This document shows, piece after piece, positions 1 through 64,000 of a stretch of 64,000 bases of DNA. The stretch is from Aureimonas sp. ME7 (GTDB lineage: Bacteria > Pseudomonadota > Alphaproteobacteria > Rhizobiales > Rhizobiaceae): positions 372,001 through 436,000 of the forward strand of contig NZ_CAJCKW010000001.1 of assembly GCF_903970965.1 (NCBI RefSeq), read 5' to 3'. The notes under the pieces are model-generated. The model saw only the letters and a list, made by a program, of their open reading frames with translations. It made no database searches and was not told the DNA's origin. The position numbers and the translations under genes are program-made. Numbering within the stretch: position 1 is the stretch's first letter; each line of letters opens with the position of its first letter.

Positions 1-1055
1 ACCGAAAGGTAGGTGCGAAGCCCATGGCGGGGGGCGCGAAGCGTCACCCGGTCGCCGACCTCCAGCGGCACGGGGCGCCCAGCAGCGGTTTGCCTCGCGC
101 GCCCGGCAGCGTCCCGGATTTCGAGCACGGCGTCCGTGCCCGCGATCGCCACCACGGCCGGTCCGTCCGCTTCGAAGGCGAAGCCGCCGGCAACGATCTC
201 GAGCGCGGGCGTGCCGACGGGATTGCCGACGAGGCGGTTCGCCGCGTGGAGCGCTGCGCGGTCGAGCGCGCCCGACGCCGAAACGCCCTGCGCCGCCTGT
301 CCCGGTCGGCCTTCGTCCTGGAACAGCGCCGGCATGGGGGCGGCCGTCACGCGCAAGCTCGTGCCCTCGTGCGCCCGTGCCTCGCTCGTCGCCTTCGCGC
401 GCGCAGCCTCCGTGGCGGCGATCGCCTCGAACGCCTCGCGGGAGGGAAGCTGCGTGAAGCGCACGCGCGTTCCCGGCTGGAACAGGGTGGAAGGATCGCG
501 CACAAGATCGAACATCCGGAGCGGCGTCGTGCCGATGAGCTGCCAGCCGCCCGGCCCTTCCTGCGGATAAACGCCGGCGAAATGGCCCGCGAGCGCCACG
601 GTTCCCGCCGGAATGCGGGTGCGCGGGCTTTGGCGGCGCGCCACGTGAAGCGCCGGGTCGCCGCCCACGAGATAGCCGAAGCCCGGCGCGAAGCCGGTGA
701 AGGCGACGGTGTATTCGCTGCCCGTGTGCCGCGCGATCACCTCGTCCACCGACAGCCCGGTGAGCGTGGAAACGTCGGCAAGATCCTCTCCGTCGTAGAC
801 GACGGGAATCTCCACCAGCCGATCCGAGCCTTCCATCTCGGCCGAAATGTCCCGCGAGCGAAGATCGGCGGCCAACGCCTCCATGTCCGGTGGGGTGCCG
901 GGCCGGAAACGGACGAGGAGCGTGCGCGCCGCCGGCACGATCTCCTCGATCGCGGCGATGGGCTTGGCTTTCAGCGAGGCAAAAAGCGCGAGCGTCTCAC
1001 CGAGATCGGCGAGCTCGACCAGCACCGTGCGAAAGCTGACGGGAAGGATGCGCAT
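1..1055 (-). CDS. pxpBC: Fused 5-oxoprolinase subunits B and C (PxpB-PxpC / KipI-KipA), truncated by window edge
   Basis: The frame is open from an ATG at 1055 to the left edge (351 codons) and the C-terminus lies outside. Residues 1-215 match PxpB/KipI, with the signature stretch GFAPGFGYLVGG near 121-132 and GGWQLIGTTPLRMFD near 169-183. After a linker, a PxpC/KipA (biotin-carboxylase-like, urea-amidolyase family) domain starts near 232, with QDEGRPGQAAQGVSASGALD near 246-265. Together with PxpA, this family hydrolyses 5-oxo-L-proline (pyroglutamate) to glutamate at the cost of ATP in the cytoplasm. B and C are separate genes in E. coli and B. subtilis and are fused here. The gene starts 8 nt after the DUF1445 stop and is the last visible gene of the operon. 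The assignment is firm; only the missing C-terminus is unknown. Confidence 0.9.
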   Translation of the reverse strand, partial: MRILPVSFRTVLVELADLGETLALFASLKAKPIAAIEEIVPAARTLLVRFRPGTPPDMEALAADLRSRDISAEMEGSDRLVEIPVVYDGEDLADVSTLTGLSVDEVIARHTGSEYTVAFTGFAPGFGYLVGGDPALHVARRQSPRTRIPAGTVALAGHFAGVYPQEGPGGWQLIGTTPLRMFDLVRDPSTLFQPGTRVRFTQLPSREAFEAIAATEAARAKATSEARAHEGTSLRVTAAPMPALFQDEGRPGQAAQGVSASGALDRAALHAANRLVGNPVGTPALEIVAGGFAFEADGPAVVAIAGTDAVLEIRDAAGRARQTAAGRPVPLEVGDRVTLRAPRHGLRTYLS

Positions 1056-1063
1056 GAAGCTTC

Positions 1064-1870
1064 TCAAACGTGATAGGCGGCGTCGGGAACGTCGGTGACG
1101 AACATATGGCCGGGCGCGTGGGTCACCGCGAAGGGCACGCGCGAGGCCATCACCGCCGCCTGCGGAGTGACGCCGCAGGCCCAGAACACCGGGATCTCGC
1201 CCGGCTCGATGCGCACCGCGTCGCCGAAGTCGGGCCGGGCGAGATCCCGGATACCGAGGCTCGCGGGGTCGCCGACATGCACGGGCGAGCCGTGGACGGC
1301 GGGAAAGCGCCCGGTGATCGTCGCTGCGTCCGCCACGCGCGCCGCCGGGATCGGGCGCATGGAAACGACGAGCTGGCCGGTCAGCCGGCCCGCCGGGCGG
1401 CAGGCCCGGTTGGTCAGGTACATCGGCACGTTGGAGCCGTCCGCGATATGGCGCACCTCGATGCCGGCTTCCTGAAGCGGGGTTTCGAAGGTGAAGGAGC
1501 AGCCGATCAGGAAGGAAACGAGATCGCCCGCTTCCTCGAAAGCGGCGCCGGCATCCGTCACTTCCTCGGCCAGCTTTCCGTCGCGCCAGATGCGATAAAG
1601 CGGGATGTCGCGCGCGACATCGGCCCCTTCCGCCAGCACCGTGGAGCGCGAGCCCGCGTCGGTGACGTCGAGCACCGGGCAGCTTTTCGGGTTGCGCTGG
1701 GCATAGAGCAAAAAGTCGTAGGCCCAGTCCCGCGGCAGCGAGATCATGTTGGCCTGGGTGGCGCCCGGAGCCACCCCGGCTGTCGGCTCGACGAGGCCGC
1801 CGCGATAGCGCGCCCGCGCCGCGCGGGCGGCCGAGCGCATCTCGTCCAGCTTGGCGTCAACGAGGTTCAT
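1064..1870 (-). CDS. DUF1445 / YcsI-family putative hydro-lyase
   Basis: This 268-residue soluble protein has the full length and pattern of the DUF1445 (YcsI, 'putative hydro-lyase') family: an N-terminal helical stretch followed by [18 protein letters not shown], later [13 protein letters not shown] and, near the C-terminus, [11 protein letters not shown] and [10 protein letters not shown]. The family occurs beside 5-oxoprolinase genes in Bacillus (ycsF-ycsG-ycsI-kipI-kipA), and a DUF1445 domain forms the N-terminal part of the mitochondrial D-glutamate cyclase. A role in glutamate/5-oxoproline metabolism is therefore an inference; its own reaction is not established. It lies between pxpA (15 nt upstream) and pxpBC (8 nt downstream), so it is very likely in the same transcript. 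Confidence 0.85.
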
Positions 1871-1885
1871 GACGCTTTCCTCCCT

Positions 1886-2662
1886 TCAGACCGGCGCGAA
1901 GGCCAAAACCGCAAGGCCGTCCGCTTCCAGGCGCTCGCGCACGGCCTTGGCGATCGCCACGGCGCCGGGACTGTCGCCGTGGACGCAGATGGAATCCGCC
2001 TTCAGGTGGATGGTGGAGCCGTCGATCGCTTCCAACTCGCCGGTCGCGGCCAGACGCGCCATGCGCGCGGCGACGAGGCCTGTGTCGTGGATGACGGCAC
2101 CCTTTTCACGGCGCGAGACGAGCGTGCCTTCCGGCGTATAGGCGCGGTCGGCGAAGGCTTCCGAGACGGTGCGCAGGCCCATGCCCTCGGCAAGCCGCAC
2201 CAAGGGCGCGTTGGCGAGGCACATGAGGATCAGCGACGGGTCGGCCCGGAGGACGGCGTCGACGACGTCCCGCCCCTGGCGCGGATCGCTCGCGATCGTG
2301 TTGTAGAGCGCGCCGTGGGGCTTGACGTAGGTGACGCGCGTGCCCGCGACCTCGGCCAGGCGCTGCAGCGCGCCGATCTGGTAGATCACGTCGGCGACGA
2401 GATCCTCGGACGCCACGTCCATGTTGCGCCGGCCGAAACCCCCCTTGTCGGGATAGGACACATGGGCGCCGACCGCGACGCCCTGCGCGGCTGCTGCCCG
2501 CAGCGTGCGCAGGATGCCGGCCGGATCGCCGGCATGGAAGCCGCAGGCGACGTTGGCCGACGACACGAGCGACAGCATCGTCTCGTCCTCGCCCATGGCC
2601 CAGGCGCCGTAGCTTTCGCCCAGATCGCTGTTGAGGTCGATCGCGGTGGTGGTGGTGGTCAT
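1886..2662 (-). CDS. pxpA: 5-oxoprolinase subunit A (LamB/YcsF family)
   Basis: The 258-residue product shows the whole LamB/YcsF signature: the N-terminal [13 protein letters not shown] (residues 9-21), [11 protein letters not shown], the VGAHVSYPD segment, VKPHGALYN, and near the C-terminus [11 protein letters not shown]. PxpA is the ATP-dependent partner of PxpB/PxpC in cleaving 5-oxo-L-proline to L-glutamate, which recycles the pyroglutamate that forms spontaneously from glutamine and glutamate. The ATG at 2662 is preceded by GAGGGAGAAG, a good ribosome binding site. It starts 13 nt after the transporter stop, and all subunits are encoded together here. Length is normal for the family. 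Confidence 0.95.
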
Positions 2663-2675
2663 GTCGGCTTCTCCC

Positions 2676-3944
2676 TCAGCGGCCCAGGAAGGCGAAGATC
2701 GGGCCGATCGAGCGATAGCCCATCCACCAGGTCAGCGCGGCGGTCGCCACGCCCAGCGCGAAGAGCCAGGTCGGATGGCGGTAGTCGCCCATCAGATCCT
2801 TCCGCTTCCACGCCGCGAAGAGGATGATGGACAGCCCGATCGGCAGGACAAGCCCGTTGAAGCCGCCCACGAACACGAGAAGCGAGGCCGGCGTCGTGCC
2901 GATGAGGAGGAACACCGCGAGCGACACGCCGATGAAGACCACGGTGGACCAGGACCGCGCGCGGTCGCTCATGCCGGGCTTGAAGGCGGTGAGGAACGAC
3001 ACCGACGTATAGGCCGCGCCGATGATCGAGCTCATGCCGGCGGCCCAGAAGATCAGGCCGAAGACACGGAAGCCGAACTCGCCGACGGCATGGCCGAAGG
3101 CCTGCGCGGCCGGGTTGGCGGTGCGGCCCGACAGGTCGAGCGTCACGCCCGAGGATACGACGCCGAGGATGCCGAGGAACAGGATGAAGCGCATGATGCC
3201 CGTCACCGTGATGCCGTTCAGCGCGGCCTTGGTGACGGCGGGAATGTTCTCCTGGCCGACGAGACCCTTGTCGAGAAGGCGGTGGGCGCCGGCATAGGTC
3301 AGGTAGCCGCCGACCGTACCGCCGACGATGGTGGTGATGGTGGGGAAATCGATCGTGTCGGGCCACACGGTCTGCCGCAGCGCCTCGCCGACCGGGGGGC
3401 TGGCGGAATAGGCGACGAAGAGGATCAGCGCGATCTTGATGACGCCGAGCGCGATCATGGTGCGGTCCATGACGCCGCCGGCGCGCTTGTTCAGGAAGAT
3501 GCCGATGGCCAGCAGCGCCGACAGCGCGCCGCCGATCTTCGGATCGAGCCCGACCAGCGCGTTGAGGCCGAGGCCCGCGCCCGCAACGTTGGCGATGTTG
3601 AAGAAGAGACCGCCGAGGATCACCAGAAAGGCCAGAAGATAGCCCGAGCCGGGCACCGCCGCGTTGGCGATGTCGGACGCGCGCATGCGGGTCGCCGCGA
3701 CGATGCGCCAGATGTTGATCTGGACGATGTAGTCGATCACCACCGAGGCCAGGATGCCGAAGGCGAAGGCGGCGCCCATCGTCTGGGTGAAGGTCGCGGT
3801 CTGGGTGATGAAGCCGGGGCCGCTGGCGGCGGTCGCCATCAGGAACACGGCCGAGATGAGCGCGAAGCGCTGGGACTCGTTGCCGCGTCCGAACCGCGAC
3901 GATGCGGCGGGCTCGGCCCTTCGGCCGGAAGTAGCTGGATCCAT
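2676..3944 (-). CDS. Nramp-family transporter of the 5-oxoprolinase operon (YcsG-like)
   Basis: This integral membrane protein of 422 residues has about eleven hydrophobic segments. Its first helix region carries [12 protein letters not shown], which corresponds to the Nramp TM1 segment, where metal transporters have DPGN. Classical MntH proteins use that Asp and Asn for Mn2+, and they are not evident here. An Nramp-like gene (ycsG) also sits in the B. subtilis ycsF-kipA operon, so uptake of 5-oxoproline or a related compound is an inference worth more than a metal-transporter label. The frame is open up to 4028, but the start chosen is the ATG at 3944, with GGAG seven nt upstream; an ATG two codons earlier (3950) is possible. 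It is the first gene of the pxp operon. Confidence 0.8.
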
Positions 3945-4031
3945 CGTCATGCTCCGGTCGAGGCGGCGCGCGCCCGAATTGCGGGGAAATTGCGGCGCAA
4001 CCTTCCGACGAAAGAACAGGAACGTCAATAT

Positions 4032-4105
4032 TGTTCAACGATTTTTGCATCCCTGTCCTGCGATATGAGCATTTCGCAGGCAGGATGCTCGTTCGGTGTT
4101 CAACG
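4032..4105. promoter_or_regulatory. Inverted and direct repeats between the pxp operon and its GntR regulator
   Basis: The 373-bp divergent spacer holds an imperfect inverted repeat: GCATCCCTGTCCTGCGA at 4047-4063 faces TCGCAGGCAGGATGC at 4074-4088 across a 10-nt centre. It is flanked by two identical direct repeats, TGTTCAACG, at 4032-4040 and 4097-4105. The first copy lies about 90 nt upstream of the transporter start. Placement between a FadR-type regulator and its likely target makes this a candidate operator region, but the binding protein is inferred. Nothing else was recognised in the spacer. Confidence 0.45.
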
Positions 4106-4317
4106 CAAAGCCCACCTCGCAGGCGGAGACACGATAGGGGGCAGGTAGGGACGCTTTGTGTGTTTGCGTCCCGGCGCGGCTTGATGTCGGGCGGGGCATG
4201 GCCGAAGGTCCGCTGCGATTCGATCGAGGGATGCGAGGAACGGAAGATGCCGGCGCGCGACGGGACGAGAGCCGGCTTCCATGCCCGGCGCGAAGCGACG
4301 GGGAGGGCGACAGAACC

Positions 4318-4986
4318 ATGAGCGTCGCCGATCCCCTCCCGCCGACCCTGACGCTGACGACGCGCATCTGCGCGCAACTGCGCGACCGGGTGATCTCCGG
4401 CGAGTTCCTGCCGGGTCAGCGCTTGTCGGAAAGCGCGCTTTCGGCCGATCTCGCCGTTTCGCGCAATACGCTGCGCGAAGCGTTCCGCCTTCTCACCAAG
4501 GACGGCCTCCTGCGCCACGAGCCCAATCGCGGCGTCTTCGTGGTGACGCCCGACCATGCCGCGGTGATCGACATCTACCGGGTCCGGCGCCTCGTGGAAT
4601 GCCGCGCGCTCGCGCAAGGGGAGCCGGGCCATCCGGCGGTTCGGCGCATGCGCGCGGCGGTGGAGCGGGCGATGGATGCGCGCGAGGCGGGCGACTGGCG
4701 GGTCGTCGGCAGCGCCAACATGGCGTTCCATGCCGCGATCGTGGACTTGGCGGACAGCGCGCGCCTTGTCGCCTTCTATGCGCAGATCGCGGCGGAGCTG
4801 CGCCTCGCCTTCGGCCTCTTGGATGCGCCGGAGTTTCTCCACGCCCCCTTCATCGAGCGCAATCTCGCCATTCTCGAAGCGTTGGAAGGCGGCCGCGCGG
4901 AGGAGGCGAGCCGCATGCTGGACGACTATCTCCAGCGCTCCGAGCGCCTGATCCTCGGCGCCATGTCGCGCACACGGCCGGCCTGA
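4318..4986 (+). CDS. GntR/FadR-type (FCD) transcriptional regulator
   Basis: The protein has 222 residues. An N-terminal winged helix (about 10-75) contains the GntR signature LRDRVISGEFLPGQRLSE and SRNTLREAFRLLTKDGLL. The C-terminal all-helical FCD effector domain (about 85-215) contains RRLVECRAL and ANMAFHAAIVDL, which supplies the Asp/His positions that bind metal and ligand in this family. The frame is open further upstream, but the ATG at 4318 with GGGAGGG eleven nt before it gives the right N-terminus. It is transcribed away from the oxoproline operon and probably controls it; the Bacillus counterpart operon carries an IclR-type KipR instead. The ligand is unknown, with 5-oxoproline the obvious candidate. 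It converges on the SWIM gene with 10 nt between stops. Confidence 0.85.
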   Translation: MSVADPLPPTLTLTTRICAQLRDRVISGEFLPGQRLSESALSADLAVSRNTLREAFRLLTKDGLLRHEPNRGVFVVTPDHAAVIDIYRVRRLVECRALAQGEPGHPAVRRMRAAVERAMDAREAGDWRVVGSANMAFHAAIVDLADSARLVAFYAQIAAELRLAFGLLDAPEFLHAPFIERNLAILEALEGGRAEEASRMLDDYLQRSERLILGAMSRTRPA

Positions 4987-4996
4987 AGGCCGTTTC

Positions 4997-7033
4997 TCAA
5001 TCGCGGGGCGCGACGAAGGGCAGCGCGGGCTCCAAGCGCTGAAGCGCATCCAGCGCATGAACGGCGACGAGGAGATGATGGGCGCGCGCATCGCGCGACG
5101 CCGAGGCTAGGGCGCCGAGAAGACGGGCCGGCGTTTCGAAGCCGGCAAGCCGCATCTCTCCCGCGAAGCGCTCGATGCGCGCAAGGCGCTCGGGGTCCTC
5201 CATCCGCCCGCCGAGTTCGGCCAGCGCCAGAAGTTCGTCGGCGGCCGCCCCCGTCTGTCGGTAGAGAGGTGATGCGGCGGCGACGGGCTCTAAGCGGCGT
5301 GCGTTTCGCTCCGCCATCCCGTCGCGCAAGGCGTCGAAGCGCCGCGCCCAGTCGCCGAAGAAGGAGCGCGCCGGGGCCTTGCCCTCCCGGTGGGTCGGCA
5401 GATCCAGCGAGCGCAGCGTTTCGCCTGCGATCGCGATGGGCTCCAGCACGATCGCGCCTTCGCGCGCCCGGACGAGAACGCAGAGGATGGGCACGGGCCG
5501 GGCGCGGCGGGCAGCTTCCAGCGCCTCGATCCGCGCTTCCAGCCGGTCGTCGGCGGGGAGCTCCAGCGACAGCCAGAGCCCCGCCGCATCCCCGACCGGC
5601 CAGCGCACGCACTGCGCCAGGGTGTCGAAGGCAGGGCGCTCGACCTCTACCGGGCGCAGAAGCACGAGCCGGGCGCCGGGGCGGGCGCGAAGGCTCGGCC
5701 GCGCGGATTGGCGCAGGGTCTCGCGCAGCTCGCTCCAATCGCTCGAAACCGCGCCGGAGGCTTCCACGATCCCGCTCCACGAGCCGGGTTCGCGCGTCGC
5801 TCGTCCCGCTGCGCTGGACAGGCGACCGCCGGGGCGGGCGGCCCCTTCCACGAGCCGGAAGGCACCGGCCGACAGCTCGGCGAGCGTTGCTCCGAGCACC
5901 GGTTCGAATTGTGCTGCCTCCAGCGGCGAGAAGCCGGGATCGGCCCCCGCTGCCCTCGCCAGCGTCAGCGCGAAGGGCGCGCCGTCATCGAGGCGCAGGA
6001 GATGGGCCGTCGCGCCGCGCCCGCCGGTGGTCCCGCGCCAGAGTTCGAGGCCGCATCCGAGAAAGCGCGTCGGCGGGAGCGGCTCCCCCACCTCGCGCGT
6101 GGTGCCGCCGAGTCCTCGATCGCCTCCCTCGCGCAGCGCTTGCGTCAGGGCATAGGCACCCGCGATGCGCCGCAGCGTCACGCCCGGCTCCTCCGTTTCC
6201 AGCCGTTCCCGGTGCCGGCGAAGCGCGGCGGCGATCGCTCGGAGTTCGGCGGCAAGGCGCGGCATGGTCTCGATGCGCGACGACAGGGCGAGATCGCCGA
6301 TCCGCTCCTCCAGCGCGGCAGGCGCGGCGGAAAGCCCCGAGCGCGCCGCCTCGCGCAGGGCGGCGGCCACCGCGTCCGCCACGGGGGAGGGGGCGTCGGG
6401 CTCGGGTTCGCGATCCCTGGCTCCCGCTCCGATCATTTCGGGCCGCCGGATCGCCAGGACGGCGGCGGCATGGAGCGCCGCGCGTTCGCGCGCCTCCGCC
6501 TTGGACACGAGCCCGCCCGGCCCCGCGCCGGCGGGCAGGAGCACGTCCGGCTGGCCGGCGATGCGCACCGTGACGAGTCCCGGCGTCGGCGTGATCGCGA
6601 CCTCGCCGGGGCCGAGGCCGGCGAGGAGCGCTTCGGCGCGCACCAGGGCGGCGCGGCCGAAGGCCTTGGCGAGCGCCGTCTCGCTCCAGGCGTGGATCTC
6701 CGCCATGGCGTCCGGGGCGGGGGCGGCGTCCGGCGCCGTCGTTTCCACCGCCTTGCCCGGCGGCGCTTCGCGCAGCGCGATCACGGCGGTGAGGATATGC
6801 CGGCAGGCGCCGGTGGCGGGACAGGTGCAGGTGGCACCCGACAAGGGGCCGGGGGCAAGGCGCACGGTTTCCCCGTCCACGGCGAGAATGGCGGTGCCTT
6901 CCTCCCAAGCGGGTTCGTCGACGAGCCCGGCTTCGGCGTCCCGCCTCGCCCGGCGCACGAGGCCTCGGTTGGCCGCCGCTTCCAACACCTCGTCGGTGAT
7001 GGAGGCGGCGGAAAAGCGTGCTGCCCCGCTCAT
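4997..7033 (-). CDS. yehQ: SWIM zinc-finger protein (YehQ-like), last gene of the five-gene MoxR/VWA operon
   Basis: The product has 678 residues. Near the N-terminus (69-79) it has CTCPATGACRH, a CxC...CxH SWIM zinc finger (C69, C71, C77, H79) of the kind that binds DNA or proteins. The rest is Ala/Arg-rich and mostly helical, with no enzyme motif recognised. The frame stays open 89 codons upstream, but the ATG at 7033 overlaps the VWA stop by 4 nt (ATGA) and is the natural start. In E. coli the SWIM protein YehQ is encoded beside YehL, YehM and YehP, exactly the partners found here. The role, perhaps recognising a target or nucleic acid for the ATPase/VWA module, is inference. Confidence 0.8.
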   Translation of the reverse strand: MSGAARFSAASITDEVLEAAANRGLVRRARRDAEAGLVDEPAWEEGTAILAVDGETVRLAPGPLSGATCTCPATGACRHILTAVIALREAPPGKAVETTAPDAAPAPDAMAEIHAWSETALAKAFGRAALVRAEALLAGLGPGEVAITPTPGLVTVRIAGQPDVLLPAGAGPGGLVSKAEARERAALHAAAVLAIRRPEMIGAGARDREPEPDAPSPVADAVAAALREAARSGLSAAPAALEERIGDLALSSRIETMPRLAAELRAIAAALRRHRERLETEEPGVTLRRIAGAYALTQALREGGDRGLGGTTREVGEPLPPTRFLGCGLELWRGTTGGRGATAHLLRLDDGAPFALTLARAAGADPGFSPLEAAQFEPVLGATLAELSAGAFRLVEGAARPGGRLSSAAGRATREPGSWSGIVEASGAVSSDWSELRETLRQSARPSLRARPGARLVLLRPVEVERPAFDTLAQCVRWPVGDAAGLWLSLELPADDRLEARIEALEAARRARPVPILCVLVRAREGAIVLEPIAIAGETLRSLDLPTHREGKAPARSFFGDWARRFDALRDGMAERNARRLEPVAAASPLYRQTGAAADELLALAELGGRMEDPERLARIERFAGEMRLAGFETPARLLGALASASRDARAHHLLVAVHALDALQRLEPALPFVAPRD

Positions 7034-8178
7034 CGCATGTGCCCCGCGACCCACTGCGCGAAGTGTTCGGGCGTCAGGGCGGCGATCTCCATGCCGGCCT
7101 CGACGAGCCGTTCGGCCGTGTCCCGGTCGTAGGAGGGCTTGGCCTCCTCGTCGATCGCAGCGAGCCCCAGAAGCTTGACCCGCGCGCCCGCGAGGCGCCG
7201 CGTCGTGGCGAGAAGCGCGCCGAGGGAGGCGCCCTCGCAGAAGTCCGAAACGAGGACGAGAAGCGTGCGCTCCGGTGTGGCCACATGGCGCGCCTCGCAA
7301 TAGCTGAGCGCCCGGCCGATATCCGTGCCCCCGCCGAGCTGCACCGACATCAGAACATCCACCGGGTCTCCCACCCGGTCCGACAGGTCGACGATCGCGG
7401 TGTCGAAGAGGACGAGCTTGACGTCGACGGCCGGAAGCTGGCTGAGGATCGCGGCCATGACGGCGCTATAGATCAGCGAGGTCGCCATGGAGCCGGACTG
7501 GTCGATGCACAGGACGATGCGCCAGGGCAGGTGACGGCGCATGGCGGCGTGGAAGCGCAGGTGCTCGACGACGAGCGCTTGGCGTTCCGCGTCCCAGTTC
7601 CGGAGGTTGCGCCGGATCGTTTCGCGAAAGGCGAGATCGCGCGCCGAGCCCTTGAGGCCCGTCGTCGCCCCGCGCCGGCGCGCACCGGACAGGGCGCGGC
7701 TGGTCTGGAGGCGGAGGCGGCGCGTCAGCTCCTCGACGACCCGCTTGGCCACCTGCCGGATCTTGGCCTCCACCGCCGGGTCGGAGCGGCCGCGATGGGC
7801 AAGGAGCGAGGCGAGGATCGCGGGGTCAGGCTCGAGTTCGGCCAGCGCCTTGGCGTCGTCCAGGATCTCGGTCATCCCGAAGCGGGCGAGCGCATCGGTC
7901 TTGACGATGTCGAGCACGCCTTGCGGAAACAGCTCGCGCATTTCGCCGAACCATTCGGGCATGGTCATCCGAGGCGGCTCGTTGCTGCCGCGCGGGGACT
8001 TGCGCCCGCCATCCAGCCGAATGCCGCGCCGCCGATAGCCCTCGCCGTAGATCCGCTCCAGCGCACGGTCGCGCCGAAGATCGGCGCCCGAACAGCACGC
8101 GCCCATCGAGCGGTCGGCGAAGCGGCCGAGAACGAGGCGCCAGCGGCGCAAGGCCTCGTCGGGCGTGTCCTGGCTCAT
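7030..8178 (-). CDS. yehP: VWA-domain protein (YehP-like) with intact MIDAS
   Basis: This cytoplasmic protein of 382 residues has a helical Arg-rich N-terminal half (1-215) and a von Willebrand factor A domain (about 217-382). The MIDAS metal site is complete: DQSGS at 226-230 gives DxSxS, GGTD follows near 272-275, and LVLVSDF supplies the third acidic loop. VWA proteins of this kind work with MoxR-type AAA+ ATPases as chaperone or substrate-binding partners, for example in metal-cofactor insertion. Start ATG 8178 overlaps the DUF5682 stop by 4 nt. Two cysteines (CCSGADLRRDRALERIYG) sit in the N-terminal region. It resembles E. coli YehP by domain layout and neighbours. It shows no signal peptide or membrane segment. 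Confidence 0.87.
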   Translation of the reverse strand: MSQDTPDEALRRWRLVLGRFADRSMGACCSGADLRRDRALERIYGEGYRRRGIRLDGGRKSPRGSNEPPRMTMPEWFGEMRELFPQGVLDIVKTDALARFGMTEILDDAKALAELEPDPAILASLLAHRGRSDPAVEAKIRQVAKRVVEELTRRLRLQTSRALSGARRRGATTGLKGSARDLAFRETIRRNLRNWDAERQALVVEHLRFHAAMRRHLPWRIVLCIDQSGSMATSLIYSAVMAAILSQLPAVDVKLVLFDTAIVDLSDRVGDPVDVLMSVQLGGGTDIGRALSYCEARHVATPERTLLVLVSDFCEGASLGALLATTRRLAGARVKLLGLAAIDEEAKPSYDRDTAERLVEAGMEIAALTPEHFAQWVAGHMR

Positions 8179-10649
8179 GCGGTGTGCGCTCCGGCTTGCG
8201 GCTCCAGCCAGGCGCCGAGCCCATCCTCTCGCCAAAGCGCGACGAGCTCCGCGTCGAGCCGCGCGCCCTCGAGAAGCTCGGTTTCGGAAAGGTGGTCGGG
8301 GAGGCGCGGCGCGAGATCGAGCGCGCTTGCGTGGCCGCGCGCGATCTCGGCGGCGAGATCGTCGGTTTCGCCGGGCGCGAGGCTGGAAAAGGCGTAGCGC
8401 AGGCCGGGCAGAAGCTGGAGAAAGTCCTCCGCCGACAAGGCGGCCATCGCTTCGTCCACGGCAGCCAACAAGGCCGGTACGCGGCGCAGGAGCGCCGGCT
8501 GGACGGCCAGGACCCCGACCAGCGGCTCGGTCCGTCCCTTGGGCTCGCCCCCGAAGCGCAGCGCGCCGGCGATTGCGGTGCCAAGCTCCTCTGCCGTCAG
8601 CCGCCCGGCGAGATAGGACAGCGCGGCGACGGCGCCCGCGACGCGCGGCTCCAGCGCCGCATCGCTTAGATCTGCGATCCCCTCGTCCAGAAGGTCGAGG
8701 GCGAGGGCGGGAAGGTCGCTCTCGCCGCTGCCTGCCCCTTCCGCGACGTCGTTGAGGGCGGCGAGCGCCGAAACGAGTGCCGGCACGTCCTCCTCGCCCG
8801 CATCGCGAAGGTTCGGCAGGAGGTCGATCGCGCGGGCGTAGGCAAGACGGCGCAGGCGGCCGGGGTCGTCGGTGTCCGCGAGGCCGAGGATGCGCCGGCC
8901 TCGGCACAGGTTGTCGAGGGCGGCGAGCGTCGAAACCGTGCGGCCGAAGTCGGGGTCGGCTCCGATCGCCTCGCCGATGGCGCGCACAAGTGGGCCGCAG
9001 GCGCCCGCCATCCCGGCCTGCGCCGCGGTGACGAGAAGGCGCACGGCGGCGGCGGCGTTCCGCTCCTCCGCCCTTTCGCTCAAACGGGCGATTTCGCGCC
9101 GGAGAACGGCGACCGCGACCCGCTCGATCGTGTCGCCGTCCGTGCAAAGGGCGACGAGCCGCGTTTCCACCGCCGGCGTCCAGCGATAGGTCCATTGCTC
9201 CGTGATGATGTCGGTGGACACGCCCCCGCTCCAGTCCGGCCCCTGCCGGCACTGCGCGAAGGGGGTGCCGAGAAGCACCATCGCATGAAGGAAGCGGCTG
9301 GCGGCCAGATGTCGGGGCTTGCGGTGGAGGTCGAGCGCACGAGCGCGCTCGGTGCCGTCCTCGACGTTGAACCGGAGGGCGCGAGCTCTGGCACGCAGGG
9401 CCTCCACCAGCGGTGGGCTTCCGGCCGCGCGGGGCACCTCGCCGATCCCCTCGCCGCCGAGCTCGAGGCCGAGCATCTCCATCAAGGGCGAGCCGTAGCG
9501 CGGGTCCTCGTCCTTGACGAGACAGGAGCGGGCGGCGTCCACCACCTCGCAGCGGCCGGGGCCGGGAAGGCCGCGAAGCGAAGCGAGGCCCCGCGCATGC
9601 GCCAGCGTTTCGACGAGGGCGGGAAGCGGCGGCGCGAAGCCGGGGCGCTCGGCGCGAAGGCGCTTGGCGAGCGACAGGACGAGATCGCCCGCCGCCGCCT
9701 CGCCGGGATCGGCGGCGCCGGCACCGGCCGCCGCGGCGAGCCGCTCGTACCAGCGCGGGCTCGGCATGCCCGCCCCGTAGCCGTTGATCCGGTTCAGCGC
9801 CTCGTGGGTGTAGCGCACGAGATAGGGCGTGGCGGGCGCCGGCTTCGGGATCGCGATCTCAGCCACATCGGGCGGATCGAGCAGCACCGGCGTATGGAAG
9901 CCGCCGGTGACGACGGCGATCGGGCCGTCGCCGGGGGTTTCCAATGCCTGGGCCACCGCCGCGCGCATGAACGTCTCGCGTGGGCGCGTGTCGTCGTCGG
10001 CGATCTCGGCCTCCGGCGTCAAGAGGCGCGTCAGGAAGCAATGGACGCCGATGTCGCGAAAGAACAGGCGCCAGTCCCGGTCCGCGATGCGGCTTTCGAA
10101 CAGACGGTCCCAGGCCTCGTTGAAGTCGCGCGCGCAAAGGCGCTTGACGAGGGCGTCGGCGTAGCGCCCGCCGGCCAGCGCCTCCTCGCCCGTCAGGAGG
10201 AGCGGGGCGGGGGGCTCGTCGGGTCTTGCCTGGTTTGCCCGTTCCTCCTCCAGCGCCAGCCGGGTGCCGCTCGGCAGGTCGGCGAGGAGGATAGGGATGC
10301 CGGCGGCGTTCGCCCAGCGCAGCGCGGTCCATTCCGGTGCACTGTCCGAAAACGGCCAGTGGGCGACGGGGACGCGCTCGCCCCTGGCCTCGGTTATGGA
10401 GACGACGGACACCGGGTTGCGTGTCTCGGGATGGGCGAGAAGAGGCAGGATCGGCCCGAAGTCGGCCGGCATCTCGATCACCAGAGCGCGCGGGCGCGTC
10501 TCCGCGAGAGCCTGAGCGAGATGATGGGCGCAGGCCGGCGAATGGTGGCGGATGGGAAAGAACAGGCAGCCCCGCTCGCCCGCAAGGAGCCGTTCTCCCC
10601 AAGCGCTGAAGCCTTCGGATGCGAAGGCGGCCTCCGTCGAACCCGCCAT
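8175..10649 (-). CDS. yehM: DUF5682 protein (YehM-like)
   Basis: The product has 824 residues. The N-terminal block contains FFPIRHHSPACAHHL (about 30-44), the conserved RHHSP element of DUF5682, followed by ALVIEMPADFGPIL. Later it has VVTGGFHTPVLL and an extended helical C-terminal half. The conserved histidines suggest an enzymatic or metal-binding site, but no reaction is known for this family. The ATG at 10649 shares one base with the MoxR stop, and the 3' end overlaps the VWA gene by 4 nt, so the protein is probably made in fixed ratio with its partners. No membrane segment is evident. E. coli YehM is the nearest named relative by family and gene order. Confidence 0.82.
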   Translation of the reverse strand: MAGSTEAAFASEGFSAWGERLLAGERGCLFFPIRHHSPACAHHLAQALAETRPRALVIEMPADFGPILPLLAHPETRNPVSVVSITEARGERVPVAHWPFSDSAPEWTALRWANAAGIPILLADLPSGTRLALEEERANQARPDEPPAPLLLTGEEALAGGRYADALVKRLCARDFNEAWDRLFESRIADRDWRLFFRDIGVHCFLTRLLTPEAEIADDDTRPRETFMRAAVAQALETPGDGPIAVVTGGFHTPVLLDPPDVAEIAIPKPAPATPYLVRYTHEALNRINGYGAGMPSPRWYERLAAAAGAGAADPGEAAAGDLVLSLAKRLRAERPGFAPPLPALVETLAHARGLASLRGLPGPGRCEVVDAARSCLVKDEDPRYGSPLMEMLGLELGGEGIGEVPRAAGSPPLVEALRARARALRFNVEDGTERARALDLHRKPRHLAASRFLHAMVLLGTPFAQCRQGPDWSGGVSTDIITEQWTYRWTPAVETRLVALCTDGDTIERVAVAVLRREIARLSERAEERNAAAAVRLLVTAAQAGMAGACGPLVRAIGEAIGADPDFGRTVSTLAALDNLCRGRRILGLADTDDPGRLRRLAYARAIDLLPNLRDAGEEDVPALVSALAALNDVAEGAGSGESDLPALALDLLDEGIADLSDAALEPRVAGAVAALSYLAGRLTAEELGTAIAGALRFGGEPKGRTEPLVGVLAVQPALLRRVPALLAAVDEAMAALSAEDFLQLLPGLRYAFSSLAPGETDDLAAEIARGHASALDLAPRLPDHLSETELLEGARLDAELVALWREDGLGAWLEPQAGAHTA

Positions 10650-11752
10650 CAGCCGAGCCTGAGCGCGCGCGCCGCCTCGTAGAAGGAACGCCAGTCGCCC
10701 GACGAGCGCGCCCGGTCCTTGGCGACGTGATCGACATAGGACTTGAACTTGGCGCCGTCGGCCGGATCGTCCTTCAGGACGACGCCGCCGATCTGGCGCG
10801 CCAGATGGCCGCCCGTCACCTCGCCGCCCTGCAGATAGACCGCTTCCAGCGCCGCGGCATGCGCGACGTTGACGGCCTCGGCGGTGGACATCACGGCGGC
10901 GGGCTTGGGGATCGCGACGCCCTCGCGCGTGCGCCCTTCGCGCAACTCCTGGAAGCAGGAGACGAGGATGTCGAGTGCGGCCGGCGGCAGTTTGGCCTCA
11001 GTGCCTGCCCCGGTCATGCGGTCGGCCAGACGGCGCTCGATCAGCTCACGTTCGAAGGCCGGGTCGCCGATCGGATGCACGGTCTCGAAGTTGAAGCGGC
11101 GCTTGAGCGCGCTCGACATCTCGTTGACGCCCCGGTCGCGCAGGTTGGCGGTGCCGATGACGTTGAAGCCGGGCGCGGCGCGCACCACGGCCTCGTCCCC
11201 GAGTTCGGGAATGGCGATCGTCTTTTCCGACAGGATGGAGATCAGCCCGTCCTGGATCTCGGGCGCGCAGCGCGTCAGCTCCTCGATGCGCACGATCGTG
11301 CCTTCCTGCATCGCCTGGAGAACGGGCGAGGGGACGAGCGCCTGCCGGCTCGGCCCTTGTGCGATCAGGAGCGCGTAGTTCCAGCCGTAGCGCAGGTGGT
11401 CCTCCGTGGTGCCGGCCGAGCCCTGCACAACGAGCCGCGTCGAGCCCGACACGGCGGCGGCCAGAAGCTCGGACAGCATCGACTTCGCCGTTCCCGGCTC
11501 GCCGACCAGCATCAGCCCCTGTTCGCCCATCAGGCTGACGATCGCGCGTTCCACCAGCGCGTCGTCGCCGTAGAACTTTCGCGACACGCCGAGCGCCTCG
11601 TCGCCGAGGACGAAGCTTCGCACGGCGCGCGCCGATAGGCGCCAGCCGGGCGGCTTCAGGTTCTTGTCGGCCTCGGACAGGCGCTGCAGTTCGCCGGCAA
11701 AGCGCACTTCCGTCGCCGGGCGCAGAACGGCCGTTTCCTCCACGTTGCTCAC
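10649..11752 (-). CDS. yehL: MoxR-family AAA+ ATPase (YehL-like)
   Basis: The protein has 367 residues. Walker A is GEPGTAKS (84-91). The Walker B position reads IVRIEE (153-158), with Glu where the usual Asp-Glu pair begins. NVIGTAN follows as sensor 1, then SSALKRRFNFE as the arginine-finger region and a helical lid. MoxR ATPases are ring-forming chaperones that act with VWA proteins; the YehL group is a distinct branch of that family. The start is a GTG at 11752 that overlaps the DUF4132 stop as GTGA; the first residues are MSNVEETAVL. It should power the system built by the VWA, DUF5682, SWIM and DUF4132 proteins. The substrate is unknown. Confidence 0.9.
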   Translation of the reverse strand: MSNVEETAVLRPATEVRFAGELQRLSEADKNLKPPGWRLSARAVRSFVLGDEALGVSRKFYGDDALVERAIVSLMGEQGLMLVGEPGTAKSMLSELLAAAVSGSTRLVVQGSAGTTEDHLRYGWNYALLIAQGPSRQALVPSPVLQAMQEGTIVRIEELTRCAPEIQDGLISILSEKTIAIPELGDEAVVRAAPGFNVIGTANLRDRGVNEMSSALKRRFNFETVHPIGDPAFERELIERRLADRMTGAGTEAKLPPAALDILVSCFQELREGRTREGVAIPKPAAVMSTAEAVNVAHAAALEAVYLQGGEVTGGHLARQIGGVVLKDDPADGAKFKSYVDHVAKDRARSSGDWRSFYEAARALRLG

Positions 11753-14700
11753 CAGCCGCCCTTCTTTTCGTGCTCGGGGTCGAAGCCCGTCCCCTTAGCC
11801 GCGATCTCGCGGTAGTCGTTCCAGGCTTCGGACACGAGGACCGGCGGCACGTCGCTCAAAGCGACGCCGCTTCCCCCGCCCCAGCGCGAGACGCGCTCCG
11901 GTCCGGACGGCTCGAAGGCGAGCGTCGTCAGGTATTTCGGCACCCGGTCGTTCTCGCCGACATAGGAGCCGCTGAACTCTATCACGGCGACAAGCCCGGA
12001 GTCGGGAAAGCTCTTCTCGTACGCGTAGAAGCCGGCGCCGTCCTCGACCGAGCCGCGGATATAGCCGAGATTCTCGGCCGCCGAGCGGAGGGTGAGGTTG
12101 TCGATCATGTGGCCGCGTCGGTCGTCGATGACGCGTGCTTCCGCTTTCGTCTCGCCGGGCGCGGGGCGCTGGAACTGCTCGAAGAGCGGCGACACTTCGT
12201 AATCTTCGAGATGCTGCGTCCAGGCGGCGGACGCCTCGTCGCCGAGGCTCGCACGATGCGCGATGCCGATGCCGGCGAAACCGTCGATCTCCACGCGCTC
12301 GTCCTCGGCATCGGTGAAGGTGCCGTCGTCGAGGGCGCGCAGGCTCTGCACGACGTTTCCTTGCGCATCGTGCCCGGTCAAAACCAGACGGCGCAGGAGA
12401 TGGTTCATCACCGGATGAGCCAAGAGAAACGACTGGAAGTCCGCCACCGGCCAGATCCGCCCGGCGCACATCGCCTCATAGAGCCGTCCAGTTTGGAGCT
12501 CCACGGTCTGCTTGAGTTCCTTCTTGGCGGCCGACAAGGCGCCTTTCGCTTCCTTTGCCTCAGCCGCCTCGTCCGGGTCGCTCGGCGAGGGAAGCGATGC
12601 GACCGGCTTGCCGTCCGGGTTCTGAAGGGCGAGGCGCAGTTCGGGTGCGCCGGTCTTCTTGGCCTTCACCGTTTCCAGCCGGGCGCGGAACGTGCGCTCG
12701 CCGACGGGGAGTTCCAGCGTGCCGGTCTCGTCGAGGCCGACAGCGGGAATGGTGCGGTCGGCGAGTTCCGCCGGGCTCCAGCCGCGCTCCTCGGCGAAGC
12801 GCGCGGTGACCTCGCCGGCATATTTGCGAAGGCCCGGCTGCTTGTGGCGCTGCGAGGCGGCCAGCACCAGCTGGAGCGAGGCGGGCTCGGGCTTGGCCAT
12901 TAGCATGTCCACCAGCGCCCGGCATTGGTTGGCCCGCTTGCCGTGGTCGCGCAGGTAGCGCTTGACGATCGCCGCCGCATCCGCCGCCGGCGCGTAGGCG
13001 GCGAGCGCCAGGAGCCCGCGATGGTCGAGCGCGCTGTTGAGGTAGACGGCGAGCTTTTCGCGCCGAAGCTCGGCGAAGGCGAGGTCTTCGGTGAAATCCT
13101 TCTGCCAGCGCTGGCGATATTCGGCCGTGCGCTTGGCGTTCTCGGCGGCATAGGCGTTGGCCTCCTCGCTGGAAGGGCGGGCGGTGTCGAAGGCGACGAA
13201 GGCGTTGAGGATCTGGAGCCCCAGCCGCTCGGCGTCACCCCGGTCGAGGCGCTCCAGCGCCATGTGGAGGAGCGGGTCGCCGCCGGCGTTCTTCAGCTTG
13301 TGGGCGCGCACGAACCACCAGCGCACGACCTCCGCCGGTACCTCGCGCCCGTCCGCCCAATGAAGCGCGGGCAAGGCTTCGGCGTCGAACAGGGCGGAAA
13401 AGTCCGCCTTGGTCTTGGCGAGACCCTTGCGCGCGTCGGCAAGAAGCTTGTCCTCGGAGAACTGGTCGGACACGTCGTCGCCGCACAGGGCCAGCGCCGA
13501 GATGATGGCGGCCGTGGCACCGACCCCCTTCTCCTTTTCCAGCGCCTTGCGAAGGGCGGGAACGGCGGCGTCGTCCCGGCGCTCGGCCAGCCACCGCGCA
13601 CCGGCGATGCGTGTCGCCTCCGCGCCCGCTTCCAGCATCGGGGTGATGACAGGCGTCAGTTCCGCGACGTCGCGCAGGAGCCAGCGGGCATAGTCGCGCC
13701 CGCGCTTCTGGCCTTGCGCCGCACGGTCCACCACGACGGGGAAGTAGCGGCGCGGCAGCTTGGGGAAGAAGCTGAGCGCCAGAAGGCCGAAATCGGCGCC
13801 CTGGTCGCGCAGGCGTCCGGTCGGTCCGCCGAACGCCTCGTCCAGCATGGCCGGCTCCGCCATCAGGACGGGCCAGACGGTTTCGTTGGTAGGCACGCGC
13901 GGGCGTTCGGGCAGGTTGAACCAGCGCCCCTTGGTTTCCCGGAACAGGGCGGACATGGCGTAGCCGCTCCGTTGCGCCGCTGCCTCGAAGATCCGCAGGT
14001 CCGCGCCGGCGCCGTAGCGCTTCTGCAGCTCGAAGCCGGCTGGCGAATAGGCGTGGCCTTCGGAGCCGAGCGCCGTGCGCAGGACATCGGCCGCCGCGCG
14101 CTCCTGCCGGATCGCGAAGACGAGATTGGCGAGTGCCTCGATCGAGACGTCGCTGCGCGAAAGCAGGGCCGCCAGCTGCTTGGAATGGGTATCGCGCGCC
14201 TTGCTGCTCCAATATTCCAGCCGAGGATCGATCACGATGCGAGCCGCGCCCGCCTCGTCGTCCGACAGGGGCGCCCCCTTCATCGCGGCGACCACATGGC
14301 GCGCGGCGGCCGGATCGACGGGCGGCCGGAAGGGTTTGGCCTTGCGCTGGTTCCATTCCTTGCCGACCGGGGTGCGGGCGTAGTCGTCCTGCGCCGCCGC
14401 GTTGGTCGCTTCCAGCACGGCGCGCAGCGCCCCTTCCAGATCGGCCGGCAGGGGAGGCTCCGCTTCGGATGCGGTGGTCGGGGCGGAAACGAAGCTTCCG
14501 TCGAAGGCGACATATCCGTCCGGCCCATCGGCCTGACCCTCCGGCCCTTCGCCGCCGACGGCCGCGCTCGCTCGCGCCGTGGCGATGGCCTGGAGCACCG
14601 CCTTGGCCTTTTCGCCGCCTGCCTCGTGCGCTTCGAGAAGGGGCAGGGCGTCCGACCCGAGGCGGGCGAGGAGCACGTTGACGGCGGCCAGCCGATCCGC

Positions 14701-15621
14701 CGACTGCTTGGACCCGAGGGCCTCGGCCGCCTTGTCGCGGATGCGCGTCTCGTCGGAGGTGGCGAGCGCCGCGATCGCCGCCTCGCGCGCGGTGCGCGCG
14801 CTGTTGCCGGCGCTGGCGAAGACGAAATCGAAGAAGCGCGGCTCGGCGTCGATCAGCCCTTCGCGCGCCAGGAACTGGATCATCACCTGCCGACCCGTGG
14901 AGCCGAGGGCGGCGATCGCCGCGACCGCCTCGCTTGGGGCCGCCGCGAGCGCTTCCGTAAAACCCGGCATCGCGAGATAGCTGGGCGTGTGGCGGTCGTA
15001 GGACGAGGTCTCGCCGCCGGAGAATCCGCAGTCGATCAGGGCAGGGAATGCGCTGGCCTCACCGTCCTCCAGCATGGCGAGGATGCGCGGCGCGGTCAGG
15101 AAGCCGAAGCCCTTCCGGTCCCGGTTCTGGTGGTTCTGGAGCTTTCCCGCCACGATATGAACGAGGGATCTCGCCCAGGTCGGCGAAGCGTCGGTGCCGG
15201 GATAGTTCCAGCGATAGCTGCTCGACATCGCCTGAAGGGCGAAGAGCTCGCCGTAGCGGCGCAGGACGCCGGGGTCGAAGCCTTCCAGATCCAGAACCAC
15301 GCGTTCGCGCGCCTTGGCGTGACGTTCGTAGTCCTTGGGGTTGTCCGTATGGGCGCCGTGGGGCTCCAGCACCTGATACGTTTCCCAGTAGCGGGGATGG
15401 CCGGACTGCAGAAGGTTGCCTAGACGCAGGAGAAACGTCGCGTCCTCGCCAGTCAGGACATAGCGCGCCGCCGCCTCGCCGAGATCGGGCTCGATTCGGT
15501 TCAGAACCGAAAGATCGGCGGCGATCGCCTTCTCATCGGCCGCCGTCAGTCCCCCGACCGGTGAAGGATCCTCCGCCGGACTACCGATCCCGAACAGTTT
15601 CTTGAGGCTGGCTCCGATCAT
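11749..15621 (-). CDS. yehI: DUF4132 protein with HEAT-like helical repeats (YehI/MolR-like), first gene of the operon
   Basis: This is a very large protein of 1290 residues. The middle is made of Ala/Leu-rich helical repeats resembling HEAT repeats (for example around 240-340 and 640-700), and the C-terminal third (about 950-1290) fits DUF4132, the domain of E. coli YehI and MolR. No catalytic motif, signal peptide or membrane helix was recognised. The ATG at 15621 follows AGGAGG at a good distance and is preferred over a start 17 codons earlier. It leads a five-gene operon in which every junction overlaps by 1-4 nt. A scaffold or target-recognition role is inference. The naming rests on family membership and shared neighbours. 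Confidence 0.8.
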   Translation of the reverse strand: MIGASLKKLFGIGSPAEDPSPVGGLTAADEKAIAADLSVLNRIEPDLGEAAARYVLTGEDATFLLRLGNLLQSGHPRYWETYQVLEPHGAHTDNPKDYERHAKARERVVLDLEGFDPGVLRRYGELFALQAMSSSYRWNYPGTDASPTWARSLVHIVAGKLQNHQNRDRKGFGFLTAPRILAMLEDGEASAFPALIDCGFSGGETSSYDRHTPSYLAMPGFTEALAAAPSEAVAAIAALGSTGRQVMIQFLAREGLIDAEPRFFDFVFASAGNSARTAREAAIAALATSDETRIRDKAAEALGSKQSADRLAAVNVLLARLGSDALPLLEAHEAGGEKAKAVLQAIATARASAAVGGEGPEGQADGPDGYVAFDGSFVSAPTTASEAEPPLPADLEGALRAVLEATNAAAQDDYARTPVGKEWNQRKAKPFRPPVDPAAARHVVAAMKGAPLSDDEAGAARIVIDPRLEYWSSKARDTHSKQLAALLSRSDVSIEALANLVFAIRQERAAADVLRTALGSEGHAYSPAGFELQKRYGAGADLRIFEAAAQRSGYAMSALFRETKGRWFNLPERPRVPTNETVWPVLMAEPAMLDEAFGGPTGRLRDQGADFGLLALSFFPKLPRRYFPVVVDRAAQGQKRGRDYARWLLRDVAELTPVITPMLEAGAEATRIAGARWLAERRDDAAVPALRKALEKEKGVGATAAIISALALCGDDVSDQFSEDKLLADARKGLAKTKADFSALFDAEALPALHWADGREVPAEVVRWWFVRAHKLKNAGGDPLLHMALERLDRGDAERLGLQILNAFVAFDTARPSSEEANAYAAENAKRTAEYRQRWQKDFTEDLAFAELRREKLAVYLNSALDHRGLLALAAYAPAADAAAIVKRYLRDHGKRANQCRALVDMLMAKPEPASLQLVLAASQRHKQPGLRKYAGEVTARFAEERGWSPAELADRTIPAVGLDETGTLELPVGERTFRARLETVKAKKTGAPELRLALQNPDGKPVASLPSPSDPDEAAEAKEAKGALSAAKKELKQTVELQTGRLYEAMCAGRIWPVADFQSFLLAHPVMNHLLRRLVLTGHDAQGNVVQSLRALDDGTFTDAEDERVEIDGFAGIGIAHRASLGDEASAAWTQHLEDYEVSPLFEQFQRPAPGETKAEARVIDDRRGHMIDNLTLRSAAENLGYIRGSVEDGAGFYAYEKSFPDSGLVAVIEFSGSYVGENDRVPKYLTTLAFEPSGPERVSRWGGGSGVALSDVPPVLVSEAWNDYREIAAKGTGFDPEHEKKGGW

Positions 15622-15922
15622 TCCGATCCTCCTTGGGCACCCTCTTCCGCAGCGGGTGCGAAGCGCACGCACGCGTTGCGCTCAACATGGGCGGGACGGG
15701 GCATGGCTCAAGGGTTCTGCCTGCCGTCGAGTGATCACCGGTTGTGTGATTGGCCGGCAAACGACATCCTCACCATTCCTTATCAATGTGCAACCATTGC
15801 GGCATGGCGGGTTCGCGAGTCGGGTGAAGGTTCCATGTGGCGCTTCGTGAGGCCGAGGCGCATAAGGGGCACGGGGGCCCTTACGTCGCGAGGGCTGCCG
15901 CGTCCGAGTAGGGAGGGCCTCG
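15622..15922. other. Divergent promoter spacer between the yeh-type operon and the MFS gene
   Basis: About 300 bp separate two divergent start codons, so both promoters should lie here. The centre (about 15730-15800) is less GC-rich than the surroundings. No convincing promoter pair, operator, RNA or conserved peptide was recognised. The ribosome binding site of the MFS gene (GGGAGGG) lies at its right end and the AGGAGG of the DUF4132 gene at its left end. Confidence 0.5.
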
Positions 15923-17149
15923 ATGAACATTGCCGCCGCCGCACCAGCAAGCTTGAAGCCGCGCACCTACATGGCGGTGCTCGGCACGCTCGGTCTCGCC
16001 CATCTCCTGAACGATCTTCTCCAGTCGCTCATCCCGGCGATCTACCCGATCATCCAGCGAAGCTACGGCCTCGACTTCCGCCAGATCGGCCTCATCACCC
16101 TGACCTTCCAGATCGCGGGATCGCTGCTCCAGCCGCTGGTCGGCGCCTATACCGACAATCGCCCGGCCCCTTATTCGCCGGTGGCCGGCATGGTGTTCAC
16201 CCTGTCCGGCCTTCTGGCGCTCGCCTTCGCGAGGAGCTACGAGTTCATCCTCGTCGCGGTGACGCTGATCGGCATCGGCTCCTCGATCTTCCACCCGGAA
16301 GCCACGCGCATGGCACGCTATGCGGCCGGCGGCCGGCAGGGTCTGGCGCAGGGCATCTTCCAGGTCGGGGGGCAGGCGGGCGGCGCGCTGGGTCCGGTGT
16401 TCGCCGCGCTCGTGATCGTGCCGCTCGGCCAGCCGAGTCTTGCCTGGTTCGCGGCGGGCGCGCTTCTGGCGATGGTGCTGCTCACCTGGATCGGGCGCCA
16501 GCAGCGCGAGATCGCCCAGCATTTCGCCGCCATTCGCGCCGCCACCGCCCAGCACGCAAGCGGCCAGCCGGCCTATGCGCCCGCCACCGTCGCCGTCGGG
16601 CTCGTGGTGCTGACGCTCCTGATGTTCTCCAAGAACGCCTATATCGAGAGCTTCCGTTCGTTCTACACCTTCTATCTGATCGAGCGCTTCGGGCTGACGA
16701 TCCCCGCTTCGCAGATGATGCTGTTCGTGTTTCTCCTGTCCTCGGCCGCCGGCGCGCTGATCGGGGGCATCGTCGGCGACCGGATCGGGCGCTACCGGGT
16801 GATCTGGATCTCGGTGCTCGGCCCCCTGCCGCTGACGCTTCTCCTGCCCTATGCCGACCTCTTCTGGACGGGCATCCTGACGGTCGCCATCAACCTCGTG
16901 ATGGCGAGTGCCTTCGCTTCCATCCTGATCTACGCGATGGAACTCCTGCCGAACCGGATCGGGCTGATCGGCGGCCTGTTCTACGGACTGAACTTCGGCT
17001 TGGGTGGCACTGCGGCCGCGCTTCTCGGCGGGCTCGCCGACGGTTACGGGATCGAGGCGGTGTATCGCTTCTGCTCGTTCCTGCCGCTCGCGGGGCTGCT
17101 CGCCTGGTTTCTGCCTCGGCTGGAGGGAGACGGTGCCAAGGCGCGATAG
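15923..17149 (+). CDS. MFS exporter, fosmidomycin-resistance (Fsr) family
   Basis: The product has 408 residues and twelve predicted membrane helices. The N-terminal motif LAHLLNDLLQSLIPAIYPI and GIGSSIFHPEATRMAR are typical of Fsr-like efflux proteins of the major facilitator superfamily. A long loop between helices 6 and 7 (about 190-215) is Ala/Gln-rich. The family exports antibiotics such as fosmidomycin with proton antiport; the actual substrate here is unknown. The start ATG at 15923 has GGGAGGG about six nt upstream. It is monocistronic: the next gene converges with 5 nt between stops. Confidence 0.85.
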   Translation: MNIAAAAPASLKPRTYMAVLGTLGLAHLLNDLLQSLIPAIYPIIQRSYGLDFRQIGLITLTFQIAGSLLQPLVGAYTDNRPAPYSPVAGMVFTLSGLLALAFARSYEFILVAVTLIGIGSSIFHPEATRMARYAAGGRQGLAQGIFQVGGQAGGALGPVFAALVIVPLGQPSLAWFAAGALLAMVLLTWIGRQQREIAQHFAAIRAATAQHASGQPAYAPATVAVGLVVLTLLMFSKNAYIESFRSFYTFYLIERFGLTIPASQMMLFVFLLSSAAGALIGGIVGDRIGRYRVIWISVLGPLPLTLLLPYADLFWTGILTVAINLVMASAFASILIYAMELLPNRIGLIGGLFYGLNFGLGGTAAALLGGLADGYGIEAVYRFCSFLPLAGLLAWFLPRLEGDGAKAR

Positions 17150-17154
17150 CGCCT

Positions 17155-17898
17155 TCAGTCCGTCCTGCAGCCGTCCGGTCGGGGATACCCTTCCGGCGGG
17201 CAGAAGCCGAAGCCGCGAATCGCGGCGGGAGCGTCGAGTTCGGGCACGATCTCCAGATGGCTGAGGTCGGGCGCGGCGCCGTCGAAGCGGATCCGTGCCG
17301 AGGCGTGGACGGGACCGGCCGTGATGTCGTTCAGAAACGGAAAGGCTGCGCGGATATCGGCCCGGTCGGCCCAGGCGGGACGGTCGGCCACCGTGTAGGT
17401 GAAGCGCAGGATGGGGGCGGGATCGAGCGTTCCGTCGCCTTCCAGATAGACCCAGCCGGGCGCGGGGCGCCCGTAGCAGAGCTTGACGAGGCGCCGGTCG
17501 CCGAACGGCTCGGTCTGCATGAAAGGGCCGGCCGCCTCGCTCATGCGATAGAACGGGTAGGGCCGCTCGGTGGGCGCTTCACCCGGCGGGAGCGGCTCGA
17601 TCAGACCCGACGCCGCGAGCGCCCTGACGCTTGGCAGCGATTCCGACGTGCCGTACATGGCGAAGGGTTCGGGACCGTCGAGAACCGTGGCGCACAGGCG
17701 CTCGCTCGCCAAAGATCCCTCCAGTGTGCGCATCGCCGAGCCGTCGTCGACGGCCGCTCTCGCGAGGCGCCTTGGGTCGGTCAGCTTCTCGTGGATCGAC
17801 CAGGCGCCGAACCCGGCAAGCCCGAGAAGAAGGCCGAACCCGGCCAGACAGGCGCTTCGCTTCAGCAGCCTGATGTTTCGTTCACGGCGCCCTTTCAT
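17155..17898 (-). CDS. Unknown membrane-anchored protein
   Basis: I do not recognise this 248-residue product. It has a short basic N-terminus (MKGRRERNIRLLKR) followed by a hydrophobic stretch (about 16-34), which suggests a signal anchor and a domain outside the cytoplasm. The extracytoplasmic part contains several cysteines (near LCATVLD, KLCYGRP, GFCPPEG and GCRTD) that could form disulfides, consistent with periplasmic localisation. The ATG at 17898 is preferred over an upstream TTG. The gene stands alone: it converges on the MFS gene, and about 218 bp separate it from the attachment protein upstream on the same strand. Confidence 0.6.
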   Translation of the reverse strand: MKGRRERNIRLLKRSACLAGFGLLLGLAGFGAWSIHEKLTDPRRLARAAVDDGSAMRTLEGSLASERLCATVLDGPEPFAMYGTSESLPSVRALAASGLIEPLPPGEAPTERPYPFYRMSEAAGPFMQTEPFGDRRLVKLCYGRPAPGWVYLEGDGTLDPAPILRFTYTVADRPAWADRADIRAAFPFLNDITAGPVHASARIRFDGAAPDLSHLEIVPELDAPAAIRGFGFCPPEGYPRPDGCRTD

Positions 17899-18060
17899 TG
17901 GTCGCTCGGCGCCATCGGGCAAACGGGGAAGCCGGCACCTTCAGCGGGTTTAGCCCAGCGCTTCCCTATCCCGCAGAGGAGGGGAAGCGCCGTCGTCGTC
18001 GGATTCGTCGTCATCGATCGAGGCTAGCCCATTCCCGCCTGCAGCCCAACCGCTGCTCGA

Positions 18061-18101
18061 AGGAAAGGGCAAGAGGGAGGCCGCCTCGTCGGCGGTCTCC
18101 C
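18061..18101 (-). terminator. Intrinsic terminator of the host-attachment gene
   Basis: An 11-bp stem, GGGAGGCCGCC (18075-18085) and GGCGGTCTCCC (18091-18101), encloses a 5-nt loop with one G-U-type mismatch. On the minus strand it starts 16 nt after the stop at 18117 and is followed by a T-rich tract (complement of 18061-18074). Position, strand and shape fit a rho-independent terminator. Confidence 0.8.
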
Positions 18102-18116
18102 CTCCTCAGGGCGGTG

Positions 18117-18521
18117 TCAGGCCGCGGCGATCGCCTTTTCGATGTCGGCGCTGGTCTGGCCGGTGAGGTCCTTCGAGATTTCGCCGACGAGCGCGTCCTT
18201 CAGCTTGACGTGGTAGTGCTTGCGCATCTCGCCGAGCGCCCGGGGCGCCGCGATGACCACGATCTTGGAAATCTTGCCGCCGATGGCCTGCTGGTTGAGG
18301 ACATCGACGACGCCCGCGACGAACCCGTCCTCGTCCTGCGTGTCGTCGTCGGGATTGGCCGCGCTGCTGGCGTGTCCCTTGCCCCCACTCTTGTTGTCGG
18401 TGTCGATCGGGCCGACGGGCAGCGCGGACAGCTTCGGCGAGGCCTCGTCGCCCCCGTTCTGGAACAGGCTGAGCTTCTGGCCGTCCATCACCGCAACCGT
18501 CGCACCCTTGGGAATTTGCAT
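18117..18521 (-). CDS. Host attachment family protein
   Basis: This small soluble protein of 134 residues begins MQIPKGATVAVMDGQKLSLFQN. It continues with a charged, low-complexity insert (Asp/Ser/Gly-rich, about 50-70) and ends with KIVVIAAPRALGEMRKHYH and a helical tail containing DLTG. This is the pattern of the 'protein required for attachment to host cells' family (Host_attach), common in rhizobia and related bacteria. Biochemical function is unknown; the fold resembles archaeal release-factor/pelota-type domains, so a translation-related role is also conceivable. The ATG at 18521 follows GGAG. A strong terminator lies directly downstream, so it is probably monocistronic. Confidence 0.8.
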   Translation of the reverse strand: MQIPKGATVAVMDGQKLSLFQNGGDEASPKLSALPVGPIDTDNKSGGKGHASSAANPDDDTQDEDGFVAGVVDVLNQQAIGGKISKIVVIAAPRALGEMRKHYHVKLKDALVGEISKDLTGQTSADIEKAIAAA

Positions 18522-18680
18522 GTCGTTCTCCGTTTTCGGCGAGCGGATGTCCGCCGCCTTGTCCGTCCGGTCAACGCGGACGGGGCCGAGATGGCTCCCT
18601 GGCGGACGCACGAGGCGGGCTTGTTCCCCGGCCCGGCGTCCGGTTAGCCTCGTGCCGTCGGCAAGGTCTGGGAGGACGGC

Positions 18681-19409
18681 ATGGACGAACGTTTGCAGGG
18701 GCGCGTCGCGCTGGTGACGGGGGCGAGCTCGGGGATCGGCCGGGCGACGGCGCAGCTTCTGGCGGGGGAAGGAGCGAGCGTGGTTCTCGTGGGGCGCTCG
18801 GCCGAGCGGCTCGGCCGGACGGCGGGCGAGATCGAGGGAGAGGCGCTCGCGATCGCGGCCGATCTCGCCGTGCCGGGCGAGGTCGATCGCGCGGTGGCCG
18901 AGGCGCTTGCGCGCTTCGGGCGCATCGACATCCTCCTGCCCAATGCCGGCCTCTACATTCCCGGCGACGTGGCGGAGGGGAACCCCGAGCGCTGGGAGGA
19001 GATGATCGCGGTCAACGTCTCCAGCGTGTTCCGCCTGGTTCGCGCGGTTCTGCCGGGCATGATCGAGCGCCAGGGCGGCGACATCGTCGTCACCTCCTCG
19101 ATCTCCGGCCATCAGGCGATCCACTGGGAGCCGATCTATTCCGCCTCCAAACACGCGATCCAGTCCTTCGTGCACGGGCTTCGCCGACAGGTGTCGAAGG
19201 ACCGGGTGCGGGTCGGGGCTGTCGCGCCGGGCATCGTCCTCAACGAGCTCTGGGGCTACGACGACCCCGCCGCGATCGAAGCCAAGGTCGAGGCGCGGGA
19301 GGGCCTGCGCTCTGAGGACATCGCCGAGGCGATCCTCTTCATGCTGACGCGCCCCCCGCACGTGACGATCCGCGACCTCGTGGTCCTGCCCCAGAACCAG
19401 GACATCTAG
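18681..19409 (+). CDS. SDR-family oxidoreductase
   Basis: The protein has 242 residues and a classical short-chain dehydrogenase fold. TGASSGIG at 13-20 binds the dinucleotide, NAG follows near 91, VTSSIS near 140 gives the catalytic Ser, and YSASK near 153-157 gives the catalytic Tyr/Lys. RSAER after the second strand suggests NADP(H), not NAD(H), but this is not decisive. The family oxidises or reduces alcohols, including sugars and polyols. It lies on the same strand as the sugar-type ABC importer (153 bp before the leader ORF), so a role in catabolism of the imported compound is plausible but not shown. It diverges from the attachment gene across 159 bp. Confidence 0.85.
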   Translation: MDERLQGRVALVTGASSGIGRATAQLLAGEGASVVLVGRSAERLGRTAGEIEGEALAIAADLAVPGEVDRAVAEALARFGRIDILLPNAGLYIPGDVAEGNPERWEEMIAVNVSSVFRLVRAVLPGMIERQGGDIVVTSSISGHQAIHWEPIYSASKHAIQSFVHGLRRQVSKDRVRVGAVAPGIVLNELWGYDDPAAIEAKVEAREGLRSEDIAEAILFMLTRPPHVTIRDLVVLPQNQDI

Positions 19410-19562
19410 GCCGATCGTCCGCCCCGCGCGGAACCGCTTGGGAGCGGCGCCTCGTCCGGCGCGGCGGGCCGAGAAAGACTCCGCCGATGACGGTTGCGTT
19501 ACCCGGCGGAGGCGATAAGCTCCCGTTCATCAAGTGGAGCGTCCTTGGGAGGGGAAGTCTGC

Positions 19563-19649
19563 ATGATGTCGTGCGTGAGCTTTGCCTTCCGATCCGTCCT
19601 TGCGCTTTCGCGACGGCTTGCCGCCGCCGGGCCCGGTGCGTGCGCATGA
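19563..19649 (+). CDS. 28-residue leader ORF coupled to the ABC permease
   Basis: This ORF begins ATGATG at 19563, just after GGGAGGGGAAG (19546-19556), the strongest ribosome binding site in the region. It runs 28 codons to a TGA at 19647-19649 that overlaps the permease ATG (19646) as ATGA. The product begins MMSCVSFAFRSVLALSRR and is basic and mildly hydrophobic. The permease itself has no good ribosome binding site, so it is probably reached by translational coupling from this leader. Whether the peptide has its own function, or controls expression, is unknown. Confidence 0.5.
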   Translation: MMSCVSFAFRSVLALSRRLAAAGPGACA

Positions 19650-20653
19650 GCGCGACCGGCGCTTCCGCGCAGGAACGGCTGAAGGCGCGTCCGAGCCTGG
19701 CCCGGCGCCTTCTGCGCTCGCGCGAAACGGGCATCGTCGGGGCGTTGGCGATCATGATCGTCGGCCTCACGCTGTTCCAGCCCGACTTCGCCAGCACCGA
19801 CAACCTTCTCAACGTCGCGCGCAACGTGTCCTTCGTCGGCATCGTGGTGCTCGGCCAGGCGATGGTGATGATCACCGGCGGCATCGACCTGTCGGTCGGT
19901 AGCGTCTGGGGGCTGTCGGCGGTGTCGGCGGCCGCCTTCATGGCGGCCGGGCTCGGCGTCGTGCCGGCCTGCCTTCTGGCGCTCCTGATCGCGGCGGCCT
20001 TCGGCCTGTTCAACGGGCTTTGCGTCACCAAGCTGCGCATGCCCCCCTTCGTGCCGACGCTCGCCACCATGAGCATCGCGCGCGCGCTGGCGCTCGTGGT
20101 CACGCGTGGCAAGGCGATCGACGAGTTTCGCCCGTCCTACGACGACCCGTTCTTCGCGCTCGGCGGCGGCGACACGTTCGGCCTGCCCAACCCGTTTCTC
20201 GTCTTCGTGGTGCTGTCGATCGTCATCGGCATCGCCCTGTCGCGCAGCGTCTACGGCCGGCAGCTTTATGCCGTCGGCGGCAACGAGCGCGCCGCGCGCC
20301 TCACCGGCCTGCCCGTCGATCGGCTGAAGATCAGCGTCTATGTCGTGTCCTCGGTTCTGGCCGGCATCGCGGGCATCATCGAGGTCAGCTACCTGTCCTC
20401 GGCCATTTCCAACCAGGGGCTCGGCAAGGAGCTGAGCGTGATCGCGGCGGCCGTGATCGGGGGCACCAACCTGACGGGCGGCGAGGGAACGGTGATCGGC
20501 GTCTTCGTCGGCGCCGTGATCCTGGAGGTCCTGCGCAACGGCCTCGTGCTTCTGGGAACCGACGCCTACTGGCAGGGCGTCTTCGTCGGCTCGGTGATCG
20601 TGCTTGCCGTGTTCATCGATCAATTGCGGAAAGGCGTGTGGGGGAGCCGCTGA
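19646..20653 (+). CDS. Ribose-type ABC transporter permease
   Basis: The product has 335 residues and about 8-10 membrane helices. It carries the RbsC-family pattern: MITGGIDLSVGSVWGLSA (near 75-92), GLFNGLCVTKLRMPPFVPTLATM and NERAARLTGLPVDRLKISVYV. It forms the inner-membrane channel of a carbohydrate importer (CUT2 type) with the ATPase and binding protein encoded next. The start was set at ATG 19646, which gives the usual RbsC length; the frame is open 53 codons further but without family similarity. It is coupled to the leader ORF by a 4-nt overlap. Confidence 0.88.
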   Translation: MSATGASAQERLKARPSLARRLLRSRETGIVGALAIMIVGLTLFQPDFASTDNLLNVARNVSFVGIVVLGQAMVMITGGIDLSVGSVWGLSAVSAAAFMAAGLGVVPACLLALLIAAAFGLFNGLCVTKLRMPPFVPTLATMSIARALALVVTRGKAIDEFRPSYDDPFFALGGGDTFGLPNPFLVFVVLSIVIGIALSRSVYGRQLYAVGGNERAARLTGLPVDRLKISVYVVSSVLAGIAGIIEVSYLSSAISNQGLGKELSVIAAAVIGGTNLTGGEGTVIGVFVGAVILEVLRNGLVLLGTDAYWQGVFVGSVIVLAVFIDQLRKGVWGSR

Positions 20654-20693
20654 GGAGGCGGAACGCGCGCCGACAAAAAGGGAGAAGACACAA

Positions 20694-21635
20694 GTGAAGC
20701 GCATGCTGTTTGCCACCATCGCCCTCGCCGCATTGGCCGCTGCCGGTTCCGCCGGGGCGCAGGAAAAGGTCTTCGCCCTGGTGCCCAAGGCGCTCGGCGT
20801 TCCCTTCTACGCCGATGCCGAGAAGGGCTGCGAGGAGGCCGCCAAGAAGATCGGCGCCACCTGCCTCTTCACCGGCCCGGCTCAGCTCGACGACGCCGAG
20901 CAGGCGCGCATCGTGCGCGACCTCATCACCCGCAAGGTCGCCGGCATCTCGATCGCGCCCAACAACGCCGAATCGATCGCCAGCGTGATCGCGGCCGCGC
21001 AGGACAAGGGCATTCCCGTCGTCACCTTCGATTCGGACGCGCCCAAATCCAAGCGCACCGCCTTCATCGGCACCAACAACGAAGCCGGCGGCGAATCGGC
21101 TGGCGAAGCCTTCGCCAAGGCGCTGCCGAAGGGCGGCAAATACGCCGTCCTCACCGGCGGGCTTTCGGCGGCCAATCTCAACGACCGCATCAAGGGCTTC
21201 AAGTCGAAGCTCGACGGCTCGTTCACCGAGGTCGCGGGCTCGCCCTTCTCCTGCAACGACGATTCCAGCGCCGCCGTGCAGATCATCCAGGACGTTCTGG
21301 CCAAGAACTCCGATCTCGACGGCATCTTCTTCGTCGGCGGCTGGCCGATGTTCGCGCCCCAGGCCTACGCGCGCGCCGTCAAGAACAAGGTCGAGGACCT
21401 GAAGGCCGGCAAGTTCGTGATCGTCTCGTTTGACACGCTGCCGACGCAGGTCAAACTCCTGAAGGACGGCTATGCGACGACGCTCGTCGGCCAGCGCCCC
21501 TACGCGATGGGAACTGGCTCGGTGGAGCAGCTCGACAAGCTGAGCAAAGGCGAGACCGTGCCGCCCGTCACCGATACGGGCGTCGACATCGTCGACAAGA
21601 CCAACGTCGACAAGTTCATGGCCGCCGCCCAGTAG
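20694..21635 (+). CDS. Ribose-type periplasmic substrate-binding protein
   Basis: The product has 313 residues. An N-terminal signal peptide (MKRMLFATIALAALAAAG, cleavage near AGAQ-E) is followed by a type-I periplasmic binding fold: FALVPKALGVPFYADAEKGCEEA, later ITRKVAGISIAPNNAE and GIPVVTFDSDAP, and a GQRPYAMG segment near the C-terminus. The binding pocket suggests a sugar or sugar-like ligand (RbsB/YtfQ type), which cannot be narrowed further. The start is a GTG at 20694 with GGGAG nine nt upstream; an ATG three codons later is the alternative. The order permease, binding protein, ATPase is less common than ATPase first. Confidence 0.88.
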   Translation: MKRMLFATIALAALAAAGSAGAQEKVFALVPKALGVPFYADAEKGCEEAAKKIGATCLFTGPAQLDDAEQARIVRDLITRKVAGISIAPNNAESIASVIAAAQDKGIPVVTFDSDAPKSKRTAFIGTNNEAGGESAGEAFAKALPKGGKYAVLTGGLSAANLNDRIKGFKSKLDGSFTEVAGSPFSCNDDSSAAVQIIQDVLAKNSDLDGIFFVGGWPMFAPQAYARAVKNKVEDLKAGKFVIVSFDTLPTQVKLLKDGYATTLVGQRPYAMGTGSVEQLDKLSKGETVPPVTDTGVDIVDKTNVDKFMAAAQ

Positions 21636-21636
21636 C

Positions 21637-21671
21637 GCATCCTCCGGCGGATGCTTCGCGGCAGCCGCCGG
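21637..21671 (+). promoter_or_regulatory. Intercistronic hairpins between binding-protein and ATPase genes
   Basis: Two mutually exclusive stems are visible directly after the binding-protein stop. GCATCC (21637-21642) pairs with GGATGC (21649-21654) around a 6-nt loop. Alternatively CCGGCGG (21644-21650) pairs with CCGCCGG (21665-21671). No T-run follows. Such structures often protect the 3' end of the abundant binding-protein message and lower downstream expression; that role is inferred. Confidence 0.4.
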
Positions 21672-21705
21672 ATCGCCCCCGACGTTCCAAAGGACCCGAG
21701 CCGCC

Positions 21706-23235
21706 GTGCCCGCATTGCTGCGCGTCGAAGACGTTTCCAAGAGCTTTCCGGGCGTCCAGGCGCTTCGGGACGTGACGTTCGAGGTCGAGCGCGGCAGCGT
21801 CCATGCCATCATGGGCGAGAACGGGGCGGGCAAGTCGACGCTGATGCAGGTGATCGCGGGCGCCTTCGCGCCGACCGCCGGGCGCCTTCATCTCGACGGG
21901 CGCGAACTGTCCCTGTCCGGCACGAAGGACGCGGCGGCGCAGGGCATCGCGATCGTGTTCCAGGAGCTGATGCTCGCGCCCAACCTGTCGATCGCGGAAA
22001 ACATCTTCCTCGGGCTGGAGCCGAGGATCGCCGGCGTCCTCGTGGACCGCACGGCGCTCCTGACACAAGCGCGGACGGCGCTCGCCCGGCTCGGCGTCGA
22101 TCTCGACCCTGGCACCCGGCTCGGCGATCTCACCATCGCCCAGCAGCAGCTCGTCGAGATCGCCAAGGCCCTGGTGCACGAGCCGCGCCTCCTCATTCTC
22201 GACGAGCCGACCTCCAGCCTTTCGGAGGCGGATTCGCTCGCCCTGTTCCGCGTGGTCCACGACCTTCGCGAGCGGGGCGTGACGATCCTCTACATTTCCC
22301 ACCGGATGCGAGAGGTCTTCGGCAACTGCGACGCCGTCACCGTGCTTCGCGACGGGCGCCACGTGCGCACGATGCGCCTGTCCGACACGACGCCCGAGGA
22401 GGTCGTGCGCCTGATGGTCGGGCGCGATCTCGCCGATGTCGGGCGCATCCGTCCGGACGAGGGCGAGCGGCCCGTGGTTCTGTCCGTCGAGGGTTTGGGC
22501 GACGGCGAGCGATACCGGGACGTGTCCTTCGAGCTGCGCCGGGGCGAGATCGTGGGGCTCGCCGGGCTGATCGGGGCGGGGCGCTCCGAACTCGCGCTCG
22601 GCCTCTTCGGCGCCCCGCCGCCGAAGACGGGCCGCATCCTCCTGGACGGGAGCCCGGTTTCCATCGCCCGGCCGCAGGATGCGATGGCGCTGGGGCTCGG
22701 CCTCGTTCCCGAGGACCGCAAGGGGCAGGGGCTGGTGCTCGGCATGGGCGTTGGAGCCAACCTGTCGCTTGCCGCTCTCGGGCTCGGGCGCATCTCGCGC
22801 GCCGGCTTCGTGCGGGCCGGCGAGGAGGCGGGGCTGGTGGAGCGCTATGTCTCGCGCTTTCGCATCCGCACGCCCGGCACCGAGCAGCCCGTCGGGCTCC
22901 TCAGCGGCGGCAACCAGCAGAAGGTGGTGCTGGCCAAATGGCTGGCGGCGAACCCGCGCGTCCTCGTCGTGGACGAGCCGACGCGCGGCGTCGACGTCGG
23001 CACCAAGGCCGAGATCTACACGCTCCTGCGCGATCTGGCGCGCGGCGGGCTCGCGGTTCTCGTCATCTCCAGCGACCTGCCCGAGATCATGACGATCTCC
23101 GACCGCATCCTGGTGATGCGCGCCGGGCGCCTGGCCGGGGAGATCGGCTTCGACGAGGCGTCCGAAGAGCGCATCATGGCACTGGCCGCGCTCGAGCAAG
23201 AGGAAGGCGCCGAGAGGCGAGCCGCAGGCCGGTGA
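21706..23235 (+). CDS. Ribose-type ABC transporter ATPase with two nucleotide-binding domains (RbsA-like)
   Basis: The product has 509 residues and two ABC domains. The first has Walker A GENGAGKST (about 38-46) and Walker B LLILDEPTSSLSE. The second has a degenerate Walker A-like GLIGAGRSELA, signature LLSGGNQQKV and VLVVDEPTRGVDVG. This asymmetric double-ATPase layout is typical of RbsA/XylG/MglA energisers. The start is a GTG at 21706 with AGGA upstream; the protein begins MPALLRVEDVSKSFPGV. It completes a three-component importer, with 70 nt after the binding protein that contain hairpins. Confidence 0.92.
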   Translation: MPALLRVEDVSKSFPGVQALRDVTFEVERGSVHAIMGENGAGKSTLMQVIAGAFAPTAGRLHLDGRELSLSGTKDAAAQGIAIVFQELMLAPNLSIAENIFLGLEPRIAGVLVDRTALLTQARTALARLGVDLDPGTRLGDLTIAQQQLVEIAKALVHEPRLLILDEPTSSLSEADSLALFRVVHDLRERGVTILYISHRMREVFGNCDAVTVLRDGRHVRTMRLSDTTPEEVVRLMVGRDLADVGRIRPDEGERPVVLSVEGLGDGERYRDVSFELRRGEIVGLAGLIGAGRSELALGLFGAPPPKTGRILLDGSPVSIARPQDAMALGLGLVPEDRKGQGLVLGMGVGANLSLAALGLGRISRAGFVRAGEEAGLVERYVSRFRIRTPGTEQPVGLLSGGNQQKVVLAKWLAANPRVLVVDEPTRGVDVGTKAEIYTLLRDLARGGLAVLVISSDLPEIMTISDRILVMRAGRLAGEIGFDEASEERIMALAALEQEEGAERRAAGR

Positions 23236-23325
23236 AGCGGGCGAACGATCGCATCGGGCTCGGGGGTTAACCTTTCGTTAGGGATGTGGATCCAGGCTTT
23301 CCCCACCGGAAAGAGGATCCTCCCG

Positions 23326-23415
23326 ATGAAAAACCGAAACGCATCCCCCTCCCTCGGCATCACCGTCGCCATGCTCGTCTGCGCCTTGCCGCTCGTCGTG
23401 GTTCTCGTGGCGTGA
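23326..23415 (+). CDS. Putative 29-residue membrane peptide
   Basis: A 29-codon ORF encodes a basic start (MKNRNASPS) followed by about 20 hydrophobic residues (GITVAMLVCALPLVVVLVA), the architecture of single-pass small membrane proteins. AAGAGGA lies nine nt before the ATG. It sits in the 313-bp gap between the importer ATPase and the c-di-GMP gene. No homologue is known to me; the call rests on hydrophobicity, start context and lack of any overlapping gene. Confidence 0.4.
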   Translation: MKNRNASPSLGITVAMLVCALPLVVVLVA

Positions 23416-23480
23416 CGCCTGCCCTCGGCTTGTCGGCGAAGACTTCACGGCTTGTTATCTGTCTTTTGGAGAGGCTACCG

Positions 23481-23503
23481 CTGCGTAAGACAATTTAACG
23501 CAG
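23481..23503. promoter_or_regulatory. Palindrome upstream of the CHASE4-GGDEF-EAL gene
   Basis: CTGCGT at 23481-23486 and ACGCAG at 23498-23503 form an inverted repeat around an 11-nt AT-rich centre (AAGACAATTTA). It lies 45 nt before the ATG at 23549, in an otherwise gene-free stretch (23416-23548). This suits a repressor or activator site, but no regulator can be named. Confidence 0.35.
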
Positions 23504-23548
23504 GCGCTTGTTACCAAGGCTGGTTCGAATCGGGAGGCCGGCCCCAAC

Positions 23549-26134
23549 ATGCGCGAAGTCACGACCCAGTTTTCCAGCGCCGGCTTCAGTCGCCGTGTGG
23601 TCGTGCCGATGTCGGGCATGATCGTCGCCACGGTTCTCCTAATGCTGGCCTTCGCCCTGGTCAGCGCCTCGCGGCAGAACCAGCTCTCGATCGAATCGTC
23701 CACCCAGCTCGCCGAAACGGCGCTTCGGGTGAAGAAGCGCGAGATCGCTCGCAATCTCAAGGACTACGCCGTCTGGGAGGATGCCTACGCCAACCTCCAC
23801 GAGCATCTCGACACGGTATGGGCCGCGACCGATGGAAACGTCGGCGCCAATATCTTCTCCGGCCTCGGCTACGAGATGGCCTTCGTCCTCTCGCCCGAGC
23901 GCCGAACCGTCTATGCGGTCATCGAGGGCGAGCCGCAGGAGGAGGCGGATGCCTTCGCGCTGATTCCCGACGGCATGCGCGAGTTGATCGAGCGTGGCGC
24001 GGCCGAGCCCGAGCCGGTGGTCGGGCTTCTTCAGTCCAGCCAGGGCGTGCTTCTGGTGGCGGCCACCGCGATCGTGCAGCCCTCGATGGACCGCTCGGAC
24101 ACGCTTCCCAAGGACCGCTCCGTCCTTTCCTTCGTCAAGAAGCTCGACGCGCCGTTCCTGTCGCGTATCGGCAGCGAATATCTCCTCAAGGACCTGCGCA
24201 CCATCGCGTCGGGAGACCAAAGCCTCGGTGCGGCGGTCGCGATGCGCGATCCCGACGGGCGAGAGCTCGGCCAAGTGACCTGGACGCCGGAAACGCCGGG
24301 CTACAGTCTCCTGCGCTTCCTGCTTCCGCCGATGGCCGGGTCGCTGATCATCTTCGGCGTGTTTTCCTTTCTGGTGCTGCGCCAGGTGCGCCGCTCCACC
24401 ACCGACCTCGAAGTCTCCTCTCGCACCATCGAGGCCTATGCCCAGACCCTGAAGGAAAGCGAGGCGCGCTTCCGCGACGTCGCCGAGGCGTCCTCGGACT
24501 GGATCTGGGAATGCGACGGGGGGATGCGGCTCGTCTACTTCTCCTCGCGCTTCACCGACGTCACCGGCCTGTCGGACGCGAGCGCGCTCGGGCGCACGCT
24601 GGAGCAGTTCTTCGTGATCGAGCGCGCCGAGGCGGGATGGCAGACGCGCGCCGATGCGCTCCATTCGGCGACGCCCTTCCGCGACCTGCGCTGCCGCTAT
24701 CACGACGCGGCCGGCACCATGCGTGTTTGCCGTCTGGCGGCCCGGCCGATGTTCGACGCCGAGGGCGCCTTCTGCGGCTATCGCGGCACGGCGACCGACA
24801 TCACACGCGAGGTCGAGGCGCAGGCTCGTGCCACCCATCTCGCCCTTCACGACGCGCTCACGGGCCTTCCCAACCGCACGCTCTTCCATGAGCGCCTGGA
24901 TGCGGCCCTCCAGAGCAACAAGGAGGAGAAGAGCCGGCTCGCCGTCCTCTGTCTCGATCTCGACCACTTCAAGGAAGTGAACGACACGCTCGGCCATTCG
25001 GCCGGCGATATCCTTCTCCAGGAGGTCAGCGAGCGCCTGCGCAGCTGCATCCTTCCCTCCGACACGGTGGCGCGCCTCGGCGGCGACGAGTTCGCCATCG
25101 TCCAGAACGGCGTGCACCAGCCGCTGGACGCGAGCGTTCTCAGCCGGCGCATCATCGAAAGCCTCAACGCCCCGTATTTCGTGGAAGGCAACGAGCTGCA
25201 TGTCGGCGTCAGCGTCGGCATCGCGGTGGCCGGCAACGAGGACGACACGCCGACGACGCTTCTGAAGAACGCCGACATCGCGCTCTACCGCGCCAAGCAG
25301 GCGGGTCGCGGCACGATGCGCCTGTTCGAGCCCCGCATGGATCTGGAACTCCAGGCCCGCAAGGCGCTGGAATACGACCTGCGCCAGGCGCTTTCGCGCG
25401 ACCAGCTCGAGCTGCACTACCAGCCGCTGATCGAGCTCGACGGCGAGCGCATCGCCGGCGTCGAGGCGCTGGTGCGCTGGCGCCACCCCGAGCACGGGCT
25501 CGTGCCGCCCAACGCCTTCATTCCGCTGGCCGAGGACACGGGGCTGATCATCCCGATCGGCGAATGGGTGCTGCGAACGGCCTGCGAGCAGGCACGCGAA
25601 TGGTCGGACCTGCGCGTGGCGGTGAACCTGTCGCCGGTGCAGTTCAAGCACCGCGAGCTCGTGGATACCGTGCGTCAGGTCCTCGTCGATACCGGCCTCG
25701 AGCCGCAACGGCTGGAGCTCGAGATCACCGAAAGCGTCCTCCTGCACGACGCCGAGGCGGCGCGCGAGATCCTCAACGGGCTGAAGGAGCTGGGGGTCCA
25801 CATCGTGATGGACGATTTCGGCACCGGCTATTCCTCGCTCGGCTACCTCAATTCCTTCCCCTTCGACAAGATCAAGATCGACAAGTCCTTCATCTCCGAC
25901 CTGACGGTCGAGAAGTCGAACGCCATCGTGCGCTCCGTGATCGGGCTCGGCCAGAGCCTCAACATGATCACGACGGCCGAAGGGGTGGAAACCGCCGAGC
26001 AGGCCGCCTTCCTCCTGCAGGAGGGCTGCGAGCAGGTCCAGGGCTACCACTTCGGCCGACCCATTCCCGCGGCCGACATGAACCGGCTGATCGACGGCTG
26101 GAACGAACGGGACGGCGTCACCAACGCCGCCTGA
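23549..26134 (+). CDS. Membrane c-di-GMP enzyme: CHASE4-PAS-GGDEF-EAL
   Basis: The product has 861 residues. A first membrane helix (about 19-40) and a second (about 267-288) enclose a periplasmic CHASE4 sensor with the typical LKDYAVWEDAYANL. A PAS domain follows (about 300-420; FRDVAEASSDWIWECD). The GGDEF domain has an intact GGDEF motif near 511 but no RxxD inhibitory site (LPSD instead). The EAL domain has EAL near 638, NLSPVQF, TES, DDFGTGYSS, KIDKSF and AEGVET, so all usual catalytic residues for c-di-GMP hydrolysis are present. Both synthesis and breakdown are possible. The decarboxylase gene starts 38 nt downstream, so co-transcription is likely. Confidence 0.92.
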   Translation: MREVTTQFSSAGFSRRVVVPMSGMIVATVLLMLAFALVSASRQNQLSIESSTQLAETALRVKKREIARNLKDYAVWEDAYANLHEHLDTVWAATDGNVGANIFSGLGYEMAFVLSPERRTVYAVIEGEPQEEADAFALIPDGMRELIERGAAEPEPVVGLLQSSQGVLLVAATAIVQPSMDRSDTLPKDRSVLSFVKKLDAPFLSRIGSEYLLKDLRTIASGDQSLGAAVAMRDPDGRELGQVTWTPETPGYSLLRFLLPPMAGSLIIFGVFSFLVLRQVRRSTTDLEVSSRTIEAYAQTLKESEARFRDVAEASSDWIWECDGGMRLVYFSSRFTDVTGLSDASALGRTLEQFFVIERAEAGWQTRADALHSATPFRDLRCRYHDAAGTMRVCRLAARPMFDAEGAFCGYRGTATDITREVEAQARATHLALHDALTGLPNRTLFHERLDAALQSNKEEKSRLAVLCLDLDHFKEVNDTLGHSAGDILLQEVSERLRSCILPSDTVARLGGDEFAIVQNGVHQPLDASVLSRRIIESLNAPYFVEGNELHVGVSVGIAVAGNEDDTPTTLLKNADIALYRAKQAGRGTMRLFEPRMDLELQARKALEYDLRQALSRDQLELHYQPLIELDGERIAGVEALVRWRHPEHGLVPPNAFIPLAEDTGLIIPIGEWVLRTACEQAREWSDLRVAVNLSPVQFKHRELVDTVRQVLVDTGLEPQRLELEITESVLLHDAEAAREILNGLKELGVHIVMDDFGTGYSSLGYLNSFPFDKIKIDKSFISDLTVEKSNAIVRSVIGLGQSLNMITTAEGVETAEQAAFLLQEGCEQVQGYHFGRPIPAADMNRLIDGWNERDGVTNAA

Positions 26135-26172
26135 ACCAACAACAAAATTCATTCAACATACGAGGTTCCACC

Positions 26173-27417
26173 ATGTCGGCACTCCGGGCCCTGGACGACG
26201 CGCGTCCGTCCCTCACCGTCACCGATCAACTGGCCAGGGTGGAAGCCGCCGGCCCTGCCTTCGCGCGGAGCCGGACGCTCGGTGCGCCGCTGCCCGCGTT
26301 CGCGAGCGTCGATCAGGTCGTCGCCGACCTCCAGCCGTCCGAGCCGGTCTTCTGCATGATTCCGAGCGAGCTGAGAAAGGCCGCCGAAGGCTTCAAGGGC
26401 CTGCCGGCGCGCGCCCTATACGCAGTGAAGTGCAACCCGCATCCCTTCGTGCTCGACACGCTCTATCAGGCCGGAATCCGCGACTTCGACGTGGCCTCGC
26501 TGGAGGAGGTCCGCCTGATCGACGCCCTGTTCGGCAAGGCTGCCGGCCAGTTCTTCAACAATCCGGTGAAGACGCGCGAGGCCATCCGCGTGGCGAGCCG
26601 CGATTTCGCCATGCGCTTCTACACGGTGGACTGCGAGGCCGAGGTCGAAAAGATCCTGGAGGAAGCGGGGCCGGGCGGCGATCTCATCATCGCGGTGCGT
26701 CTCGCCACGCCCTCGCGCGAGGCGCGCTACGCCTTGTCCACCAAGTTCGGCGCCCCGCCCGCGGAGGCGGCCGAGCTTCTGCGCCTCATCGACCGGCGCG
26801 GCGTGAAGACCGGCATCTCGTTCCATGTCGGCTCGCAGTGCCTGTCGCCCGACGCCTTCGGCGCCGCGCTGGAGCTGGCCGGCAAGGTGGCGAAGAAGTC
26901 CGGCGTGCCGCTCAGCGTCCTGAATGTCGGCGGTGGCTTTCCCGCGCCCTATCCCGGCGACGATCCGGCGCCGCTCCAGCGCTACATCGCCGAGATCATC
27001 CACGGCCGGGGGCGGCTCGGCCTGCGGTCGGGCTGCATGCTGATGTGCGAGCCGGGACGCAGCCTCGTCGCCACCGGCGGCAGCGTCGTCGCCCAGGTCG
27101 TGGTGCGCCGGGGGCAGACGATCTTCCTCAACGACGGCGTCTTCGGCTCGCTTCAGGAACTCGGCCACCCGAAGGAGAACCGCCCGGTGCGCATCGTGCG
27201 CCCCGACGGGCCGCCGGCCTCCGCCCGCACCGCCGCCTTCAAGGTGTTCGGGCCGACCTGCGATTCCAACGACGTGCTCGGCGCGCCCTTCCACCTGCCG
27301 GACGACGTTCGCGAGGGCGACTGGCTGGAGATCGGGATGATGGGAGCCTACAGCCTGTCGATGCGCACGCGCTTCAACGGTTTCCATCTCGACCAGATCG
27401 TGCGGATCGGCGACTGA
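26173..27417 (+). CDS. Ornithine/lysine/diaminopimelate-type decarboxylase (PLP fold III)
   Basis: The product has 414 residues. The PLP lysine is K86 in AVKCNPHP; HVGSQ, NVGGGFPAPYP and CEPGRS follow as cofactor-phosphate and barrel motifs, and C363 in GPTCDSND is the catalytic cysteine of the eukaryotic-type ornithine decarboxylases. The family makes putrescine (or cadaverine) in the cytoplasm; ornithine is the more likely substrate, but lysine use cannot be excluded. ATG 26173 follows a spacer containing GAGG. It lies between a c-di-GMP enzyme and a DMT exporter, with 3 nt to the latter, suggesting a polyamine-related unit. Confidence 0.88.
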   Translation: MSALRALDDARPSLTVTDQLARVEAAGPAFARSRTLGAPLPAFASVDQVVADLQPSEPVFCMIPSELRKAAEGFKGLPARALYAVKCNPHPFVLDTLYQAGIRDFDVASLEEVRLIDALFGKAAGQFFNNPVKTREAIRVASRDFAMRFYTVDCEAEVEKILEEAGPGGDLIIAVRLATPSREARYALSTKFGAPPAEAAELLRLIDRRGVKTGISFHVGSQCLSPDAFGAALELAGKVAKKSGVPLSVLNVGGGFPAPYPGDDPAPLQRYIAEIIHGRGRLGLRSGCMLMCEPGRSLVATGGSVVAQVVVRRGQTIFLNDGVFGSLQELGHPKENRPVRIVRPDGPPASARTAAFKVFGPTCDSNDVLGAPFHLPDDVREGDWLEIGMMGAYSLSMRTRFNGFHLDQIVRIGD

Positions 27418-27420
27418 GCC

Positions 27421-28542
27421 ATGCCCGATCGAGGGACCCATCCCGTGCGACCCCCGTCCCGGACGCCCCGGCTTCTTCCCTCGATCCTCGGCGTCGCCGG
27501 CATCGTGCTTTGGGCATCGGAAACGGTGCTCATCACCTTCACCACCGAGATCCCGCCGCTCGAGACGGTGGGGCTCGCCTTCGTGTTCGCGGCCCTCCTG
27601 TCGCCGCTCGTCTGGTGGATCACCGGCGACGATCCGCGCGCGGCCTTCCGCCAGCCGCCCCGGGTCTGGATCGTCACCGTCGGCTCGCTCGTCGCCTATC
27701 ATGCCTGCATCTACTACGCGACGCAGAAGGCGCCGCCGGCCGCGGCTGCCCTTCTCCAGGGGACGACGCCGCTGATCATCGTTCTCGGCTCGGCGCTTCT
27801 GCCGGGCGAGCGGCTGAGGTGGTGGCACCTGATCGGCGCCGGGCTTGGCTTCGCCGGCATCCTCCTCCTGATCGACGGGGGCGGCGAGGCGGCTTCGCAA
27901 TTCGCAGATGCCGGGTTCTATCTTGCGGTGATCGGCGTTTCGGCCGCGCTTTGGGGCGGCTACTCCATCCTGTCGCGCTCCTTCGGCGACGTGCCGAGCT
28001 CGGCGCTCGGCGTGTTCTATGCGGCGTCCGCCGTCCTGTCGCTGGGGCTCCACGTCTCGTTGGAGGAATGGGTGGCCCCCAGCGCCGCCGACTGGTGGGC
28101 GATCGCGCTTCTCGGCACTCTGCCGATGGGGCTGGCGCTCTATTTCTGGGACTACGGCGTCAAGCGCGGCGATATCCAGGCGCTCGGCGCGATCTCCTAT
28201 GTCGAGCCCTTCATCGGCGCCGCGCTGGTGGCGATGGTCGGTCAGGGCGAACTGTCGTGGACGCTGGCGCTGGCGGGCCTCCTCGTTGTGGCGGGCGGCG
28301 TCGTCGGCAGCTGCGGCCTGTTCGAGCGCGCGCCCGCGGCCGCCCTCGCATCGCCCGTTCTGACGCCGGGGGGCCGAGAGGAGATCGAGGCCGAGCTTCT
28401 GGCCGTCAGCCTTCGGCTGATCGAACTCTCGGCGGCGGGCGCGAGATGCCCGGAAACCGACCGGCTCGTCGCCCGGACGCTGATCGCCTGGCGCGTTCTG
28501 GACGCCGAGGCGGTTCAGCGCAATTTCGAGACGGCGTCTTAA
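27421..28542 (+). CDS. EamA-family DMT transporter with cytoplasmic C-terminal extension
   Basis: The product has 373 residues with ten predicted helices in two EamA repeats (about 20-150 and 160-300); YYATQKAPPAAAALLQGTTPLI and ISYVEPFIGA are characteristic. A soluble tail of about 65 residues (from 310) carries a conserved-looking helical block, EIEAELLAVSLRLIELSAAG, not found in ordinary EamA proteins. Family members export amino acids, polyamines or other metabolites. Co-occurrence with the decarboxylase (3-nt gap) suggests export of its product or an import/export role for its substrate. It overlaps the convergent methyltransferase by 4 nt. Confidence 0.8.
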   Translation: MPDRGTHPVRPPSRTPRLLPSILGVAGIVLWASETVLITFTTEIPPLETVGLAFVFAALLSPLVWWITGDDPRAAFRQPPRVWIVTVGSLVAYHACIYYATQKAPPAAAALLQGTTPLIIVLGSALLPGERLRWWHLIGAGLGFAGILLLIDGGGEAASQFADAGFYLAVIGVSAALWGGYSILSRSFGDVPSSALGVFYAASAVLSLGLHVSLEEWVAPSAADWWAIALLGTLPMGLALYFWDYGVKRGDIQALGAISYVEPFIGAALVAMVGQGELSWTLALAGLLVVAGGVVGSCGLFERAPAAALASPVLTPGGREEIEAELLAVSLRLIELSAAGARCPETDRLVARTLIAWRVLDAEAVQRNFETAS

Positions 28543-29303
28543 GCCGCCACCGCCTCGAACCAGGCGACGTCGAGCAGAAACGAGCCGTCCGCCTCAATGG
28601 CGAAATGCTCGCGGACCGCGCCCGACGCCGCGTCCTGAAGGGCGCGCACGGCGCTCGCCATGGCAGGCGGTGTTCCGATGCGAGCCGTCCAAGAGGCGAA
28701 CTCCATGGGCAAGCGCCAGCTGCGCATCGTCTCGACCCGAAACCCGGCCTCCTCCAGCGCGCTCACCCATTCGCCGGGGCGATAGTCGCGCCCGTGCGAG
28801 GGGTCGCGCAGCAGTTCGACCGCCTGGAGATGGGTGTCGAGCGCGGCGGCCGGCGGGGCGACGGCGTCGACGAACACGGCCCTGGCGCCGGCCTTCGCCA
28901 CGCGGCGCGCCTCGCTCAAACCTTGGGACAGCGAAGCCCAGTGGTGGGCGGAAAAGCGGCTGGCGACGAGATCGAAGCTCCCGGCCTCGAAGGGCAGGCG
29001 CTCGGCGGCCGTCACCCGGCCGGTGACGTTCGACAAGCCGCGCCGACGCGCTTCCGCCTCCACCGCCGCGATCATGTCGGGCGACAGATCGCAGGCCACC
29101 ACCTCGCCCGCGCCCGCCGCGAGCGCATAGGCGACGTGCCCGCCGCCCGTTCCCAGATCCAGCGCGCGGGCCGGGCGGGAGGCGAGGCTCAAGGCGCGCA
29201 GGGCTTCCAGATCGGCACCGCCCGCATGGACGGCGCTGGCGACATAGGCACCGGCCTGGGGGCTGAACTGGGCGACGGCGAGATCGTGCTGGCTGCGGCT
29301 CAT
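28539..29303 (-). CDS. Class I SAM-dependent methyltransferase
   Basis: The product has 254 residues with a Rossmann methyltransferase fold. LDLGTGGGHVAYALAAGAG (near 48-66) is motif I, VVACDLSPDMI gives the acidic residue that binds the ribose, and LVASRFSAHHW is motif IV. It resembles the UbiE/Methyltransf_11 group; the methyl acceptor is unknown. AAGGA lies before the ATG, and only 14 nt separate it from the stop of the oligopeptide ATPase, so it belongs to the opp-type transcript. Its stop overlaps the convergent transporter gene. Confidence 0.82.
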   Translation of the reverse strand: MSRSQHDLAVAQFSPQAGAYVASAVHAGGADLEALRALSLASRPARALDLGTGGGHVAYALAAGAGEVVACDLSPDMIAAVEAEARRRGLSNVTGRVTAAERLPFEAGSFDLVASRFSAHHWASLSQGLSEARRVAKAGARAVFVDAVAPPAAALDTHLQAVELLRDPSHGRDYRPGEWVSALEEAGFRVETMRSWRLPMEFASWTARIGTPPAMASAVRALQDAASGAVREHFAIEADGSFLLDVAWFEAVAA

Positions 29304-29317
29304 CCTGTTGATCCTTC

Positions 29318-30954
<1,637 letters not shown>

Positions 30955-30955
<1 letters not shown>

Positions 30956-32121
30956 CAGCGGTCCCTTGGGTCGAAGGCGTCGCGCAAGCCGTCGCCGATG
31001 AAGTTCAGGGCGAACAGGGTCACGCAGAAGAGGATGGCGGGAAAGACGAGGAGCCAGGGCGCCGCCTGGATCGTCTGCGCCCCGTCGGAGATCAGGGCGC
31101 CCCAGCTCGTCAACGGCGCCTGGACGCCAAGGCCGAGGAAGGAAAGGAAGCTTTCGAGGAGGATGACCTTCGGCACCACGATCGTGACGAACACCACCAC
31201 CGGCCCGACCGTGTTGGGTACGACGTGGCGGCGCACGATCTGCCCGTCCGACAAGCCCATGGCTTCCGCCGCCGCCACGAACTCGCGCCGCTTGATGGAC
31301 AGCGTCTGCCCGCGCACGATGCGCGCCATGTCGAGCCATTCCACGAGGCCGATGGCGACGAAGATCAGGACGAAGGAGCGCCCGAAGAAGGCGACCAGCA
31401 TGATGACGAGAAAGACGAAGGGCAGGGAGTAGAGGATCTCGATGAGGCGCATCATCAGGTTGTCGACCCGCCCCCCGACATAGCCCGACACCGCCCCGTA
31501 GACGACGCCGATGACGAGCGACACGAGGCTGGCGAGGATGCCGATGACGAGCGAGATCTGGCCGCCCACCATGGTGCGCACCATGAGGTCGCGCCCGTTC
31601 CGGTCGGTGCCGAAGGGGAAATACTGCTGCGACACGCCGCCGGCGACGACGACCTCGCGACCGTCCTCGCGCGTCTCCGCGATCCGGCTGGCGCCCGTCA
31701 GCTCGTTCACCCGGTCGAAATAGCGAAGGACGCGCGGATCGATCGGCTCGTCGTTTCGGATCGTCGCCCGGAACTCGCCGTTTTCGATCTCGAAGGCGGC
31801 GAGCTCGACGCGCGCGCGCCGCGCCACGCCCTCGACGACGCCTTCCAGGCTTTCCGTGCGCGGCCACGGCTGGAGGGAAGGCGGCACCGCGACATAGGAC
31901 GGGAACACCTCGTCGTAGCGGTGGTTCGACAGGTGCGGACCGACGAACGAGAACAGGGACACGAGCACAAGGACCAAGAGCCCCGTCATCGCCGCCCGGT
32001 TGCGACGAAGGCGCAGGAGCGCCAGCTGGAACAGGGAGCGTCCGCGCGCTTCGGCTGTCGTTTCCGGCAGGTCGCCGGGCAGCGGGCCGGGATCGGGCGT
32101 CGTGGAAGCCAGATCAGTCAT
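30955..32121 (-). CDS. oppC: Oligopeptide ABC transporter permease (OppC-type)
   Basis: The product has 388 residues. A cytoplasmic N-terminus leads to a first helix (about 45-67), then a long periplasmic insert of about 110 residues ending in [10 protein letters not shown], the OppC hallmark, and five more helices. The EAA loop [24 protein letters not shown] contacts the ATPase. The insert (about 70-165) is larger than in minimal DppC proteins and may contact the binding protein. The start overlaps oppB by 8 nt. Confidence 0.9.
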
Positions 32122-33037
32122 GGCGGATCCTCGGGTCGAGCAGGGCGTAGACGAGGTCGACGAGAAGGTTGAAGCCGATGATGAAGACCGAGATCAGCAC
32201 CACCGTTCCCATCACCAGCGTGTAGTCGCGGTTGAGCGCCCCTTCCACGAAGTAGCGGCCGACGCCGGGAATGGTGAAGATCGTCTCGACCACCGTGGAG
32301 CCGGTCAGAAGCGCCGCGCAGCAGGGCGCGAGATAGGTGACGGCCGGCAGCATGGCGCCGCGCATGGCGTGGGTGACGACCACCGAGCGCCAAGGCAGGC
32401 CGTAGGCTTTGGCCGTGCGCACATGGTCGGTGCGCATCGCCTCGATCATCGAGCCGCGCGTCAAACGCGCGAAGACGGCGAGCTGCGGCAGGCCGAGCGC
32501 GATCACCGGCAGAAGGAGGTTGCGAAAGCCGCCCCCGCCCCAGCCGCCGGCCGGAAGCAGCGAGAAGATGATCGCGAAGACGAGCGTCAGCACCGGACCG
32601 ACCACGAAGTTCGGCACGGTGATGCCGATCGTCGCCACCCCCATCACGAGATAGTCGACCCAGCCGTTCTGGCGCAGCGCCGCGACGACCCCGGCCACCG
32701 TGCCGCCGACCACGGCGAACAAAAGCGCCCAGAGGCCGAGCGTCACCGAATAGGGCAGGGCCTGGAGGATCAGCTCGGCCACCGAATAGTCGCGGTAGAT
32801 GAAGCTCGGGCCGAAGTCGCCGCGCAGCGCGTTGGCGACATAGGTCCCGTACTGGACGAGAAGCGGCTGGTCGAGCTGGTAGGTGGCCATCAGGTTGGCC
32901 ATGGTCTGCGGCGGCAGGGGGCGCTCGAGGTTGAACGGGCCGCCGGGCGCGAGACGGATCAGGAAGAACGAGATGCTGACGACGATGAACACCGTCGGCA
33001 CCGCGCTCAAGAGGCGGTTCAGGACGAAGCGGAGCAT
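32114..33037 (-). CDS. oppB: Oligopeptide ABC transporter permease (OppB-type)
   Basis: The product has 307 residues and six helices. The N-terminus MLRFVLNRLLSAVPTVFIV is typical of OppB/DppB, and the EAA-like loop is DHVRTAKAYGLPWRSVVVTHA. The ATG at 33037 was chosen over one 14 codons earlier because it gives the canonical N-terminus and has GAGAGAT upstream. It pairs with OppC in the inner membrane. 55 nt separate it from the binding-protein gene. Confidence 0.92.
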   Translation of the reverse strand: MLRFVLNRLLSAVPTVFIVVSISFFLIRLAPGGPFNLERPLPPQTMANLMATYQLDQPLLVQYGTYVANALRGDFGPSFIYRDYSVAELILQALPYSVTLGLWALLFAVVGGTVAGVVAALRQNGWVDYLVMGVATIGITVPNFVVGPVLTLVFAIIFSLLPAGGWGGGGFRNLLLPVIALGLPQLAVFARLTRGSMIEAMRTDHVRTAKAYGLPWRSVVVTHAMRGAMLPAVTYLAPCCAALLTGSTVVETIFTIPGVGRYFVEGALNRDYTLVMGTVVLISVFIIGFNLLVDLVYALLDPRIRHD

Positions 33038-33056
33038 GGGGATCTCTCGGGAAGGG

Positions 33057-33078
33057 TGGGCGACCGTCAGGCCGCCCA
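33057..33078 (-). promoter_or_regulatory. Small hairpin between oppA and oppB
   Basis: TGGGCG (33057-33062) can pair with CGCCCA (33073-33078) around a 10-nt loop, 14 nt after the oppA stop on the minus strand. No T-run follows, so partial termination or mRNA protection after the abundant binding protein is more likely than full termination. This is a weak structure and the call is tentative. Confidence 0.3.
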
Positions 33079-33092
33079 TGGGTTGCGCCGGA

Positions 33093-34688
33093 TCAGCGGG
33101 CGACCGAGAGATATTTCGACAGGTGCTCGTCGGCGGCGTTGTCGGCCCAGCCGGACACCTTGTCCGACACCAGCCAGAGCGAGGCCGAGTTGAGGAGCGG
33201 GGCGAGCGGCTGTTCCTTGAGGAGCAGCGTCTCGGCCTCGTGCAGGATGGCGGCGCGCCGCGCCGGGTCCTGCTCCCCGTAGGACGAGGCCATCAGCTTG
33301 TCGTAGTCCGGGTTGGACCATTTGGGATAGTTGAACGTACCGTTGCCCGTCGTGGTCAGCGACAGGAAGTTCTCGGCGTCGGCGTAGTCGGCGACCCAGC
33401 CCGCGCGCGCCACGTTGAAGGCGCCCCCTTCCTGCAGATAGGCGTAGTGCGAGGCGATGTCGGAGTTCGACAGCGTCACCTTCGCCCCGAACTGGGTGGT
33501 CCACATGTTGGCGATGGCGGTCGCGATGCGCTCGTGGTCGGTGTTGGTGTTGTAGCGGATCGAGATTTCGAGCGGCTTGCCCCCCTTGCCGTAGCCGGCC
33601 GCCTCCATCAGGCTCAGCGCCTCGTCCTCGCGGTCGAGCTGGTCCTTGTCGGCGAAGTCGGGCTTGGACGGCTCGCCGTAGCCCTCCAGGCCCGGCGGCA
33701 CCAGCGAGAGGGCAGGCAGCCGCGCGCCGTTGAAGATCTCCTCCGACAGGAAGTCACGGTCGATCGCCATCGAAAGCGCGCGGCGCACGTCGGCGTTGTC
33801 GAAGGGCGGGGTGCGGGTGTCGAAGGCGTAGTATTCGGTCGACAGGCGAGGCGTGACGCGAACCTCGTCCTTGAACTCGCCGCGCAGGAAGTCGAGCTGG
33901 TCGGCCGCGAAGTTGAGGACGACATCCAATTCGCCCGCCTGGAACCGCCGCTGCGAGGCGGCCACGTCGTCGATCGGATAGAAGATCACCTTCTCCAGCT
34001 TGACGTTGCCGGCGTCCCAGTAGTTCTCGTTCCGGGACAGGGTGATGTGGTCGTTGGCGACCTGCTCGGTCAGCTTGAACGCGCCGTTCGACACCATCAC
34101 GCCGGGCCGCACGAAGTTGGCCCCTTGCGCCTCGACGGTGGCCTTGTGCACGGGAAGCGCGGTCTGGTGCGCCAGAAGCTCGAGGAAGAACGGCGTCGAG
34201 CGCTCTAGGGTGATTTCCAGCGTCTTGGCGTCCACGGCGCGCGCGCCGAGCTCCTCGACGGGCTTCTCGCCCTTGTTGACGGCCTCCGCGTTGCGGATGG
34301 GATACAGGACGTTGGCGTAGCCGGCCGCGGTTTCGGGCGTCTCCAAGCGGCGCAGCGAGTAGACGAAGTCCTCCGCCGTCACCGGATCGCCGTTGGACCA
34401 TTGGGCGTCGGCGCGCAGCTTGAACGTGTAGATGGTGCCATCATCCGACACCTGCCAGCTTTCGGCCGCGCCCGGCGCGATCTTGCCGTCGGCGGTGTAG
34501 ATCGTCAGCCCCTCGTAGAGATCCTTGAGAACGAAGGCCTCCACATTGGTCGAGGTGCGGGCCTGATCGAGCGATTCGGGCTCGCCGCCATTGGCGCGGT
34601 GCAGCGTCTGCGCGAGGGCGGGGCCGGCCAGCATCGTGGTGGCGAGAAGGGCGGCGGCGGCAAGGGCAGACAAGGACCGTCGGTTCAT
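33093..34688 (-). CDS. oppA: Periplasmic oligopeptide-binding protein (OppA-type)
   Basis: The product has 531 residues. A signal peptide (MNRRSLSALAAAALLATTM, cleavage near ALA-QTL) is followed by an SBP_bac_5 fold: HRANGGEPESLDQARTS, the DGKIAPGAAESWQVSDDG region, NGDPVTAEDFVYSLRR and, in the second lobe, PPFDNADVRRALSMAIDR. It captures peptides for the permeases encoded downstream. The frame is open another 77 codons, but only ATG 34688 gives a signal peptide. The first gene of the operon diverges from a GGDEF-EAL gene across 245 bp. Confidence 0.92.
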   Translation of the reverse strand: MNRRSLSALAAAALLATTMLAGPALAQTLHRANGGEPESLDQARTSTNVEAFVLKDLYEGLTIYTADGKIAPGAAESWQVSDDGTIYTFKLRADAQWSNGDPVTAEDFVYSLRRLETPETAAGYANVLYPIRNAEAVNKGEKPVEELGARAVDAKTLEITLERSTPFFLELLAHQTALPVHKATVEAQGANFVRPGVMVSNGAFKLTEQVANDHITLSRNENYWDAGNVKLEKVIFYPIDDVAASQRRFQAGELDVVLNFAADQLDFLRGEFKDEVRVTPRLSTEYYAFDTRTPPFDNADVRRALSMAIDRDFLSEEIFNGARLPALSLVPPGLEGYGEPSKPDFADKDQLDREDEALSLMEAAGYGKGGKPLEISIRYNTNTDHERIATAIANMWTTQFGAKVTLSNSDIASHYAYLQEGGAFNVARAGWVADYADAENFLSLTTTGNGTFNYPKWSNPDYDKLMASSYGEQDPARRAAILHEAETLLLKEQPLAPLLNSASLWLVSDKVSGWADNAADEHLSKYLSVAR

Positions 34689-34713
34689 CAGGCGTCGTCT
34701 CCGATCGTTGGAT

Positions 34714-34739
34714 GCCGGGAGCCTTCGGGTGATCCCGGC
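34714..34739 (-). promoter_or_regulatory. Hairpin in the presumed oppA leader
   Basis: GCCGGGA (34714-34720) and TCCCGGC (34733-34739) form a perfect 7-bp stem around a 12-nt loop, 25 nt upstream of the oppA ATG. It could lie in the 5' untranslated region and affect translation or stability. No known riboswitch class is recognisable. The remaining spacer to 34933 shows no clear promoter. Confidence 0.3.
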
Positions 34740-34933
34740 TCGACCGGACATGCGGAAGGGGCGATCCAAGCACGACCTTCCGTTGACGCGCAAGTAAGGG
34801 GAGCAAACGATCCCTGGCTTTCGACGCGGGCGGCGCGTCGGGCCCAGCGCAAGAGTCGATTGTCGGAAAGGCGATCGGAAACGGGTCTGTAATCGGTTTG
34901 CGGTAGAGTGAGGCCGCAATGGACCGGTGACAC

Positions 34934-36880
34934 ATGCCCCACCTCATGCATCTCGTTCGCTGGCTTTGTCTTGAGGGGGAAGACCCCGCTCTTCTTTGCG
35001 CCCAGCACCGGGAGCTGCGGCGGCAAGTGCCGCTTCTCTACGCTCTCCTGAGCGTCAACGCGCTGGCCCTTTCCTACACGCACTTCGCCTTCGCCCCCCG
35101 GTGGATGACCGTCCTGGTGCCCGGCGCGCTCGTCACCGTCAGCATCGTGCGCATGGCGGCATGGCTGCGCCCGGCCGCCGCCGACGTTCCGCCCGAGCGC
35201 ATCGTGCGCAAGCTCCGCATCACCACGGTTCTCGCCGTGGTGCTGGCGCTCCTCTACGTCATCTGGGCCCTGCGCATGAGCGCATACGGCCACTCGGACG
35301 AGCGGGCGCACGTCGCGATCTTCATCGCCATCACGGTAATCGGCTGCATCTTCTGCCTGATGCATCTGCCCCAGGCGGCGCTCAGCATCGCCACCATCGT
35401 CACGGTCGCCTATCTCAGCCACTATCTCCTGTCGGAAAGCGCCGTCTACGGGGCGATCGCCTTCAACATCTTTCTCGTCACCCTCGTGGTCGCGCGGGTT
35501 CTCCTCAACAGCTTCGCGGCCTTCTTCGATCTCGTGCGCTCGCGCGCCGAACTGGATCGCCTGCATCGGCAGATGACGATCCTGGCGCATACCGATGCCC
35601 TGACCGGTCTTCCCAACCGGCATGCCTTCTTCGCCGAATTGACGCGGATGGGACAGGAGCGGAGCGCGGGGGGCGGCGACCTCTCGCTCGGGATGATCGA
35701 TCTCGACCGCTTCAAGGCGGCCAACGACACGTTCGGCCACCTCGTCGGAGACCGCCTTCTGGAGGCGGTCGGGCAGCGTCTGCAGGCGATCAGCCCCGCG
35801 CCCGGCATGATCGCGCGTCTCGGAGGCGACGAGTTCGCCGTTCTCGTGCCGGTGCCTGCGTCGCGGGCCATGGCGATCGCCGAGGACCTGTGCGTCCGAT
35901 TGTCGGAGCCCTACCGGATCGGCGATCTCGTCATCACCATCGGCGCCTCCTGCGGGGTGGCGACTGCCGAGGACGGTGAGGGCACTCACTCGCTGCTCTA
36001 CGAGCGGGCGGACTACGCCCTTTACTACAGCAAGGAATCAAGGCGCGGCCTCGCGACGCTCTACTCGCCGCAGCTGGAAAGCAGCCGGCTATCCGAGCAG
36101 GCCATCGAGGCCGCGCTCCAGTCCTGCGACGTGGAGCGGGAAATGGCCATCCATCTCCAGCCGATCTTCGACGTCGCGAGCGGGCGCATCCTGTCGGTGG
36201 AGGCTTTGGCGCGCTGGACCCACCCCCTCCTCGGTCCGGTGCGCCCGGACGTGTTCATTCCGCTCGCCGAGCGCTGCGGCATCACCCATCACCTGACCAC
36301 CAGGCTTTTCGCCAAGGCGCTCGGCCACGCCGCCCGCCTCCCGGGCGATATCCGCATGTCGTTCAACCTGTCGGCGCACGATATCGTCTCGCACGAGACC
36401 ATCCTCGCCCTCGCCCATGCGATCGGCATGTCGGGCCTTGCCCCGTCGCGCATCGTCTTCGAGCTGACTGAAACGGCCGTGGTCCGCGATTTCGCGCTGG
36501 CCCGCGAATCGCTCCACCTTCTCCATACGCTCGGCGTGCGCATCGCGCTCGACGACTTCGGCACGGGCCAGTCGAATCTCGGGCATCTCAACGAACTGCC
36601 GATCGACGAGCTGAAGATCGACCGCAGCTTCGTGTCGGGACCCAAGGCGGACGGGCGCCGGCACCTGCTCGCGGCCGTGGTCGCGCTCGGCCAGTCGCTC
36701 CGGCTGCGGTGCATCGCCGAAGGGGTGGAGGAGGCGGACCAGCTGGCGCATCTCAAGGAGATCGGCTGCGACGCCTTCCAGGGTTACCACGGCGCCAAGC
36801 CGATGCCGATCGACGAACTTCTCCGGCTGATTTCCGGCCGGGAGACCGAAGGCGACGGACGGCGGGCGATGCGTTCGTGA
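34934..36880 (+). CDS. Membrane GGDEF-EAL c-di-GMP protein
   Basis: The product has 648 residues. The first 200 hold five or six hydrophobic helices without a recognised extracytoplasmic sensor. The GGDEF domain (about 215-375) keeps GGDEF near 297 but lacks the RxxD inhibitory site. The EAL domain (about 390-640) keeps EAL near 422, NLSAHDI, LTETAV, LDDFGTGQSN, KIDRSF and AEGVEE, so phosphodiesterase activity is expected and cyclase activity is possible. It converges on the polysaccharide-export gene with 15 nt between stops, an apt neighbour for a c-di-GMP enzyme. Confidence 0.9.
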   Translation: MPHLMHLVRWLCLEGEDPALLCAQHRELRRQVPLLYALLSVNALALSYTHFAFAPRWMTVLVPGALVTVSIVRMAAWLRPAAADVPPERIVRKLRITTVLAVVLALLYVIWALRMSAYGHSDERAHVAIFIAITVIGCIFCLMHLPQAALSIATIVTVAYLSHYLLSESAVYGAIAFNIFLVTLVVARVLLNSFAAFFDLVRSRAELDRLHRQMTILAHTDALTGLPNRHAFFAELTRMGQERSAGGGDLSLGMIDLDRFKAANDTFGHLVGDRLLEAVGQRLQAISPAPGMIARLGGDEFAVLVPVPASRAMAIAEDLCVRLSEPYRIGDLVITIGASCGVATAEDGEGTHSLLYERADYALYYSKESRRGLATLYSPQLESSRLSEQAIEAALQSCDVEREMAIHLQPIFDVASGRILSVEALARWTHPLLGPVRPDVFIPLAERCGITHHLTTRLFAKALGHAARLPGDIRMSFNLSAHDIVSHETILALAHAIGMSGLAPSRIVFELTETAVVRDFALARESLHLLHTLGVRIALDDFGTGQSNLGHLNELPIDELKIDRSFVSGPKADGRRHLLAAVVALGQSLRLRCIAEGVEEADQLAHLKEIGCDAFQGYHGAKPMPIDELLRLISGRETEGDGRRAMRS

Positions 36881-36895
36881 TCCGGTGACGGATGC

Positions 36896-38038
36896 CTATT
36901 GCGGCGGGGCGGGGACGCTCGGCTGCTGCGGAGCCTGGAACAGGTTAAGCGACTGGCGGATGTTGGCGCCCGCCGAGTTCGGCACGTAGAGAAGGTCGCC
37001 CTTCTGCACGGGAAAGCTCTGCATGGCGAACAAGGAAGCCGGCTGCTTCATGTCCACCCGGTAGATCACCGGTACCGAGCCGCCCGACGTGTCGGAGGGG
37101 GGCAGGATGCCGAGGCTGCGGGCGACGGACGAAGGCTCCGAGCGCAGGAGATAGACCCGGCTGGCGTTGGCCCGGTCGTTCAGGAGGCCGCCGGAGCGCG
37201 CGACCGCCTGGGCAAGCGTCAGCTCGCCCGGCTGGAAGTTGAACTCGCCGGGGCTCGCGAAGGCGCCGAACGAGGTGAAGCTCGTGGCGTCGCGGCCGAG
37301 AAAGATCTGGTCGCCGGGCTGGACGTAGATGTTCTCGCTCTGGTCGACAAGCAGGCGGTCCATCGGGGCGGAGGCACGATCGCCGCCCCGGATCACGGTG
37401 ACCTCGGTTTCGCCGGACGGCGAGGCCGGTCCGCCGGCCATGGCGATGGCGTCGAGAACGCGCTCGCCCTGCGTCGTCAGGTTGAAACGGCCGGCCTGCC
37501 TGACGCCGCCGTTCACGGTGAAGCCGCTGCCGCCCGTTTCCGAGACGAAGACCGTGGCTTCCGGCGAGATCGAGGAGCCCTTGAGACCGCCCGCGATACG
37601 GTTGCGCAGGGCCGAGGGCGTCGAACCCGCCGCACGCAGGCGCCCGGCATAGGGCAGGTCGACATATCCCGCCTCGTCGATCTTGAAGGAGCCGAGATCG
37701 AGCGAGGAGGACGAGGCGGTGGACAGAAGCCCGTCCTCGCCCGTGTCGAAGATGCGGACCGTCACCGTGTCGCCCGGGCGAAGCGTGCCGCCGTTGAATT
37801 TGGGCCCTGCGAGCCGCGCCAGACCGCCTTGCCCGCCGCGCGGGGCGCTCGGCATGTTGTAGGCGGTGAGATCGACGATCGGCGCCTGCCCGGTGGAGGC
37901 GATCCGCACCGAATTCTCCAGCGCGTTGGCGCTCGGTCCCGCGCCCGGCGAGGCGCAGCCGGCAAGCGATGCCGAAAGAAGAAGGAGCGCGGCTGCGGTG
38001 CGATGGGGACGGCGGTGCGGGAAGTGGGCGCGCAGCAT
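36896..38038 (-). CDS. Polysaccharide export outer-membrane lipoprotein (Wza/ExoF-like)
   Basis: The product has 380 residues. A lipoprotein signal ends in LSASLAGC, so the mature protein should be lipidated. It has a Poly_export domain (LRPGDTVTVRIFDTGEDG, near 90-110, then IDEAGYVDLPYAGRLRAAG) followed by two SLBB-type repeats (FTVNGGVRQAGRF and FTSFGAFASPGEF) and a short Gln/Pro-rich tail. Such proteins form the export channel for capsule or exopolysaccharide. The start was set at ATG 38038 with GAGAAGG upstream. No other export gene is adjacent, so it may serve a locus elsewhere. It lies downstream of the T6SS operon on the same strand, 151 bp away. Confidence 0.88.
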   Translation of the reverse strand: MLRAHFPHRRPHRTAAALLLLSASLAGCASPGAGPSANALENSVRIASTGQAPIVDLTAYNMPSAPRGGQGGLARLAGPKFNGGTLRPGDTVTVRIFDTGEDGLLSTASSSSLDLGSFKIDEAGYVDLPYAGRLRAAGSTPSALRNRIAGGLKGSSISPEATVFVSETGGSGFTVNGGVRQAGRFNLTTQGERVLDAIAMAGGPASPSGETEVTVIRGGDRASAPMDRLLVDQSENIYVQPGDQIFLGRDATSFTSFGAFASPGEFNFQPGELTLAQAVARSGGLLNDRANASRVYLLRSEPSSVARSLGILPPSDTSGGSVPVIYRVDMKQPASLFAMQSFPVQKGDLLYVPNSAGANIRQSLNLFQAPQQPSVPAPPQ

Positions 38039-38124
38039 CGAAAGCCTTCTCGGAACATGGCCGGAGCCGATGGCAGACCCCGCGTCGATTCGGCTCGGTG
38101 TCCGACCTTCTATGCGGCAGACAG

Positions 38125-38155
38125 AGGGTGTCCACCAGCGATCATAGGGCACCCT
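38125..38155. promoter_or_regulatory. Inverted repeat between the T6SS operon and the export gene
   Basis: AGGGTGTCC (38125-38133) and GGGCACCCT (38147-38155) form 9-nt arms with one mismatch around a 13-nt centre. It lies 34 nt after the kinase stop and 86 nt before the export start. Without a T-run it may be an operator or a weak terminator of the long T6SS transcript; the sequence does not decide. Confidence 0.35.
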
Positions 38156-38189
38156 GCCGATCTGTGGCTGGGCCCACATATCTTTTCCC

Positions 38190-39074
38190 TCAGGTTGTGT
38201 CATCGGTGCCGCAATCGCCCAGAAAACCATCGATTTCACATGCGCTCCGCAATCCGTTGGCCGGTTCGGGCGAGGTCAGCGCCGCAACGAGCGCGCTGAG
38301 GGCAAAGGAGGGTGTGGAACAGGCGACGCCAAGAAGCCGACCCAGCGACCAGAGATCGTCGGCGGGGCCGGCGAGGGCATCCGGCTCTTGCCTTCCGGGA
38401 CCGGCGAACCGAGGCGTTTGCGCCCGTTCTACGTCCTCGCGGCGCCAAGGCGCGCCGATCGGGCGCGCGAGACCGAAGTCGAACAGCACCGCGGCTTCGG
38501 GCTTGCCGCCGGGCAGGAAGACGTTGCCGGGCTTGACGTCGCCATGGACGATCCCGGCCGTGTGAACGGCCGCGAGCGCTTCGCCGAGGCGCCGTGCGAG
38601 CGCGAGGGCTGCCTCGGCGTCGAGTGGTCCTTGGTCGAGGATCGCCTGAAGCGTCGGGGCTTCCACGTGGTCGGTGAGAAGCGCCGGCCGTCCGTCGGGA
38701 AGGCGCAGGAGCGCGCGAAAGGCGAGGCAGGCGGGATGAGCGACGCGCCCCTGATGGGCGGCTTCGTCGAGGATCAGCCGGCGAAGCAGGGGATCGCTCG
38801 CCCGATCACCGCAAGGGGTCTTCAGGGCGTGGAGCGTGCCGGCGTCGCGCTGGCGCAGGAGATGGACCTCGAAAAGGGGGCCTTCGTGAAGCAGGCACTC
38901 GCGGGCGTAGCCTCCCGCGACGATCTCGGCCCCGGCTGCCGGTTCGGCGCCCCGGTCCAGGGCGTCGCGCACGGCATCGAGGGCGATGCGCCGATCGCTC
39001 GGCTCGGGGATCGCTCCCAGTGCCCCGCGCAGGTCGGCAAGGCGCGCCGCGACCTCGGCGAAGCCGGAGATCAC
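38190..39074 (-). CDS. Ser/Thr protein kinase of the T6SS cluster (PpkA-like, short form)
   Basis: The product has 294 residues and is essentially a bare kinase domain. K85 (LHALKTP) and E104 form the ion pair, HGDVKPGN at 177-184 is the catalytic loop with Gly replacing the Arg of HRD, and DFG is at 199-201. The Gly-rich loop (VAGGYAREC) is degenerate. PpkA kinases of other T6SS clusters phosphorylate the FHA protein or TssL to activate secretion, but those have a membrane anchor and periplasmic sensor; none is present here, so activation must differ. The start is GTG 39074, overlapping the TagF-PppA stop as GTGA. It is the last gene of the tss operon. Confidence 0.85.
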   Translation of the reverse strand: MISGFAEVAARLADLRGALGAIPEPSDRRIALDAVRDALDRGAEPAAGAEIVAGGYARECLLHEGPLFEVHLLRQRDAGTLHALKTPCGDRASDPLLRRLILDEAAHQGRVAHPACLAFRALLRLPDGRPALLTDHVEAPTLQAILDQGPLDAEAALALARRLGEALAAVHTAGIVHGDVKPGNVFLPGGKPEAAVLFDFGLARPIGAPWRREDVERAQTPRFAGPGRQEPDALAGPADDLWSLGRLLGVACSTPSFALSALVAALTSPEPANGLRSACEIDGFLGDCGTDDTT

Positions 39075-40405
39075 GGAACGGCCGCCACGATCACCGAAAC
39101 GTTGTCGCGCACCCCTGCGACCAAGGCGTCGTCGACGAGGGCGCGCGCGGCGTCGTCGGGCGAACTGCCGAGAAGACGGGCGGCGATATCGCGCTCGCTC
39201 AAGCTGCGCGTCAGGGACGCGGTGGCGAGAAGGAACACGTCGCCCGTCTCGAAGGGGCCGCCCGCGACGTCGCAGGCGAACTGCGCCGCCCCGCCGAGCG
39301 AGCGCGTCAGCCGCCGGTCGAGTCCGATGCCGAGATGGTCGCGTGTCAGGCAGCGCATCATCCCCGCGCGCAGGAGATAGCAGCGCAGGTCCCCGGCCCA
39401 GACCACCGAGAACCCGTCAGGGGCCAGAAGGAGGGCCAGAACGCCGATGCCGCCTGCCGGCAGCGTGCTCGCTCCCTCGCGGCGCAGCAGCGTGTTGGCG
39501 TTGCCGAGCTCGCCCTTGGCTTCGGCCGTCAGGTCGGCGATGCGCGGGAAGGGGGCGATGCGCGCGAGCCGCTCGATCGCGAGGCGGGCGGGGGCGGGCG
39601 AGCCGGTGAGCGAGCCCTGGCCGCCCGCGATGGCGAGGAGGTGGCCGGGCTCGGAAACCAGCACGGCGTCGGCGTTCACCCGGAGCCGCGTGCCGGGATG
39701 GCTGCGGGAGGCGGCGAGAAATTGCGGGTGCCGGCTCGTAGGCCTTGGAACGGGTGACAGGACGGCGGCCGGTTCCCGCTCGCCGTTTCGCTCGCGCGCG
39801 GGCGTCGGGGCGTCGATGAAGTGGCCGAACTCTTCGGGCGCCGGAAAACCGTTCGCCGCGAAACGTCGGGGCGAAACGCCCTGCCCGTCGGTCCACCAGA
39901 ACGAGCGCTCCCCTTCGCGCGGATGGGCGGGCTCGGCACCGTCCGCCGCGACGGAAGCCGGATCGGGACGCAGAGCCTGGGCCGCACGTTCGAGACCGTC
40001 CAGCGGCAGGGCGGCGCCGCGTGCGCCGAGCGCCAGCGCCTCGGCAGCCTCGAACCAGCGGCGCTGGCGGGCCAGAAAGCGCACGGGACCCCGATGATCG
40101 GCCACCCGCATGCCGAGAAACAGGGGAAATGGACGCCCGACCCGGTCCTGGCTCGGCACCATGACGCCGATCGCCGGCTCGCCGCCGGCCAGATCCGCCC
40201 CCAGCGCGAAGCGCCAGGGCGGCATGGCGAGAAACGAGCGCTTCCACGCCTCGCCCCGCTCGCGCCGCACCTGCGCCAGCGCGCGCTGCGCCCATCGATC
40301 GAGCCCGTCGCGCAGTGCGCGGTCGAAACGGCTGGCGACGAAGTCGCCCTGGCTCGGCACCTTGCCGAAGAAGCCGGTGCCGCCTTCGCCCATGCGCCCG
40401 GCCAC
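39071..40405 (-). CDS. tagF: TagF-PppA fusion with degenerate PP2C domain
   Basis: The product has 444 residues. The N-terminal TagF domain (about 8-200) carries the family hallmark GFFGKVPSQGDFVASRF. The C-terminal PP2C phosphatase domain (about 235-444) resembles PppA. Metal-binding Asp residues D246 (VNADA), D339 (AGDLRCYLL) and D434 (GVRDN) are kept. However, the usual ADG motif reads AGG at 260-262 and the usual SDG motif reads TAS at 395-397, so phosphatase activity is doubtful. TagF represses T6SS assembly post-translationally and PppA reverses kinase action; the fusion also occurs in Agrobacterium. The start is GTG 40405, 3 nt after tssM; an ATG at 40393 is possible. Confidence 0.88.
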   Translation of the reverse strand: MAGRMGEGGTGFFGKVPSQGDFVASRFDRALRDGLDRWAQRALAQVRRERGEAWKRSFLAMPPWRFALGADLAGGEPAIGVMVPSQDRVGRPFPLFLGMRVADHRGPVRFLARQRRWFEAAEALALGARGAALPLDGLERAAQALRPDPASVAADGAEPAHPREGERSFWWTDGQGVSPRRFAANGFPAPEEFGHFIDAPTPARERNGEREPAAVLSPVPRPTSRHPQFLAASRSHPGTRLRVNADAVLVSEPGHLLAIAGGQGSLTGSPAPARLAIERLARIAPFPRIADLTAEAKGELGNANTLLRREGASTLPAGGIGVLALLLAPDGFSVVWAGDLRCYLLRAGMMRCLTRDHLGIGLDRRLTRSLGGAAQFACDVAGGPFETGDVFLLATASLTRSLSERDIAARLLGSSPDDAARALVDDALVAGVRDNVSVIVAAVP

Positions 40406-40408
40406 GCC

Positions 40409-43400
40409 CTAGAACCCCGCCGGGCAGCGGAAGCCGGACAAGGCATCGGTCGCGAACGGGTTGAGGATCGAGCCGACCTGCACGTCGAACTCGGCCGACT
40501 TGCCGCTGACGGTGAACCGGGCACGGAACCGGTCGTCCGAAAGCGTTTCGCGATCGGCCGCATCGAACAGGCGCATGGCCGACCAAGGGCCGGTGCGCGT
40601 CAGGGCGTTCTGCCAGCCCCCCGGCTGCATCACGACGCGCGACTGCGCCGCCCCTTCCGCTTCCGGCCAGGTCAGGCTGCGCGACTGGATCGGCCCGTGG
40701 AAATAGGCGACCCGGCCCGCCCCGATCTCAAGGATCACCGCGGAGGCGTCCTGGCTGAGGGACACCGGCGTGACGTTGATGCTGACGCTCGGCCGCGCGC
40801 CGTTGGTGAAGAAGGCTTCGCGGATGCCGCGCGCGGCGGCGAACTGCCCGAGCGCCTCGCTTTCGCGCCCCTCCGCCCCGAACGTGCCGCGCCAGCGCCA
40901 GGGCGTGGCGGAGGTGTCGACGAAGGGGGCGAGGCGGTCGCGGAAGAAGGTCTCGAAGACGCCCTCCGGGCCGAAGACGCGGGCGAAGTCGTCGAGCGCC
41001 ACCTCGCTGGAAGCGGAGCGCTCGAACGGATAGCGCCCGGCGATCGCTTCTTCGCAAAGACGCGCTCCGCCCGCTTGCCATTCGCTCTGCAACTGGGCGC
41101 GCGCGGTGGTGACCGCCAGCGAGTCGACATTGGCCGCCAGCCCGCCGACCCAGGCGTCGAGCGGGGCGGGCAGGCGGCGCGCTTCGGCCACCAGCGCCTG
41201 GTTGGCCTCGTTGAGCTGGCCCTTGGTGTCGAAGATCGCGGCGACCTCGGCCGATGAGGAGGCGGCGCGCGACAACTGCTCGTAGAGCGTTGCGATCAGC
41301 GGCTGGATCGCGGAAACGACGGTCGGCGGCTCGCTGCCCTCCGCCGGTGCCGGGGCGCCGGGGACGGGCTCATCGAGCGCCTGGCGCAGCGGGGCGAACG
41401 GATCGGGCGCCGAGCCCGGATCCACGCCGAAGCCCGACAGGTCGGCACCGTCCGGCGGGGCGAGCCGTGCGGCCTCGGCCAGCGAACGGGCAAGGCTGGC
41501 AAGCGGCGGGGGCTGGCTGGCCAGGATGCGCGCGACCTCGGTCATCCCCGGCAGGTCGGCGCCCGCGCGGACATGGAGGTCGGCCGACAGGGCCCGCCAC
41601 TTCGCTTCGAACTCGGCATGGTAGAGCGCCAGGATCTCGCGCGCGGCCGCCGCCGGGTTGGTGCCCGCCGGATTGGCGCGCCCGCGCACCCATTCCTCGT
41701 CCACGGCCTCGGCGGCCGCGCCGGCGACGCCCGGCAGGACGATCTGCCCGTAGCCGCCGCGCGTGAAAAGGCCCTCCACCCCCTCGCGCAGCGAAGCGCC
41801 TGACGTGCGCTCGAAGGCGGCTTCCCCGTTGGAGCCGACGGCCGAGGCCGGTGTCCAGGGGGCGAGGTTCGCCGCCTCCGCACGCCCCTTGAGGATGTCG
41901 TAGCCGCGTTCGGCGATCGACTGGTCGACGATCCTGGCGCGCGCACGATCCACCAGGGCGCGATCGATGGCGATGGCGGCGATGGGGCGGGCGATGAGGG
42001 CATCGAGATGGGCGCCGAGCCGCTCGCGCGATTCGCGCATGCCTTCGCCCGGATGCGCCTTGGCGAAGATCCGCCGGCCTTCCGTCGAAACCACGGCGGG
42101 ATCGAGCGCGCCGAGGCCCCCCAGCATGGCATAAAGTTTCAGCGCGTCGAAGGTTTCGCGTTGGCTGGCGTCCTCGCGCCCGAGCTCGTTCTGGAGATGA
42201 ACGAGGAGGCGCGGCAGGAGGAGCGCGTTCAGCGCCCGCCCGTAGGCGAGGCGATGGGAGCCTTGCGTCTTGTCCCGCTGGTCGAGACCGAAGCCGAAGC
42301 CGAGCGGGGAAGCGTCGGCGAAGCGCGCGTTGGCCCCGGCCAGCGCGTCCAGCGCCGGCAGGACGGACAGGAAGTCGGCATCCGACACGTTGCGCGTCGG
42401 GATGCCGGCGCTCAAGGTCTTGAAGCGTTCCGTCTCGGCGGCGGCGTAGGCGATGGCGGATCGGTTGTGCAGATAGGCCGCGATCCAGCCCGTCAGAACG
42501 AAGGCGACGAGAACGCCCGCAAGCCCCAGCGCCACCCGCCGCACGAGAAGGGCGCGGCGCGACAGGCGCTTGTCGCGGGTGACGAGCGCGGCCTCGGCGA
42601 AGATGACCTCGTGGAAGAGGCGCGACAGGAAGTAGGAGCGGCGCATCGAGCGGGGGCTGCGCGCCGCGCTCGTTGCCGCTTCCGGCGCCTCGTCCTGCGT
42701 GCCCGAAGCGAGATAGATGCCGCGAACCAAGGGAGCCGCGACGAGGCGCGAATGCGAGGTGAGTTCGGTGAGAACCTCGTGCACCGGCTCGCGCAGCCGC
42801 GAGACCTCGGCGGGAAGCTGGAAGATGCGCCCGCGCTGGTCGATGTCGGGCTCCTGCTGGAGGCGTTCGAGAAGCAAGGCGTCGATGCGCTCGCGCAGGA
42901 GATCGAACTCGGCGAGGAACCGGTCGGGCAGCTCGCGCGGCTCCTGGCTCAAGGCCAGCTCGAAGGTCGTGCCCCAGACCTGGTCCCGCTCGGTGCGCGC
43001 CAGACCATCGAAGAAGGGCACGAAGCCTTCCAGAAGGTCGGCCTTGGTCAGCACCAGATAGACCGGCACGCGTGCCTTCAGAATGTCGTCCATTTCCGAC
43101 AGGCGCTGGCGGATGGCGCGCACCTCCTCCAGCCGCAGCGCCGGGTCGCGGTGCAGAAGGTCGGGGATCGACAGGGTGACGAGGACGCCGTTCACCGGCT
43201 GCGAGCGGCGATGGCGGCGCAGGAGCTGGAGAAAGCCGGTCCAGCCCGCCTTGTCGACGCCGGAAAAGTCTCCTTGCGTCGTGTAGCGCCCCGCCGTGTC
43301 GATGACGATGGCTTCTTCCGCGAACCACCAATCGCAGTGGCGCGTGCCGCCGACGCCGCCGATCGGCTCGCCCCCGGTTCCCGTTCCCAGCGGGAACTTG

Positions 43401-43873
43401 AGGCCGGAATGGATCAGCCCCGTGGTCTTGCCCGAGCCCGGCGCGCCCATCATCACGTACCAGGGCAACTCGTAGATATAGCCGAAGCGCCGGCCCGCGA
43501 CCTTGCGCAGGGTCGCCATGGCCTCGCGCAGGCGGGTGCGCAGGGCGTCCACCTCGGCGCGCTGGTCGGCGCCCGGATCGCCGGCCCCGTCCTCGGCGAT
43601 CGCGTCGATCATCGCCTTGTCGGCGCGCTTGCCCCTGATATAGGCGACTGCGATGTAGACGACCCAGGCCGCGAACACGGCGCCGATGAGGTAGAGGCGG
43701 TGGAGCGCGGGCTCCAGCGGGCGGAAGGTGCCCGAGCCCATCATCGGCCCGTAGAACCAGACCACCACCGCGATCGCGACGACCCAGATCAGCGACAGGA
43801 AGCGCCGTCCGACGATTCCGGCATAGGAATCGACATAGGCGCGGATCGTGTAGAAAAGATTCAACGGGTTCAT
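40409..43873 (-). CDS. tssM: T6SS membrane-complex protein TssM (IcmF)
   Basis: The product has 1154 residues. Helices near 27-45 and 61-79 precede a cytoplasmic NTPase domain with an intact Walker A (GAPGSGKTT, 143-151). A third helix near 445-465 leads to a large periplasmic region ending in the IcmF C-terminal beta-domain. TssM bridges inner membrane and periplasm, with TssL anchoring it. In most systems it binds the TssJ lipoprotein, but no tssJ is present in this island. The gene overlaps tssL by 4 nt. Confidence 0.95.
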   Translation of the reverse strand: MNPLNLFYTIRAYVDSYAGIVGRRFLSLIWVVAIAVVVWFYGPMMGSGTFRPLEPALHRLYLIGAVFAAWVVYIAVAYIRGKRADKAMIDAIAEDGAGDPGADQRAEVDALRTRLREAMATLRKVAGRRFGYIYELPWYVMMGAPGSGKTTGLIHSGLKFPLGTGTGGEPIGGVGGTRHCDWWFAEEAIVIDTAGRYTTQGDFSGVDKAGWTGFLQLLRRHRRSQPVNGVLVTLSIPDLLHRDPALRLEEVRAIRQRLSEMDDILKARVPVYLVLTKADLLEGFVPFFDGLARTERDQVWGTTFELALSQEPRELPDRFLAEFDLLRERIDALLLERLQQEPDIDQRGRIFQLPAEVSRLREPVHEVLTELTSHSRLVAAPLVRGIYLASGTQDEAPEAATSAARSPRSMRRSYFLSRLFHEVIFAEAALVTRDKRLSRRALLVRRVALGLAGVLVAFVLTGWIAAYLHNRSAIAYAAAETERFKTLSAGIPTRNVSDADFLSVLPALDALAGANARFADASPLGFGFGLDQRDKTQGSHRLAYGRALNALLLPRLLVHLQNELGREDASQRETFDALKLYAMLGGLGALDPAVVSTEGRRIFAKAHPGEGMRESRERLGAHLDALIARPIAAIAIDRALVDRARARIVDQSIAERGYDILKGRAEAANLAPWTPASAVGSNGEAAFERTSGASLREGVEGLFTRGGYGQIVLPGVAGAAAEAVDEEWVRGRANPAGTNPAAAAREILALYHAEFEAKWRALSADLHVRAGADLPGMTEVARILASQPPPLASLARSLAEAARLAPPDGADLSGFGVDPGSAPDPFAPLRQALDEPVPGAPAPAEGSEPPTVVSAIQPLIATLYEQLSRAASSSAEVAAIFDTKGQLNEANQALVAEARRLPAPLDAWVGGLAANVDSLAVTTARAQLQSEWQAGGARLCEEAIAGRYPFERSASSEVALDDFARVFGPEGVFETFFRDRLAPFVDTSATPWRWRGTFGAEGRESEALGQFAAARGIREAFFTNGARPSVSINVTPVSLSQDASAVILEIGAGRVAYFHGPIQSRSLTWPEAEGAAQSRVVMQPGGWQNALTRTGPWSAMRLFDAADRETLSDDRFRARFTVSGKSAEFDVQVGSILNPFATDALSGFRCPAGF

Positions 43874-45357
43874 GGGCGCGGCTCCCCGCCGGTATTGGCC
43901 TGGGACCCAGGGGCTTGTGACCCGTCGGCACTGGCTGCGCCCACCACCAAGATCTCGGTGCGCCGGTTGGCCTCGCGGCCCGCGTCCGTGGCGTTGTCGG
44001 CGACCGGTTCGGTGTCGGCGCGCCCCTCGGCGGTCACGGCGCCCGGGCCGGCATATTCGGACAGGATGGCGCCCACCGCCTTGGCGCGCGCTTCCGACAG
44101 ATGCCAGTTGGAGGGGTACTGCACGGTGTTGATCGGCGTGTTGTCGGTGTGGCCGATGACGACGGCGCGGAAGTTTTCGGCGGCCACCGCCGTGCCGATG
44201 CGAACCAGAAGATCGCGCAGGCCCGGCTCGACATCGGCGCTGCCGACCGCGAAGAGGCCGGCATTGCGGATGCGCACGAGAACGGAATCACCGTCGCGCG
44301 TCAGCGTGACGAGACCCTGTTGCACCTCGGGCTGGAGGAACTCGGCAAAGCCCGCAAGTGCATCGGGGCGCGGCGGGGGCACGTCCGTCGGCGGCGGGAC
44401 GATCGGGGGGCTGACGTCGGCCTGCGCGACATCAGTCGTCGGCGGGGCGGGAGCGTTGACGATCGACGGCACGGCGTCGGGCACGGCGCCGGCATAGGCC
44501 TGGAGCGTCGCGTCGGAATTGCGGTTCAGCGCCAGAAGAAACAGGACGTAGCCGAGCGCGAAGAACAGGACGAGCGCGCCGAGCAGCGCCCAAAGGGCGG
44601 CGGCGTTGCGCAAGGGCTCGTGGCGTGCCGTCTCGCCGCGCCAATGGGGCGAAAGCTCGCGCTCGAAGTCGCCGAACTGGCCGCGCAGCGTGCGATACAA
44701 CCCGTCGCGGATGCCGTTCAGCTCCAGGGCCCCGCGCGGGGACACGCGCGTCCTGCCCTCGAAGCCGAGCGACAGGCAGAGGTAGATCAGCAGGAGGACG
44801 TCCTTGTTGGCGCCCGGATTGCGATGGAAGTGGTCGAGAAGGTCGAACACCCGGTCGCCGCCCGTCACGTCCATGTGGAAGGTGGACACGAGGCCGGAGC
44901 GCGCCCAGCCGCTCTGGACGCCCCAGGGCCGGGCGAGGACGATGTCGTCGATCAGCGCGCAGGCGACGTAGTGCGCCGCGCGCGCGCGCTCGGGCGCGAT
45001 GCGGGCACCGGCGAGATTGCGCTCGTATTCGCGCACGGTGGCGAGGCTAAGCTGGCGAAGCGCTTCCGGGTCGGGCTGGCTCTTCGTTTCGCGCACCGCG
45101 TTGGCGAGCGCCAGAACCGGGGCGGCGGCGCCCACCAGCGGGGGCAGTTCGTCGCCGAAGCGGAAATGCTCCACGACGCGGCGAAAGTCCGGCGCGGCCC
45201 CGCCCGCGTGCGCACCCTCGCGCGGGGCGGCCGGGCGCACGTCGTCGAAGACGTCGGCGAGGCCCGCCGCCAGCGCGGCGCGGCGCTGGCCCTCGGCGGT
45301 CGGCTCGATGATCGTGGGCTCGTCGGCGGCGGACCCTTCGGGCGACATGCGGCTCAT
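43870..45357 (-). CDS. tssL: T6SS membrane-complex protein TssL (DotU) with OmpA-like C-terminus
   Basis: The product has 495 residues. The cytoplasmic DotU domain (about 55-250) contains ACALIDDIVLARPWGVQSGW. A single helix (about 255-280) is followed by a Pro-rich periplasmic linker and an OmpA-type peptidoglycan-binding domain with VVIGHTDNTPI and NRRTEILV. This 'evolved' TssL anchors the membrane complex to the cell wall and probably compensates for a missing separate TagL. The gene overlaps both tssK and tssM by 4 nt. Confidence 0.95.
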   Translation of the reverse strand: MSRMSPEGSAADEPTIIEPTAEGQRRAALAAGLADVFDDVRPAAPREGAHAGGAAPDFRRVVEHFRFGDELPPLVGAAAPVLALANAVRETKSQPDPEALRQLSLATVREYERNLAGARIAPERARAAHYVACALIDDIVLARPWGVQSGWARSGLVSTFHMDVTGGDRVFDLLDHFHRNPGANKDVLLLIYLCLSLGFEGRTRVSPRGALELNGIRDGLYRTLRGQFGDFERELSPHWRGETARHEPLRNAAALWALLGALVLFFALGYVLFLLALNRNSDATLQAYAGAVPDAVPSIVNAPAPPTTDVAQADVSPPIVPPPTDVPPPRPDALAGFAEFLQPEVQQGLVTLTRDGDSVLVRIRNAGLFAVGSADVEPGLRDLLVRIGTAVAAENFRAVVIGHTDNTPINTVQYPSNWHLSEARAKAVGAILSEYAGPGAVTAEGRADTEPVADNATDAGREANRRTEILVVGAASADGSQAPGSQANTGGEPRP

Positions 45358-46694
45358 TCCTTGAGGGCCCAGAGTTCAAGCTCGAGGCCTGGGAACTCGC
45401 CGGCAAGATGGAGGGCGATGGCGCCCGAGGTTTCCAGCTGCTTCCACATCGGCGCGGACGTATCGAGCTCGAAATAGACGGTGCCGGTGCGGTAGGGGAG
45501 CTGGCGCGGCAGGACGGGCAGCGGGCGCACCGGAATGCCCGGCAGCGCGACGTTGACGAGCTCGGCGATGCGCTCCACCGGCCCGACCTTGATCTGGTTG
45601 GGCAGCGTCCGGCGCAGCGTCTCGGCCGCCATGTCGGCGCGCACGGCCAGGACGAAGCCGGTGTTCTGGAGAAGCGTCCGGTCGTTGATGGTGCCGACGC
45701 GCACGCCGTAGCGCCGCTCGTCCAGCGGGATCGCGATCGCCGCCTGTTCGAGCACGGCCGAGAGCGAGGCGCGCAGATCGTCGAACACGGCGCCGAAGCT
45801 CGCCTGGAGATCCTGGTGGCGATAGGGCGGGAAGTCGGTGGCGCGCTTGGTCGGGGCGGTAAAGGTGGAAAGTTCGCCCGCCAGCGCCAGGCAGGCGCGA
45901 TAGAAGTCTTCCGGGTGGATCTGCGCGGCGTTGGATGCCAGGTGCGCCAGGACGGGTTCGGCGCGATTCAGCGTCTGGAGAAGCAGGAAGTCGCCGACCT
46001 CCGCCGTGCCGCGCACCGTCGGGTCGCCGATGCGCTGCGCGATCGCCTCGGCGCGGTGCCGCACGATGCCCAGAAGCTCGGTCAGAAGCGACAGGATGCG
46101 CCCGCCCGCATGGCAGTTGAGCGCCGAGGGGATGAAGGCCTCGTCGAGCACCACGGATTGGTCGGTGCGCACCTCGACGATGCGGGCGAGCGCGATCAGT
46201 TCGTAGCCGCCGAGCTCCTCGCCTTCCACGAGGTGGCGCAGCCGCAGCCGGCCGACCTCGATCGGGGCCGACAGGTCGCTTCCCGCGTTGGCGTCGGGCG
46301 CCTCGAAGGCGCTGGCCACGAGCCGCACGGCGGCGGACGGTGCGCCGTCTTCGGGCGCGACGTCGGCGCGGCCGGGCCGGCGCATCGGCAGGGCGAGGTA
46401 GACGAGGGCGTTCTTGACGTCGGGAGACAGGGGAGCGGGCGGCGGCAGGTCGGCGTCGCCCGGCGCGTCGAAGGCGGTGCCGTCCGGCAGGATGCCGCTC
46501 GCCGCCGATAGCGCGAAGCGGCCGATGGCGAGCGCCTCGCGGTCGATCTCGAGGGCCGACAGGCCCCAGGGAAAGGGCGTCAGCTCGCGCGTCGCCGCCT
46601 GCACGAGCCGCTCGGTCCAGCGGTCGGCCTGCTGGAAATGCTGGACGCGAAGGAACATGCCCTCGCTCCAGGCGACGCGGTTGCCGTGCTTCAT
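45354..46694 (-). CDS. tssK: T6SS baseplate protein TssK
   Basis: The product has 446 residues. The N-terminus MKHGNRVAWSEGMFLRVQHFQQ is the canonical TssK start. The body is a shell/baseplate adaptor fold, and the C-terminal domain (RTGTVYFELDTSAPMWKQL) is the one that contacts TssL/TssM. TssK links the TssEFG baseplate to the membrane complex. The ATG at 46694 overlaps the FHA gene by 4 nt; a much longer open frame upstream is a shadow. Confidence 0.95.
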   Translation of the reverse strand: MKHGNRVAWSEGMFLRVQHFQQADRWTERLVQAATRELTPFPWGLSALEIDREALAIGRFALSAASGILPDGTAFDAPGDADLPPPAPLSPDVKNALVYLALPMRRPGRADVAPEDGAPSAAVRLVASAFEAPDANAGSDLSAPIEVGRLRLRHLVEGEELGGYELIALARIVEVRTDQSVVLDEAFIPSALNCHAGGRILSLLTELLGIVRHRAEAIAQRIGDPTVRGTAEVGDFLLLQTLNRAEPVLAHLASNAAQIHPEDFYRACLALAGELSTFTAPTKRATDFPPYRHQDLQASFGAVFDDLRASLSAVLEQAAIAIPLDERRYGVRVGTINDRTLLQNTGFVLAVRADMAAETLRRTLPNQIKVGPVERIAELVNVALPGIPVRPLPVLPRQLPYRTGTVYFELDTSAPMWKQLETSGAIALHLAGEFPGLELELWALKE

Positions 46695-47950
46695 TCCATC
46701 TCCCCGTGTCGCGGACGATCCGCGCTGAGTTCCACGAATTCCGCGGTGGCCGGATCGGCCGGCTCGCGGTCCGGCGCGCCGAGGCGCCGGGCGAAGCGCT
46801 CGCGCGGGCTCGACGCTTCGGCGCCCTTGTAGAGTCTGCGATATTGCTCCAGGAGGGCGCGCTCGGCGCGGCCGGGAAGGGCGAGGCGCGAGGCGAGCGA
46901 ACTGCCGCCCGCGCCCGGCTCGGCCACCCGAGCCTGGAGCGCGAGGCGATCGGGATCGAGCGCGTCGGTTTCGGTCACGAGCGCGCGCACGGCATCCAGC
47001 AGCGCACGTTCCAGCTCGGGCAGCTCGTCCAGGCGCCCGGCCCCCGGCTGCGCGACGTCGAACTCGTCGAGGAACTCGCACAGGAGCCGCGTGATCTGCG
47101 CCAAAGCGGCGCCTTGCGCCCGAAACGTCTCGCCAGCACCGGCGAGAGCGCGGATCGGGTCCGCCCCGTCTCCGAGTCCGGCCGGAAGGGCACCCTTGCC
47201 GGCCGCCCCGAAGAACGCGTCGAACGCCTCGGCCGCCGACGGCCCGTCGGGTGACGGGATCGGAGCGGCGCGCTCCGCTTCCTGTCCGGGCGGGCGGGGA
47301 ATGCGCATGCGCGTCGAGGTGGCGACGCGGTGCTCGGCACGCGTGGCGGTTGCGGCCTCGGTGTCCCAGTCCTCGGGAAGGCGCGCGCCGCCGGTGATCT
47401 CCATGTCGATCGGCTCGCTCCAGCCGATCGCGGGGCGGCTGGCGCGAGGCGCCAGGCTTTCGGACGGACCTTGCGTGCCGGCAAGACCGGCCAGCCAGTC
47501 CTCCTCGCCGCCGCGCCCCGGCAGGACGCCGCTCGCGGTCGTGCCGCCCGGCGACACGTCCGACAGGATCGCGGTGATCGAGGGCGCGTCGTCCGACAGG
47601 GCGTAGCGCGCATCCGGGTCCTGCCAGTCGGGCTCGGCCTCGCCGGTGATCTCGACGGCGAAGCGCTGGCCGCAGAAGGCGATGAGCGAGCCGGCGCGAA
47701 GCCGCGCGGTCTGTCCCTGCGCCAGATCCTGCCGGTCGACGCTCATGCCGTTGGTGCTCTCGTCCGTCACCGTGAAGCCGGTGGCATCGCGCCGGAGGCG
47801 GCAGTGGATCTTGGACACGGTGCGGGCGGGGTCCGGCAGCACCCAGCCGCAGGACGGGTCGCGCCCGAGCGTCAGCTCGCCGCGCTCCAGGAGGCGCCAG
47901 CCCTTGTCGGTGTCCGGCATCGGCGTCTGCGCGACGAGGCGAAGGCGCAT
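46691..47950 (-). CDS. tagH: T6SS FHA-domain protein (TagH/Fha)
   Basis: The product has 419 residues. The N-terminal FHA domain (about 22-100) keeps the phosphothreonine-binding pattern GRDPSCGWVLPDP...SKIHC and STNGM. A disordered, acidic Pro/Gly-rich linker and a conserved C-terminal helical domain (about 250-400; ITRLLCEFLDEFDVAQPG) follow. In other systems a PpkA-type kinase phosphorylates this protein, or it reads phosphorylated TssL, to license assembly. That matches the kinase and TagF-PppA in this operon. A good GGGGAAGG site precedes the ATG. Confidence 0.9.
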   Translation of the reverse strand: MRLRLVAQTPMPDTDKGWRLLERGELTLGRDPSCGWVLPDPARTVSKIHCRLRRDATGFTVTDESTNGMSVDRQDLAQGQTARLRAGSLIAFCGQRFAVEITGEAEPDWQDPDARYALSDDAPSITAILSDVSPGGTTASGVLPGRGGEEDWLAGLAGTQGPSESLAPRASRPAIGWSEPIDMEITGGARLPEDWDTEAATATRAEHRVATSTRMRIPRPPGQEAERAAPIPSPDGPSAAEAFDAFFGAAGKGALPAGLGDGADPIRALAGAGETFRAQGAALAQITRLLCEFLDEFDVAQPGAGRLDELPELERALLDAVRALVTETDALDPDRLALQARVAEPGAGGSSLASRLALPGRAERALLEQYRRLYKGAEASSPRERFARRLGAPDREPADPATAEFVELSADRPRHGEME

Positions 47951-47968
47951 GGCGTTTCCTTCCCCCTT

Positions 47969-48958
47969 CTAAAGCGTTGCCGCGACGATCGCGTCGCGGC
48001 TGTCGGCGGCTGCCGGCGCCACCCGCGCCCAGGAGTTCCAGCCGAGGCGCGCCGGCGTCGCGCTTTCGCCGAGACGACAGAAGGGCACGTCCTCGCGCTG
48101 CAAGACGACCTGAACGTCGAAGCGAAGGCTCGGCCCCGCGTAAAGGCGCACGAGGCGCATCGCCTCCTCCATGCGGGCGCCGCCCGGCTCGAACGACAGG
48201 TAGTCGGCATAGCCGACCGGCCCGACCACCACGCGAAAGCCGCCGGCATGGTCGCGGATCGCCTGGCCGGCCGCCGCGTCCACCCCGAGGCGGGCGCCGC
48301 TGATGGCGCCGAGTGCGCTTTGTTCGGCTGGCGGAATGGGTACCCAGCGCGGGGAGAACTGCTCCACCTCGACGGGCAGGCGCAGATGCTCGCCCAGCAT
48401 GGCGGCAAGGCTCGCGGCGTTGCGGGTGCGCGCGGCGAACAGCCCGGCATAGCGCAGCACCGTCTCGTCGCCGAGCGCGTTGGCGGTGCGTAGCGTCTGC
48501 GAGCGAAGCCCGACCAGGGCGAGAAGCGCGCCGACGATCGTGTTGGCAGCGGAAAGCTTTCGCCAGCGCAGAAGCCGAGGAAGGCGGTATTTTTCCTGCG
48601 CCTCGACCATGAGGCGGGCGATGGGGTCGGAGAAGATGTCGACGAAGGCGCGAAAAGCGCGCGAGCGCCGCCGCTCCTCTTCCAGGACGGTTTCAGTATA
48701 GGCGGGCGGCAGGACGCCGAGCGCGCCGAGAAGACCCGGCAGCGTGGAGCGGACCACCACCGTCCCGGCCTTTTGCTCGACGCGCGCGATCGCGGCGGGC
48801 GCGAGCCGCGTCGAAACCTCGGAGCCGATCTCCAGCCGCGCCCCCGCCCGCTCCGCCACGCGGATCGCGGTGGTCGGCTCGAAGCTCTGCGGGTCGGCCA
48901 GAAGCGCCTCGACCAGCGGATCGAAGGGTTCGGGCAGGGGTTTTTCCAGCGCGCTCAC
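47969..48958 (-). CDS. tssG: T6SS baseplate protein TssG
   Basis: The product has 329 residues. It contains the TssG pattern RAFRAFVDIFSDPIARLM, GLFAARTRNAASLAAML and the region SARRLGW-like near the end (SATPARLGWNSWARV). With TssF and TssE it forms the baseplate wedge. The start is GTG 48958, overlapping the tssF stop as GTGA; there is no ATG that fits. An 18-nt gap leads to tagH. Confidence 0.92.
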   Translation of the reverse strand: MSALEKPLPEPFDPLVEALLADPQSFEPTTAIRVAERAGARLEIGSEVSTRLAPAAIARVEQKAGTVVVRSTLPGLLGALGVLPPAYTETVLEEERRRSRAFRAFVDIFSDPIARLMVEAQEKYRLPRLLRWRKLSAANTIVGALLALVGLRSQTLRTANALGDETVLRYAGLFAARTRNAASLAAMLGEHLRLPVEVEQFSPRWVPIPPAEQSALGAISGARLGVDAAAGQAIRDHAGGFRVVVGPVGYADYLSFEPGGARMEEAMRLVRLYAGPSLRFDVQVVLQREDVPFCRLGESATPARLGWNSWARVAPAAADSRDAIVAATL

Positions 48959-50718
48959 AGGAGCGGCCTTTCGGAAAGGCGTGCGGGAAAGGCGGCGACC
49001 GGCTCGCTCTGCCCGCGCATGACAGCGGTCATCCGCGTGAACGAGTTGATCGTGGCATAAAGGCCGAGAAAACGGTCGATCACGCTGGCGAAAAGATAGG
49101 CCGCGCCCCGGTCGATCAGGCCGGGCTCGAAGGTGAGCGTGACCTCGGTGCCCGGCACCATGCCCCCGCCGCCGATGCGCGACATGGCGGGGCGCGAGGA
49201 CACCCCGCAGATCGCGTCGATCAGAAGGTTCGCCTCGCGCCGCTCGGGCCGCACGTAAAGGCGGAGCATCTCCTTCATCGCGGTGCCATCGCCGTCGGCG
49301 AGCGACAGGTGGTTGAGATTGAGATGGGACAAGAGGCGCCAGCGCCGGTCCTCGTTTCCGTCGAAGCGCAGAGCCGGCGTCGGGGCTCCGAGCGCCTCGA
49401 CGCGCCCGACGCTGGCCGAAGGGTCCGCCAGGTCGAGATGCGGGTGGCCGCCGCCGAAGGGCAGGCGCTTGGGAAGGTCGCGGTTGAGGCAGAGCGTATC
49501 GATGCCCGCAACCAACTCGTCCCCCGTCTCGCCGCCGCCCGCAAAGGCGATCGCGACGTCCGATGTGCCGTCCAGCGGGTCGAACTGGCGTCGCACCTGC
49601 CACGCCGGAACGTCGGCGCTTCCCCCCTCGAAGAAGCGGGGTGCGACAGTGCGGTTGCCGGCGCGGTCGGTGAGGGTGACGCTTTCGACGCCGTAGACCT
49701 CGCGCGTCAGATGGCGGCGCGCGTCGGGCACGAGCGCGTATTCGCTGCGCCGCCCGTCCACCACGATCGGCTCCGCCCTTTGCCGGAAGAGATTCACGGC
49801 GGGCGCCGCATTGAGGGCGAAGGTCTCGGCCGAGACCGCGCGCTCCAGCACCGGCTCGCTGCGGTCGAGATAGATGAAGATCTCCAGCGTCTCGCCGGTC
49901 CAGCGCCGGAGGCCGGAGAGTTCCAGAAACAGGAACTTCTGCGGCAGGGCGAAGAATTCCGACAGGAGCCGGTAGCCGGCAAAGCTCGAAGCGGGATAGG
50001 GCAGCATGCCCTCGTCGGGCTCGAAGCCGCCGGCCCGGATGGAGGATGCGGGCAGGAACACGGGATCGCGGTCGCCGGCGTGGCGGGCGAGCGCGACGCC
50101 GAGCGCATGGTTGGCCAGAAGCTCGTGCAGCGCCGTGGCTTCGCGGAACGGCGCGTCGAGATAGAAGCGGAGACGGTCGATCCCCAAGGCTGCGATGGAC
50201 GGCACGGGTGCAAGGGGGCTGAGCCGGAGCGAAAGGCAGGCCGCGGCGCTCCATTGCGGGGCCAGCGGCGCCTCGATCGGCTGGCCGCCGAGCGCGGCAC
50301 GCTCCACCCGAAGCGGCGCGAGGTCGACGCCTTGGCTGAGGCGGAAGCGGCAGCGCTCGTCCTCGATCGGCTCGGCGACGATCTCGGTGTGGCGCGCGAT
50401 GTGCTGGACCGTCTCCAACCCCGCGACGGGCGATAGGCGCACCATCATCATCGAGGGAACGGGCGCCAGATAGTGCGGGTAGAGGGTTTCCAGCATGGAG
50501 CCGGTGAGCTCTGGAAACTCGTCGTCGAGCTTCTGGCGCACGCGCGCGCTCGCAAAGGCGAAGCTCTGAACCATGCGCTCGACATGGGGATCGTCGATCT
50601 GCTCGCCCGAGATGCGCAGCCGCCCGGCGATCTTGGGATGGGCGCTGGCGAAGCGCGCCGCGCGCCGGCGCAGGTTCCCGAGCTCGTCCGCATAGCGCTG
50701 GAGAAAGCCCTCAGCCAC
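48955..50718 (-). CDS. tssF: T6SS baseplate protein TssF
   Basis: The product has 587 residues. The N-terminus MAEGFLQRYADELGNLRRRAARFASAHPKIAGRL is canonical, DPHVERMVQSFAFASARVRQKLDD follows, and the length matches VasA/ImpG proteins. It is a wedge subunit that nucleates sheath assembly. The start is GTG 50718, overlapping tssE by 8 nt. The C-terminal part (GTEVTLTFEPGLIDRGAAYLF) is also typical. Confidence 0.95.
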   Translation of the reverse strand: MAEGFLQRYADELGNLRRRAARFASAHPKIAGRLRISGEQIDDPHVERMVQSFAFASARVRQKLDDEFPELTGSMLETLYPHYLAPVPSMMMVRLSPVAGLETVQHIARHTEIVAEPIEDERCRFRLSQGVDLAPLRVERAALGGQPIEAPLAPQWSAAACLSLRLSPLAPVPSIAALGIDRLRFYLDAPFREATALHELLANHALGVALARHAGDRDPVFLPASSIRAGGFEPDEGMLPYPASSFAGYRLLSEFFALPQKFLFLELSGLRRWTGETLEIFIYLDRSEPVLERAVSAETFALNAAPAVNLFRQRAEPIVVDGRRSEYALVPDARRHLTREVYGVESVTLTDRAGNRTVAPRFFEGGSADVPAWQVRRQFDPLDGTSDVAIAFAGGGETGDELVAGIDTLCLNRDLPKRLPFGGGHPHLDLADPSASVGRVEALGAPTPALRFDGNEDRRWRLLSHLNLNHLSLADGDGTAMKEMLRLYVRPERREANLLIDAICGVSSRPAMSRIGGGGMVPGTEVTLTFEPGLIDRGAAYLFASVIDRFLGLYATINSFTRMTAVMRGQSEPVAAFPARLSERPLL

Positions 50719-51220
50719 GGCTCGCCTCCACCCGGAAGCGTTGCGTGGACGGGTCCACCGCCGTTTCGAAGGCGATCGGCGGCATGCCTTCCTGCGCCCG
50801 GTACACCGCCTCGATGCGCAGGCGAAGCGAGCGCTCGGACGGGTGGCGCGGGGGCAGGGTGGACACGGAAAGGTCGGACAGGCGCGGCTCGAACAGGCGG
50901 ATGCGCCGCTCCATCGCGGCCGCGAACTCGGCGCGCTGATGGTCGGTGACGAGCCCGGTGACGAAGAAGCCGTCGGTGCCGAAGGCGACGAGCGAATCCT
51001 TGAGATCGTCGAGTTCGGCAGGCGGCGAGGCGGGCGGGCGGCGCGTGTTGAGAAGCCGCTCGAGGTCGCGCCGGAGGCTTTCGCGCAGATCGCTCATCTG
51101 CTGGCCGATGGTCTGCGGCGCGTCGTGGCCCTGATCGGGGTCCGCGTCGCACAGGCGATCGAGAAGCGAGCGAGCGAGAACCGGGGCGGTCGGGCGATAG
51201 CGATCGAGCGGATCAGCCAT
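50711..51220 (-). CDS. tssE: T6SS baseplate protein TssE (gp25-like)
   Basis: The product has 169 residues. It has the gp25-like core with DLRESLRRDLERLLNTRRPP, the short FGTDGFF element, and the C-terminal sheath-contacting half (ERRIRLFEPRLSDLSVST and LRLRIEAVYR). TssE starts sheath polymerisation. Its start overlaps tagJ and its end overlaps tssF by 8 nt each. Confidence 0.92.
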   Translation of the reverse strand: MADPLDRYRPTAPVLARSLLDRLCDADPDQGHDAPQTIGQQMSDLRESLRRDLERLLNTRRPPASPPAELDDLKDSLVAFGTDGFFVTGLVTDHQRAEFAAAMERRIRLFEPRLSDLSVSTLPPRHPSERSLRLRIEAVYRAQEGMPPIAFETAVDPSTQRFRVEASRG

Positions 51221-52022
51221 GCGCGATCTCGCGGAAGACGATGCGCTCGATCTCGCCGAGTGCCACGAGCGCGTCGCCGGCCAGAACGCAGCGCTGGCCG
51301 CGTCCGGTGACGATGCCGCCCGGCTGGTCCTCCCAGTCGGTGGAACGTCCGAGACGCTCCGCGTCGCTCGACGCCTTCGCCTCGTAGATCAGGGGCAGGA
51401 GGACGTCCGAGCCCGAACCGTCGCGAAGCTCCAGCCGGGCGCGCCGCCAGGCGAGGTCGCGCGGGCGGGATGCGGGCTGGAGTTCGATCGAGGCGATGCG
51501 GCTCGTGTCGGTCCAGAGATAGGCGCCGCCGTCGGTCACCGCTTCCACGGCATGCGCGAAGCGGTCGTCGGCGTCGCGAACGTCCTCCTCTTCGCTGAGC
51601 CCGACGAGAGCGGGACGGAGGCCGCGCGCGTCCTCGAGTTCGCGAAGGGCCGAGGCCGCAGCATCGGCCTCCCCAATGCGCAACGCCAGTCCCAACCGGA
51701 GAGCGGCCTCGTCGCAAGGGGACGGCCCGCCGGGAAAGCTTGGCACGGCGCCCGCTTCGAACCACTGTCGGCGTGCCTCCATGCCGCGCAGGAGACCGCG
51801 CAGGCGGGCGATCCCGACCGCCTCGGCGGGCTGGAGGCGGGCGGCGATCTCCGCTTGCGCGTCGGCGCGCGCGTAGTCGCCCTGCAGGATCAGAAGGTCG
51901 ATCAGAAGGAGGCGTAGGCTGAGATCCTGCGGGCGGGCGCGCAAGGCCCCGACAGCCTCACCGGCCGCCTCCGCGAGGCGGTCGTCGGCCAGAAGGGCGG
52001 CGATGGTGGGGCTCGTCGTCAT
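51213..52022 (-). CDS. tagJ: T6SS accessory protein TagJ (ImpE)
   Basis: The product has 269 residues. A TPR-like N-terminal half (about 1-95; LIDLLILQGDYARADAQAEIAARL) and the ImpE C-terminal domain (SRPRDLAWRRARLELRDG and VFLPLIYE-like LLPLIYEAK) identify it. TagJ binds the sheath protein TssB and may guide ClpV to contracted sheaths; it occurs in a subset of T6SS clusters. ATG 52022 lies 11 nt after tssC2. Confidence 0.9.
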   Translation of the reverse strand: MTTSPTIAALLADDRLAEAAGEAVGALRARPQDLSLRLLLIDLLILQGDYARADAQAEIAARLQPAEAVGIARLRGLLRGMEARRQWFEAGAVPSFPGGPSPCDEAALRLGLALRIGEADAAASALRELEDARGLRPALVGLSEEEDVRDADDRFAHAVEAVTDGGAYLWTDTSRIASIELQPASRPRDLAWRRARLELRDGSGSDVLLPLIYEAKASSDAERLGRSTDWEDQPGGIVTGRGQRCVLAGDALVALGEIERIVFREIAHG

Positions 52023-52033
52023 GTCCTGGCCCT

Positions 52034-53428
52034 TCAAGCGCCGGCGACCGCGAGCGACCGGTTGCCCGAAAGGGCGGAGGTCTCGGCCAGGAGGTGGAAG
52101 CTGGTGGCGATGTCGTCGAGCTGGAAGTGCGGCTGGAGGCGCACCGCGCAAGAAAACGAGCCGGCGCGCCCGGCCTGCTCGGACACCGAAACGCTGGCGA
52201 GGCGCAGCGGGAAGCGGGTGCGAAGCGCCATGTCCGCGTCGTCGTTGCCGAGCGTGTAGCGCGCCAGCCATTCGTCCAGCCGCCGCTGGATGCTGTGCGC
52301 ATCCGCCAGTTGGCCGACCTCCTCACGCAGGATGACCTTGAGATAGTGGGCGAAGCGCGAGGCGCACAGGACGTATTGCAGCATGGCGGACAGGCGGGCG
52401 TTCTGGGTCGCGCCGGCCTGCGAATAGGTGGCGGGCTGGTGCAGCGACTGGTTGGAATTGAAGACGCAGGTGTCCGACAGGTAGCTCGTGGACAGGGGTA
52501 TCAGCCCGAGCTCGGCCATTTCCTGGTCCTGGAGGCTGGTCAGGCGCACCTCGACGGGGGGCTGGGCCGACAGGCCGGCGCTTTCGGACCCGTCGTCGAA
52601 CGGGTCGAGGCCGGGCACGAGGCCGCCGCCGTCCTCGTCCTGCGGGGCGCCGCGCAGGTCGGCGAACCAGCCCGAGGCGCGAAACCTGGCGATCGCCACC
52701 GCGCCGAAGGCGAAGGCCCCGTTGCCCCAGAGAAGATGCCGCCCGTCGGCATGGACGCGCTCGCGGAAGCGGAAGCCGTCGATGCGCTGGCGCGTATCGG
52801 CGCGATAGGGACGGCGCAGGAGGATGCGTGGGGCGACGAGGCCGAGAAAGCGGGTGTCCTCGCGCTGGCGCAACCGGCTCCAGCGAAGGAGGTTGGGATC
52901 CGTGGACAGGCGCGACAGGTCGGGCAGGCGGGCAAGGTCTGCGAAGGAGTCGAGCTGGAGAAGGCGCGGCGAAGCGCCGGCCACCAGCGGGCAGAAGGCC
53001 GCCGCCGCCACGCCGGCCGCCGCCGCCAGCGCCCCGACCGGGTCGCGCCCGCCCTCGACGGCCACGTGCGCCACCTCGTAGTCCGCAACGAGAAGGCCGA
53101 AGGGCTCGCCCCCCGGCATGCCGAATTCCTGCGAATACACAAGCTCGAACAGGCGGCTCTGGTCGAACTCGGTGGCGCGCTCCATGGAGCGGCCGAACTC
53201 GGGCCACGAGGCGGACAGGAGCTTGACCTTGATCTCCGGCGCGCCGCCGGCCGTGCGCAGGAGAAGCGCGACGCCGCGCCAGCGCGCCTCCATCGCCTGG
53301 AAAGCGGGATGATGGAGGATCGCGTCGACCTGGGTCGATATGGCCGCGTCGAGGCGTGCCACGAACCGTTCGGCCCGCGCCACCGCTTCCTCCCCCCGCC
53401 GCGCCTTTTCGCCCCGATCCTCCATCAC
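52034..53428 (-). CDS. Second, shorter TssC-family sheath paralogue (TssC2)
   Basis: The product has 464 residues. It aligns with TssC over its whole length: FQAMEARWRGVALLL, EFDQSRLFELVYSQEFGMPGGEPFG, ASRFAHYLKVILREEVG and the C-terminal sheath fold. It lacks most of the N-terminal stretch that in TssC precedes the LEGAWRGL block, and its surface region near 270-300 is acidic and different. Agrobacterium also has two TssC genes in tandem, of which the longer one is the main sheath subunit. The role of the short form (baseplate-proximal ring, regulator or inactive copy) is open. The start is GTG 53428 or ATG 53425. Confidence 0.85.
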   Translation of the reverse strand: MMEDRGEKARRGEEAVARAERFVARLDAAISTQVDAILHHPAFQAMEARWRGVALLLRTAGGAPEIKVKLLSASWPEFGRSMERATEFDQSRLFELVYSQEFGMPGGEPFGLLVADYEVAHVAVEGGRDPVGALAAAAGVAAAAFCPLVAGASPRLLQLDSFADLARLPDLSRLSTDPNLLRWSRLRQREDTRFLGLVAPRILLRRPYRADTRQRIDGFRFRERVHADGRHLLWGNGAFAFGAVAIARFRASGWFADLRGAPQDEDGGGLVPGLDPFDDGSESAGLSAQPPVEVRLTSLQDQEMAELGLIPLSTSYLSDTCVFNSNQSLHQPATYSQAGATQNARLSAMLQYVLCASRFAHYLKVILREEVGQLADAHSIQRRLDEWLARYTLGNDDADMALRTRFPLRLASVSVSEQAGRAGSFSCAVRLQPHFQLDDIATSFHLLAETSALSGNRSLAVAGA

Positions 53429-53444
53429 GCTGTCGATGATCCGG

Positions 53445-54923
53445 TCAGTTCTTCTCCGGAATGCGCGCGACCATGCGCAGCGAGGTGGTGAGCTCCTCCA
53501 TCTGGAGCCAGGGGCGCATCCAGGCCACCGCGTTGTAGGACCCCGGCTTGCCGGCGACTTCCTGCACCGTGACCTTGGCGTCGCGCAGCGGGAACTTGGC
53601 CCGCATCTCCTCGCCCGCGCCCTCGTTGGCGTTGACGTAGCCTGAGATCCAGCGGTTCAGCCAGCGCTCGCAGTCTTCGGCTTCCATGAAGGAGCCGACC
53701 TTGTCGCGGCCCATGACCTTCAGGTAGTGCGCGAAGCGCGAGGTCGCCATGATGTAGGGCAGGCGAGCCGAGATGGCGGCGTTGGCGGTGGCCTCCGGCT
53801 TGTCGTAGGTTTTCGGCTTATGCGCGGTCTGCGCACCGAAGAACACGGCATAGTCGGTGTTCTTGTAGTGGCAGAGCGGCAGGAAGCCGAGCTTGCCGAG
53901 CTCGGCGTCGCGCCGGTCGGTGATGCCCACCTCCGTCGGGCACTTCACGTCGAGATCGCCGTCGTCGGACTGGAAGAGGTGCATCGGCAGGTCTTCCACC
54001 TTGCCCCCGTTCTCCGCGCCGCGAATGGCCGTGCACCAGCCGTTGATGGAAAAGGCGTTGGTGAGGCGCGCGCCGAGCACATAGGCCGCGTTCATCCAGG
54101 TGTAGTTGTCGTGCGGCAGCTGGCCGTTTTCGCGGCCCACCGTTTCGTCGTAGTCGAACTCGTCGATGCGCACCGTCTCGCTGCCGTAGGGAAGGCGGGC
54201 GAGGACGCGGGGCAGGGCGAGCGTGACGAAGCGGGAATCCTCCGATTCGCGGAACGAGCGCCATTTGATGTACTCGGCGGTCTGGAAGATCTTCTCCAGA
54301 TCGCGCGGGCGGGCGAGTTCACGGTAATCGTCGAAGCCGAAGAGCTTCGGGCTCGCCGCCGAGATCAGCGGCGCGAAGGCGGCCGCCGAGATCGCGGCGA
54401 GGCCTTGCAGAAGCTGGACGTCCTCGAACGAGTTGTCGAACTCGAAGTCGCCGATGATCGCGCCCATCGGCTCGCCGCCCGGCGTTCCGAACTCGTCCTC
54501 GTAGATCGACTTGAAGAGGCGCGACTGGTCGAATTCGACCGCCTTCGACAGATCGCGCGACAGGTCTCGCTTGGACGCGTTGAGGACGCGGATCTTGAGG
54601 TTGGCGTTGGTCTCGGAGTTCGAAACCAGGTGATGAAGCCCGCGCCAGGCGCCTTCCAGCTTGGTGAACTTCTCGCACTGCATGATGGCGGCGAGCTGGC
54701 GCGAGATCTTCTCGTCGATCGCCGCGATCGCGCCGTTCAGCGTCAGCGTCAGGTTGCGGTCGTAGGTGACCGTGCCCTTCATCGCCTCGTCGGTCAGGGT
54801 CTTCAGGAGATCCTGCGTCCGGTCGGGCGTCGTCTGGCGCGTGGCCGCGATCACCTGATCGAGGAGCGGCGCCGGGGCGTGGACGGTTTCGGGCGTCGCC
54901 TGCGTCTGCGTTTCGGTGCTCAT
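53445..54923 (-). CDS. tssC: T6SS sheath large subunit TssC (VipB)
   Basis: The product has 492 residues and canonical blocks: KLEGAWRGLHHLVSNSET, AVEFDQSRLFKSIYEDEFGTPGGEP, AAFAPLISAASPKLFGFDDY and RFAHYLKVMGRDKVGSF, ending RMVARIPEKN. Together with TssB it polymerises into the contractile sheath. AGGAGG precedes the ATG at 54923. It lies 28 nt after tssB and 16 nt before tssC2. Confidence 0.97.
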   Translation of the reverse strand: MSTETQTQATPETVHAPAPLLDQVIAATRQTTPDRTQDLLKTLTDEAMKGTVTYDRNLTLTLNGAIAAIDEKISRQLAAIMQCEKFTKLEGAWRGLHHLVSNSETNANLKIRVLNASKRDLSRDLSKAVEFDQSRLFKSIYEDEFGTPGGEPMGAIIGDFEFDNSFEDVQLLQGLAAISAAAFAPLISAASPKLFGFDDYRELARPRDLEKIFQTAEYIKWRSFRESEDSRFVTLALPRVLARLPYGSETVRIDEFDYDETVGRENGQLPHDNYTWMNAAYVLGARLTNAFSINGWCTAIRGAENGGKVEDLPMHLFQSDDGDLDVKCPTEVGITDRRDAELGKLGFLPLCHYKNTDYAVFFGAQTAHKPKTYDKPEATANAAISARLPYIMATSRFAHYLKVMGRDKVGSFMEAEDCERWLNRWISGYVNANEGAGEEMRAKFPLRDAKVTVQEVAGKPGSYNAVAWMRPWLQMEELTTSLRMVARIPEKN

Positions 54924-54951
54924 GGGCTCAAGCCTCCTTCAACGCCGCGGT

Positions 54952-55473
54952 TCAGTTCTTGGGCGCGGGGGCGGAGCCGCCCTTCGCCTTCAATTCGTCG
55001 GCCAGCGCCGACAGGTCGCCCCGGTTCTGGAGAATGTTTTCCAGAAGGGTCTCGAGTTCCTCGGAGCGGTCGGCCTTGGCCAGGAGATCGCGCAGCTCGT
55101 TGCGCGCGTCGAGAAGTGCTTTGAGCGCCGGAACCTGATTGGCGACGGCCGCCGGCTCGAAGTCCTCCAGCTTTTCGAACTTGAGCTGGACCGACATGTC
55201 GGTGCCGTCGTTCTGCAGCGTGTTCTCGACCGCGAGGTTGAGCCCCGGCGTCATCCGGCGCATGACCTCGTCGAAATTGTCCCGGTCGATCTGCACGAAC
55301 TTGCGCTCGCCGAAGGGTTTGAGCGGCTGCGTCGGATCGCCCGAAAAGTCGCCGAGAACGCCGACCACGAAGGGCAACTCCTTCTCGATCATCGCGCCTT
55401 CGGTCTCGACCTCGTACTTGATGTGGACCCGCGGCTTGCGGACCCGCTCGAGCTTGTCGTGAACACTGGCCAT
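54952..55473 (-). CDS. tssB: T6SS sheath small subunit TssB (VipA)
   Basis: The product has 173 residues. The pattern [16 protein letters not shown]-like block at the start ([15 protein letters not shown]), [29 protein letters not shown] and [15 protein letters not shown] identifies TssB. The ATG at 55473 gives the usual N-terminus; an open frame upstream is not similar to the family. It is preceded by an 88-nt gap after tssA. Confidence 0.96.
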
Positions 55474-55561
55474 GAGGCTTCTGTCTCCGATTGGTCGGTT
55501 TCGCGGCCGCGCGGTTCGCTTCAGGAACCGGGCACGGCCCTCGTTAGGCGGGACGCGAATG

Positions 55562-56611
55562 TCACATTCCGCCTGATTCTGGTCTGATGCCGGCCGCAAT
55601 CAAGATGGTGCGGCGGGTATGTTCGTCTTCCACGAGTTCGGCGAGAAGTTTCGCGAAGTCGAGGCGCCCTCGCGACACGACGGTTTCGATCGCGTCGGCC
55701 ATCGGCGACTGTGGCTCTGCCACCCGAAAGTAGCGCGCGACTTCGAGAAGACGCTCGAACGCTTCCTCGCGCGTGCGGATGGGGCCGGGAGCCGATGTTC
55801 GGGCCTGGGAGCCATCCGTGCCCCCTGCGGCCGGCAGGGCAGGCGCCTCGCCGGCCGTTGGCTCCGGTTCGATGTCGCGCAGGCCCGAAAGGTTGAGGAT
55901 CGCGAGCCGTGCTTCGGTGAGGACCGCGCGGATGTTGGACGCGGCCGGCGCGTCGCGCCCGCAGGCCGCGTCGAGGGCCAAGGACAATGCCTCGAAGGCG
56001 GCGAGGCAGCCGGTCACCTCGTCGAGATGGGCGCGCATCGCTGCCGGCCCCGCCTCGCCGACGGCGTCCTGAAGCTGCTTCATGCGCTCCGCCTCGCCCG
56101 GGCGCTGCGCCATCTGGTAGTCCCACAGCGTGTGCCGAAAGAAGGAGGCGCCCGGCACCAGCGAGGTGAGGCGCAGGGGCTGGATCAGCGTTCCCTCGCC
56201 GCCGACCCCGTTGAGCCCGGCCAGCGGCGAGACCTTGTCCTCGATCCCGTCCCCGTCGATCGAATGCAGCGCGTCGAACCGTGCGTCCACGAGGCGCGTG
56301 GCGAGCGCGAAGCATTCCCGCAAACCCGCAAAGCCTTCCAGCCGCAGCTCCGCCTCGCAGAACCACGCCAGCACCTCGACGTCCTGCGACAGCGACTGGA
56401 GGATCTCCAATGCGATCGAGCGAACGTCGGACCACGCCGGGGCGAGACGGAACGCTTCGCCGGGATCGATGTTGCGCTCCTCGGATCGCGCCGTCGAGCG
56501 GGCATCCTTCAGTCGGTAATAGAGTTCGACCCGTTCGCCGGTGCGGATGTCCGAACCGGCCGGCGAAGTTTCGGATATGGGTTCGGCCAGTGCCTCGATG
56601 TCGAATGGCAA
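55562..56611 (-). CDS. tssA: T6SS assembly protein TssA (ImpA N-terminal family), TTG start
   Basis: The product has 349 residues. The ImpA N-terminal domain (about 5-130) contains [15 protein letters not shown] and [23 protein letters not shown]; a short C-terminal helical domain ends RTILIAAGI. TssA caps and guides the growing tube and sheath. No ATG is available: the start is TTG at 56609-56611, with GGGAG about 5 nt upstream. It is the first gene of the long tss operon, transcribed away from clpV. Confidence 0.88.
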
Positions 56612-56622
56612 GCGTTCTCCCG

Positions 56623-56682
56623 TCGCGCAAGTTGACAGAAAGAGTTGCGCAAGAGGTAGAGCGCCTCGTGTGATTGCGCAAG
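56623..56682. promoter_or_regulatory. Three TTGCGCAA-type palindromes upstream of tssA
   Basis: TTGCGCAAG occurs at 56645-56653 and 56674-56682, and a one-base variant, TCGCGCAAG, at 56623-56631. The core TTGCGCAA is a perfect palindrome; centres are 22 and 29 nt apart. The nearest copy lies 12 nt before the tssA start codon. The rest of the 267-bp spacer toward clpV (56690-56800) is clearly more AT-rich and probably holds the clpV promoter. This is a good candidate for a binding site of the T6SS regulator; the protein is unknown. Confidence 0.5.
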
Positions 56683-56878
56683 CAGATACCGATAGGATCG
56701 ATCCGCCGGTTTCGGTAAACTTTCTTATTCGAAATAATATCGTTTGCTTTCAGTAGCTTCTTCGTAAGCCTCGCTTGTAAATTCTACCTGTCGGTTGCGA
56801 GGGCCTTGCAGAGGACAACCTCTCGCCACATTTCGCTCGGAGTTAGACGACCCCGGATTGAGGGAGACGCTTCAAACG

Positions 56879-59545
56879 ATGTCGTCGATCGACCTGCAAA
56901 ACCTTGTTCAGCGTATGTCTGCGCCGGTTCGCGCGTCCCTGGAAGGGGCGGCGGCGCTTGCCGTGCGTCACACGCATGACGCGATCGAGCTGCACCACTG
57001 GCTGGGCGCTCTGGCGCTCGACGATGGATTCAGGAGCCTTCTAGGCGATCTCGGCGTATCTGCGAAAGACTTTCGCGCCGAGATCGATCGCGAGATAAAT
57101 ACTTTGCCTCGGGGGCGCGGCGGGACGCCTGCCTTTTCCGGCAACGCGATTTCGCTGGCGCGCGAAGCGTGGATGGCGACGTCGCTGGGCGGCGGTCGCG
57201 CGCAGATTGGCTTTGCCGACCTTCTGACCGTTCTGGCCGACGACGTCAGTCTGCGTTCGCTGTCGCGCGCCCTTTGTCCGAGCCTGCGTTCGCTGGACAC
57301 GGCCAAGCTCGCGGCCGAGCGTGCAAAGGCCGACGAAGGGGAGCGCCAGGCCGTCGGCGCCGCCCGCCCGGCGGCTTCGGCGACCTCCGGCGAGGATTTC
57401 CTCGGCGCCTATACGCATGACATGACGGCGGACGCGCGCGCCGGTCGCATCGACCCGGTGGTCGGCCGCGAGGACGAATTGCGCCAGGTCGTCGACATCC
57501 TCCTGCGCCGCCGGCAGAACAACCCGATCCTTGTCGGCGAGGCCGGCGTCGGCAAGACGGCGGTTGCCGAAGCCTTCGCCCTGCGGCTCGTCGTCGGCGA
57601 CGTGCCTGAGCGCCTGCGGGACACCCGCCTCCTGTCGCTCGATCTGTCCCTTCTCCAGGCGGGAGCGGGGGTCAAGGGCGAGTTCGAGCGGCGCCTGACG
57701 GGCGTCGTGGACGCGGTGAAGTCTTCGCCTGAGCCGATCATCCTCTTCATCGACGAGGCGCACGGACTGGTGGGTGCCGGCAACCAGGCGGGGCAGGGCG
57801 ATGCCGCCAACATCCTGAAGCCGGCCCTCGCACGCGGCGAGCTGCGTACCATCGCGGCGACGACCTGGGGCGAATACAAGCGCTATTTCGAGCGCGATGC
57901 CGCGCTGACGCGCCGCTTCCAGCCCGTCAAGGTCGGCGAGCCGGACGAGGAAACCGCCGTTCGCATGCTGCGCGGCGTCGTCGACATCCTCCAGTCGCAT
58001 CATGGCGTTCGCATCCGCGACGAGGCGCTGCGGGCGGCCGTCCGCCTGTCGGCCCGCTATATTCCCGCCCGCCAGCTGCCCGACAAGGCGGTGAGCCTGA
58101 TCGACACGGCCGCTGCCTCCGTCGCCTTCGGTCGCGCCGCCGAGCCGGCCGCGCTGGAGGACGCGAGGCGCGAGCGCGAGCATCTCCAACTGGAAGCCGA
58201 TCGCCTGTCGCGCGAGCCGGGCGACGAGGACACGACTGAGCGCGCGCACGAGATCGCCCGGCGTCTCGATGCGCTCGGCGGCGAGATCGCGGCGCTGGAA
58301 GCCAGGCTCGAAGCCGAGCGCGAACTGATCGACGAGGCCGACCGGCTGGAAGGCGAGATCGAAACTGGCGACGACGAACAAGACCGGCGCGCGGCGTTTC
58401 ATGAAGCCGCCGGTCGTCTGGCGGATGCGCAGGGCGAGGCGGCGCTGATCCACCGCGTGGTGGATGCGGAAGCCGTCGCGGCCGTCGTGTCGCGCTGGAC
58501 CGGCGTGCCGCTCGGCCGGCTGGTCAGCGATCAGCTGGCGGCCGTCAACGAGCTCGGCAGCCGCCTCAAAAGCCGCATCGTCGGCCAAGACGACGCGCTC
58601 GACCGGCTGGCGGATGCGATGCGGGTGTCACGCGCGCGCCTGTCCGACCCGCGCCGGCCGACCGGCGTCTTCCTGATGGTGGGCATGTCGGGCGTCGGCA
58701 AGACCGAAACCGCGCTGGCGCTGGCCGACCTCCTTTATGGCGGCCCGCAGAGCCTGACCACGATCAACATGTCGGAGTTCAAGGAGGAGCATAAGGTTTC
58801 CATGCTTCTCGGCTCGCCCCCCGGCTATGTCGGCTTCGGCGAAGGCGGCGTCCTCACGGAAGCGGTGCGGCGCCGGCCTTACGGCGTTCTCCTGCTCGAC
58901 GAGATCGACAAGGCGCATCCCGGCGTTCAGGACGTGTTCTACCAGCTCTTCGACAAGGGGAGCTTACGCGACGGCGAAGGGCGCGACATCGATTTCCGCA
59001 ATACGCTGATCCTGATGACGGCCAACACCGGGTCCGACGTTCTTCAGGCGCTCAGCGCCGATCCCGACACGATGCCGGAAGGCGAAGCGCTCGGCGCCGT
59101 GCTCAAGGATGCGCTTCTCCAGGAGTTCAAGCCGGCCTTTCTCGGGCGAACGGTGATCCTGCCCTTCCAGCCGCTGGGGGCCGACGCGTTGGCGGGCATC
59201 GTCGATCTTCAGATCGGGCGCGTCGCCGATCGCCTCGCCGCCAATTACGGCGCGTCCCTGGACCTCAGCGAGGCGGCGCGCGCCGCGCTCGTCGCAGGGG
59301 CTGCCGCCGGCGATACGGGCGCGCGCGCCATCGAGAGCGCCATCGCGCGCGATCTCCTGCCCGTTCTGTCCGCCCATTGCCTCGACGAGACGCTGGCCGG
59401 ACACAAGATCCGCACCGTGCGGATCGACCACGACGGGAGCGGCTTCGTCGCCGCCGGCCCGTCCTCCATTCCCCTCGCCGCGCAAGCGGTGGACCGGGCC
59501 CCTTCCGAAGACCCGGCGCCGGAGCGCTGGCGGGAGGCGGTCTAA
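56879..59545 (+). CDS. clpV: T6SS sheath-recycling ATPase ClpV (TssH)
   Basis: The product has 888 residues. A Clp N-terminal double repeat (about 10-150) is followed by AAA domain 1 with Walker A GEAGVGKTA (near 219) and Walker B FIDEAH, a coiled middle domain (about 430-520), and AAA domain 2 with GMSGVGKTE (near 602) and LLLDEIDKAHP. It unfolds contracted TssBC sheaths for reuse. GAGGGAG precedes ATG 56879; longer starts lack family similarity. It opens the plus-strand operon that includes hcp and vgrG. Confidence 0.96.
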   Translation: MSSIDLQNLVQRMSAPVRASLEGAAALAVRHTHDAIELHHWLGALALDDGFRSLLGDLGVSAKDFRAEIDREINTLPRGRGGTPAFSGNAISLAREAWMATSLGGGRAQIGFADLLTVLADDVSLRSLSRALCPSLRSLDTAKLAAERAKADEGERQAVGAARPAASATSGEDFLGAYTHDMTADARAGRIDPVVGREDELRQVVDILLRRRQNNPILVGEAGVGKTAVAEAFALRLVVGDVPERLRDTRLLSLDLSLLQAGAGVKGEFERRLTGVVDAVKSSPEPIILFIDEAHGLVGAGNQAGQGDAANILKPALARGELRTIAATTWGEYKRYFERDAALTRRFQPVKVGEPDEETAVRMLRGVVDILQSHHGVRIRDEALRAAVRLSARYIPARQLPDKAVSLIDTAAASVAFGRAAEPAALEDARREREHLQLEADRLSREPGDEDTTERAHEIARRLDALGGEIAALEARLEAERELIDEADRLEGEIETGDDEQDRRAAFHEAAGRLADAQGEAALIHRVVDAEAVAAVVSRWTGVPLGRLVSDQLAAVNELGSRLKSRIVGQDDALDRLADAMRVSRARLSDPRRPTGVFLMVGMSGVGKTETALALADLLYGGPQSLTTINMSEFKEEHKVSMLLGSPPGYVGFGEGGVLTEAVRRRPYGVLLLDEIDKAHPGVQDVFYQLFDKGSLRDGEGRDIDFRNTLILMTANTGSDVLQALSADPDTMPEGEALGAVLKDALLQEFKPAFLGRTVILPFQPLGADALAGIVDLQIGRVADRLAANYGASLDLSEAARAALVAGAAAGDTGARAIESAIARDLLPVLSAHCLDETLAGHKIRTVRIDHDGSGFVAAGPSSIPLAAQAVDRAPSEDPAPERWREAV

Positions 59546-59628
59546 CCCAGCGCGGGCCAAGAACCTTCCGCGCGAAAGTGAAGTGCCAACGCCAGGTTTT
59601 CAGCGAGAACGACGAAAAGAGAGGTTTC

Positions 59629-60105
59629 ATGCCGATTTATCTTCAGATCGACGGTATCCAGGGCGACGCCACCCACGAGCAGCACCGCAAGTGGATGGAC
59701 ATCGAAGCCATCCACTGGAACGTCGCCCGCAATCTGAATACGGCGGCCGGCTCCGCCACCAATCGCGAAGCGTCCGAGCCGACGATCTCGGAGATCGTCT
59801 TGACCAAGGTCAGCGATAGCTCCTCCACCAAGCTGTTCCAGGAAGCCGTCGCCGGGCGCCAGGGCAAGCGCGCGGTGATCCATCTCGTGACCACCGGCAG
59901 CCCGGGCGAGACCTATATCGAGTACAACCTGACCAACACGCTGGTCGCCAACTACTCGATCGATTCCAACGGCGATCGTCCGCTCGAGACGATCAAGTTG
60001 AACTTCACCAAGCTCGAAGTGAAGTACACGCCGTACGACGAGAACAACAAGCCGCAATCCCCGATGATCGCCTCCTACGATCTGTCGACGACGCGGGCCG
60101 GGTAA
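59629..60105 (+). CDS. hcp: T6SS inner-tube protein Hcp (TssD)
   Basis: The product has 158 residues, beginning MPIYLQIDGIQGDATHEQHRKWMDIEAIHW, with SEIVLTKVSDSSSTKLFQEAV and the YTPYD end typical of Hcp1-type proteins. Hexameric rings of Hcp stack into the secreted tube and can carry small effectors. GAGAGG precedes ATG 59629, 83 nt after clpV. A clear hairpin with T-run follows the gene, which would give much more hcp than downstream message. Confidence 0.96.
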   Translation: MPIYLQIDGIQGDATHEQHRKWMDIEAIHWNVARNLNTAAGSATNREASEPTISEIVLTKVSDSSSTKLFQEAVAGRQGKRAVIHLVTTGSPGETYIEYNLTNTLVANYSIDSNGDRPLETIKLNFTKLEVKYTPYDENNKPQSPMIASYDLSTTRAG

Positions 60106-60117
60106 CGCCCGACCCCG

Positions 60118-60152
60118 GGACGCCCCCGCCAGCGCGGTGTGGGCGTCCTTTT
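60118..60152 (+). terminator. Terminator/attenuator after hcp
   Basis: GGACGCCC (60118-60125) pairs with GGGCGTCC (60141-60148), with an inner CCGC/GCGG stem in the loop, directly followed by TTTT (60149-60152). It starts 12 nt after the hcp stop and 40 nt before the next gene. It is likely a partial terminator that lowers expression of the effector-region genes relative to hcp. Confidence 0.75.
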
Positions 60153-60191
60153 CGTTCGAAGCCAAGGCACCAGCGATCCAGGAGATCCTTC

Positions 60192-60782
60192 ATGGCCACA
60201 ACGGACCCGACGCCCGTTCGCGCGACGCCCGAGCATCTGATCGTCGAGACGACGTCCACCGAAAGCGTGGCGGGCAGCGTCATTCCCTCGATTTCCGTGA
60301 AGGGCATCACGCTCGCCTCGCTCGGCCATCTGCAGGTGATGCGCTACGTCTACACGCTGGTGGAGGCGCAGCAGGTCTATTTCGAAGGGCGCCCGCTCGC
60401 CGCCATGCCCGGCATCCGCGAGGCGGTGGTGGAATGGCTGACGCCCGGCCAGCAGATCGTCAGCAAGCCGACCGGCCGCTACAGCGTGCTGCATGCCTAT
60501 ACCGGCAAGAAGAACATCATCCAGCCGCAGGTCATGCAGAAGGAAGTGGCCTCGCTGCCGCTCGGCTATATCGACCTCTTCGGCGAGGATCCGGCCGAAG
60601 GCGTCCGGCTCTATGGGCGCGCCGACGTTCCGTTCGTCACCCGCGGCTCGGCCAACCCGATCGCGGCCGCCTACTACAATTCCGAGACGCAGCGCCTCCA
60701 GATCATCCAGAATCCCGACCCGAAGACGCTGATGTCGCGCTTCGCCGCCCGAGCGCCGCGCGGCGCCGTTCCGGTCGGCTGA
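60192..60782 (+). CDS. Unknown 196-residue protein between hcp and a CdiI-like gene; candidate T6SS effector
   Basis: I do not recognise the family. The protein has no signal peptide or membrane segment. Residues 35-120 contain a mixed helical/strand block (HLQVMRYVYTLVEAQQVYFEGRP, later VLHAYTGKKNI) and residues 120-190 a tight Tyr/Asp/Asn-rich region (LGYIDLFGEDP, RADVPFVTRGS, AAAYYNSETQRLQII). GC content is like the neighbourhood. Its stop shares one base with the ATG of a CdiI-like gene, the usual arrangement of toxin and immunity pairs, and it directly follows hcp. Effector function is inference; an adaptor or structural T6SS accessory is the main alternative. Confidence 0.5.
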   Translation: MATTDPTPVRATPEHLIVETTSTESVAGSVIPSISVKGITLASLGHLQVMRYVYTLVEAQQVYFEGRPLAAMPGIREAVVEWLTPGQQIVSKPTGRYSVLHAYTGKKNIIQPQVMQKEVASLPLGYIDLFGEDPAEGVRLYGRADVPFVTRGSANPIAAAYYNSETQRLQIIQNPDPKTLMSRFAARAPRGAVPVG

Positions 60783-61177
60783 TGGACGGACGGCCCGGCC
60801 TTGTGGCGGACGGCGGACGCGGCGAGCAGGACGATCTGTTCGAGCTCGATCAGCTGATCGGCGCCTATCTCCACCAGAACATGGAGATGGAGGTCGCCAC
60901 CGTGCCGCAAGCGATCGCCCGCTATGCCCGCCTCAACGACGAGCCGACCAAGCGTGGGCTCGTCGAAGCGATGGAGCGCTTCCTGCACCGCTTCGGCAAC
61001 GATCTCCACGGCGAGTTCGCGCGTCGCTACCGATACGACGTCATGCCGGAGGATCTCGGCCTGACGGTGCCCGAATTCTTCGACATGGTGCGCACCCTTC
61101 TTGCCGATCCCGACGAATATCGTCGGTTCGAGGCGACGCAAGCTCCGGGCGGAGCCGGGCCCGCCCTTCGAGCGTGA
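60782..61177 (+). CDS. CdiI-like immunity protein candidate
   Basis: This small, acidic, helical protein of 131 residues has no signal peptide. LFELDQLIGAYLHQNMEME followed by a Thr...QAI helix and a C-terminal FDMVRTLLADPDEYRRF resembles the CdiI_2 family of contact-dependent growth-inhibition immunity proteins (LxxLLGAYFHQDW pattern). No cdiA or cdiB is present, so here it would protect against a T6SS effector, most likely the product of the gene it overlaps. The start ATG shares one base with that gene's stop. The family match is from memory of the motif only. Confidence 0.5.
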   Translation: MDGRPGLVADGGRGEQDDLFELDQLIGAYLHQNMEMEVATVPQAIARYARLNDEPTKRGLVEAMERFLHRFGNDLHGEFARRYRYDVMPEDLGLTVPEFFDMVRTLLADPDEYRRFEATQAPGGAGPALRA

Positions 61178-61191
61178 ACCGAGGAGTTGGC

Positions 61192-63300
61192 ATGAGCGAC
61201 CTGCTGCTGCCGAGCGACTACATCCAGGCCGAGCGCCTGCTTCGGATCTCGACCCATCTGGGTGGGGATGCCTTCCTGATGGAACGCTTCTCCGGCACCG
61301 AGATGGTCAACGGGCTCTTCGAGTTCACCGTTGCCGTGCGCGCCAAGCGCGACGACGTGAAGCCTGAGGAGATCGTGGGCGAACGGGTGGACGTGTCGCT
61401 GGACATCGGCTTGGGTCGGCGCCGCTCCTGGAACGCCTTGGTGACGGCGCTCGACGAAGAACCGCGTCTGACACGGAGCCTGCGCCAATACGTCCTGACG
61501 CTGCGCCCCGACATCTGGCTCCTCGGCCAGAAGTCGGACTGCCGCATCTGGCAGAACAAGTCCTCGGTCGACGTGGCGGAGGCGCTCCTGTCCGAGCACG
61601 GCCTTCCCGCGCCCGACACGGCCGGCGTCCATTCGCCGCCCCCGGCTCACGAATACGACGTCCAGTGGAACGAGACGGACCTGAACTATCTCCTGCGCCG
61701 CCTGGAGGAGGACGGCATCCACTACTGGATCCGTCAGGCGGAAGGGGTGCAGCGCCTGGTTCTGGCGGACTCGGCCGCCGGCTGGGACAAGGGGGCGGAC
61801 GGCGACACGGGACTGGAGCGCTTTGCCGCCGGCTCCAGCGATCGCAACCACGTGACCTCCTGGCGCCGGCGCTTTTCCTTCACGCCGGGCAAGCGGGCGG
61901 GCCGCGACTGGAATTTCGAAACGCCGGGTACCGTGCCCGGCGCCGATACGCCCTCCACCGTCAAGCTGCCGAAAAACGGCGACTACGAGCTTTACGAATA
62001 TCCGACGCGTGCGATGGACATGGGCAGCAACGAGCGCGCTTCCAAGCTGCGCGTTCAGTCGGTGGAGGTCGACCACGAGGCGCTGAACGGCGCGTCCACC
62101 GTGCGCACGCTGGCGCCCGGCGCGCAGCTAACGCTCTACGACGTCGCCCATCCCGAGCACCGTTTCGAGACGAGCGTCGTCCTCAGCGTCCACCACGACG
62201 CGGCGAACCCGAGCTACGAGACGGGACCGGGCGAGCCGTCTTACGAAAACCGCTTCACCGCGCTTCCCGCCCGCCTGCCGGCCACGCCCCACCGCGCTAC
62301 GCCGCGCCCACGCATCGACGGCTCCCAGATCGCGCTCGTCGCCGGCCCGGAGGGCGAGGAGATCCACACCGACCAGTATGGCCGCGTCAAGCTCTGGTTC
62401 CCCTGGGACCGCCGCGCCCGGAAGGACGGCTCCGACACCAAGTGGGTGCGCGTCGCCCAGCCCTGGGCCGGCGGCGCCTGGGGCACACAGGTGATCCCGC
62501 GCATCGGCATGGAGGCGGTCGTGTCCTTCGAGGCCGGCGACCCGGACCGGCCTATCGTGACGGCACTGGTGCCCAACCCGCAGAACAAGGTGCCCTACGA
62601 CCTGCCGGCCAACAAGACCCGCATGGTCATGCGATCGAACACCCACAAGGGGCAGGGGTTCAACGAGCTTTCCTTCGAGGACGACATGGGTCGCGAGGAG
62701 GTCTTCATTCATGCGCAGCGTGATGCCACGACGAAGGTTCGCAACCACGCCAGCGAGCGCGTCGATCGCAACAAGGTCGTCAGCGTCGGCGGTGCGGCCC
62801 TGACCGAAGTCAGCCGCAACCGAGTGGACAATGTCGGTCAGAACATGACGATCAACATCGGCGGCGGCACGGTTGCCCCGATCGTTCGCCACGCACTGGC
62901 CAGCGACCGATACGGTATCAAGCAGGCCGCCTATTTCCTGGGTGACATGGAGCCGTTGGCGACCGACAGTGGAAATTTCGGCTTGAATGCCGCCGGCACC
63001 ATCGCCCAAAGCGCCGATCAGTCGCTTCTCCTGACGGCGACCGAGGATTACCACCTCTCGGTGGGGGGGAGTGCGACGGTGATCGTCGGCGAGAACTTCA
63101 GCACATCCGTCACACGCGAAAGCACCGAAATCGTCGGCACGGTCAAGACGATCGAAGCGCATGAGACATTGCGCCTTCGCTGCGGGAAGGCTGAACTCGT
63201 GATGCATGCGACGGGGGAGGTCACGTTGAACGGGAAGACGTTGAGCATCGAATTCGATGATCGGATTTCGGCGAAATCCGCCCGGATCGACCTCAATTGA
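61192..63300 (+). CDS. vgrG: T6SS spike protein VgrG (TssI)
   Basis: The product has 702 residues. The gp27-like part (about 10-370) contains NGLFEFTVAVRAKRDDVKPEEIVGE and the YDVQWNETDLNYLLRRLEEDGIHYW block. The gp5-like OB fold follows, with GEEIHTDQYGRVKLWFPWDRR and WAGGAWGTQVIPRIGMEAVVSFE, then beta-prism repeats to the end. There is no PAAR or obvious toxic extension. VgrG tips the Hcp tube. GGAG precedes ATG 61192. From about position 62700 the base composition falls (hand counts of 50-62% GC per 60-base line, versus 77% at 62461), so the C-terminus may have a different origin. Confidence 0.94.
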   Translation: MSDLLLPSDYIQAERLLRISTHLGGDAFLMERFSGTEMVNGLFEFTVAVRAKRDDVKPEEIVGERVDVSLDIGLGRRRSWNALVTALDEEPRLTRSLRQYVLTLRPDIWLLGQKSDCRIWQNKSSVDVAEALLSEHGLPAPDTAGVHSPPPAHEYDVQWNETDLNYLLRRLEEDGIHYWIRQAEGVQRLVLADSAAGWDKGADGDTGLERFAAGSSDRNHVTSWRRRFSFTPGKRAGRDWNFETPGTVPGADTPSTVKLPKNGDYELYEYPTRAMDMGSNERASKLRVQSVEVDHEALNGASTVRTLAPGAQLTLYDVAHPEHRFETSVVLSVHHDAANPSYETGPGEPSYENRFTALPARLPATPHRATPRPRIDGSQIALVAGPEGEEIHTDQYGRVKLWFPWDRRARKDGSDTKWVRVAQPWAGGAWGTQVIPRIGMEAVVSFEAGDPDRPIVTALVPNPQNKVPYDLPANKTRMVMRSNTHKGQGFNELSFEDDMGREEVFIHAQRDATTKVRNHASERVDRNKVVSVGGAALTEVSRNRVDNVGQNMTINIGGGTVAPIVRHALASDRYGIKQAAYFLGDMEPLATDSGNFGLNAAGTIAQSADQSLLLTATEDYHLSVGGSATVIVGENFSTSVTRESTEIVGTVKTIEAHETLRLRCGKAELVMHATGEVTLNGKTLSIEFDDRISAKSARIDLN

Positions 63301-63860
63301 ACCGCGTCGCCCTTTCCTCGCTCCCCTTGATCCTTCTCTTGACAGGATATCTACCCGTGCCGCCAACCATCCTGAACGTCGTGGTCGAAGGTCAGCTTCT
63401 TGAGCAAGGAGGAGCCGTGGTCGTTCTCGTCACGAGACTGGACCAGCCGACTTTCGACAAGCGATATGGCGATCTCGTCGAGCCCCAGAATGGTGAGATC
63501 GTGCTTCAGGCGAAAGCCGACAGCTCGGTGACCTTCATTGAGTTCGACGCCCCACCAGGGTTCGAATACCGATTTCGGACCCATGCTGGAGAGCCTGTCG
63601 CCGACCGGCAGGCAAGCGTGGGGGAAGGCGGTGGCTACGTGGACGCCGCGACCGGCGAGTTCGCTCCCTCCAGCGTCACGTTCAATCACTACATCCCGGG
63701 TCCAAGGATGACGGAGGCCGATGCGGCGTCCCTACTCGGTAGCGAGTTCCGCATCGATCGACAAACGTGCCGGGTGCAACCGGCGGTTCGCGTTTGTTCG
63801 GGCAGCGAGAGCGATCTCGAAGGGATGCTGCAGAAGTTCAAGCGGTCGGAGGCGCCCTGA
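63297..63860 (+). CDS. Unknown secreted protein downstream of vgrG, TTG start
   Basis: The product has 187 residues. The start TTG overlaps the vgrG stop as TTGA and yields a signal peptide (MNRVALSSLPLILLLTGYL), so the protein should reach the periplasm. The mature part is mostly beta-strand (ILNVVVEGQLLEQGGAVVVLV) with two cysteines (TCRVQPAVRVC) that may form a disulfide. I recognise no family. Location after vgrG suits a periplasmic immunity protein or an accessory of a cargo gene. GC is about 57-58% by hand count of two lines, below the window's typical value. Confidence 0.55.
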   Translation: MNRVALSSLPLILLLTGYLPVPPTILNVVVEGQLLEQGGAVVVLVTRLDQPTFDKRYGDLVEPQNGEIVLQAKADSSVTFIEFDAPPGFEYRFRTHAGEPVADRQASVGEGGGYVDAATGEFAPSSVTFNHYIPGPRMTEADAASLLGSEFRIDRQTCRVQPAVRVCSGSESDLEGMLQKFKRSEAP

Positions 63861-64000
63861 TGCTGCGCATCTATGTCCGATCGTTCCATCCCCGCGAGAA
63901 TTTCGGTCGAAGCGGCCTCTACTTCAGCGGGGACAATCGAGGTTTCAAGACTGATCCACGTGCCACCGCTCGTATCACCAGTATCGTCAATATCGATCTG
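63860..64000 (+). CDS. Truncated ORF at window edge, unknown
   Basis: An ATG at 63860 shares one base with the previous stop (TGATG), and the frame stays open to the edge (47 codons). The visible part starts MLRIYVRSFHPRENFG and contains LYFSGDNRGFKTD. No family can be assigned from this fragment. Position in the low-GC stretch behind vgrG makes an effector or its partner plausible. Confidence 0.45.
   Translation, partial: MLRIYVRSFHPRENFGRSGLYFSGDNRGFKTDPRATARITSIVNIDL

Follow-up and report, generated by a model that had tools for sequence, protein, structure and literature searches.

A recurring five-gene MoxR/VWA module in Aureimonas sp. ME7 whose DUF5682 protein resembles the Tiki/TraB/ChaN families

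What might five overlapping genes coding for a DUF4132 protein, a MoxR-family ATPase, a DUF5682 protein, a VWA protein and a SWIM zinc-finger protein do together, and do they belong to a single system? The genes were found in a stretch of 64,000 nucleotides of Aureimonas sp. ME7 (the window; contig NZ_CAJCKW010000001.1, positions 372,001 to 436,000), where they run on the minus strand from 15621 to 4997 with all five frames open (Table 1). As the initial annotation had described, each gene overlaps the next, by 4, 1, 4 and 4 nt. The match that it had drawn to the yehI and yehL-yehM-yehP-yehQ set of Escherichia coli is borne out by annotation.

Table 1 Features of the five-gene operon (positions in the window)
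Feature	Position	Strand	Description
DUF4132 protein	11749..15621	-	1290 aa; PF13569 E 3e-35 at residues 1004-1187; weak HEAT_2
MoxR-family AAA+ ATPase, YehL type	10649..11752	-	367 aa; AAA_5 E 2e-36
DUF5682 protein	8175..10649	-	824 aa; PF18934 E 1e-102; predicted N-terminal Tiki/TraB/ChaN-like domain at about residues 24-254, long C-terminal part
RHHSP motif of DUF5682	10536..10550	-	residues 34-38; R34, H35, H36 and P38 invariant in 56 sequences
VTGGFHTP motif of DUF5682	9888..9911	-	residues 247-254; G249 and H252 invariant in 56 sequences; aligned to TraB VGAxHLxG
VWA (CoxE-like) protein	7030..8178	-	382 aa; VWA_CoxE PF05762 E 2e-47; MIDAS motif
SWIM zinc-finger protein	4997..7033	-	678 aa; Pfam SWIM E 0.014, under its cut-off

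The window MoxR protein has a Walker A motif, the pattern of which is kept in 96/96 MoxR relatives, and its best sequence match in the PDB is midasin; the MoxR subfamilies that have been named number seven, YehL among them (excerpt of PMC3893208). The MIDAS of the VWA protein reads D-Q-S-G-S and is indeed intact, DxSxS being present in all 94 relatives. The zinc-finger assignment was upheld by the ligands C69, C71, C77 and H79 (CxCxnCxH), each conserved in at least 90% of 29 relatives, though the Pfam SWIM match stays below its cut-off; the pattern is kept by 81 of the 84 SWIM-type proteins. The DUF4132 protein is made of HEAT-like helical repeats followed by the C-terminal DUF4132 domain. HEAT_2 is present in 21/40 DUF4132 relatives and WGR in the full frames of 4/40 DUF4132 proteins, while the Pfam search found no WGR in the window protein. 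The DUF5682, SWIM and C-terminal DUF4132 profiles and the window DUF4132 protein gave chance-level matches or none in the PDB.

The DUF5682 protein had been proposed as a possible enzyme with a conserved RHHSP motif. The motif is kept as RH[HL]xP in 104 of 104 DUF5682 proteins longer than 600 aa, and the enzyme guess was strengthened by profile comparisons pointing to a Tiki/TraB/ChaN-type domain. Against a pooled TraB+ChaN profile the N-terminal domain of DUF5682 scored 47.0 (79% probability) over 197 columns, from RHHSP to GGFH; the best of 142 column-shuffled controls scored 20.5 and none (0/142) was as high as the real score. With TraB alone and with ChaN alone, the real score was in each case above 100/100 shuffles. 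The pooled profile gave probabilities of 80, 79 and 51% at three gap thresholds and the single-family profiles 17% (TraB) and 11% (ChaN), with values of 37% and 4% when the whole-length DUF5682 alignment was used instead; for scale, TraB against ChaN gave 85%. The Pfam family TraB_PrgY_gumN matches one of 56 DUF5682 members (E 8.9e-5), and at a loose cut-off ChaN was the next most frequent Pfam family (5/56 members); the DUF5682 protein of the window itself had no Pfam match to TraB or ChaN. The motifs (RHHSP at the start, E59, D124, R224...M228 and GGFH) are colinear with those of TraB/ChaN. The order is the same as in the Tiki/TraB/PrgY and ChaN families, although these are very distant and the DUF5682 domain sits on an 800-residue protein tied to an AAA+ machine. 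We consider the predicted resemblance of the RHHSP part to a Tiki/TraB/ChaN-type domain well supported at the level of profiles, and it would make DUF5682 a putative metal-dependent hydrolase.

That the five genes form one recurring module is firm. All five parts were found in 71 of the 75 DUF5682 loci with enough flank (28/103 loci were excluded for short flank, and the duplicate short loci L001, L002 and L013-L025 and the phage-collection locus L012 were kept out of the synteny counts). In a sample of 299 genomes of the phylum, DUF4132 or DUF5691 was present in 12/12 genomes with DUF5682 versus 2/287 without it (two sub-cut-off DUF5691 matches, in G148 and G339, are excluded from this table). 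Far from co-occurring rarely, the families are found as a five-part set far beyond chance. The set recurs, but it does not have the five fixed parts initially supposed: the helical partner is DUF4132 in type A, as in the window operon, and DUF5691 in type B, an alternation indicating that the fifth part is not fixed. Both types are split by one change on the MoxR tree (93 rows from nine phyla), which contains module MoxR proteins only and in which the window protein falls inside type A on a different branch from that of E. coli. The MoxR, VWA and DUF5682 distances rise and fall together (rho 0.81-0.85), and two loci (L009 and L071) encode DUF5682 and VWA as a single protein. Three loci had DUF5682 with no detected partner (L054, L109 and L064, the last with little flank on one side). 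At least 571 stretches encoding DUF5682 relatives are present in contigs of species-representative genomes.

By annotation, the E. coli equivalent is metG-(WGR-DUF4132)-yehI-yehK-yehL-yehM-yehP-yehQ, in which we take the WGR-DUF4132 gene between metG and yehI to be molR. It shares families, order and direction with the window operon, which differs in that its single DUF4132 gene lacks WGR and every frame is open, whereas the E. coli copies read mostly have a broken gene. A module gene was flagged as broken in 9 of the 10 E. coli loci read, among them K-12, where both the WGR-DUF4132 gene and yehQ are broken; this decay could merely reflect a dispensable locus. Among intact copies, dN/dS was 0.04 for yehL, 0.06 for yehP, 0.12 for yehM, 0.11 for yehQ, 0.20 for yehI and 0.27 for molR, and 0.004-0.030 for five neighbour genes (E. 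coli L179, L181, L182 and the genes flagged as broken were excluded). The ATPase and the VWA protein are constrained and the DUF4132 proteins are the fastest of the module.

We tentatively favour, as possible rather than probable, a reading of the module as an accessory system for stress or conflict, in which a Tiki-type hydrolase on a recognition scaffold that changes fast would be loaded or gated by the MoxR/VWA pair. The operon would encode one machine, with the MoxR ring as motor and the VWA protein as adaptor between MoxR and DUF5682, whose N-terminal domain would be of the Tiki/TraB/ChaN type and probably a metal-dependent hydrolase or peptidase. ATP hydrolysis may load metal into this enzyme or open it, much as NorQ acts via NorD on nitric oxide reductase, our analogy for metal insertion by a MoxR ATPase and its VWA partner (excerpt of PMC13036017). 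Target recognition would fall to the helical protein, DUF4132 here and DUF5691 in other lineages, which is the fastest-evolving part, together with the SWIM zinc finger. The role would be accessory and not housekeeping, a stress or conflict function that is often gained and lost and may be costly. Ring stoichiometry, order of action and purpose of the module are here what we infer. NorQ/NorD and the CoxD/CoxE-type maturation pairs likewise place a MoxR ATPase and a VWA partner (CoxE-like in the window) beside their client; unlike in those pairs, the client of the module would be a Tiki-type domain protein, and there are two extra scaffold proteins.

The same pairs suggest another explanation, a dedicated maturation chaperone with a housekeeping role, serving another metalloenzyme whose gene lies elsewhere (one related to molybdenum or copper, for instance), to which DUF5682 would be accessory. 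MoxR/VWA pairs already known have been linked to the maturation of metalloenzymes (excerpts of PMC3893208 and PMC13036017) and the window VWA protein is CoxE-like, but clustering of the flanks showed no specific conserved neighbour, the clusters being either broad families or sets of close relatives. A housekeeping metal or cofactor role, the outcome that the initial annotation had set against its own proposal, is disfavoured because the distribution is patchy (12/299 phylum genomes) and module genes are repeatedly broken in the E. coli regions read. A housekeeping role looks unlikely, and we hold the dedicated chaperone to be very improbable. An exception in the flank clustering was a small ORF in five Clostridia-type loci.

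A conflict function could also mean anti-phage or anti-plasmid defence, with the scaffold sensing the invader and the MoxR/VWA pair activating DUF5682 as a toxic effector. Such a role would fit the patchy distribution (2/142 genomes of the class besides the phylum figure), the absence of a close MoxR from 15/15 congeners of the window genome, the 36 plasmid-collection records with a match, and the fast evolution of recognition-like parts together with repeated inactivation in E. coli, as in costly systems. Most of the congeners carry homologues of two flanking genes, and no clean empty site was seen in them: in G427 and G437, the two genomes with the closest MFS gene, the nearest YcsF relative sits on a different contig. 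Among the plasmid loci, L006 adjoins type I restriction genes, L008 a PDDEXK nuclease gene and L011 a VapC toxin-antitoxin pair, and a conflict role has been put forward for other MoxR-VWA systems (excerpt of PMC7159879).

The conflict role initially suggested is, however, not supported so far. PADLOC models match 0/5 window proteins at E 0.1, and among 131 flanking proteins from 24 loci each PADLOC family matched two at most, with 173 families matched overall and no random-locus comparison (8/139 listed flank ORFs, from L009, L041, L043, L045 and L051, were excluded). Viral contigs gave no confirmed relative; a phage origin was discarded, the sole phage-collection match (L012, labelled UNVERIFIED) being a faecal scaffold that may be bacterial. 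No swapped effector domains appeared in the DUF5682, VWA, DUF4132 and SWIM proteins scanned. At E 1e-4, only core families, HEAT and WGR were found in 36 DUF5682, 36 VWA and 40 DUF4132 proteins (drawn from 94, 85 and 48 loci), and SWIM only in 29 SWIM proteins; alignment A2 has its DUF5682 rows clipped to matched ranges, and end domains were therefore sought in full open frames. Besides, 5155 of 5426 E. coli genomes carry most of yehL-Q, nearly always on the chromosome. The MoxR-vWA ternary conflict systems (VMAP, iSTAND, FtsH, beta-propeller; excerpt of PMC7159879) have the same MoxR and VWA core, dedicated partners and unequal rates of their parts, but in the module the partners are DUF5682, DUF4132/DUF5691 and SWIM proteins. 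Matches to bpMoxR stay below cut-off, and no VMAP, iSTAND, FtsH or beta-propeller Pfam domain was over cut-off in the five window proteins, although Pfam may not model all of these. Phage defence is not shown, no recurring defence neighbour was found, and we regard this explanation as somewhat unlikely.

The E. coli genes also bring to mind a DNA-damage response complex, in which WGR, SWIM and helical proteins would bind DNA that is damaged, or its proteins, for removal or cleavage by the MoxR/VWA-Tiki core. E. coli molR is among the LexA-regulated genes listed in an excerpt of PMC11039860, CTGGATAAAATTACAG lies 25 bp upstream of the E. coli WGR-DUF4132 gene, a few DUF4132 proteins carry WGR as noted above, and the Deinococcus radiodurans DUF4132 protein DRA0166 is up after mitomycin C in an IrrE-dependent manner (excerpt of PMC8533742). 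However, six damage-box patterns at 93 operon starts stayed within the shuffle range, the E. coli site being the sole one judged convincing, and none of them was found at the start of the window operon, whose DUF4132 protein had no WGR in the Pfam search. General SOS/LexA control was rejected, with no excess of boxes at these starts and a convincing box only at the E. coli WGR-DUF4132 gene, and the damage complex itself seems improbable.

If the gated hydrolase that we favour were right, a bolder though unlikely extension would be a new class of AAA+-gated hydrolases, in which a cytosolic Tiki-type peptidase is turned on by a MoxR ring with its VWA adaptor and is aimed by a scaffold of helical repeats and SWIM that evolves rapidly; this would be a functional parallel of Clp or Lon made from unrelated parts, serving many phyla of bacteria for inducible surveillance or immunity. 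We found no functional study of the module in the literature searched. The WGR-DUF4132 gene and yehQ are broken in K-12, so that yeh deletions there may say little, and a broken copy in a common laboratory strain of E. coli may be one reason why the module has no assigned job. The proposed Tiki/TraB/ChaN-type assignment gives DUF5682 named residues to test.

The module, by which we mean MoxR, VWA, DUF5682 and SWIM proteins co-encoded with a helical partner (DUF4132 or DUF5691), is a real, widespread and uncharacterised MoxR/VWA machine. Among 103 DUF5682 loci, duplicates removed (the window, 80 loci in genomes of named species, 13 in other genomes and 9 in plasmid records), 75 had enough flank and 71 of these held the complete set, so the five families go together as the initial annotation proposed. 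Beside DUF5682 we found MoxR in 73 of the 75, VWA in 73, SWIM in 72, DUF4132 in 50 and DUF5691 in 21, the last two never at one locus (0/75). Regarding the incomplete loci, L009 (Streptomyces) has a DUF4132 gene by annotation and a neighbour with a sub-cut-off SWIM match, L062 has DUF4132 genes on the opposite strand, and L054 and L109 have DUF5682 alone. The co-occurrence survey suggested earlier gave the same picture. In 299 genomes of the phylum DUF5682 was over cut-off in 12 (2/142 in the class), DUF4132 in 10 and DUF5691 in 5; all 12 DUF5682-positive genomes carried DUF4132 or DUF5691 versus 2 of the 287 negative ones (Fisher p ~1e-19, indicative only because the sampled genomes are related), and DUF5682 was present in 8/10 DUF4132 and 5/5 DUF5691 genomes.

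The commonest gene order is that of the window (36/103 loci, tandem DUF4132 copies collapsed), where the noted overlaps of 1-4 nt were borne out by measurement. Strong Pfam scores were obtained there for DUF4132, AAA_5 (MoxR), DUF5682 and VWA_CoxE. The claimed zinc-finger protein holds by its SWIM ligands, at least 90% conserved across 29 relatives, but not by Pfam, whose SWIM match (E 0.014) falls short of the cut-off. Two or three tandem DUF4132 frames precede MoxR in L041, L052, L093, L094 and L096, and E. coli is alike. Five Clostridia-type loci (L087, at 15283-15654, L075, L088, L090 and L098) have a small ORF of ~124 aa close to the module, a possible sixth component there. L011, a module on a Methylosinus plasmid, has its VWA gene split into three frames downstream of 14208; the gene is therefore probably broken.

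Features of the window in and around the operon
Feature	Position	Strand	Remarks
Five-gene operon	15621 to 4997	minus	overlaps 4, 1, 4 and 4 nt
GntR-FCD gene			convergent with operon, downstream of it
MFS transporter gene			upstream of operon, divergent from it
D-glutamate cyclase gene adjoining LamB/YcsF gene	1064-2662		GntR regulator nearby, at 4156-4986
ORF with baeRF_family12 / Host_attach domain	18117-19361	minus	domain in C-terminal part

Two architectures were found. Type A, with DUF4132, includes the window, E. coli, Proteus, Lachnospiraceae and others; in type B (Rhizobium, Deinococcus, Rhodococcus and others) SWIM-DUF5691 precedes MoxR. A quickly built MoxR tree of 93 rows (57 A, 27 B and 9 without label, other MoxR subfamilies left out) separates A from B by one change with SH-aLRT 100. 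Its named rows come from Pseudomonadota, Actinomycetota, Bacillota, Planctomycetota, Verrucomicrobiota, Cyanobacteriota, Chloroflexota, Thermodesulfobacteriota and Spirochaetota, those closest to the window being alphaproteobacteria by their genus and family names; plasmid records with the module add Bacteroidota and Deinococcota. The SWIM families of both types are homologous past the finger (profile probability 96%, 247 columns), and DUF4132 and DUF5691 have a HEAT-like stretch in common (76%, 91 columns). MoxR, VWA and DUF5682 distances are correlated over 94 loci (rho 0.81-0.85, shared species history left in; at most 0.085 in 200 label permutations). One genome (G326) carries a module of each type (L028, L029).

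Full frames of 36 DUF5682 and 36 VWA proteins matched only the core families at E 1e-4, and 40 DUF4132 proteins added HEAT_2 (21/40), HEAT_PBS (1/40) and WGR (4/40); such frames were available at 94, 85 and 48 loci, of which these sets are parts. SWIM was the sole family in 29 SWIM proteins. This rigid architecture differs from MoxR-vWA ternary conflict systems, whose VWA partner bears many alternative domains; YehL, SWIM, DUF4132 and TIKI do not occur in the paper that describes them (PMC7159879).

Phage defence as the purpose of the module is a possibility that we consider rather unlikely. As for distribution, none of 16 pattern matches in viral contigs was confirmed, in a scan that divergent copies can escape, and a plasmid collection gave 36 matching records, some chromosome-sized. 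A faecal scaffold labelled phage (L012, MT835988.1) has MoxR-DUF5682-VWA and may be bacterial sequence. None of 15 congeners has a close copy of the window MoxR, the best match sharing 38% identity across roughly half of the protein, although two genes flanking the operon have homologues in most of them; this suggests horizontal gain or repeated loss.

In complete E. coli genomes the yehL-Q stretch (at least 80% of the query covered) was found in 5155 of 5426 and the WGR-DUF4132-yehI stretch in 4682. The former is more divergent than the neighbour metG, with 2090/5313 matching records at 90-95% identity versus 222/5587. We read ten regions chosen from spread lists, seven from the first search and three from the second. 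At least one of the WGR-DUF4132 gene, yehI, yehM and yehQ was flagged broken in nine (L150, L151, L152, L176, L177 and L179-L182; L178 is intact), or in 8/9 with CM13, whose module proteins have accessions identical to those of K-12, merged into it. In K-12 the broken genes are yehQ and the WGR-DUF4132 gene, which we take to be molR, a name absent from the records. Flags also fell on yehK (2/10), never on yehL or yehP (weak at n=10) nor outside the WGR-DUF4132-to-yehQ stretch in these ten regions. Strains differ in the lesions, point changes or insertion sequences, making the module genes between metG and btsS a candidate pseudogene hotspot. This decay shows that the module is costly or dispensable in E. 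coli; a sublineage of ST131 is reported to carry a resistance transposon inserted within the metG/DUF4132/yeh region (PMC9334617), which is likewise consistent with dispensability.

Mean pairwise dN/dS, from eight E. coli loci (fewer for individual genes), was 0.040 for yehL, 0.060 for yehP, 0.121 for yehM, 0.112 for yehQ, 0.198 for yehI and 0.270 for molR, against 0.004-0.030 for metG, btsR, btsS, yehS and mlrA. Selection on the module genes is relaxed or partly diversifying, positive selection not being proven since all values are below 1, and the gradient fits a constant motor with a changing recognition face. Among 93 operon starts only that of the E. coli WGR-DUF4132 gene had a LexA-like site that we judged convincing. 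A DNA-damage response as the general role seems improbable; it is kept open for some members because molR is reported in a LexA list (PMC11039860) and DRA0166 is reported to be mitomycin-induced (PMC8533742). Among the literature matches listed, mostly from outside the subscription journals, there was no functional study of the module.

DUF5682 and a VWA domain are fused in one protein in L009 (a Streptomyces plasmid) and L071 (a Micrococcales contig). In NorQ/NorD the VWA protein inserts into the pore of MoxR, and its linker undergoes remodelling so that the metal can be inserted (PMC13036017). Given the fusion and this precedent, DUF5682 is the likely client of the MoxR/VWA pair. Enzyme maturation as the task of the whole module is the least probable reading that we weighed. 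We rank first, tentatively, an ATP-gated Tiki hydrolase with an accessory stress or conflict purpose.

The N-terminal domain of DUF5682 looks like a Tiki-type domain. R34, H35, H36, P38 (of the RHHSP motif), E59, D124, R208, R224, M228, G249 and H252 are invariant in 56 sequences. The TraB profile spans R224..H252 (score 32.9, 17%) and that of ChaN RHHSP..D124 (31.8, 11%), and a pooled TraB+ChaN profile aligned colinearly over 197 columns (47.0, 79% probability; 80%, 79% or 51% depending on which of three gap thresholds is used). The best column shuffles scored 20.5 (pooled, 142 shuffles), 19.1 (TraB, 100) and 22.0 (ChaN, 100), and decoys from the module families 13-18. Whole-length DUF5682 gave 37% with TraB and 4% with ChaN; as a yardstick, TraB against ChaN gave 85% over 43 columns. 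Pfam TraB matched 1/56 members (E 8.9e-5; 2/56 at a loose cut-off) and none at 1e-4 in the overlapping set of 36 full frames; ChaN matched 5/56 at the loose cut-off (best E 0.035). The possible enzyme of the initial annotation thus finds relatives by profile (Tiki/TraB/ChaN), while the window protein is not among the Pfam TraB or ChaN matches of the 56 members scanned. Tiki proteins are described as metalloproteases (PMC12329661), and by analogy DUF5682 would be metal-dependent. The probable enzyme of the module now has a candidate fold family.
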